Under the pieces are notes generated by a model, which was given only the letters and a program-made list of their open reading frames with translations, was not told the DNA's origin and ran no database searches. 32,081 nt of DNA. Source: an uncultured Hyphomicrobium sp. (GTDB lineage: Bacteria > Pseudomonadota > Alphaproteobacteria > Rhizobiales > Hyphomicrobiaceae). The DNA lies in contig NZ_CADEFI010000013.1 of NCBI RefSeq assembly GCF_902826555.1, positions 50,241-82,321 of the forward strand. The letters run 5' to 3'. How positions within the stretch are numbered: the stretch's first letter is position 1; every line of letters starts with the position of its first letter. Made by a program: the position numbers and the translations under genes. This document shows, one piece after another, positions 1-32,081 of the stretch.

Positions 1-498
1 GAGCACGATCACACCGCCCGCGACATCCACGCGGCGCACAACCTCCTCGATCATCGGATAGAGCACCGTGCGCTTGTCGCTGCCGGGGCGCACCTCGAGA
101 AGGTCCCCGGCACCATAGTTCGGCACCGCCACTACGGTCCCGAGCGGCGCGCCGGTCTCGGTCACCGCCGCGAGCCCGACGAGATCCACATGATAGAACT
201 CGCCGTCGTCGGCCGGCGGCAGCCGGTCACGTTCGACGTAGAGCGCGGCACCTTTGAGCTTTTCGGCACGCGTGCGATCGCTTACGCCCTCGACCTGGCA
301 GATGAGACCCTTCGCGGTCGCCCCTTGCACCTTGAGCACGAAGCGTGCATCGCCGCCTTCCGTCTCCAACGGTCCATAGCCCGCAATCGCTTCCGGATCG
401 CCCGTATAAGAGCGCACGAGCACGGCGCCGCAAATGCCGTGCGCACCAACGATATGACCGAGCAGCACACGCTGCTTGCTGGATCCGTCCTGCATCAT
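1..498 (-). CDS. rimM: Ribosome maturation factor RimM (3' end cut by window edge)
   Basis: RimM is a 30S assembly factor that binds ribosomal protein S19 and assists 16S rRNA head-domain maturation. The minus strand from 498 is open to base 1 (166 codons, no stop), so the C-terminus lies outside the window. The N-terminus reads MMQDGSSKQRVLLGHIVGAH, followed by the RimM-type segment VRSYTGDPEAI. Further on, DDGEFYHVDLVGLAAV and the PRC-barrel part PNYGAGDLLEV are visible. The start is ATG at 498, with a second ATG at 495. It begins 16 nt after the stop of the GrlR-like gene, so the two are probably co-transcribed. The usual order ffh-rpsP-rimM-trmD predicts trmD just outside the window. Confidence 0.95.
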   Translation of the reverse strand, partial: MMQDGSSKQRVLLGHIVGAHGICGAVLVRSYTGDPEAIAGYGPLETEGGDARFVLKVQGATAKGLICQVEGVSDRTRAEKLKGAALYVERDRLPPADDGEFYHVDLVGLAAVTETGAPLGTVVAVPNYGAGDLLEVRPGSDKRTVLYPMIEEVVRRVDVAGGVIVL

Positions 499-514
499 CC
501 GAAGACCGCCGGGT

Positions 515-883
515 TCAAGAGCGTTTTAAAGGTCCGACGTACCGTAGCTCGACTGCCACCGGCGCGCCGCCGATATCGATCGACATCGACGAGACAGGCC
601 GCGGCGGCGGGAAGCGCCCCGCGATCTCGAGCAATGCACCCTCCGGACCCGCTTCGAGCCCGGTGAGAAGCACACCGTTCGGGGGAACCGCAAGCCTGAC
701 TTCGACGATCGCCTCGTCGCATGAGGCATCATAGCTGCACCGGCCCCTGAACACACTGCCGTGCCGGTCCGAGCCGAGGAGCAATCCCTGGCGCAGCACC
801 GCCAGACCTTCGCCGCGAAAAAAGGCTCCATCGCCCGTATCGCAGCTTTCGAAGCTCAGTCCGTAGACACCATCGTCGAGCAT
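515..883 (-). CDS. GrlR-like small regulatory/hypothetical protein
   Basis: This 122-residue protein has no signal peptide or membrane segment. Its N-terminus (DDGVYGLSFES, then GEGLAVLRQGLLLGSDRHGS) and C-terminal IGGAPVAVELRYVGPL resemble the GrlR / type III secretion negative-regulator fold, a lipocalin-like beta-barrel. The name comes from enteropathogenic E. coli, but many proteobacterial members sit far from any secretion system and have no known role. There is no secretion gene here. It ends 16 nt before rimM and may be translationally coupled to it. The ribosome binding site before ATG 883 is weak. Family assignment is by pattern recall, and the function is unknown. Confidence 0.7.
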   Translation of the reverse strand: MLDDGVYGLSFESCDTGDGAFFRGEGLAVLRQGLLLGSDRHGSVFRGRCSYDASCDEAIVEVRLAVPPNGVLLTGLEAGPEGALLEIAGRFPPPRPVSSMSIDIGGAPVAVELRYVGPLKRS

Positions 884-1075
884 CGCCGATCAGACGAGTT
901 CCGCGCATGTGGCCATTAGCCGACGCACGCCGGGCGTTCTGCCGCCGGCGCGGCCGCCCGATTGCATCAGGGCCACCACACTACCATTGATTGAATTCCC
1001 GCAACGGCCCTTCGCTTCGCATCCTTAAAGATAAGGACGAAGAGCGCGGGCTCCTTGAACGCGGCCGGCTTCAGG

Positions 1076-1258
1076 TTATTGCAGGCGCTCGATGCGATTT
1101 CCGATGGCGACGGCATAAAGCCATAGCCGCCGCTCGCGCTCGGTCCAGGTTTCGGCGTCCGGCTTGTCGTTCATGAGTGCGGTCCCTTGGACCAGCACCT
1201 CACCCCGCCGATCCCACCAGGCCGCCTCGGCCTCACTGAGATTGGTCCTCAATGGCAT
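1076..1258 (-). CDS. Small hypothetical protein (60 aa)
   Basis: I do not recognise this protein. It starts at ATG 1258 with a purine-rich GGGGA 8 nt upstream. It is charged and Trp-rich: EAEAAWWDRRGEVLV, then ETWTERERRLWLYAVAIGNR, ending IERLQ, which suggests a C-terminal amphipathic helix. The same frame stays open upstream to 1354, but that extra part is Gly/Ser/Cys-rich and unlike a folded domain, so the shorter start is preferred. It lies between rpsP, which has its own terminator, and the GrlR-like gene, on the same strand. Coding status is plausible rather than proven. Confidence 0.45.
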   Translation of the reverse strand: MPLRTNLSEAEAAWWDRRGEVLVQGTALMNDKPDAETWTERERRLWLYAVAIGNRIERLQ

Positions 1259-1510
1259 GGAAGAAGTCCCCGATGTCTTGCAGAGACTTTCGGTATCCGG
1301 ACTGCCGCCGGACAACCGACCGCTCTGCCCCCAAAAAGTGCAACGCCCCGCCACAAACAGCCGCCACCCCCTGATCTGAAGCGGCCACCCACGACGCTAT
1401 GACAATTCGCAGACGCATTCGACGGCCACGGAGCCGGCCCACCACAAGTTTCACGGACTGATGCAGATTTGCAGCAAATTGAGCACTTCGCCCACGCGAG
1501 CGGCGGCGCC
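1259..1510. other. Intergenic stretch with no recognised feature
   Basis: Between the small ORF start (1258) and the rpsP terminator I see no convincing gene, RNA or repeat. Open frames here are extensions or antisense shadows of rpsP. A promoter for the small ORF and the GrlR-like gene would be expected, but no clear -35/-10 pair stands out. Confidence 0.5.
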
Positions 1511-1547
1511 GCGAACAAAAACAGGCACCGGACTGGAGTCCGGTGCC
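1511..1547 (-). terminator. Rho-independent terminator downstream of rpsP
   Basis: A perfect 10-bp stem (1524-1533 with 1538-1547, arms GGCACCGGAC and GTCCGGTGCC) has a 4-nt loop. On the minus strand it is followed by a T5 run (1517-1521). It lies 28 bases past the rpsP stop and should separate ffh/rpsP transcription from the genes leading to rimM. Confidence 0.85.
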
Positions 1548-1575
1548 CGCCTGGATCTCGACAACGTCGACGAGC

Positions 1576-1950
1576 TTACGACGCGTCGCCACCGGCTGCG
1601 GCCGCGGCAGCATCCTCGGCGGCCTTTGCCTTGGCTGCGGCGCGCTCTTGCGCCTTCTTCTTCGGCTTCGCCTTCTCGGGGTTGTTGCGGGCGTCACGCT
1701 TCAAAAGCCCCGCGCCGTCAAACAGGCGCTGCACGCGATCCGTCGGCTGCGCACCAACCGAGAGCCAATGCTTGCAGCGATCCTCGATGAGCTTCACGCG
1801 ATCGGGGCTGTCCTTCGGCAGCATCGGATTGAAGGTGCCGATCTGCTCGATGTAGCGGCCGTCGCGGGGCGAAGCGCCGTGCGCGACGACGACGTAATAG
1901 TAGGGACGCTTCTTCGCACCACCGCGCGAAAGACGAATCCTGGCTGCCAT
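1576..1950 (-). CDS. rpsP: 30S ribosomal protein S16
   Basis: S16 is a structural protein of the small ribosomal subunit. The 124-residue product begins [20 protein letters not shown] and continues with [20 protein letters not shown] and NPMLP, the conserved S16 core. An Ala/Lys-rich tail from about residue 90 ([19 protein letters not shown]) is typical of alphaproteobacterial S16 and likely disordered. ATG 1950 has an upstream AAAGGAA motif. It lies 95 nt downstream of ffh with no terminator between them, so co-transcription is likely. Confidence 0.97.
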
Positions 1951-2045
1951 GACTTCAGTTCCTTTCTCTATTCAGATGATCTGGTTTGAGTGATGCGGCG
2001 GTTCCCCGCCAATTTCGTCAAAGTCTCGGTGCCGCCGAAACGGTC

Positions 2046-3638
2046 TCACTTCTTCTTCCCCGGACCTCCGGGGAATTTTGGAAACTGCCCGCCCAGTCCC
2101 GGAAGACCGCCCGGCAAGCCGCCGCCGAGCCCGGGAAGCCCGCGCGGGAGTCCGCCGCCGCCTCCAAGGCCCGGTAATCCTTTCGCGCCCAATCCCTTGG
2201 GCAACGCATCCTTGAGATCGCTCGGCAGTTGCTCGAGCGCCTTCGGGTCGAGCCTTCCGAGCTCGTCCTGCATCTGCGCCAGCTCCGCCTCCGACGGTCC
2301 GCCGCCGCCGCCCATGCCGAACATGCGTGCAAACGCACCGCGGTTCTTGCCCATCGCCTTCATCGCGTCCGCCATCTGGCGGTGCATCTTGATGAGCTTG
2401 TTGATGTCCTCGACCCTCGTACCGGAGCCCGCCGCGATGCGGCGCTTGCGCTTCGCGTCGAGGATTTTCGGCGAGCGGCGCTCCTTGGGCGTCATCGACG
2501 AGATGATCGCGCGCTGCCGCCTGAGATCCTTGGTGAGACCGGCTTCGTTGATCTGCGACTTGATCTTGCCGACGCCGGGCAGCATGCCGAGCACGCCGCT
2601 CATGCCGCCGATCTTTTCCATCTGCGCGAGCTGCTCGCCGAGATCCTCGAGATCGAACGCGCCCTTCTTCATCTTCTCGGCGATCGAGCGCGCCTTCTCG
2701 ACGTCGAGCGTCTGCGCCGCCTTCTCGACCAGGCCGACGATATCGCCCATGCCGAGAATGCGGCCGGCGACGCGCGCGGGATCGAAATCCTCGAGCGCAT
2801 CCCACTTCTCGCCCGTGCCGAGAAGCTTGATCGGCTTGCCAGTCACCGCCCGCATCGAGAGCGCCGCGCCGCCACGCCCGTCGCCGTCAGCGCGCGTCAG
2901 CACCGTGCCGGTGATCGCAAGACGGCTGTCGAACGCCTTCGCCGTGTTGACGGCGTCCTGACCGGTGAGGCTGTCGAGCACCAGCAGGATCTCGTGCGGA
3001 TTTGTCGCCGCTTTGACGTCGGCAACCTCAGCCATCAGCTCTTCATCGAGCGTGGTGCGGCCGGCAGTGTCGAGCATCACCACGTCGTAGCCGCCGAGGC
3101 GCGCGGCTTCCATCGCACGCTTGGCGATCTCGATCGGCGTCTGCCCGGCGACGATCGGCAGCGTCGCCACCTCGGTCTGCTCGCCGAGCACGCGCAGCTG
3201 CTCCTGCGCAGCAGGGCGCCGCGTATCGAGCGACGCCATCATCACTTTCTTTTTGTCGCGCGTCTTGAGGCGCCAGGCGATCTTGGCCGTCGTCGTCGTC
3301 TTGCCGGAGCCCTGCAGGCCCGCCATCAGGATCGCAACCGGAGGCGCGGCGTGGAGATTGATCGGTTCGGCCTCGGAGCCCAGCGTGCGCACGAGCTCGT
3401 CGTTGACGATCTTGACCACCATCTGCCCCGGCGTCACCGAGCGCAGCACCTCCTGGCCGACCGCCTTCGTCTTCACGCGCTCGATGAAGTCGCGCACCAC
3501 GTCGAGCGCCACGTCGGCCTCGATGAGCGACCGGCGCACCTCCCGCATCGCTTCGTTGACATCGTTTTCCGACAGCGCACCGCGCTTGGTGAGCTTGTCG
3601 AATACCTGCCCCAGCCGATCTGAGAGCGATTGAAACAT
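2046..3638 (-). CDS. ffh: Signal recognition particle protein Ffh
   Basis: Ffh is the SRP54 GTPase that binds signal sequences and 4.5S RNA and docks with FtsY at the membrane. The 530-residue protein has an N domain (about 1-95) and a G domain with P-loop GLQGSGKTT (107-115), DTRRPAAQEQL, DTAGR and TRADGDGRGGAALS. A Met-rich M domain follows, including GSGTRVEDINKLIKMHRQM. After the M domain comes a long Gly/Pro/Leu-rich tail with repeated GLPGLGG units ending in GPGKKK, which makes the protein longer than the roughly 450 residues of E. coli Ffh. It is the first gene of the minus-strand block and its partner ftsY is at 8019. A promoter candidate lies at 3778-3806. Confidence 0.97.
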   Translation of the reverse strand: MFQSLSDRLGQVFDKLTKRGALSENDVNEAMREVRRSLIEADVALDVVRDFIERVKTKAVGQEVLRSVTPGQMVVKIVNDELVRTLGSEAEPINLHAAPPVAILMAGLQGSGKTTTTAKIAWRLKTRDKKKVMMASLDTRRPAAQEQLRVLGEQTEVATLPIVAGQTPIEIAKRAMEAARLGGYDVVMLDTAGRTTLDEELMAEVADVKAATNPHEILLVLDSLTGQDAVNTAKAFDSRLAITGTVLTRADGDGRGGAALSMRAVTGKPIKLLGTGEKWDALEDFDPARVAGRILGMGDIVGLVEKAAQTLDVEKARSIAEKMKKGAFDLEDLGEQLAQMEKIGGMSGVLGMLPGVGKIKSQINEAGLTKDLRRQRAIISSMTPKERRSPKILDAKRKRRIAAGSGTRVEDINKLIKMHRQMADAMKAMGKNRGAFARMFGMGGGGGPSEAELAQMQDELGRLDPKALEQLPSDLKDALPKGLGAKGLPGLGGGGGLPRGLPGLGGGLPGGLPGLGGQFPKFPGGPGKKK

Positions 3639-3777
3639 TTAAGCCTTTCTGCAAAAGCTAACGGCACCCGAGGGCGCAACGCGCTGTCGGATGTTGACCC
3701 CCCTGCTTCCCGGCCCATCGAGAAAGGCCATGTGCAGGGCGGCGGCTCTGAGGTCAGGGCCGTCGGATTTGGGCCGC

Positions 3778-3806
3778 ACCATCTCCGATCGGCCAAGCCC
3801 TGTCAA
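3778..3806 (-). promoter_or_regulatory. Candidate sigma-70 promoter for ffh
   Basis: On the minus strand a perfect TTGACA (3801-3806) is followed after 17 nt by GATGGT (3778-3783), which keeps the key A and final T of a -10 box. It lies about 140 nt upstream of the ffh start. The 334-nt gap 3639-3972 holds this site and the opposite-facing promoter at 3883-3911, and nothing else that I recognise. Confidence 0.4.
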
Positions 3807-3882
3807 CGCCCATGCGCCGCGGCCAAAAAAACAGCCTGAATCCGAGACTTCGCCAAAAATGTGGGCACAAGACATGCCAACA

Positions 3883-3911
3883 TTGCCCATGCCGCGGGCG
3901 GGCACCATAAT
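3883..3911 (+). promoter_or_regulatory. Candidate sigma-70 promoter for the EF-hand lipoprotein
   Basis: TTGCCC (3883-3888), a 17-nt spacer and CATAAT (3906-3911) form a good housekeeping-type promoter on the plus strand. It lies about 60 nt upstream of the lipoprotein start at 3973. Confidence 0.45.
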
Positions 3912-3972
3912 TCCGCCGCGCCAATCTGTGCCAGGGGTGGAAGGCCCGGGGGGCGCCAGGGGAGAGGAATTC

Positions 3973-4479
3973 ATGATCGCGCGACGTAGGCTACGCACGT
4001 TGGCGTGCCTGGCTCTTTTGCCGGGCGCCGTGTCGGGCTGCTCCTCAGGCGCAAGCAATCCCTTCGCCAAAACGTCGGACTTCGACCGCACGTTCATCGG
4101 TGCGGCCCAGACCTGGGATCTCGACAAGAACGGCTCCGTGAGCTGCGACGAGTGGGCTCAATACGCGAGGGAGTCGGTCCGCGAGGCCGACACCAACGGC
4201 GACGGCGCGCTCGACGCCGAGGAATGGAAGAAGCTCGTCTCCAACGACCGCCTGTTCGAGGTCGCCAACCTCTCCTACTACGACGCCAACGGCGACGGTC
4301 GCGTGACCGCCGACGAGATGATCGGCAAGCAGAATCTCGCCTTCAAGCTGCTCGACCGTAATGGCGACTGCCAGATCGACCGCACCGAGTCCGTTCAGGT
4401 CCACGGGATCGATAAGGCGAAGCCGACCGCCGCGCCGGACTCGACCGGCGGCCGCGGCCCGGCCGGAGGCGGCTACTGA
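3973..4479 (+). CDS. EF-hand lipoprotein (four calcium-binding loops)
   Basis: The 168-residue product has a lipoprotein signal (MIARRRLRTLACLALLPGAV, then lipobox SGC), so it should be lipid-anchored on the periplasmic side. Four EF-hand loops follow: DLDKNGSVSCDE, DTNGDGALDAEE, DANGDGRVTADE and DRNGDCQIDRTE, each with acidic residues at positions 1, 3, 5 and 12 or close to it. The fourth has Cys where Gly is usual. The C-terminus is Gly/Pro-rich. ATG 3973 is preceded by GGAGAGGAA at good spacing. The frame stays open upstream to 3691, but the signal peptide and RBS fix this start. Calcium binding is predicted from family knowledge, and the partner is unknown. Confidence 0.85.
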   Translation: MIARRRLRTLACLALLPGAVSGCSSGASNPFAKTSDFDRTFIGAAQTWDLDKNGSVSCDEWAQYARESVREADTNGDGALDAEEWKKLVSNDRLFEVANLSYYDANGDGRVTADEMIGKQNLAFKLLDRNGDCQIDRTESVQVHGIDKAKPTAAPDSTGGRGPAGGGY

Positions 4480-4499
4480 TCCCTCGCTGCAGCGCCCAT

Positions 4500-5651
4500 T
4501 TACTGCGGCGCCATGCGCACGATGCGCCCATCGGCGTCGTCCGTGACGAGGTAGACGGCCCCATCCGGTCCCTGCTTCACGTCGCGCACGCGCTCGCCGA
4601 TATCGTCCGCACCCAGCACTTCGTGCGCAACCACCGTGCCGTCTTTCATGACGAGCCTCTGCACCTGCATGTATTTGAGCGCACCGACCAGGAAATTGCC
4701 CTTCCATTCCGGAAAGAGATCGCCGGTATAAAGGAGAAGCGACGAGGTCGCGATCGAAGGATTCCAATAGTAGACCGGCTGCTCGAGGCCGTCCTTTGCG
4801 GTAATGCCAGCCCCGACCGGGCCGCCTGAATACTCTTTTCCGTAGATGATGACCGGCCATCCGTAATTCTTGCCGGACTCCGGATGATTGAGCTCGTCTC
4901 CGCCCTGCGGACCGTGCTCGAGGGTCCACAATTGGCCTGTCGCCGGATCCAGCACCGCGCCCTGCACATTGCGGTGCCCGATCGACCACACGAGCGGATC
5001 CCATCCGTCGTGAGCCGGACTGGAAGCCGCCGGCGCGCCCTCCGGGGTGATGTAGACCACCTTGCCGATCTGGTTCGTGGGGTTCTGGGCCTCGCCTCTG
5101 ATGGTGGGGAGACTCCGCTCCCCCAGCGTCACGAAAAGATTGCCGTCGGGCTTCACGACGATGCGCGAGCCGAAATGCAGTGTGCTGTCATAGGACGGCT
5201 GTTGACGGAAGATGACCTTGAGATCCTCCAGCGCACCGCCGTCCTCTGCGAGCACCAGCCTGGCGCTGGCAACGCTCGTCCCGTTCTTGCCCGCTTCACG
5301 CGGTTCGGAGAAGGAGAGGAAGATCCTCCCGCTCTCGGCAAAGTCGTTGGCAAGGGCGACATCGAGCAGCCCGCCTTGCCCCCGTGCCATCACCTCCGGC
5401 ACGCCCGTGATGGCCGCGCCGATTTTGCCGTCCTTCTCGACCACGCGCAGCCGGCCCGGCTTCTCGGTCACGAGCATGCGCCCATCCGGCAGGAATTCCA
5501 AAGCCCAGGGATTTTCCAGACCCTTCGCCACGGTCGTAAGCGCGATGGCTGTCTTGGAAGCCGCCGGCGCGTTGGTCTGGGCAGCGGGGGCCACTTCGCC
5601 CATCAGGAACAAAAGGGGGGCCGCCACGGCAATACCCGGTCGTAAGCTCAT
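4500..5651 (-). CDS. PQQ-dependent sugar dehydrogenase (YliI/soluble GDH family)
   Basis: This is a periplasmic six-bladed beta-propeller quinoprotein that would oxidise aldose sugars using pyrroloquinoline quinone. From ATG 5651 it has 383 residues, with a signal peptide ([20 protein letters not shown], then APAAQT). Family motifs include [48 protein letters not shown] and NYGWP. The frame continues upstream to 5702, but GAGGA before 5651 and the signal peptide support the shorter start. It is convergent with the EF-hand gene, whose stop is 20 nt away. The substrate is not deducible, and PQQ synthesis genes are not in the window. Confidence 0.88.
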
Positions 5652-5778
5652 CGCATCCTCATGGTCTACTGGGCGCTGTACGGACCTTATGTAGGGCGCC
5701 ACCGCCGCTTGCCGAGGGGTTCCGCGTCCTTAGGGGTGGCGGACAGAGGGTCGCGCAGCGCGCCCCCAAGCGCCTCAA

Positions 5779-5809
5779 TTGTGTTTTACCGCCGCTTCGC
5801 CCATATAGT
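5779..5809 (+). promoter_or_regulatory. Candidate promoter of dapF, apparently leaderless
   Basis: TTGTGT (5779-5784) and TATAGT (5804-5809) are separated by 19 nt. The dapF ATG begins 7 nt after the last base of the -10 box, where transcription would be expected to start. No Shine-Dalgarno motif precedes the ATG. Confidence 0.45.
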
Positions 5810-5815
5810 CCGCCC

Positions 5816-6724
5816 ATGAACGCCCCCTCTGCCCTCCGCTACGTCAAGATGAACGGCCTCGGCAACGAGATCGTCGTCGTCGATTTGCGCAACGGCGGTC
5901 GGCCTTTGAATGCCAGCGAGGTGAGGGCTATCGCCGCGGCACCGGCAACCGCCTTCGACCAGATGATGGTGCTCGAGCCCCCGCGCACGGCCGGAACCGA
6001 GGCCTTCGTCACCATCTTCAACACCGATGGATCGGAATCCGCCGCCTGCGGCAACGGCACACGCTGCATCGGCTGGCTGGAGAAGGAGCGCACGGGCCGG
6101 AGCGATCTCCGCTTCGAGACCCGCGCCGGCATTCTGCCCGTCCGCGTCAAGGATCTCTCGGCCATCACCGTCGACATGGGCGAGCCGCGCTTCGGCTGGG
6201 CGGACATTCCGCTGAGCGAGCAATTTCACGACACGCGCGCCATCGAGCTTCAGATCGGCCCCATCGACAATCCCGTTCTGCATTCGCCATCGGTGGTGAA
6301 CGTGGGCAATCCGCATGTCGTTTTCTGGGTCGACAAGCCTGTTTCCGGCTACGACCTCGGCCGCTTCGGCCCCATGATCGAGAACCACCCTCTTTTCCCG
6401 GAGCGGGTCAACGTCACCATCGCCGAGGTCACGTCTCGCACCTCCATCGATATCCGCACCTGGGAGCGTGGCGCCGGCCTCACCCGCGCTTGTGGCACGG
6501 CCGCCTGCGCCACGGCCGTCTCCGCCATGCGCAAGAAGCTCGTTGATCGCCAGGTCACCGTAAATCTCCCCGGCGGCCCGCTCGTCATAGAATGGGCGTC
6601 CGACAACCATATCCTGATGACTGGCCCCGCCGAGATCGAGCACGAAGGCATCCTCGGCGAGGATCGGCCGCAAGCCGCCGCTACGGATCAGCCCCGCCTT
6701 GTCCCCCACGGGCGATTGTCTTAA
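5816..6724 (+). CDS. dapF: Diaminopimelate epimerase
   Basis: DapF converts LL-diaminopimelate to meso-diaminopimelate for lysine and peptidoglycan. The 302-residue protein has both catalytic cysteines: C78 in [10 protein letters not shown] and C226 in [11 protein letters not shown]. Also visible are the N-terminal [33 protein letters not shown] and [10 protein letters not shown]. The C-terminal 20 or so residues after GILGED extend beyond the usual end. It heads the plus-strand run dapF-mtaB-ftsY, and mtaB begins 41 nt downstream. dapB (15688) and asd (11886) are in the same window but in separate units. Confidence 0.97.
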
Positions 6725-6765
6725 GCACCCCCGATGAACACCCAGCTCAACACCTGACCCGCGCC

Positions 6766-8022
6766 ATGTCCGAACCGCTGATTGTCACGCTTGGCTGCCG
6801 GCTCAACGCCTACGAATCCGAGGTCATGCGCCGCCATGCTTCGGACGCGGGCCTGTCCGACTGCGTGATCGTCAACACCTGCGCCGTCACCGGAGAAGCG
6901 GTTCGCCAGGCCGAGCAGACGATCCGCAAGCTGCGCCGCGAGCGCCCAACGGCACGTCTCATCGTGACGGGCTGTGCCGCACAGATCGAGCCCGAGCGCT
7001 TCGCCGAGATAGACGGAGTGGACCACGTCATCGGCAATGCGGAGAAGCTCGAGCCCAAGACTTTCCTCGCGCTCTCGACCGAAACCCTGGAGCGTGTTGC
7101 CGTCAACGACATCATGAGCGTCAAGGAAACAGCGCTCCATATGATCGACGGCTTCGGCTCGCGGGCGCGCGCCTACGTGCAGATCCAGAACGGCTGCGAC
7201 CATCGCTGCACGTTCTGCATCATCCCGATGGGCCGCGGCCCGTCGCGTTCGGTCGCGGCCGGCGAGGTCGTCTCCCAGGTCGCCAGGCTCGTCGAGGCAG
7301 GCTATCCCGAGATCGTTCTGACCGGCGTCGACATCACCTCCTATGGCTCCGACCTTCCCGGCACCGCGTCGCTCGGCCGTCTCGTGAAGCAGATCCTGGC
7401 AGGTGTACCGGAGCTGCACCGCCTGCGCCTCTCGTCGATCGATCAGGTCGAGGCCGACGAGCACCTGCTCGACGCCATCGCCACCGAAGCGCGTCTGATG
7501 CCGCACCTGCATCTCTCCATGCAGGCGGGCGACGACATGATCCTGAAGCGTATGAAGCGCCGCCATCAGCGCGACGACGCCATTCGTTTCTGCGAGACCG
7601 TGCGCAACCTGCGTCCCGACGTGGTCTTCGGTGCCGACCTTATCGCCGGCTTCCCGACCGAGACCGACGCCATGTTCGAGAGCACGTTGGACCTCGTGGA
7701 CCAATGCGGCCTCACCTACCTGCACGTCTTTCCCTTCTCGCCCCGCAAAGGCACGCCCGCCGCGCGCATGCCGCAAGTGGACCGCCAGATCGTCAAGGAG
7801 CGCGCCGCCCGCTTGCGCGCGAAGGGTGAGGCGATGCATGCGCACTACCTTGATCGCCTGGAAGGCAGCCGCATCGAGATCCTGATGGAGCGCGAGGACA
7901 CGGGACGCACGCCGCAGTACGCGGAAGTGCGCGTCGACCGCGCTTCCCCCATCGGCACGATTCACTGGGCGACGCTCGGCCGCCATGACGGCCGCCGCTT
8001 GAACGGAATGGTCGACGCGTGA
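6766..8022 (+). CDS. mtaB: tRNA t6A37 methylthiotransferase MtaB
   Basis: MtaB is a radical-SAM enzyme that converts t6A to ms2t6A at position 37 of ANN-decoding tRNAs. From ATG 6766 the protein has 418 residues. N-terminal cluster cysteines are C11 (TLGCRLN), C39 (VNTCAVT) and C70 (VTGCAAQ). The radical-SAM C-x3-C-x2-C is C144, C148 and C151 (NGCDHRCTFC). GADLIAGFPTE and HVFPFSPRKGTPA are typical of the subfamily. The frame is open upstream to 6592, but that part overlaps dapF and looks non-coding. Its TGA overlaps the GTG of ftsY by 4 nt (GTGA), implying translational coupling. Confidence 0.95.
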   Translation: MSEPLIVTLGCRLNAYESEVMRRHASDAGLSDCVIVNTCAVTGEAVRQAEQTIRKLRRERPTARLIVTGCAAQIEPERFAEIDGVDHVIGNAEKLEPKTFLALSTETLERVAVNDIMSVKETALHMIDGFGSRARAYVQIQNGCDHRCTFCIIPMGRGPSRSVAAGEVVSQVARLVEAGYPEIVLTGVDITSYGSDLPGTASLGRLVKQILAGVPELHRLRLSSIDQVEADEHLLDAIATEARLMPHLHLSMQAGDDMILKRMKRRHQRDDAIRFCETVRNLRPDVVFGADLIAGFPTETDAMFESTLDLVDQCGLTYLHVFPFSPRKGTPAARMPQVDRQIVKERAARLRAKGEAMHAHYLDRLEGSRIEILMEREDTGRTPQYAEVRVDRASPIGTIHWATLGRHDGRRLNGMVDA

Positions 8023-9050
8023 GCACCCCCGAGCCAAAACGCAAAGGCTTCTTCGGCCGCATGTTCGGCTCGGGCGACACCCCGGCAGAAGAGCACGCCG
8101 CCACCCCCGCGAACGAAACTGCGGCAGAGCAGCCTCGCAAGAGCTGGCTCGAGCGTCTGAAGTCGGGGCTCTCTAAAACCTCTTCTCGCCTCACCGAGGG
8201 CATCACCGGGCTCGTCACCAAGAAAAAGCTCGACCAGGCGACGCTCGACGAGCTGGAAGAGCTGCTGCTCGCCGCGGATCTCGGCATCGAAACCTCGGAG
8301 CGCATCACCAAAGCGCTCGCCAAAGGACGCTTCGAGAAGACCATCTCGGAAGAGGAGATCCGCGAGACGCTGGCCGACGAGGTGGCGAAGGTCCTGGAGC
8401 CCGTGGCCCGCCCCCTCACCATCGACGAAACGAGAAAACCGCACGTCGTGCTCGTGCTCGGCGTCAATGGGTCCGGCAAAACCACGACCATCGGCAAGCT
8501 CGCTGCCAAGCTCGCGCGCGAGGGCCGTCGCGTCATGCTCGCCGCCGGCGACACCTTCCGTGCCGCCGCCATCGATCAGCTCAAGGTCTGGGGCGAGCGC
8601 GCGGGCGCACCCGTCATCGCGCGCGACGTCGGCGCCGACGCCTCCGGCCTCGCCTTCGATGCCATGAAAGCCGCCCAGGACAGCGCCTGCGACGTTCTTT
8701 TGATCGACACTGCCGGACGACTGCAGAACAAGGAAGGTCTGATGGCCGAGCTGGAGAAGGTCGTGCGTGTCATCCGCAAGGTGGACGCCACCGCCCCCCA
8801 CGATGTGCTGCTCGTGCTTGACGCCACCACCGGTCAGAACGCCATGCAGCAGGTCGAGGTCTTCCGCGAGCGCGCGGGCGTCACCGGCCTCGTCATGACC
8901 AAGCTCGACGGCACGGCCCGCGGCGGCATCCTGGTCGCCATTGCCGCCAGGCACGGCCTTCCCGTGCACGCCATCGGGGTCGGCGAGGGTGTCGACGACC
9001 TGCAATCATTCTCTGCCAAGGATTACGCACGCGCCATTGCCGACCACTGA
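8019..9050 (+). CDS. ftsY: Signal recognition particle receptor FtsY
   Basis: FtsY is the membrane-associated SRP receptor GTPase that pairs with Ffh (2046-3638). The 343-residue protein has a short A domain (1-60, including KGFFGRMFGSG), an N domain (about 60-140) and the G domain. The GTPase motifs are GVNGSGKTT (148-156), DTFRAAA, DTAGR (230-234) and TKLDG (294-298), and the protein ends in DDLQSFSAKDYARAI. The start is GTG 8019, overlapping the mtaB stop by 4 nt. The acidic A domain is much shorter than in E. coli, as is usual in alphaproteobacteria. Confidence 0.97.
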   Translation: MSTPEPKRKGFFGRMFGSGDTPAEEHAATPANETAAEQPRKSWLERLKSGLSKTSSRLTEGITGLVTKKKLDQATLDELEELLLAADLGIETSERITKALAKGRFEKTISEEEIRETLADEVAKVLEPVARPLTIDETRKPHVVLVLGVNGSGKTTTIGKLAAKLAREGRRVMLAAGDTFRAAAIDQLKVWGERAGAPVIARDVGADASGLAFDAMKAAQDSACDVLLIDTAGRLQNKEGLMAELEKVVRVIRKVDATAPHDVLLVLDATTGQNAMQQVEVFRERAGVTGLVMTKLDGTARGGILVAIAARHGLPVHAIGVGEGVDDLQSFSAKDYARAIADH

Positions 9051-9116
9051 GCGGTGAGGCAGTCACGAACAACGCGCGCCAACGAACATTGAAGATCCAA
9101 GGGTTATCGAGCCAAC

Positions 9117-10013
9117 ATGAGCCCCCGCAAACGCCTCTTTCCGTTCAACGCCGAACAGACCATCAACATCCTGAGCGAGTTCGGCCCGCTGGTGACGATG
9201 TTCGTCGTCAACGCGGCCTACGGCATCAACGCGGGCACCTGGGCGCTGATCATCACCACGGTCCTGGCCATCATCGCCATGATCTACATGTTCCATCGCC
9301 CGCCGGTCTTCCCGCTGATCGCCTCGACGGTCACCATCGCCTTCGGCGCGCTGACTCTGATCACCCACGATCCCATGTGGGTTCAGATCAAGGTCACGAT
9401 CTTCAACGCGCTGTTCGCCGGATTCCTGTTCTCGAGTTTCTGGCACTACAAGGGCCCGCGGCAGCTCCTGAATGAGCTCGGTCCGATTGCTGCGATGCTG
9501 CTTGTGAGCTGGGCCGTCGGCTTGCAGGCCGGCATTCTGACGCTGTTCGGCCTCATGGGCATTGCGCTCGTTGCTTCGCGCGGCAAGCTCTCCGATCTCG
9601 ATTGGGTCACCATCGGCATCGCCACCGTCTTCTTCGCCCTGGACATCTTCGCCCACGACGCCATCTGGCTGAAGACCAATCTGATCGTATGCAGCGCCCT
9701 CGCCATCGGCTTCGCCCTGGGCGCCATGATTATGCGCGAGAACTTCTTCCAGTACGTGTTCGAGAAGACCTTCCACTACAGCCAGGAGGGCTGGGACCTT
9801 TTCACCCGAAGCTTCGCCTGGTTCTTCGTCTTCACGGCCGTCGCCAACGAGATCGTGCGCATCTCCTTCCGGGACGACCAGACCTACATGTTGCTCGGCC
9901 ACGCCATGACCGGCGTCGACATCTGGATCGCCTTCAAGCTCTTCATCATTTTGCCGCTGAGCGGAATCTACGCCTGGCTGCTCACGAAATGGATGAGCAA
10001 GTACCATCTCTAG
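9117..10013 (+). CDS. YciB/IspZ-family membrane protein with internally duplicated core
   Basis: YciB (formerly septation protein A) is a polytopic inner-membrane protein linked to cell envelope synthesis. This copy has 298 residues against about 180-210 for the family. Residues 16-110 (ILSEFGPL..., HDPMWVQIK, NALFAGFLFSSF) and 116-210 (LLNELGPI..., HDAIWLKTN, SALAIGFALGAMI) are two copies of the same three-helix half. A normal YciB C-terminus then follows (EGWDLFTRSFAWFFVFTAVA, NEIVR, then WIAFKLF). It lies 66 nt after ftsY and 139 nt before a second, normal-length paralogue. ATG 9117 is used. The function of the extra half is unknown. Confidence 0.88.
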   Translation: MSPRKRLFPFNAEQTINILSEFGPLVTMFVVNAAYGINAGTWALIITTVLAIIAMIYMFHRPPVFPLIASTVTIAFGALTLITHDPMWVQIKVTIFNALFAGFLFSSFWHYKGPRQLLNELGPIAAMLLVSWAVGLQAGILTLFGLMGIALVASRGKLSDLDWVTIGIATVFFALDIFAHDAIWLKTNLIVCSALAIGFALGAMIMRENFFQYVFEKTFHYSQEGWDLFTRSFAWFFVFTAVANEIVRISFRDDQTYMLLGHAMTGVDIWIAFKLFIILPLSGIYAWLLTKWMSKYHL

Positions 10014-10152
10014 CGGCACGCGGGCTCGCCATAGACATTACAATTCCGCAACGTCGTTCCCTTCGCCACCCTCGGCGTCTATGGTCTCACGCATCCGATC
10101 CCGGCAATCCACGCGAAGTGCCGGCAGCCACCCACGAACGGACAGCAGGATC

Positions 10153-10776
10153 ATGAGTCAAAGCGAAACGACCAACACCGGCACGCAGGAGAGCGGCTCC
10201 CAGCAGCTCCTGAAGTTCCTTGTCGAGCTCGGCCCGCTGCTCGTGTTCTTCATCACCAACTGGCAAGCGGGCAAATATCTGGCCGACCCGAAGCAAGCCA
10301 TCTTCTGGGGCACCGGCTTCTTCATCGTCGCGACGATGATATCGCTGCTCGCGTCCCGTATTCTCTTCGGACGCGTGCCCGTCATGCCGCTAGTATCGGG
10401 AGTCGTGGTCCTGATCTTTGGTGGCCTGACGCTGTGGCTGCAGGACGAGCTCTTCATCAAGCTGAAGCCCACCATCGTCAACGGCATCTTCGCTACCGTC
10501 CTGTTCGGCGGCCTCATGTTCGGGCACTCGCTGCTGCGCTACCTGTTTGGCGACGTCTTCGCCCTCACCGATGAAGGCTGGAAGAAACTGACCTTCCGCT
10601 GGGCATGCTTCTTCGTGTTCCTCGCTATCCTGAACGAGGTCGCTTGGCGCATGCTGACGACCGACCAGTGGGTGACGTTCAAGGTCTTTGGCATCATGCC
10701 GATCACCATGGCTTTCGCCATCTCGCAGGTAGGCCTCCTGCAGCGCCACGCGTTGAACCCGCCGGCGGACGAATAG
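10153..10776 (+). CDS. yciB: YciB/septation protein A family inner-membrane protein
   Basis: This is the canonical-length (207 residues) paralogue of the preceding gene. Features are the N-terminal LLKFLVELGPLLVFFITNWQ, then FGGLTLWLQDELFIKLKPT, NGIFATVLFGGL, the EGWKKLTFRWACFFVFLAIL segment and NEVAWR. Five hydrophobic segments fit the family. ATG 10153 is chosen because the sequence upstream in this frame is Arg/Ser-rich and unlike the family, and AGCAGGA sits just before the ATG. It follows the duplicated copy in tandem and is terminated by the hairpin at 10802-10826. Symbol yciB (also called ispZ) is by family. Confidence 0.93.
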   Translation: MSQSETTNTGTQESGSQQLLKFLVELGPLLVFFITNWQAGKYLADPKQAIFWGTGFFIVATMISLLASRILFGRVPVMPLVSGVVVLIFGGLTLWLQDELFIKLKPTIVNGIFATVLFGGLMFGHSLLRYLFGDVFALTDEGWKKLTFRWACFFVFLAILNEVAWRMLTTDQWVTFKVFGIMPITMAFAISQVGLLQRHALNPPADE

Positions 10777-10794
10777 CCCCGGATCAACGGCAAA

Positions 10795-10830
10795 CAAAAA
10801 AGGCGCGCGGATCTCTCCACGCGCCCTTTT
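10795..10830. terminator. Bidirectional terminator between yciB and asd
   Basis: An imperfect inverted repeat (GGCGCG and GGA at 10802-10811 paired with TCC and CGCGCC at 10816-10825, one C/A mismatch) is flanked by A6-7 on the left and T4 on the right. It can therefore stop both the plus-strand yciB transcript and the minus-strand asd transcript. Confidence 0.8.
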
Positions 10831-10851
10831 GAGTCTTGGCAGGCGGACCGC

Positions 10852-11886
10852 TTATGCCGCCGCTTTGGCCTTGAGCAGGTTGCGCTCGATCAGCGTCTCG
10901 GCGATCTGCACCGCATTGAGCGCCGCGCCCTTCAAAAGGTTGTCGGCCACGATCCACAACACCAGCCCGTTCTCGACCGTCGAGTCCTCGCGGATACGCG
11001 ACACGTAGGTCGCATACTCGCCGGCAGCCTCGACCGGCGTCACGTAGCCGCCCGGCTCCCGCTTGTCGACGACCAGCACGCCCGGCGCGCCGCGCAGGAT
11101 TTCGCGCGCCTCATCCGCCGTGATCGGGCGCTCGAACTCGAGGTTCACCGACTCCGAGTGACCGACGAACACCGGCACGCGCACGCACGTTGCCGTAACC
11201 TTGATCTTGGGATCGAGGATCTTCTTCGTCTCGGCGAGCATCTTCCATTCCTCTTTCGTGAAGCCGTCTTCCATGAAGACGTCGATATGAGGAATGCAGT
11301 TGAAGGCGATCTGCTTCGGAAACTTGGTCGGCTCGACCTCCTGCCCCGGCACGTACTTGGCCTTCGTCTGCGCCCAGAGCTCGTCCATCGCATCCTTGCC
11401 GGCGCCCGACACCGACTGATACGTCGAGACGACGACCCGCTTGATGCCGGCAGCGTCGTGCAGCGGCTTCAAGGCGACGACCATCTGCGCCGTCGAGCAG
11501 TTCGGATTGGCGATGATGTTCTTCTTCGTGAACCCGGCAACCGCATCGGCATTCACCTCCGGCACGACGAGCGGCACGTCCTGGTCGTAGCGCCAGCAGG
11601 ACGAGTTATCGATCACCACGCAGCCGGTGGCGCCGATCTTCGGGCTCCACGCCTTCGACACGGACGAGCCGGCCGACATCAGGCAGATGTCCGCCTTCGA
11701 GAAATCGAACTGCTCGAGGTCCTGGCATTTGAGCGTCTGGTCGCCACACGAGACTTCGGTTCCGAGCGAGCGGCGCGAAGCGATCGCAAAGATCTCATCG
11801 GCCGGAAAACGGCGCTCGGTGAGCACGTTCATCATCTCGCGCCCGACGTTTCCGGTCGCGCCGACGACAGCGACTTTGTAGCCCAT
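10852..11886 (-). CDS. asd: Aspartate-semialdehyde dehydrogenase
   Basis: Asd reduces beta-aspartyl phosphate to aspartate semialdehyde, the branch point to lysine/diaminopimelate, threonine and methionine. The 344-residue protein has the NADP-binding start MGYKVAVVGATGNVGREMM and the catalytic Cys130 in NPNCSTAQM. SVSGAGKDAMDEL, CIPHIDVF and the active-site His in VFVGHSESVNLEF are also present. In DNSSCWRYDQDVPLVVPEVN a Cys-Trp replaces the more usual Ala-Phe. ATG 11886 has AAGGA at 11896-11900. Its leader contains four mutually complementary segments (11908-11971). Confidence 0.97.
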   Translation of the reverse strand: MGYKVAVVGATGNVGREMMNVLTERRFPADEIFAIASRRSLGTEVSCGDQTLKCQDLEQFDFSKADICLMSAGSSVSKAWSPKIGATGCVVIDNSSCWRYDQDVPLVVPEVNADAVAGFTKKNIIANPNCSTAQMVVALKPLHDAAGIKRVVVSTYQSVSGAGKDAMDELWAQTKAKYVPGQEVEPTKFPKQIAFNCIPHIDVFMEDGFTKEEWKMLAETKKILDPKIKVTATCVRVPVFVGHSESVNLEFERPITADEAREILRGAPGVLVVDKREPGGYVTPVEAAGEYATYVSRIREDSTVENGLVLWIVADNLLKGAALNAVQIAETLIERNLLKAKAAA

Positions 11887-11907
11887 GGCTCAGGGTCCTT
11901 TTTGAGC

Positions 11908-11971
11908 GCGTCGGATGTTTCCGATCACAGCTTCCGACGCTAGCTATTGTGGCGTCGGAAAACATCCGACG
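11908..11971 (-). promoter_or_regulatory. asd leader with four mutually complementary segments
   Basis: In transcript order: segment 1 CGTCGGA (11971-11965), 2 TTCCGACGC (11960-11952), 3 GCGTCGGAA (11940-11932), 4 TCCGACGC (11915-11908). The pairs 1:2, 2:3 and 3:4 are all possible, and 1:4 extends to about 16 bp (11955-11971 with 11909-11924, one bulge). The asd ribosome binding site starts 8 nt past segment 4. The arrangement resembles attenuator or switch architecture. It could instead be a set of operator repeats for a DNA-binding protein. Confidence 0.55.
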
Positions 11972-11979
11972 GCGCGGTT

Positions 11980-12008
11980 CACTTACGCGCGGAAGCCCCA
12001 CCTTTCAA
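11980..12008 (-). promoter_or_regulatory. Candidate asd promoter
   Basis: On the minus strand TTGAAA (12003-12008), a 17-nt spacer and TAAGTG (11980-11985). A start near 11973 would put the first leader segment (11971) at the very 5' end of the transcript, giving a leader of about 87 nt. Confidence 0.4.
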
Positions 12009-12115
12009 GGACCAATTCGTCCAAGGACGGCTTCAAAGGCCCCGGAGCCGGGCTTTGACAGGGCGGCCCGCATCGCCTTAGCTCCAGGACCCGATTCCCG
12101 AACCCAAGGTCGCTC

Positions 12116-13462
12116 GTGCGCACACCCCCCTCGACAGCACTCGCGCCCGCTCCCAACAGCGGCTCCCATTGGCCGGACGGCGTCACTCCGACCGCGGAGT
12201 TCGAAACGGCCCTCGCCTTCCTCCGCGAAGGCGAGGGACACCTGTTCGTCACCGGCCGTGCCGGCACCGGCAAGTCGACACTTCTGCGCGCGCTGCGCAA
12301 CGCCATCGATCAGGAGCTGGTCATTGTCGCGCCGACTGGGCTGGCCGCCGTCAACGTCGGCGGCCAGACGATCCATTCGTTCTTCGGTCTCCCTCCGCGC
12401 CTCATCCGCTCCGACGATATCCGCCGCGGCCGCAACGGCACCGTCATGCGCAAACTCGCATTCCTCGTCATCGACGAGGTCTCGATGGTGCGCTCGGACC
12501 TGATGTGGGCCATCGATCAGTCCTTGCGCGTGAACCGCGGCCGCCCGCGCGAGCCGTTTGGAGGCGTCCGCCTGGTGCTCTTCGGCGACCTCCACCAGCT
12601 TCCCCCCGTCGTGCAGGAAGCCGAGGTAGCCGGGCACCTGCATGAGGAGTTCGGCGGTCCGTTCTTTTTCTCCGTGCCCGCACTCCGCGAAGGGGCCGGC
12701 ACCACGCGCCTCGAGCTGACGCACGTTTTCCGTCAGAGTGACGAGACCCTGATCTCCGTCCTCAACCGCATCCGCGACGGCGACGCAGACCAGGATGATC
12801 TGGCCGAGCTCAACCGCCGCGTGGCGCCGATCCGCACTCTCGGCGAAGGAGAAAAATTCGTCATCCTGACGCCCACCAACGCCGCAGCCCAGCGCATCAA
12901 CACCGCCTATCTCGATGCGCTCCCTGGACGCGCCCATACCTATGAAGCGGGCATCACCGGCGATTTCACCCAGGCTTCGCACCCGACCGACAGCGCGCTC
13001 GTCCTGAAGCCCGGCGCCAAGATCATTCTATTGCGCAACGACCCGGACCGCCGATGGGTCAACGGCACCATCGCCCGCATCTCCCGGCTCGAGGAGAAAA
13101 AGGTTTTCGTCGAGGTGGCAGGCCGCGAGCACGAGCTGGAGCCCGCGAGCTGGGAACAACGCCGCTACGCCTACGACAAAGAGCAGGAGAAGGTTGTCGG
13201 TACCGTTGCCGGTACCTTCAAGCAGTACCCCGTTCGCCTCGCCTGGGCGCTGACCATTCACAAGGCCCAGGGGCTGACGCTCGACAACGTCTACATCGAT
13301 CTGGGCAGGGGAACGTTCGCCCACGGACAGGCCTATGTCGCTTTGTCGCGGTGCCGGTCACTGGAAGGCCTGGCGCTCGCTCGAAGGCTCGAGCCGCGCG
13401 ATATCCTCTTCGATCGCACCGCCATGGGCTATCGCGAGTTGTTTCCGCCTCTTCAGCCGTAA
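12116..13462 (+). CDS. PIF1/RecD-like superfamily 1B DNA helicase
   Basis: This is a predicted ATP-dependent 5'-3' DNA helicase of the PIF1/RecD2 type. The 448-residue protein has Walker A GRAGTGKST (47-55) and the PIF1 motif GQTIHSFFGLPP. Walker B is VIDEVSMVRSDLM, followed by motif III GDLHQLPPV, the THVFRQSD segment and the C-terminal AWALTIHKAQGLTLDNVYID and YVALSRCRSLEGL. The start is taken as GTG 12116, since no ATG precedes Walker A in frame. It is divergent from asd. No nuclease or other accessory domain is visible. A role in DNA repair or replication-fork processing is inferred from the family. Confidence 0.9.
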   Translation: MRTPPSTALAPAPNSGSHWPDGVTPTAEFETALAFLREGEGHLFVTGRAGTGKSTLLRALRNAIDQELVIVAPTGLAAVNVGGQTIHSFFGLPPRLIRSDDIRRGRNGTVMRKLAFLVIDEVSMVRSDLMWAIDQSLRVNRGRPREPFGGVRLVLFGDLHQLPPVVQEAEVAGHLHEEFGGPFFFSVPALREGAGTTRLELTHVFRQSDETLISVLNRIRDGDADQDDLAELNRRVAPIRTLGEGEKFVILTPTNAAAQRINTAYLDALPGRAHTYEAGITGDFTQASHPTDSALVLKPGAKIILLRNDPDRRWVNGTIARISRLEEKKVFVEVAGREHELEPASWEQRRYAYDKEQEKVVGTVAGTFKQYPVRLAWALTIHKAQGLTLDNVYIDLGRGTFAHGQAYVALSRCRSLEGLALARRLEPRDILFDRTAMGYRELFPPLQP

Positions 13463-13588
13463 GACGATGATCGGGCTCGCGGATTTCGCAGATGCGAGAT
13501 GGTCGCTGCCGGGACCGTCTCGATCCGATCCGTTGGTCGACGAAAACAAAACACGAATTCTTCATTGATTCGGATCAAACGACCGCTA

Positions 13589-13622
13589 TTGCGAAGCAAC
13601 AAATTTTTATGTTGCGCTGCAA
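13589..13622. promoter_or_regulatory. Paired TTGC-N3-GCAA palindromes, candidate PhaR operators
   Basis: Two copies of TTGC-N3-GCAA occur at 13589-13599 (spacer GAA) and 13612-13622 (spacer GCT), with centres 23 bp apart. The second overlaps the -35 box of the phasin promoter. TGC-N-GCA sites of this kind are reported for PhaR, the PHA-responsive repressor of phasin genes in alphaproteobacteria (family knowledge from memory). Confidence 0.6.
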
Positions 13623-13639
13623 AAAGACCCTGCTATGGT
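13612..13639 (+). promoter_or_regulatory. Candidate phasin promoter
   Basis: TTGCGC (13612-13617), a 16-nt spacer and TATGGT (13634-13639). Transcription would start near 13646, leaving a leader of about 110 nt before the phasin start. Confidence 0.5.
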
Positions 13640-13756
13640 GCGTTTCGAAAGCTTGGTCCGCCCGGTGCAACAAGAGCCTTTGGCCCATAGGCATCGGAAA
13701 CCCCTTTCCTGAAGCTGTGTCCAAAGAACCGCCGATTGCAACAAGGAGCCACGACC

Positions 13757-14209
13757 GTGAACGACTTCGCCCGCCAGACCCAAGAATTCTTCTCTGCCGC
13801 TAAGGACGCCCGCATTCCCGAGCAGGTCCAGGCCATCGCTGAGGACAGCGTGACCAAGGCGCGCGAGACCTACGACAAGTTCTCGACCGTCGCCAAGGAC
13901 AACGCCAAGACCTTCGAGGAAGTGGCCGTTGCCGCCTTCGCCGGCGCCAAGTCGATCGGCGACAAGGTGCTGAAGAACACCGAATCGAACACCGAGGCTG
14001 TCTTCGAGGCCGCTCAGGCGCTGGCCCGCGCCAAGACGCTTCCCGAGCTGGTTCGCCTCCAGTCGAGCTTTGTGCAGCAGCAGTTCGCCACCGCTGGCGC
14101 ACAGTCGAAAGAGCTCTTCGAGCTGTCGACGAAAGTTGCGCAGCAAACGTTCGAGAGCCTGAACTCTGCCGCGAGCAAGAGCTTCGAGAAGATCAAGAAG
14201 GCGGGCTGA
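13757..14209 (+). CDS. Phasin family protein
   Basis: Phasins coat polyhydroxyalkanoate granules and control their size and number. The 150-residue product is Ala-rich, helical and free of membrane segments. Its sequence reads VNDFARQTQEFFSAAKDARI, then VQAIAEDSVTKARETYDKFS and, in the core, LVRLQSSFVQQQFATAGAQS and KELFELS, all typical of the Phasin_2 family. The start is GTG 13757 with AAGGAG at 13743-13748, which is better supported than the in-frame TTG at 13736. It is monocistronic between its own promoter and terminator, and the TTGC-N3-GCAA pair suggests repression until PHA accumulates. PHA synthase genes are not in the window. Confidence 0.9.
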   Translation: MNDFARQTQEFFSAAKDARIPEQVQAIAEDSVTKARETYDKFSTVAKDNAKTFEEVAVAAFAGAKSIGDKVLKNTESNTEAVFEAAQALARAKTLPELVRLQSSFVQQQFATAGAQSKELFELSTKVAQQTFESLNSAASKSFEKIKKAG

Positions 14210-14262
14210 TCGGCACGTCCTTCATAGGACGTGCTTCTGCTTTGCGAACAACGACACGCGAC

Positions 14263-14299
14263 GCGCCCGGTGCCAAAAAACTCCGGGCGCTCTTTTTTT
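14263..14299 (+). terminator. Rho-independent terminator of the phasin gene
   Basis: An 8-bp GC stem (GCGCCCGG 14263-14270 with CCGGGCGC 14283-14290) with a 12-nt A-rich loop is followed by T7 (14293-14299). A second hairpin closer to the stop (GCACGTCC 14213-14220 with GGACGTGC 14227-14234) lacks a proper T-run. Confidence 0.88.
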
Positions 14300-14319
14300 G
14301 AATTCAACGTGCAGATTGC

Positions 14320-14348
14320 CTTCCGCGAACCAAAATTCCCGCTATAGT
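14320..14348 (+). promoter_or_regulatory. Candidate leaderless promoter of the GNAT gene
   Basis: TATAGT (14343-14348) has a weak -35 CTTCCG (14320-14325) 17 nt upstream. The ATG of the acetyltransferase begins 7 nt after the -10 box, the same geometry as at dapF, and no Shine-Dalgarno motif is present. Confidence 0.4.
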
Positions 14349-14354
14349 GAAATA

Positions 14355-14867
14355 ATGTTAGGGTCGCGTTCCGATATCAAGATCCGCAAAGGTAAACTCG
14401 CCGACGCCGCGTCCGTCGCCGAGACTTTTCGCCAGTCTTGGGTGCAGGCCTATCGCGGCATCCTTCCTCACCATCACCTCGAGAACATGATCCGCCGCCG
14501 CGGGCCCGACTGGTGGGCCAGCGTCATTCGCAGCGGCGACAGTCTGATCGTGCTTGAAAAGGGTGGCACCGTCATCGGCTATGCCACGCTGGGTTTCTCG
14601 CGCACGCGCGGCCCCTATCAGGGTGAAATCTACGAGCTCTACGTCACGCCGGTGTATCAGGGGCTCGGCTTCGGCGAGCACCTGTTCGAAGCCTGCCGCT
14701 ACGGCCTCGACCAGCGCCGCCTCAAAGGCCTGATCGTTTGGGCCTTGGCCGAGAACTCCTCGGCGACCGACTTCTATTGGCGCCGCGGCGGACGGCCCGT
14801 GAAGCAGGGCTTCGAGACCATTGGGGGTCAGAAGCTCGAGAAGATCGCCTTCGGCTGGTCGTCCTGA
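14355..14867 (+). CDS. GNAT-family N-acetyltransferase
   Basis: This is a predicted acetyl-CoA-dependent N-acyltransferase of unknown substrate. The 170-residue protein begins MLGSRSDIKIRKGKLADAAS and continues VAETFRQSWVQAYRGILPHH, a common GNAT start. The acetyl-CoA loop is IYELYVTPVYQGLGFGEHLF, with the Q-G-L-G-F-G pyrophosphate loop. C-terminal NSSATDFYWRRGGRPVKQGF matches motif B. ATG 14355 is chosen because the TATAGT box ends 7 nt before it. The frame is open to 14298, but that part overlaps the terminator and promoter. It converges with the secreted hypothetical gene whose stop is 5 nt away. Confidence 0.88.
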   Translation: MLGSRSDIKIRKGKLADAASVAETFRQSWVQAYRGILPHHHLENMIRRRGPDWWASVIRSGDSLIVLEKGGTVIGYATLGFSRTRGPYQGEIYELYVTPVYQGLGFGEHLFEACRYGLDQRRLKGLIVWALAENSSATDFYWRRGGRPVKQGFETIGGQKLEKIAFGWSS

Positions 14868-14872
14868 TTCCT

Positions 14873-15448
14873 CTACATCGGGCTGCGTCCACGCGCTCCC
14901 TCCACGGACGGCTCCTCGGGACACGCTTTCGATCGCGCTGCCGTATCCGCAATTTTGCGCGCCAGCACGATCGCATCGAGATTGGCGAGCGCGTCCACGT
15001 AGGCAACGTGGCACACTTCATCCTCGCTCACCCGCATGACGACCAGCACCTCCCCCGCAGCCGTGGCGCTGTGCGTGAAATAGCGCACGATGGTGGCATA
15101 GGGCACCGTACGGTCGTCCCGCACCACAAAGCGCCACTCGATCGTTGTCCGTCGCCCGCTCGCGTCAAACAAACTATTGAATGACTTGAGGGTTTGATGT
15201 GCGGCCTGCATCGCACCCGCATCAGGCCCAACGCTGAGGTAAACGCCCTGCTTCCCTTCGGCGACGTAGATGGGATAGCCGGGCAGCCCCTCGCAAATCC
15301 GGGCCGCACCGTCCCCGTCCCGTTCCACGCTTTTGCACGCGCCGAGATCGACGGCCGTATAAAGGCTTCTGACCTGCTGGATCGCCTCGGCCGTACCGCA
15401 CCACAGCACGACGATGATCGCGATCAGCCGGACAAGTTGCACGGCCAT
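14873..15448 (-). CDS. Hypothetical secreted protein
   Basis: I do not recognise a named family. The 191-residue product has a clear signal peptide (MAVQLVRLIAIIVVLWCGTA, then EA) and is probably periplasmic. The mature part has four Cys residues (ACKSVERDGDG, ICEGLPGYPIY, DEVCHVAYVD, KACPEEP), enough for two disulfides. The segment GEVLVVMRVSEDEVCHVAYV followed by DALANLDAIVLARKIAD may form a small alpha/beta domain. ATG 15448 has AGGGGAA just upstream. It is divergent from dapB and appears to be a single-gene unit. Confidence 0.75.
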   Translation of the reverse strand: MAVQLVRLIAIIVVLWCGTAEAIQQVRSLYTAVDLGACKSVERDGDGAARICEGLPGYPIYVAEGKQGVYLSVGPDAGAMQAAHQTLKSFNSLFDASGRRTTIEWRFVVRDDRTVPYATIVRYFTHSATAAGEVLVVMRVSEDEVCHVAYVDALANLDAIVLARKIADTAARSKACPEEPSVEGARGRSPM

Positions 15449-15630
15449 GAGTTCCCCTAGGACGGGCCAACGAAAGCCCCTTTCTACACCCGTTCATGGC
15501 CAAAAGGAGGGATCGCCCCACGGCTTGGGAAAAGCCGCCAGACCATCGTCTTGCGGCGTGAACCATAGAATCCGTTAGAGCGTGCGAAACCTTACCGCAG
15601 TTGAGAAACTCCCTTCGTCCGAAAGCCGCA

Positions 15631-15659
15631 CTTCCTCTGTGCCCCGGCCGTGCTATATC
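15631..15659 (+). promoter_or_regulatory. Candidate dapB promoter
   Basis: CTTCCT (15631-15636), a 17-nt spacer and TATATC (15654-15659). The dapB start at 15688 is 29 nt downstream and has a normal ribosome binding site (TGAGGA). Confidence 0.4.
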
Positions 15660-15687
15660 GGCGCCCATTGAACCCCCTGAGGACGCG

Positions 15688-16494
15688 ATGAGCGAGATCC
15701 GGATCGCCGTGACGGGAGCCGCTGGCCGCATGGGCCGCGAGCTCATCCGCGTGATCTCGACCACCTCCGGATGTGTGCTGAGCGGTGGCACCGAAGCCCC
15801 CGGCTCGCCTCATGTCGGCGCTGACCTCGGCACCCTGGCCGGACTCCCGCCGCTCGGCTTGGCCGTGACCACCGATCCCCTCGAGCTCGTGGTCGGAAGC
15901 GACGCCGTCATCGACTTCACGGCACCGGCTCCGACCGTCGAGATGGCCGGCCTCGCTGCCAATGCGCGCATCGTCCATGTCATCGGCACCACGGGCCTCG
16001 GCGAAAGCGATGACGCCGCAATAAAAGCTGCAGCCCGCCACGCTACCGTCATCAAGGCGGGCAACATGAGCCTCGGCGTCAACCTGCTGACCGCCGTCAC
16101 GCGGCGCATCGCCGAAGCGCTCGATGCGGACTTCGACATCGAGATCATCGAGATGCATCATCGTCAGAAGGTCGACGCACCGTCAGGCACGGCGCTGATG
16201 CTCGGTGCCGCGGCAGCCGAAGGGCGGGGGATCGATCTCAAAACCAACAGCGTGAAAGCAAGAGACGGGCACACCGGCGCGCGCCGGCGGGGCGATATCG
16301 GCTTCGCAACGCTGCGCGGCGGCACCGTGGTCGGCGATCACACCGTGGTCTTCGCAGGCGAAGGCGAGCGCATCGAGATTACCCACCGCGCCGCCGACCG
16401 AAGCATTTTCGCACGCGGCGCCGTCAAGGCCGCGCTCTGGGGCCAGGGCAAGGGTCCGGGCCTTTTCAACATGATCGATGTACTAGGGCTGTAG
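15688..16494 (+). CDS. dapB: 4-hydroxy-tetrahydrodipicolinate reductase
   Basis: DapB catalyses the NAD(P)H-dependent reduction in lysine/diaminopimelate synthesis. From ATG 15688 it has 268 residues, the usual length. Visible are the nucleotide-binding GAAGRMG (10-16), [19 protein letters not shown] and the catalytic segment [19 protein letters not shown] with the HH pair and Lys. [20 protein letters not shown] completes the tetramerisation domain. The frame is open to 15601, but TGAGGA 6 nt before 15688 and family length fix the start. gpmA begins 36 nt later, so the two are probably one operon. Confidence 0.96.
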
Positions 16495-16530
16495 ATGTCG
16501 ACATTGCAAAGAACGAAACGGATTGAAGCC

Positions 16531-17178
16531 ATGACGAACCGCTTAGTGCTCGTGCGCCATGGCGAAAGCGAATGGAACAAGAAGAATATCTTCACCGGCA
16601 TTCGCAATCCGGATCTGACTGACAAGGGCCTGATCGAAGCTGTTTGGGCGGGCCGTGTGCTGAAGGGTGAAGGACTGCATTTCGACGTCGCCTTCACGAG
16701 CAAGCTGAAGCGCGCCCAGCACACGCTCGACATCATCCTCGGCGAGATCGGCGGCGACATCCCCGAGGTGATCGAGGATCCCGCCCTGAATGAGCGCGAC
16801 TATGGTGAGCTCTCCGGCCTCAACAAGGATCAGGCCCGCGAGCGTTGGGGCGAGGAGCAGGTCCTGTCCTGGCGCCGCAGCTACGATGAACCGCCGCCGG
16901 GCGGCGAAAGCCTGAAGGACACCGCCGCGCGCGTTCAGCCCTACTACCTTGAACACATCTGGCCCCACGTCGCAGCCGGCAAGAACGTCATCGTTTCCGC
17001 GCACGGCAATTCGCTCCGCGCCCTCATCATGTTTCTCGAAAAGCTCTCGCCGCAGGAGATCCTCGATCGCGAGCTAGCGACGGCCGCACCCCAGGTCTAC
17101 CGCCTGTCCCATACGGGCGACGTGGCCGAGCATCGGGAGCTTGTCCGCTCGGAGGGTCGCGACAGTGGTCTGGGATGA
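16531..17178 (+). CDS. gpmA: 2,3-bisphosphoglycerate-dependent phosphoglycerate mutase
   Basis: GpmA interconverts 3- and 2-phosphoglycerate in glycolysis and gluconeogenesis. The 215-residue protein starts [20 protein letters not shown] with the phosphohistidine motif RHGESEWN. It has [32 protein letters not shown] and the second catalytic His in [11 protein letters not shown]. It is the shorter alphaproteobacterial form. ATG 16531 is preferred, although an in-frame ATG directly after the dapB stop (16495) would add 12 residues. Its last 14 bases overlap the start of the DUF4337-like gene. Confidence 0.95.
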
Positions 17179-17761
17179 GCTCGCGCGCGAGGCCGACGAC
17201 GAGAACCAGCGCGACCGCGACCGCTGGATCGGCGTCTACATCGGCGTTCTGGCGGTGATCCTCGCCATCTGCTCGATGGGCGGCGGCAATGCCTCCAAGG
17301 AGGCCACTCTCAAGAACATAGAAGCCGCCAACATCTGGAGCTTTTTCCAGGCCAAGAACATGCGCCGCCACGTGTTGCGGCTCCAGGTCGATCAGCTCGA
17401 GATCGCCAAAACCGCCAATCCGGCTCTATCGCCCGAAGCGCGGGGCCTTATCGATGCGAAGATCGCCGACTACAAGAAGCTGGACGCAGAGTTCACCTCG
17501 AATCCCAAATCGAACGAGGGTCTCGACGAATTGTTCGTCCGCGGCAAGGCGCTTGAGGCCGAGCGCGACACCGCCATGCGCCAGGATCCATACTTCGACT
17601 ACGGCGAGGCACTCTTGCAGATCGCCATCGTGCTGGGCGGCGTTGCCATCATCTCCGGCGGCTCGACGCTCATCACGGCAAGCGCGGTGATGGGCGTGCT
17701 CGGCACCCTGTTCACCCTCAACGGATTCTCCCTGCTCCTCGACATCCCCTTCATCGGTTAA
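17165..17761 (+). CDS. DUF4337-like membrane protein
   Basis: The 198-residue protein has one N-terminal membrane helix ([18 protein letters not shown]) and two hydrophobic C-terminal segments ([20 protein letters not shown] and [20 protein letters not shown]). Between them is a charged helical domain of about 110 residues. The segment [20 protein letters not shown] followed by [10 protein letters not shown] is the DUF4337 signature as I recall it. The start is GTG 17165, with GGAGGG at 17151-17156, inside the 3' end of gpmA (14-nt overlap). It is likely co-translated with gpmA. Function is unknown. Confidence 0.8.
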
Positions 17762-17838
17762 CGGCCTTGCGCCTTGTCGCTGGACCGTGGACGCGCTAGG
17801 ACCGCGCCACAAAAGCTTTTTGACGGAACCCCTTCATC

Positions 17839-18954
17839 ATGACGACCCACAAGCTGCTCCTTCTCCCCGGCGACGGCATCGGCATCGAAACCATGGCCGA
17901 GGTCGAGCGCCTAATCGCCTTCTTCAACAAGAAGAGCAGCAAGAACAAATTCGAGACCGAAAGCGACCTCGTCGGCGGATCGGCTTACGACAAGCATGGC
18001 GTCGCCGTCACCGACACGTGCGTCGCCAAGGCCAAGGCCTCCGACGCGGTGATCTTCGGTGCCGTCGGCGGCCCCCAGTGGGACAAGGTCCCCTATGCCG
18101 TGCGCCCTGAAGCGGGCTTGCTGCGCCTGCGCAAGGATCTCGATCTCTTCGCCAACCTGCGCCCGGCCATCTGCTATCCCGCACTCGCCGATGCATCCTC
18201 CCTCAAGCGCGAGCTGGTCGAGGGCCTCGACATCATGATCGTGCGCGAGCTCACCGGCGGCGTCTACTTCGGCGAGCCCAAGGAGATCGTCACCCTCGAG
18301 GACGGACAGAAGCGCGCCGTCGATACCCAGCTCTACACCACGCGCGAAATCGAGCGCATCGCCAAGGTGGCATTCGACCTCGCACGCAAGCGCAGCAACA
18401 AGGTCCACTCCGCCGAGAAGCGCAACGTCATGAAAACCGGCGTGTTGTGGAACGAGGTCGTCACCGCGACACATAAATCCTACGCGCCGGACGTCGAGCT
18501 GCAGCATATCCTGGCCGACAACTGCGCCATGCAGCTCGTGCGCAACCCGAAGCAGTTCGACGTCATCGTCACCGACAATCTCTTCGGCGACGTGCTCTCC
18601 GATGAAGCCGCAATGGCCACCGGCTCGCTCGGCATGCTGCCCTCGGCTTCCCTCGGCGCCGCCGACGAAAAGACGGGCAAGCGCATGGCCCTCTATGAAC
18701 CCGTGCATGGATCCGCGCCCGACATCGCCGGCAAGGGGCTCGCCAACCCGATTGCCACTATTGCCAGCTTCGGCATGGCATTGCGCTATTCCTGCGCCAT
18801 GACCGCGGAAGCGGACCTCATCGACAAGGCCATCGCCGGCGTGCTGGCCGACGGGCTTCGCACCGGTGACATCATGCAGCCCGGAATGCAGAAGGTCGGC
18901 ACCAGCGAGATGGGCAGCGCCATCCTCGCCAAGCTCGAAAACCTTGCGGCATAG
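17839..18954 (+). CDS. leuB: 3-isopropylmalate dehydrogenase
   Basis: LeuB oxidatively decarboxylates 3-isopropylmalate in leucine synthesis, using NAD+ and a divalent metal. The 371-residue protein has the N-terminal [42 protein letters not shown] and the [11 protein letters not shown] active-site loop. [30 protein letters not shown] and the NAD-site [18 protein letters not shown] are also present. ATG 17839 matches the family start. It stands alone, with no leuC, leuD or leuA here, which is normal for many alphaproteobacteria. Confidence 0.97.
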
Positions 18955-18959
18955 CCACG

Positions 18960-18989
18960 AAAAAGGCGGCCCTCGAACGAGAGCCGCCT
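18960..18989 (-). terminator. Rho-independent terminator of the small secreted-protein gene
   Basis: The stem AGGCGGC (18964-18970) pairs with GCCGCCT (18983-18989), extended inward by CTC/GAG after one mismatch. On the minus strand it is followed by T5 (18960-18964). leuB ends just to the left; its own transcript would meet the hairpin without a T-run. Confidence 0.75.
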
Positions 18990-19020
18990 GAACGCGCGCG
19001 AAATGGAATAAGCGACCGGC

Positions 19021-19275
19021 TTAGTCCTTCGTGATGCTGAACACCTTGAAGTCCTTCTCGAGGCGGAAGTCGTACTGGCCCTGCTTGCACTTCACGTCCT
19101 CGGCCTCGTACACGCCCGTGCCCTCGCTCTCCTTCTCGTAGCTGCCGCCCTCGCAGCCCCAGGCCGCAACGGCCTCCTTGATCTTCGCTGCCTCGTCATC
19201 GGTCGGCTTGTCGTCCGCGAGGGCCGCGCTCGAACAGAAAGCAAGAGCGGCAGCGACAGCGAGCATGCGCTTCAT
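19021..19275 (-). CDS. Small secreted hypothetical protein, possibly PepSY-like
   Basis: The 84-residue product has a signal peptide (MKRMLAVAAALAFCSSAALA, cleavage before DDKPTDD). The mature part is about 64 residues and acidic, with two Cys. KIKEAVAAWGCEGG, YEAEDVKC and QYDFRLEKDFKVFSITKD suggest a single helix followed by a beta-hairpin, reminiscent of a PepSY-type domain, though the match is weak. AAAGGAG sits at good distance before ATG 19275. It has its own terminator and a repeat-rich upstream region, so it is probably a single-gene unit. Confidence 0.75.
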   Translation of the reverse strand: MKRMLAVAAALAFCSSAALADDKPTDDEAAKIKEAVAAWGCEGGSYEKESEGTGVYEAEDVKCKQGQYDFRLEKDFKVFSITKD

Positions 19276-19302
19276 CGGTCAATCTCCTTTGGAATGGTAA
19301 AA

Positions 19303-19477
19303 TCGGGAACCATTCCCTATTTCATTGCTGCATCGCACCACGTCTACGGGACTTTTTCCCGATTTGGACCGGGAGCGCGCAAGTCTCTCCGATTGCAGGG
19401 ATTTTTCTTGCTCTTTCCCGACTCTAAGGAGTGGATATAACCTCACAGCGAGGGGAAAACGGGAAAACATTTCCCGA
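19303..19477. repeat. Cluster of TTTCCCGA/TCGGGAAA motifs upstream of the small secreted gene
   Basis: TTTCCCGA occurs at 19355-19362, 19414-19421 and 19470-19477. The inverted form occurs at 19460-19466 (CGGGAAA), and TCGGGAAC at 19303-19310. The last two form a perfect palindrome, CGGGAAA-ACA-TTTCCCG (19460-19476). The three direct copies are 59 and 56 bp apart. These could be operator sites for a regulator of the gene at 19275. Confidence 0.5.
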
Positions 19478-19500
19478 CCGGCACGGGCTCTGCCTAAAAA

Positions 19501-20511
19501 TTAGAGTTTCCGCAGTGCAACCGTGCTGACGCTGTGATCCTTCTCCTTGCGCAGGATGAGTCGTGCCCGCGGCCGCGTCGGCAGGATGTTGTCCGTGAGG
19601 TTCTTGAGGTTGATCGTGCGCCAGATTTCGAGCGCGCGCGCCACCGCATTACCGTGCGTGAGCGTGATGTAGCGGTGGAAGAACGACGCTGGATCGCGGA
19701 ACGCGGTGCTTCTGAGACGCATGAAGCGTTCCACGTACCAAGCTTCGATCACCGCCGGATCCGCGTCGATGAAGATCGAGAAGTCGATGAAGTCGGAAAC
19801 GAACGGCCCCGCATCGCCGCCCTTGTGCGCGGCGGCCGGCTGCAGCACGTTGAGGCCTTCAACGATCAGAATATCCGGATGCGCGATCGCGGTCTTCTGA
19901 CCCGACAGGATGTCGTAGTGGAAGTGCGAATAGATCGGCGCCTCCACGTTTCCTTTTCCGCTTTTCACGTCGGCGAGAAAGTTCAGGAGCCGCGCCGTAT
20001 CGAAGCTTTCGGGGAAGCCCTTGCGCTCCATCAAGCCCCGCGCTTCGAGTTCGCGGTTGGGATAGAGAAAACCGTCGGTCGTGATGAGATCGACGCGCGG
20101 ATGGTCCGGCCACCGCGCGAGCAGCGCCTTGAGCACGCGCGCCGTGGTACTCTTTCCGACCGCCACCGAGCCTGCCACGCCGATGATAAAGGGCACTTTG
20201 CAATCGGTGCGTCCAAGAAACGTCGAGCTGACGGCATGCAGCTTCTGCGCGGCGGCAACGTAGAGATTGAGCAAGCGCGACAGCGGCAGGTAGATCGTCT
20301 CGACCTCTTCCATCGACAGCTCGTCGATGATGCCCGACAGCACTTCGAGCTCTTGCGGCTCGAGCGTCATGGGCGTATCGGCGCGCAGCTTGGCCCACTG
20401 CTCGCGGCTGAAAGTACGGTAGAGCGAGAACTGAATCTCCGGCGATTGCTCGCCGACCAGCTCGAGATGCGGAGCCTCCCGCGTCGTCGCAGCCTTGTCC
20501 CGTAATCTCAT
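19501..20511 (-). CDS. coaA: Pantothenate kinase (type I)
   Basis: CoaA phosphorylates pantothenate, the first step of coenzyme A synthesis. The 336-residue protein has the type-I P-loop GSVAVGKST (114-122), [32 protein letters not shown] and [11 protein letters not shown]. It also carries [12 protein letters not shown] and the C-terminal [23 protein letters not shown] 20511 fits the family. It lies 51 nt downstream of hisE on the same strand, the usual alphaproteobacterial hisE-coaA pair, and probably shares its transcript. Confidence 0.96.
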
Positions 20512-20562
20512 GGGCGGTTCACCTGGAAGCCTTGGCGGCTTCTCTAACGCCAGATCGAAGAC

Positions 20563-20883
20563 CTAAGACCCGCGGGCAGCCTTCTCGGCCAGACCCGACT
20601 GTCCCGAGCGGCTCTCCAGCACGGCGAGCACATCGTCCAATGCGACGCCGCGCGCTTCGAGCAACACCAGGAGATGATAGAGCAAATCCGCGGCTTCCGC
20701 ACGCAGCGCGTCGTCGTCCTGGTTGACGCCGGCGATCACCGTCTCGACCGCCTCCTCGCCGAGCTTCTTCGCGCACCGCTCAGGACCGGCATCGAGAAGC
20801 TGGCGCGTATAGGACTTGTCGGCCGCCTCCGTGCGCCGGGCCCGGATTGTCACGGCTAGCCGCGATAGAACGTCGTTGCTCAT
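20563..20883 (-). CDS. hisE: Phosphoribosyl-ATP pyrophosphatase
   Basis: HisE hydrolyses phosphoribosyl-ATP to phosphoribosyl-AMP, the second step of histidine synthesis. The 106-residue all-helical MazG-fold protein has SYTRQLLDAGPERCAKKLGE and EAVETVIAG, with the metal-binding Glu residues in EEAVE. EAADLLYHLLVLLEARGV follows. AAGGGC precedes ATG 20883. In Rhizobiales it normally follows hisF at the end of the hisBHAF cluster. Here parB lies upstream instead and no other his gene is in the window. Confidence 0.95.
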   Translation of the reverse strand: MSNDVLSRLAVTIRARRTEAADKSYTRQLLDAGPERCAKKLGEEAVETVIAGVNQDDDALRAEAADLLYHLLVLLEARGVALDDVLAVLESRSGQSGLAEKAARGS

Positions 20884-21037
20884 GGTCGGCCCTTCGAAAC
20901 GAAACCCGTTTCATCTCTCGGATTGAATGAGAGGCCGAAGCGACCACGACATCGCCCCGGCAACGGGCTCTTGGCCTTAGGCGTCGCGCCGGGCCGTGTC
21001 CAGCGCGCAGCGATCCGCACCCTTAACGGACCTCGCC

Positions 21038-21943
21038 TCAGCCGCCGCTGGAACCCGTCAAGCGCAGCCGGATATAGTCGAGCTGATCGAAATTGCCGTA
21101 CTTGATGATCAGGTTGCCGCTTTCGCCGGAACCACGCTTCACCTCGACCTTCAGGCCCAGCGTGTCTGCGAGCTCCTTCTCGAAAGCCTTGGTATCGGGA
21201 TCCTTCTCACGGAGCTTGCGCGCCCCGCCCGTTGCGCCGGCGATCCCGATCGGGCCTGCGCCTGATCCCGATTGAGCCAGCGCCTCCGCCTCGCGCACGT
21301 TGAGGTTCTGCTCCAGGATCCGTTGCGCCAGCGTCTCCGCATCCTCGCGCCCGACCAGCGTCCGTGCATGGCCTGCGGTGAGCCGCCCGTCCTGCACATA
21401 GGCCTGCACTGCCTCCGGCAGCTTGAGAAGCCGCAGCGTATTGGCCACGTGGCTGCGGCTCTTGCCGATGATCTCGGACACCTGCTCCTGGCTGTAGTCG
21501 AACCGCTCGATCAACTCGCGATAGCCATTGGCTTCTTCGATGGCGTTGAGATCCGCACGCTGGACGTTCTCGATAATGGCCAGCTCGAGGACTTCGCGGT
21601 CGCCAAGCTCGCGAATGATGACCGGCACCATGTGCATGCCGGCCTTCTGCGACGCGCGCCAGCGCCGCTCGCCCGCGACGATCTCGAACGCCTGCGCGTC
21701 CTCGGGATGCGGCCGCACGATGATCGGCTGCACGAGCCCCTTGGTGCGGATCGATTCCGCAAGCTCCGCCAGGTCCTGCTCCGCGAAATCCTTGCGCGGA
21801 TTGAAACGGCCGCTCCGCAACTGGGCCACAGGCAACAACCGCTGCTCGCCCTCGGCCGGAAGGCGCGGCTGGTTCTGCGGCGCCTCCCCGATCAGCGAAG
21901 CCAAACCCCGGCCGAGCCGGCTCTTGGGTAGCGGTGAGTTCAT
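21038..21943 (-). CDS. parB: Chromosome partitioning protein ParB
   Basis: ParB is the CTP-dependent DNA clamp that loads at parS and spreads to organise the origin region. The 301-residue protein has the N-terminal ParA-interacting segment LGRGLASLIGE (10-20). Its CTP-binding domain includes NPRKDF, the GERRWR motif (91-96) and ENVQRADLNAIEEA (125-138). A helix-turn-helix (EQVSEIIGKSRSHVANTLRL) and a C-terminal dimerisation domain follow. It starts 33 nt after the parA stop. Matching parS sites are at 23391 and 26019-26912. Confidence 0.97.
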   Translation of the reverse strand: MNSPLPKSRLGRGLASLIGEAPQNQPRLPAEGEQRLLPVAQLRSGRFNPRKDFAEQDLAELAESIRTKGLVQPIIVRPHPEDAQAFEIVAGERRWRASQKAGMHMVPVIIRELGDREVLELAIIENVQRADLNAIEEANGYRELIERFDYSQEQVSEIIGKSRSHVANTLRLLKLPEAVQAYVQDGRLTAGHARTLVGREDAETLAQRILEQNLNVREAEALAQSGSGAGPIGIAGATGGARKLREKDPDTKAFEKELADTLGLKVEVKRGSGESGNLIIKYGNFDQLDYIRLRLTGSSGG

Positions 21944-21952
21944 AGTAAGCCC

Positions 21953-21968
21953 TGTTTCACGTTAGTTT
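21953..21968. promoter_or_regulatory. parS-like half site between parA and parB
   Basis: The left ten bases TGTTTCACGT match the parS consensus TGTTTCACGTGAAACA exactly, but the right half (TAGTTT) is degenerate. It lies in the 33-nt parA-parB spacer, directly before the parB start. Confidence 0.4.
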
Positions 21969-21976
21969 GCAGTCTG

Positions 21977-22792
21977 TTATGCAGCTTTCGTCTGACGCTC
22001 GCGTTCGATGATTTCGGTCGCGAGTCGGATATAGGCCTGGCTACCCGCGCAGTCATAGTCGTAGAGCAGGATCGGCTTTCCGTGCGACGGCGCCTCCGCC
22101 ACGCGCGTGTTCCGCGGGATCACCGATTCGTAGACCTTGGGCCCGAAGAAAGCGCGTACTTCGTCCGCGACTTCGCGCGAGAGCGTCGTGCGGGCGTCGT
22201 GCATGGTGAGCACCACGCCTTGGATTTCGAGGCTCGGATTGAGCGTCGCCCGGATCTGGTCGATCGACTCCTTGAGCTGGGAAATGCCCTCGAGCGCGAA
22301 GAATTCGCACTGCACGGGCACCAGCACGGCGTCCGCCGCCGCCAGCGCATTGAGCGTCAGGATGTTGAGCGAAGGCGGACAGTCGATCAGGACATACTTG
22401 AAGGCCTGATCTGCCGCCTTGACCTGGGACTGGGCCGCCAGAGCCGCCACCGCATCCCTGAGCTTGTAGGCCCGGCTCGCCTCGCCCGAGAGATCGGATT
22501 CGAGGCCCACCAGGTCCTGGTTGGCCGGCACCACGAAGAGCCCCGGAATAGCCGTTGGCACCGCCACATCGAGCAAGCTCGAAGTCCCCATGACGGCGTC
22601 GTAGGACGTCCGCGTACGCGTTTCCGGAGGCACGCCGAGCCCCGTCGAAGCGTTACCCTGCGGATCGAGGTCGATAACGAGCACGCGTTCGCCGATCGCG
22701 GCCAGCGCCGTACCGAGATTGATTGCGGTCGTCGTTTTGCCGACTCCGCCCTTCTGATTGGCGATCGCCAGCGTCCTGAGCTTTGCTGTCAC
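21977..22792 (-). CDS. parA: Chromosome partitioning ATPase ParA
   Basis: ParA is the Walker-type ATPase that moves ParB-parS complexes over the nucleoid. The 271-residue protein has the deviant Walker A KGGVGKTT (14-21), LDPQGNASTG, YVLIDCPPSLNILTLNALAA and VQCEFFALEGISQL. The C-terminal part has VIPRNTRVAEAPSHGKPILL followed by YDYDCAGSQAY. The start is GTG 22792, 4 nt after the rsmG stop and preceded by GGAGGG, so it is translationally linked to rsmG in the mnmG-rsmG-parA-parB operon. Confidence 0.97.
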   Translation of the reverse strand: MTAKLRTLAIANQKGGVGKTTTAINLGTALAAIGERVLVIDLDPQGNASTGLGVPPETRTRTSYDAVMGTSSLLDVAVPTAIPGLFVVPANQDLVGLESDLSGEASRAYKLRDAVAALAAQSQVKAADQAFKYVLIDCPPSLNILTLNALAAADAVLVPVQCEFFALEGISQLKESIDQIRATLNPSLEIQGVVLTMHDARTTLSREVADEVRAFFGPKVYESVIPRNTRVAEAPSHGKPILLYDYDCAGSQAYIRLATEIIERERQTKAA

Positions 22793-22796
22793 GGGA

Positions 22797-23471
22797 CTAA
22801 CCCTCCGTCCTCGCAGCTAAATTTCGCACGATCACAATACGTGCCTCGTCGTCTGTCCGACTTGGGGCAAGCGACGCGTCGAATGCGAATCGCTCTTTCC
22901 CCTGGGCCACTTCTACCTCTGCTTCGCGACCCTTCGGAAACAGGGCCACGGTCTGGGGAGAAAAAAACGGCAAAACGAGCCCCAGGAGCTTCGGCAGAGG
23001 CGCCAACGCACGCGCGGTGATCACGTCTCTTATCTGAGAGTTAGCCTGAGTCGCCGCTTTTTCGCTCCGTTCTGCGCGAATCTCCACAGCAACCCCCGTT
23101 TTCCGGGCCACCTCCCCGAGAAAGGCCGCCTTCCGGGCGTCGCTCTCGACCAAGGCCATGCGGGCCTCGGGACGCCGTTCCGCCAGCATAATCGCGAGCA
23201 CAAGCCCGGGGAAACCGCCTCCGGATCCCAGGTCCAGCCAGCTTTTCCCTCCCTCGGGAGCAAAATCGAAAAGCTGAGCCGAATCCGCGAAGTGGCGGTG
23301 CCAGACCTGCTCCAGTGTGGAGGGCGCTACCAGGTTGACGGCCTTCTGCCAGGCCTTGAGCAGATCTTCGTAGATCTTGAGCCGGGCCAGCGTTTCACGT
23401 GAAACGCCAAAGGCTTCCCGAAACGCCTCCGGCGTATCGATGCGGCCCGGACGCTCCGAACCCGTTGTCAC
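22797..23471 (-). CDS. rsmG: 16S rRNA (guanine-N7) methyltransferase RsmG
   Basis: RsmG (GidB) uses SAM to methylate N7 of G527 in 16S rRNA. The 224-residue protein contains [20 protein letters not shown] and the SAM-binding loop [15 protein letters not shown] (79-93). The post-I motif is [11 protein letters not shown], followed by [17 protein letters not shown]. The start is GTG 23471, overlapping the mnmG TGA by 4 nt. Codons for V-S-R-E-T (residues 23-27) carry an embedded parS site (23391-23406), an arrangement known from other bacteria. Confidence 0.96.
23391..23406. promoter_or_regulatory. parS site inside rsmG
   Basis: CGTTTCACGTGAAACG is a perfect 16-bp palindrome matching the parS consensus except at the two outermost bases. 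It is encoded within the rsmG reading frame as V-S-R-E-T. Confidence 0.93.
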
Positions 23472-25345
23472 GAGGCCTGTTTCCGGGGAGAAGGCATTTT
23501 TCTGACCGCGGCCAGGATCAACATCAGCGCCGCCGGAGTCATGCCTTCGATGCGCCCAGCCTGCGCCAGCGTCGCCGGCCTCTGCGCCACGAGCTTCTGA
23601 CGAAGCTCCGTTTTGAGGCCGGATAGAGTTGCATAGTCAAAATCGCTCGGAACCTCGACCGCTTCGTCCCGCTTGAGCGCAGCAACGTCGACATCCTGAC
23701 GCTTCACGTACGACTCGTAGCGAGCGTCGATTTCGATTTGAGCCGCGATCGCGGGATCGACCGTTGAAAGCTCAGGCCAGATCTGAACCAGACGCGCGAA
23801 GTCTATGCTTGTATATGACAGAATCTCGTACGCTGTTCTGCGCCGTCCATCCTTGTTGATTTCGATTCCGTTTCGTTCCGCTTCTGTCGGTGTGAGCGTT
23901 TTTTGAGAAAGGACTTTAGCAAGAGATAGCAACGCATTGTTTTTATTAGAAAACGAGCGTGAACGAACCGGGCTCACACACCCGATGTTCTCACCCAGAC
24001 ACGTGAGCCGCTGATCGGCGTTATCTGCCCGCAAACGCAAACGAAACTCCGCACGCGAGGTGAACATGCGATAGGGCTCGGTGACCCCGCGCGTCACCAG
24101 ATCGTCGATCATGACGCCGAGATAGGCCTCGGCACGCGAGACGACGAACGATTTGGCGCGGCCGCCAGCCGCCAGCGCCGCATTGATCCCCGCCGCGATG
24201 CCCTGCGCGCCGGCCTCCTCATAACCCGTCGTGCCGTTGATCTGCCCGGCAAGGAACAAACCCTTGAGCCGTTTCGTCTCCAGAGTCGGCAAGAGTTCGC
24301 GCGGATCGACATAGTCGTATTCGATCGCATAGCCCGGCCGCTTGATGACGACCTTTTCGAGCCCCGGCAGCGTTTTCAAAAACGCGTCCTGCACCTCCGG
24401 CGGCAAGGATGTGGAGACGCCGTTCGGATAGACGGTGTCGTCGTCGAGTCCTTCGGGCTCGAGAAACACCTGGTGCGCGCTGCGATCGGCGAACCGCACC
24501 ACCTTGTCCTCGATGGACGGGCAATAACGCGGCCCCCGCGACTCGATCTGGCCCGAATACATCGGCGAGCGCGCGAGATTGGCGCGAATGATGTCGTGCG
24601 TCGCGGCGTTGGTCGACGTGATCGCGCACGTGACCTGCGGGTTGGTGATCCTCTCCGTCAAAAACGAGAACGGCACTGGATCCTCGTCGGCTGCCTGTTG
24701 CGGAAGCCCGTCCCAATCGATGGAGCTCCGGGCGAGCCGCGCCGGCGTACCCGTCTTGAGACGCCCCATCCTGAGCCCGAGCCCGTAAAGCCGCTCGGAC
24801 AGCTTGAGCGCGGGCGCATCGCCGACCCTGCCAGCCGCGTGAGTCTGATCACCTAAGTGAATGAGACCATTGAGAAAAGTACCAGTGGTCAAAACCACGG
24901 ATCCAGCCCGGATCGTCTCTCCCTTTTGCGTGATCACGCCACCGACCACGTCATCCGCCACGATCAGATCTTCGACCGCGCCCTCGAGCACTGTGAGCCC
25001 TCGGGTCTCGCGGATCGCCTGCTGCATGGCCTTGCGGTAGAGCGCCCGGTCGGCCTGCGCGCGCGGCCCCTGCACGGCCGGACCCTTCGACCGGTTCAAA
25101 AGCCGGAACTGGATGCCCGCCGCATCGGCAACGCGCCCCATGAGCCCGTCCAGCGCATCGATCTCGCGCACGAGATGGCCCTTGCCGAGCCCGCCGATGG
25201 CCGGATTGCAGCTCATCTCGCCGATGGTCTCGAAGCGGTGCGTAACGAGCGCAACCGACGCGCCCATGCGTGCGGCGGCCGCGGCCGCCTCCACGCCCGC
25301 GTGGCCGCCACCGACCACGATCACATCGAATATCTGCTCCGCCAT
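23468..25345 (-). CDS. mnmG: tRNA uridine-5-carboxymethylaminomethyl modification enzyme MnmG
   Basis: MnmG (GidA) is an FAD enzyme that acts with MnmE (26954-28291) to install cmnm5/nm5 groups on wobble U34 of certain tRNAs. The 625-residue protein begins with the FAD motif [20 protein letters not shown]. It has [20 protein letters not shown], the catalytic-region [33 protein letters not shown] and [20 protein letters not shown]. The C-terminal helical domain is complete ([16 protein letters not shown]). ATG 25345 is preceded by GAGAGAG. It is the first gene of the mnmG-rsmG-parA-parB run. Confidence 0.97.
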
Positions 25346-25547
25346 AGGCTCTCTCTTTTCTCGCCGGAGAGATACAGGACCCCCGCCTCCGGGTCAAAAG
25401 CGCGGGCATCATCGCCCATATCTGCGCCGTGCTGATTTCATGTGGATACGGAGGAAAACGCACATCTCCTTCACTGCGCGATCTTGGCTCCGCCACTTTG
25501 CGCGCCCTACGCTTCCAAACGCGATGGGGAAGCATCGGGGGTAGCGA

Positions 25548-26000
25548 ATGCTGAAAGTCTGTATCGGGTGTCTCGCGGCACTGTCACTGTCCGCCTGCGC
25601 CGGGCGCACACCACAACCGACGCCGCTGGTCATGATCTCCGACAGGCAACTCGATTGCAGCGCCATCGAAGCCGAGATCAAGCTCAACAATCAGAAGATC
25701 TCCGACCTCGCCATCGAGAAGGGCTGGAAGATGGGCCAGAACGCCGTCGCCGGCGTCGTAGGCTTCATGATCTGGCCGGCTTGGCTGGGCATGGACCTCC
25801 AGAATGCTGCCGGCCAGGAGGCAACCGCCCTCTCCCAGCGCAACCAGTACCTGCTCGCCCTCGCCCGCGAGAAATGCCAGCCCAAGAGCCAGACGGCGAG
25901 CCTCACGTCGATGCCAGCGCCGCCGCCGTTCGAGACCACGCTCTCGCCGCTCGCCTCCAACTCGGAGATCACATCGAGCTTGACCCTGGTGAACCAGTAG
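25548..26000 (+). CDS. Hypothetical lipoprotein
   Basis: The 150-residue product has a lipoprotein signal (MLKVCIGCLAALSLSAC, lipobox LSAC). After a short Pro-rich linker, CSAIEAEIKLNNQKISDLAI starts a helical region. A Gly/Ala segment follows (GQNAVAGVVGFMIWPAWLGM) that resembles a glycine-zipper hairpin, then a second helix (NQYLLALAREKC). Two mature-part Cys flank the hairpin and could pair. I recall similar lipoproteins from alphaproteobacteria, without known function. It is divergent from mnmG, and the first parS cluster begins 19 bases after its stop. Confidence 0.75.
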   Translation: MLKVCIGCLAALSLSACAGRTPQPTPLVMISDRQLDCSAIEAEIKLNNQKISDLAIEKGWKMGQNAVAGVVGFMIWPAWLGMDLQNAAGQEATALSQRNQYLLALAREKCQPKSQTASLTSMPAPPPFETTLSPLASNSEITSSLTLVNQ

Positions 26001-26018
26001 CCGGCGCACGCCCTCCAC

Positions 26019-26117
26019 TGATTCACGTGAAACATTGCGCGCCGCTCCGGTGCCGAGATGGATTCACGTGAAACACGTGATGCCGATCCGGACGCGAAAA
26101 TGGATTCACGTGAAACA
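26019..26117. promoter_or_regulatory. parS cluster A (three sites)
   Basis: Sites are at 26019-26034, 26060-26075 and 26102-26117, each in the same orientation and sharing ATTCACGTGAAACA. The first matches the parS consensus TGTTTCACGTGAAACA at 15 of 16 positions and the other two at 14. Spacing is 41 and 42 bp, about four helical turns. Extra CACGTG cores lie beside sites two (26074-26079) and three (26119-26124). Confidence 0.93.
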
Positions 26118-26160
26118 TCACGTGCCGGCCGCGCAGCGCTCCCGGGGTCCAGCCAATCGC

Positions 26161-26832
26161 CTATCGATGCAGTCCGGCACCCAAATCGGTCGGGTCGGGC
26201 ATGTGCGGATTGATCGTTTCATCATTCGGACCATAGCCGTCCATGCCATCGAGGATCGGCGCAAAGCGATCGTAGATCGTTTGGTCGAAGCACTGCAGAT
26301 GCAGGTGCGGGAACCACACGCCGTTTTCTTGGGGCTCACCGACACGACCCAGGAAGCTCCCCGGTTCGAGCGCGGCGCCTGGCTCGGGAAGCTCCGCATG
26401 GGCCAGGTGGCCCACGAGACAGTAGCCCGCGCCCCTGTAGAGCGTGACGAGCTGGATGAAAACGCATCCACCCCAACCGCCGTAGGACGCGTCGCGCACG
26501 ACGCGGAGAACCCTGCCCTGGGCCGGCGCAACGACCGTCGTGCCCGCCGGAACGTTATAGTCGACGGCCGTATGACGCATGAGGTCGGGATGGTGATAAT
26601 GCTCCCGCCAGAGATGGTCGCGCGGCTCCATGTATCCGCCGAAGGTGAAGTCCGCGCCCGCTTTGCGCGCCAGAGCCTCCACCCACCTTTGGCAGGTGAC
26701 GGGATCGTTGAGCGGATTGGGCGAGGCATCGGCGACCGCAGGATCGTTCTTGGCCTCAGCAGCCAGGTTCGCATACGCCCACCGCGCGGTCCGCAGCTCC
26801 GGGAACAGCATCGGCGTCAGGCTGGCGGTCAT
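26161..26832 (-). CDS. M23-type metallopeptidase-fold protein without signal peptide
   Basis: The 223-residue protein has the LytM/M23 zinc motifs: H87 and D91 in RHTAVDYNVPAGTTVVAP, then GHLAH (141-145), and H176-L-H178 in ENGVWFPHLHLQ. M23 enzymes cleave glycine-containing peptide bonds in cell walls. Here there is no signal peptide or membrane helix, and the ENG-W-PHLHLQ form recalls M23-like domains fused to cytosolic aminotransferase/kinase proteins (from memory). Substrate and location are therefore open. The N-terminal 80 residues are helical and unrecognised. The gene lies between two parS clusters, with parS sites 22 nt before its start and 43 nt after its stop. Confidence 0.8.
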   Translation of the reverse strand: MTASLTPMLFPELRTARWAYANLAAEAKNDPAVADASPNPLNDPVTCQRWVEALARKAGADFTFGGYMEPRDHLWREHYHHPDLMRHTAVDYNVPAGTTVVAPAQGRVLRVVRDASYGGWGGCVFIQLVTLYRGAGYCLVGHLAHAELPEPGAALEPGSFLGRVGEPQENGVWFPHLHLQCFDQTIYDRFAPILDGMDGYGPNDETINPHMPDPTDLGAGLHR

Positions 26833-26854
26833 GGCTTGCTCGAGTCTCCGCTAG

Positions 26855-26912
26855 GGATTCACGTGAAACACATCACACCGATCCCGGCACCGAAACGGAT
26901 TCACGTGAAACA
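26855..26912. promoter_or_regulatory. parS cluster B (two sites)
   Basis: Sites at 26855-26870 and 26897-26912 match the parS consensus at 14 of 16 positions, in the same orientation as cluster A and 42 bp apart. The spacers resemble those after the second and third sites of cluster A, for example a shared CCGATCC after the first site and CGTGCC after the second. Confidence 0.93.
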
Positions 26913-26953
26913 TCCCGTGCCTCCCATGCATCGTCCGCCCGGCACGCTCGCCC

Positions 26954-28291
26954 TCACTTGCCGATGCAGAAGCGCCCGAAGATGTGGTCCAGCACATCCT
27001 CGACATCGATCCGCCCCGTGATGCGCCCGAGCGAATCCGCGGCCCGGCGCAGGTCCTCGGCCCGAAGCTCCACGTCCTCCGTCGAGCCCTTGAGGAACGC
27101 CTCGAGAGCGGAGGCGCACGCCTCCACCAGCGTGCGGTGACGGATCTGCGTCAGCACCGGCTCTCCCTGGTGACCGATCCGCTCTTGAGCGATCACCGTC
27201 ACGCGGCGAATGAGGTCATCGAGGCCCGCGCCGCTCTTCACCGAGAGCGGCACCATATCGTCCGGCAATGGCGGTGCCTTCCCGCCCGGCATCAGATCGA
27301 CCTTGTTCAGGACCAGCAACGTCCGGTCCGCGACGGCCGCGATCTCCGGCGGCAGCACCGTCTCGGGCTCGCGCGCATCCGTCAGCCAAAGCACGAGATC
27401 CGCGGCCTCCGCCGCCGCCTGGCTACGGCGGATGCCCTCCCGCTCGATGCTCCCCTGCGTTTCACGGAACCCCGCCGTATCCGAGACGACCACGGGTAAC
27501 CCGGCAAGATCGAGCCGCACCTCGATCACGTCGCGCGTCGTGCCCGCCTCCTCCGAGACAATGGCCACGTCGCGCTGCGCGAGCGCGTTGAGGAGGCTCG
27601 ACTTGCCCGCATTCGGCGGACCCGTCAGCGCCACCCGGAACCCGTCGCGCAGGATCTCGCCGCGGTGACCATCCTCGAGGTGATGCCTCACCGCAGGAGC
27701 CAGCACCGCGATGATGGATGTCGCATCGGCAAAGGTCTTGGCACCGATGTCACCTTCATCGGAGAAGTCGAGCCCGGCTTCGATGAGCCCGAGCGCCTCG
27801 ATGAGGCTCGCGCGCCAGCCGTCGTAGAGATCGGACAGCGCTCCGGAGGCCTGCACCAGCGCCTGCCGGCGCTGTCCGTCGGTCTCGGCATCGATGAGAT
27901 CGGCCAGGCCCTCGACCTCCGCCAGGTCGAGCTTGCCGGCCTCGAAAGCGCGTCGCGCAAACTCGCCCGGCTCCGCCATCCTGAGCCCCGGCATGACGCA
28001 AAGCGCCGAGATCACCGCCTGCACGACCGCCCGCCCCCCGTGAAGGTGAAGCTCGGCCATATCCTCGCCGGTGAAGCTCTTGGGCGCCGGGAACCACAAC
28101 GCGATCCCGTGGTCGAGCTTCTCGCCCGTCTCCGGGTGACGGATGAAACGTGGGGTCGCCACCCGGGCCTTGGGCTTGGGTCCGGCCATGAAATCCAGGA
28201 CGCGTCCCGCCCCCGTACCCGACACGCGCACGACTGCCACCCCCGCCCGCCCGGGTGGGGTGGCCAATGCAAAGATGGTCGGTTCGGACAT
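26954..28291 (-). CDS. mnmE: tRNA modification GTPase MnmE
   Basis: MnmE (TrmE) is the GTPase partner of MnmG in wobble U34 modification. From ATG 28291 it has 445 residues: N-terminal tetrahydrofolate-binding domain ([20 protein letters not shown]), helical domain and inserted G domain. GTPase motifs are [22 protein letters not shown] and LNKVDL. The C-terminus ends in the catalytic C-I-G-K (GRFCIGK). An in-frame ATG at 28300 would add three residues, and neither start has a clear RBS. It is divergent from the DUF255 gene with 84 bp between them. Confidence 0.96.
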
Positions 28292-28375
28292 CGGGATCAT
28301 GCCAGCACTTTACTCGGAACACCGAAGCGCGCATTGCCACTTATCAAAGTGCAGGCCGAGCCGGAAGGAGACAGC

Positions 28376-30406
28376 ATGAGCCGCAATCGCCTCGGCGACG
28401 AGAGCAGCCCCTATCTCATCCAGCACCGGGATAACCCCGTCCATTGGTGGGCCTGGGGACCGGAGGCCCTGGCCGAGGCCAAGGCCACCGGCAAGCCCAT
28501 CCTGCTCTCCATCGGCTACTCCGCCTGTCACTGGTGCCACGTGATGGCACACGAGAGCTTCGAGGACGAGGTGACGGCACGCGTGATGAACGATCACTTC
28601 GTGAGCATCAAGGTCGATCGCGAGGAGCGACCGGACATCGACGCCATCTACATGGGCGCCCTTCATCGGCTGGGCCAGCAGGGCGGCTGGCCGCTGACCA
28701 TGTTCCTCGACAGCGACGCGCGCCCTTTCTGGGGCGGAACCTACTTCCCCAAGACGAGCATGTACGGCCGCCCCTCGTTCGTCGACGTGCTGATGCGCGT
28801 CTCCGAGATCTACCGCAAGGAGCCGGACAAGGTCGCGGGCAATGCCGACGCGCTGATGCAGTCACTTGCTGAGCGTAGCGACGATGGCGCAGGCCCCGAA
28901 GTCACGGACGGCCTCCTGCGTGAGGTGACGTCTCGTCTCGCGCGCGCTGTCGATCCCATTCATGGCGGCATCACGGGCGCCCCGAAGTTTCCGCAGTGGA
29001 GCTTCTTCTGGCTGCTCTGGCGCGGCGCCATCCGCTACCGCAATGATCCGGCAAAGGCTGCGGTCGTGAAGACGCTCGAGCGGATGACCATGGGCGGCAT
29101 CTACGATCACCTGGGTGGCGGCTTCGCGCGCTATTCGGTGGACGAGCTCTGGCTCGTCCCGCACTTCGAGAAGATGCTCTACGACAATGCGCTCCTCCTC
29201 GACCTGATGACGGAGGTCTGGCGCGAGACGCAAAGCCCGCTGCTTGCAACGCGCATCGCCGAGACGGTGGACTGGATGGCGCGTGAGATGATCGATGAAA
29301 ATGCAGCCTTCACCGCCGCGCTCGATGCCGACTCCGAAGGCGAGGAAGGCAAGTTCTACGTCTGGACCGCCGGCGAGATCGACGACGTCCTGGGTGCGGA
29401 CGATGCCGGCATCTTCAAGAGCGCCTACGGCGTGACCCCGGAGGGCAACTTCGAAGGCCACACCATCCTCAACCGCCTCGACGCCAAAGGCCTCGGCACG
29501 CCGGATGAGGAGACCCGTCTCGCCGTGATGCGGGCAAAGCTTCTCGCTCGGCGCGCCGGACGCGTACGTCCCGGTTGGGACGACAAAATTCTCGCCGACT
29601 GGAACGGCCTCACGATCGCGGCGCTGGCGCGTGCCGGCACGGTGTTCGATCGCCCCGAGTGGGTGAACATGGCGCGCAAAGCCTTCACCGTCGTCGTCGA
29701 AATGATGACCGTCTCCGGTCGCCTTGTTCACGCCATGCGGCATGGGCGGGGCCGGGCCCCCGCCACCTCCGGCGACTACGCGAACATGATCTGGGCTGCG
29801 CTCCGCCTCTACCAGGCGACGGGCGACGACAGTGATCTCGCCCAAGCCCGCCGCTGGCTCGAGGTCATGGACGCCCACTACTGGGACGAGCGCGCCGGCG
29901 GCTACTTCACCGCCGCCGACGACACCAGCGACGTCGTCGTCCGTCTCAAGACCGCCACCGACGACGCCACCCCATCCGCCAACGCCGTCATGGTGAGCAA
30001 CCTCGCCGCACTCGGAACCCTCACCGGCGAGCCGCGTTTCCAAGAACGCGCGGAGGCAATACTGCGAGCATTCTCAATGGACTTGTCGCGAAACCTCGGA
30101 GGGCACACGGGCCTGTTGGCCGCGGCAATCGATCTCTTGTCTCCACAACTCATTGTAGTAGTAGAAGGCGACGCTGAGACCGGTACGGAGCTGAGATCCG
30201 CATTACGCGGACTTTCGGTGCCCGGCGCCCTTGAGCTCCGACTTCGCGGCACGGTCGGCGAGGTCGGCCCACCGGCATTGCGTGGCAAATCCACAGACGA
30301 CGGAAGATCATCCGCGTTTGTTTGTTTGGGCCCGCAATGCTCGTTGCCGGTAACCAGCGCAGATGAGCTGCGGCGACTTGTCCTGGACCAACGATCGATT
30401 GTCTAG
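28376..30406 (+). CDS. Thioredoxin-fold DUF255 protein (YyaL/SPATA20 family)
   Basis: The 676-residue protein has an N-terminal thioredoxin-like domain ([20 protein letters not shown], then [20 protein letters not shown] with the C51-H-W-C54 pair). A long alpha/alpha-barrel of the six-hairpin glycosidase type follows ([62 protein letters not shown]). This is the YyaL / spermatogenesis-associated protein 20 family, highly conserved but of unproven function. GGAAGGAG before ATG 28376 fixes the start, although the frame is open to 27665 over antisense mnmE. The last 60-70 residues are less conserved in character. No signal peptide is seen, so it is probably cytosolic. Confidence 0.93.
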
Positions 30407-30538
30407 GATCAAGTTTTCTTACTGGCCAATCTATAAAAAATGCTGTGCTGTATGCCTTTACCACAGCTAAACTTCCGACAAGATTCGCTCACGCCTACAA
30501 GCGTATGAAGGGCCGCAAAGATTCGAGAAGAGGCTCCA

Positions 30539-31486
30539 ATGACGTCAGGACATCTACGTAAGTTGGTGCGGTACGGCTATTTCCCGTTCATGTTCTTCGG
30601 ACTGAACGGCGCCGCATACTACGTCGTCTCTAACGGCTATTCGCCGCTCTGGATTGCGGCCTGCATCGCCACCCTCTTGCTCACCGCCATCGGCACCGCA
30701 TTTGCGGCCGAGCGCATTCTGCCTTGGTACGACGAGTGGAATGAGTCCCACGGCGACGAGCACACCAACATCATTCACGCCATCGTCTACGAGTGGCAGA
30801 ACCTCAACGGCATCCTCACCATCCCGCTTTTAGGCTGGCTCTTCTCCGGCAATCTCAACGCCGGCATCTGGCCGCGCGATTGGCCCATGTGGGCTCAGCT
30901 CGTCTTGGCGGTCGTACTTGCCGACTTTGCGCTCATGTTCCTGCACTACCTCAGCCACCGGTTCTCTTTTTTGTGGCGGCTGCATGCGGTGCATCACGGC
31001 GTGTCGCGCCTCTACGGATTTAACGGCCTCGTCCGCCATCCGCTGCACCAGATCATCGACATGGTCCTTGGCACGGCGCCGCTCGCCATCGCCGGCATGC
31101 CGGTCCAGGTCGCCCTCCTGCTCGGCTTTGCCATTTCGGTTCAGCTCATCATTCAGCATTCGAATGTGGCCTACGCGCTCGGACCGTTCCGCAACCACCT
31201 TTCCATCGGCCAGATCCACCACCTCCACCATGTCAACTGGGGTAAGGAGGGTGACTGCAACTTCGGCCTGTTCCTCACCATTTGGGACCGCATGCTTGGT
31301 ACCTTCCACGCCGAGGCCCCGCGGCCCATCAAGGCCAACGACATGGGCATCGACGAGGTCCCGCAGTTCCCGACGGGCTATATGGAGCAGCTTGTCTTCC
31401 CGCTGCATTACAAACCCGGCCAAGGCGTGCAGCAGCCGTTGACGGCAGCCGCGAAGGCACGCGCCATCCACGACGCAGCCGAATAA
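30539..31486 (+). CDS. Sterol desaturase / fatty acid hydroxylase family membrane protein
   Basis: This is a di-iron integral membrane oxygenase-type protein of 315 residues. The histidine motifs are H136-x3-H140 (HYLSH), H149-x2-HH (HAVHH, 149-153) and HHLHH (227-231), with a possible extra pair in DEHTNIIH. Hydrophobic segments lie near residues 15-57, 90-105, 118-136 and 178-208. AGAGG precedes ATG 30539, and an AT-rich TATAAA (30432-30437) may be its -10 box, without a good -35. The substrate (lipid, carotenoid or sterol-like) cannot be told from sequence. It is followed by its own terminator. Confidence 0.9.
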   Translation: MTSGHLRKLVRYGYFPFMFFGLNGAAYYVVSNGYSPLWIAACIATLLLTAIGTAFAAERILPWYDEWNESHGDEHTNIIHAIVYEWQNLNGILTIPLLGWLFSGNLNAGIWPRDWPMWAQLVLAVVLADFALMFLHYLSHRFSFLWRLHAVHHGVSRLYGFNGLVRHPLHQIIDMVLGTAPLAIAGMPVQVALLLGFAISVQLIIQHSNVAYALGPFRNHLSIGQIHHLHHVNWGKEGDCNFGLFLTIWDRMLGTFHAEAPRPIKANDMGIDEVPQFPTGYMEQLVFPLHYKPGQGVQQPLTAAAKARAIHDAAE

Positions 31487-31518
31487 AAGCGGTTCGCTCG
31501 TCCGCGATGCGGAATGCG

Positions 31519-31546
31519 AAAGGGGCCCGTGTTGCGGGCCCCTTTT
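31519..31546 (+). terminator. Rho-independent terminator of the sterol desaturase-family gene
   Basis: The stem AAAGGGGCCCG (31519-31529) pairs with CGGGCCCCTTT (31535-31545) around a 5-nt loop and continues into T4. It is strong and nearly symmetric, so it may also block leftward transcription. Confidence 0.9.
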
Positions 31547-31716
31547 CGTATCTGCAGCCGTTCCAGACGAACGTCGTAAAGTAATAATTTACCGATAATA
31601 CACTATATCATTCACAGTTGAGTCCTTTGCCCTGTCCCCCGACTTTTCGCCACGTTGAGCCGCGCCCACCCTGGCGCCGGGCGCAAACCCGTGTCCAACA
31701 AACAGGAGATACTCCA

Positions 31717-32081
31717 ATGTTTTCCGGCAAGGCCCAGGAGCTCGAAGCCCAGATGGCGGCCATCGAAAAGTCGCAGGCCGTTATCGAGTTCAGCATGGAC
31801 GGGGCGATCATCCGCGCCAACGACAACTTTCTGAAGGCCGTGGGCTACACATTGGCTGAGGTCGTGGGACGCCATCACAGCATGTTCGTCGCCGAGCAGG
31901 AACGCAACAGCGCCAAGTACACGGAATTCTGGAGCGCGCTCAATCGCGGCCAGTTCCAAGCCGCCGAATTCCGCCGCATCGGCAAGGGCGGCAAAGAGAT
32001 CTGGCTGCAGGCGAGCTACAACCCCATCGTGGGCACCAATGGCAAGCCGTTCAAGGTCGTGAAATTCTGCACCGACATCAC
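31717..32081 (+). CDS. PAS-domain protein, probably a methyl-accepting chemotaxis receptor (3' end cut)
   Basis: The frame from ATG 31717, preceded by AGGAGA, is open to the window end (121 codons). It begins MFSGKAQELEAQMAAIEKSQ and continues into a PAS domain: AVIEFSMDGAIIRANDNFLK, YTLAEVVGRHHSMFV, EFWSALNRGQFQAAEFRRIG, GKEIWLQASYNPIV and KPFKVVKFCTDI. This N-terminal PAS pattern is typical of soluble Aer/BdlA-like chemoreceptors with a C-terminal MCP signalling domain, which would lie outside the window. A histidine kinase or diguanylate cyclase output cannot be excluded. The 170-nt gap before it includes an AT-rich stretch (31578-31612) that may hold the promoter. Confidence 0.85.
   Translation, partial: MFSGKAQELEAQMAAIEKSQAVIEFSMDGAIIRANDNFLKAVGYTLAEVVGRHHSMFVAEQERNSAKYTEFWSALNRGQFQAAEFRRIGKGGKEIWLQASYNPIVGTNGKPFKVVKFCTDI

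Follow-up and report, generated by a model that had tools for sequence, protein, structure and literature searches.

Bases in each parS half are counted here from the G of GTTTC, and T2A denotes a change of base 2 from T to A. The closest described systems are summarized from those parts of the cited papers that were available. In Caulobacter crescentus, the parS sites of the ParABS system are clustered near the origin, with the five strongest sites within 5 kb, and share one conserved half, GTGAAA (PMC5815017). The Caulobacter consensus, t/cGTTt/cCACGTGAAAca, differs from the sites described below in that it varies at base 4 and not at base 2 to A (PMC7022226), and no tandem unit of approximately 42 bp was seen in the available accounts of this species. 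GANTC methylation at the Caulobacter parS locus was measured (PMC5172544). On pAMI4, a Paracoccus repABC megaplasmid, several identical parS sites (3parS) lie in a non-coding stretch, and nearby GANTC sites were remarked on with the suggestion of a regulatory link; however, this is a megaplasmid repABC system, and GANTC is located approximately 500 bp from parS, not inside it (PMC9040568). The budding alphaproteobacterium Hyphomonas neptunium also carries parS upstream of parAB, but it has two sites only, both perfect matches to the consensus (PMC6650430). In Pseudomonas aeruginosa and others, ParB recognizes a single perfect half, GTTTCAC, which occurs as hundreds of dispersed half-sites (PMC7022226). 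The sites described here, by contrast, sit together at parAB and deviate from a complete second half in a single base. A literature search of partial coverage (TTCACGTGAAAC; parS with GANTC/CcrM or adenine methylation; Hyphomicrobium or Hyphomicrobiales parS) retrieved neither a GANTC word inside parS nor arrays of this kind, and no ParB occupancy or binding results for T2A sites were found in it; an earlier mention is possible in the Livny 2007 survey, which is reportedly the main parS survey.

The window (the whole 32,081-nt stretch of an uncultured Hyphomicrobium sp. genome that was analyzed) contains exactly five copies of ATTCACGTGAAACA, all on the + strand, starting at 26021, 26062, 26104, 26857, and 26899. 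The start-to-start distances of 41, 42, 753, and 42 bp place them in two clusters of three and two. An earlier note on this DNA had described five identical 14-mers in one orientation, spaced by 41, 42, and 42 bp in two clusters, with an A that breaks the palindrome at one fixed place in every copy, and all of this was confirmed. As the base preceding each copy is G, the common site is GATTCACGTGAAACA, and the array of five such sites in a single orientation extends from 26020 to 26912. GATTCACGTGAAACA corresponds to the palindromic 16-bp parS (TGTTTCACGTGAAACA) with T2A in the left half only; the other half is perfect, so that a single one of the 14 core bases deviates, and strict palindromy is broken in all five sites. 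T2A turns GTTTC into GATTC, a GANTC (CcrM) word, which is thus present in five of the five array sites. Neither this GANTC word created by the A nor the perfect palindromic parS within the rsmG reading frame had been mentioned in the earlier note. The features of the locus are listed in Table 1.

Table 1. Coordinates of the parS sites, the associated TGCC words, and the neighboring genes in the window
Feature	Position	Strand	Basis or remark
parB (ParB_N, HTH_ParB, ParB_C)	21038..21943	-	Pfam; best solved relative 6t1f ParB, E 1.5e-68
parA (AAA_31, CbiA)	21977..22792	-	Pfam
rsmG	22797..23471	-	ORF; name presumed from position and sequence features
Perfect palindromic parS GTTTCACGTGAAAC (14 bases)	23392..23405	.	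within rsmG reading frame
mnmG	23468..25345	-	Pfam GIDA
Small lipoprotein-like ORF (lipoprotein by eye)	25548..26000	+	no Pfam family; matched in 8/8 genus loci
parS variant 1, GATTCACGTGAAAC	26020..26033	+	sequence match; T2A in left half, GANTC inside
parS variant 2	26061..26074	+	41 bp after variant 1
TGCC at +20 of site 2	26081..26084	+	
parS variant 3	26103..26116	+	42 bp after variant 2
TGCC after site 3	26123..26126	+	
M23 peptidase domain gene	26161..26832	-	Pfam Peptidase_M23; between both site clusters
parS variant 4	26856..26869	+	753 bp after variant 3; opens second cluster
parS variant 5	26898..26911	+	42 bp after variant 4; mnmE stop codon 42 bp away
TGCC after site 5	26918..26921	+	
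mnmE	26954..28300	-	Pfam TrmE_N, MnmE_helical

When up to three mismatches were allowed, 13 near matches were found in the window against 1.1 expected, and none of 100 window shuffles reached 13. In the whole 3.72-Mb assembly, the matches at up to one mismatch were the five array copies only, and a control search with the reversed pattern gave 0 matches. The array is therefore not a dispersed repeat, and a REP-like element was ruled out. Tandem Repeats Finder reported a 41–42 bp unit in the first cluster, with 2.4–2.6 copies and 78% matches. The three other places of TTCACGTGAA in the genome (C7, C15, and C17) hold neither a perfect parS nor T2A, and the closest of them (C17) reads GATTCACGTGAAAA.

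The array occupies the mnmG–mnmE interval, 3–5 kb from parAB, in the conserved parB–parA–rsmG–mnmG–mnmE synteny of the chromosomal core. The window ParB has R163 and G191 at the places of the Caulobacter specificity residues R173 and G201 (alignment offset +10). The equivalent of R163 was invariant in the ParBs of 83 loci from the order, T2A-bearing and T2A-free, and of 35 loci from other orders, and the equivalent of G191, tabulated in the genus, family, and other-order loci, was G except for one A (L293). In L293, which belongs to another order, both near-parS words (6890 and 8855) read GTTTCGCGCGAAAC, possibly representing a shifted ParB–parS pair.

We consider it highly probable that the five sites are an amplified chromosomal parS centromere, at which the ParB encoded 4–5 kb away would load to segregate the chromosome. 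The identity of the sites (a 14-base core identical to parS but for one base), their position, conservation, and amplification, and the one-sided, mostly A change are read directly from the sequence; binding of ParB, clamp loading, and a role in segregation are predicted. The array would have grown in the interval that is the usual alphaproteobacterial place of one palindromic parS, most likely by tandem duplication of a unit of approximately 42 bp, which would account for the common direction and the spacing. Each unit retains one consensus half (GTGAAAC), so that a ParB dimer could still nucleate, and the other half carries T2A. The T2A half may bind ParB less well, and the sites could be weak. 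The directional tandem array of parS-like sites proposed in the earlier note, which adjoins parAB, was thus supported. Its suggestion of a plasmid-like array was not supported, and a plasmid origin was rejected, as the locus lies in chromosomal core synteny and the interval had no match among 72,556 plasmid records; plasmid-type iterated centromeres, which consist of phased direct repeats with a dedicated binder, are located on plasmids with their own par genes, which is not the case here.

The T2A array was present in all eight sampled Hyphomicrobium genomes (the window and seven other genomes), with a total of 43 T2A sites in uniform orientation relative to mnmE. The mnmG–mnmE interval of the eight loci contained 42 T2A and 0 perfect sites, and the remaining T2A site was located between parA and mnmG. 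Seven perfect sites were found, one per locus in the seven loci reaching rsmG. The single-mismatch spectrum of the 14-mer in the genus comprised these 7 perfect and 43 T2A sites, and the 20 remaining symmetric classes of single change were all absent from the genus loci. Between parA and mnmE, perfect or T2A sites averaged 6.43 per locus in the genus (n = 7), compared with 2.09 in 82 other loci of the order and with 1.97 in 35 other-order loci. The spacers have diverged between Hyphomicrobium species. Of the 43 genus units, 25 have the word TGCC at +20, counted from the G of GATTC (zero of five in L041), and every other offset from 14 to 59 has it in fewer than three units; the +20 TGCC is not prominent in other genera, nor is it at the rsmG palindrome. 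Duplication alone does not account for diverged spacers alongside a conserved 14-mer and TGCC. The M23 gene was found in the mnmG–mnmE interval of four of the eight loci. Decayed array sites were observed at L038:2504 (+) and L036:7427-7440 (-) (GAGTCACGTGAGAC and GATTCACATGAAAC), where parS bases were lost and GANTC was kept.

The survey of the order and the class was anchored on MnmE so that genomes were not picked by their parS sites. For the order, MnmE matched 98 of 101 genomes, of which 83 were used; the other 15 were the window's own genome and the 14 matches with the lowest scores, and T2A words occurred in some of these matches. For the class, MnmE matched 97 of 114 genomes; 95 of them lie outside the order, and the sample consisted of the 40 with the best scores. 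The 83 order loci contained 137 perfect sites in 74 loci and 68 T2A sites in 34 loci, together with 6 T2C, 0 T2G, 11 T4C, 14 C7T, and 10 other single changes. Base 2 was altered in both halves at two sites in the order, one combining A with C and one combining C with C. The C7T site (GTTTCATGTGAAAC) ranks second in frequency among the single changes of the order sample (10 of the 83 loci) and breaks the central CACGTG. The 40 loci of other orders contained 75 perfect sites, distributed over 37 loci, one T2A site, and five other single changes; by interval, 32 perfect sites and the T2A site were in mnmG–mnmE, and 37 perfect sites were in rsmG. The 32 perfect sites mark the mnmG–mnmE interval as an established place of parS. 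T2A is thus a feature of Hyphomicrobiales within the alphaproteobacteria sampled. At least 118 stretches with two direct T2A sites 10–40 bp apart were retrieved from named genome contigs. We take most names among the 80 matches listed to be those of Hyphomicrobiales (Devosia, Mesorhizobium, Aminobacter, Roseibium, Bartonella, Hyphomicrobium, and others), and several of the matches listed were metagenome bins with other names, including a Rhodobacteraceae and a Micavibrio.

The facts to be explained are the preference for A over C and G, the restriction of A to one half, and its occurrence in nearly one order only. Hyphomicrobiales ParB may simply tolerate A at base 2, with GANTC arising by coincidence, and we give this explanation only slightly less than an even chance. 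Lysine or arginine at the position of Caulobacter A184 would add backbone affinity, so that one half could drift to A and duplication could spread the change. The corresponding residue of the window ParB is residue 174 by alignment (offset +10), and 67 of 82 order loci, compared with none of the 35 other-order loci, had K/R there; however, this contrast between the order and the class is a single clade event. Within the order, no association was observed (T2A in 28 of 67 K/R loci and in 6 of the 15 others), which ruled out residue 174 as the sole cause, and L281, the only other-order locus with T2A, has G at this position. According to the available part of a study of Noc and ParB, K164 and K169 of Noc contact the phosphates of G-5 and T2, where K169, which matches the Caulobacter A184 position, is called 'permissive' and makes the contact at thymine 2, and lysine at 179 or 184 renders some ParB variants promiscuous, as in the RTKG variant (lysine at 184), although any residue at 184 was tolerated for parS (PMC7383237). 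The Noc lysine thus contacts the phosphate of the very base that is altered in T2A.

Outside the class, K/R was present in six of seven genomes with GATTCACGTGAAAC anywhere, compared with 8 of 26 T2A-free genomes, and in none of three genomes with GCTTCACGTGAAAC and a ParB locus. The six K/R genomes come from two genera, however, and the sole one of the seven with the T2A word inside the 4-kb parB locus has Q; another has it approximately 20 kb from parB, and in the rest it lies on contigs other than that of the best parB. The missing double-A sites would fit a cost in binding, but non-specific affinity explains neither the preference for A over C and G nor the reversal at positions 3 and 4 given below. 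Tolerance by a ParB lysine is the main rival to the following reading, and the two causes may have acted together, as a permissive ParB could have made room for GANTC.

In this second reading, it is the GANTC word in GATTC that accounts for retention of the A, and each array site doubles as a ParB site and a predicted CcrM methylation site; we hold it tentatively, at somewhat below an even chance. It is compatible with the centromere reading and does not exclude it. Passage of the replication fork would leave the sites hemimethylated up to the late-cycle action of CcrM. ParB loading would be modulated by the methylation state, or ParB would protect the site against CcrM, either of which would tie segregation to replication. 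Among the single changes at base 2 in the 83 order loci, A:C:G was 68:6:0, and A was preferred although GANTC occurs at 0.61–0.63 of expectation in these loci. Sites with A in both halves numbered zero against 5.6 (order) and 9.2 (genus) expected under independent halves. GANTC leaves position 3 free (N) and fixes position 4 (T), and in a comparison that was devised after the variants had been seen, with small counts, related species, and eight family loci outside the genus that were picked because a T2A site was present, position 3 varied six times and position 4 zero times in the changed halves of the order, family, and genus loci, against 2 and 11 times in the unchanged halves (Fisher p = 0.001). 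Adding the 118 contig loci, which were selected for arrays, gave 7:1 versus 3:23 (p = 1.6e-4); when each presumed orthologous place was counted once, the ratios were 6:1 versus 2:21 (p = 3e-4). Two halves in the array-selected set, ATC and ACC, have lost GANTC and argue against this reading; the ACC half, altered at both positions, was counted in neither column.

The CcrM marker PF18755 was found in 79 of the 80 order genomes searched (80 of the 83 sampled), and the window genome encodes a CcrM-type methylase with PF01555 and PF18755. The marker was also above the cut-off in 34 of 40 other-order genomes, yet T2A occurred only once in their loci; CcrM is thus not sufficient and is at most necessary. 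G093, the only searched order genome without the marker, had no T2A at its locus, a single case that is uninformative. The perfect rsmG parS lacks GANTC, and 49 of the 83 order loci have no T2A, both of which count against this reading. In Caulobacter, GANTC methylation at the parS locus was not significantly altered by extra methylases or by loss of Lon, as far as the available part of that report goes (PMC5172544). Outside the sites, GANTC density in the order was 4.7 and 3.5 per kb within 100 bp of perfect and T2A sites, respectively, and 1.1–1.9 per kb at 800–1000 bp, a mild rise towards the sites, whereas around the T2A sites of the genus it was low (1.2 per kb within 100 bp). A half with two changes, GACTCACGTGAAAC, retains GANTC and was observed at L210:5397 (-), L224:7223 (+), L244:9208 (-), L247:3738 (+), L253:5264 (-), and L049:3428 (+). 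The L210 and L253 sites look orthologous, and the single change GTCTC was found in two order loci, again L210 and L253.

The pattern of changes suggests that the ParB site contains a mark for cell-cycle methylation. A more specific proposal, which we regard as doubtful on balance, is that a dual-use centromere evolved in Hyphomicrobiales, in which ParB would read one half and CcrM the other, replication-dependent methylation would license or delay ParB loading, and Hyphomicrobium would have amplified the site to 4–7 copies.

The spacing itself could be taken as functional, with 42 bp setting ParB dimers on one face of the DNA for cooperative clamp loading in one direction, but we judge this helical-phasing model improbable. 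The earlier note had placed the sites on one DNA face, which holds for the spacings in the window and for the 41–44 bp class of the genus, not beyond it. The phased copies looked for in close relatives were present at the genus level: of the 21 neighbor spacings below 100 bp, 15 were 41–44 bp, and all 21 pairs were direct, with significant helical phase (Rayleigh p = 7e-4, with 20 of the 21 values included) that was carried by the 41–44 bp class only. The pair adjoining mnmE was 41–43 bp apart in five of the eight genus loci despite diverged spacers. The remaining spacings, however, were 49, 52, 58, 61, 61, and 89 bp and had no phase (n = 6, p = 0.20). In the 83 other Hyphomicrobiales loci, T2A pairs below 100 bp were direct in eight cases, convergent in four, and divergent in two, with spacings of 23–53 bp and no helical phase (Rayleigh p = 0.16). 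Phase was also absent from the family loci outside the genus (p = 0.49), where eight of eight pairs were direct in loci picked for holding the site. Conservation of 42-bp phasing across Hyphomicrobiales, which the earlier note had proposed as a check, did not hold, and general 42-bp phasing was ruled out outside the genus.

The whole block was reversed in G019, G024, G040, and G045, so that orientation is uniform per genome and flips between genera of the family, and a fixed orientation relative to mnmE or parAB was ruled out by these flips. The 42-bp phasing was not encountered again outside the genus; the common direction and the phase therefore appear to be a legacy of tandem duplication, and a common 42-bp duplicated unit would be expected to give the same picture as phasing. 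Tandem duplication of a 42-bp unit in a Hyphomicrobium ancestor is therefore the simplest account of the spacing and largely replaces the phasing model, and the spacing may also be functional.

That the 14-mers are transcription elements (for instance, terminators of the M23 and mnmE genes or parts of their promoters) rather than ParB sites is very improbable, as the terminator-like stems on the - strand at 26124-26107 and 26890-26875 (three in the interval against 0.5 expected) stand against the lack of any Rfam match in the interval, a single promoter-like match away from the sites, and conservation of the 14-mer in loci without a detected M23 gene (L037, L039, L040, and L041). An RNA element was ruled out by the same lack of an Rfam match. 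One possible terminator-like stem, CACGTGATGTTTCACGTG (26107-26124, -), lies directly past the M23 stop codon and overlaps parS variant 3.

To judge by its sequence, the array is a real, conserved, and amplified chromosomal centromere of one-sided parS variants, that is, a known kind of element in a changed form, and the broken palindrome remarked on in the earlier note is the interesting part of the finding. In Hyphomicrobium, the number of centromere sites is approximately threefold the usual one. Cells of this genus bud from a hypha, and the long distance over which the DNA must travel may be the reason for the enlarged centromere. If the A is kept for GANTC, the sites would provide a direct sequence-level link between the cell-cycle DNA methyltransferase and the chromosome segregation machinery. 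Even if ParB merely tolerates the change, an order-wide, one-sided, and almost A-only parS variant would stand beside a known 'permissive' ParB position, and the T2A variant can be regarded as a natural experiment on the co-evolution of ParB and parS.
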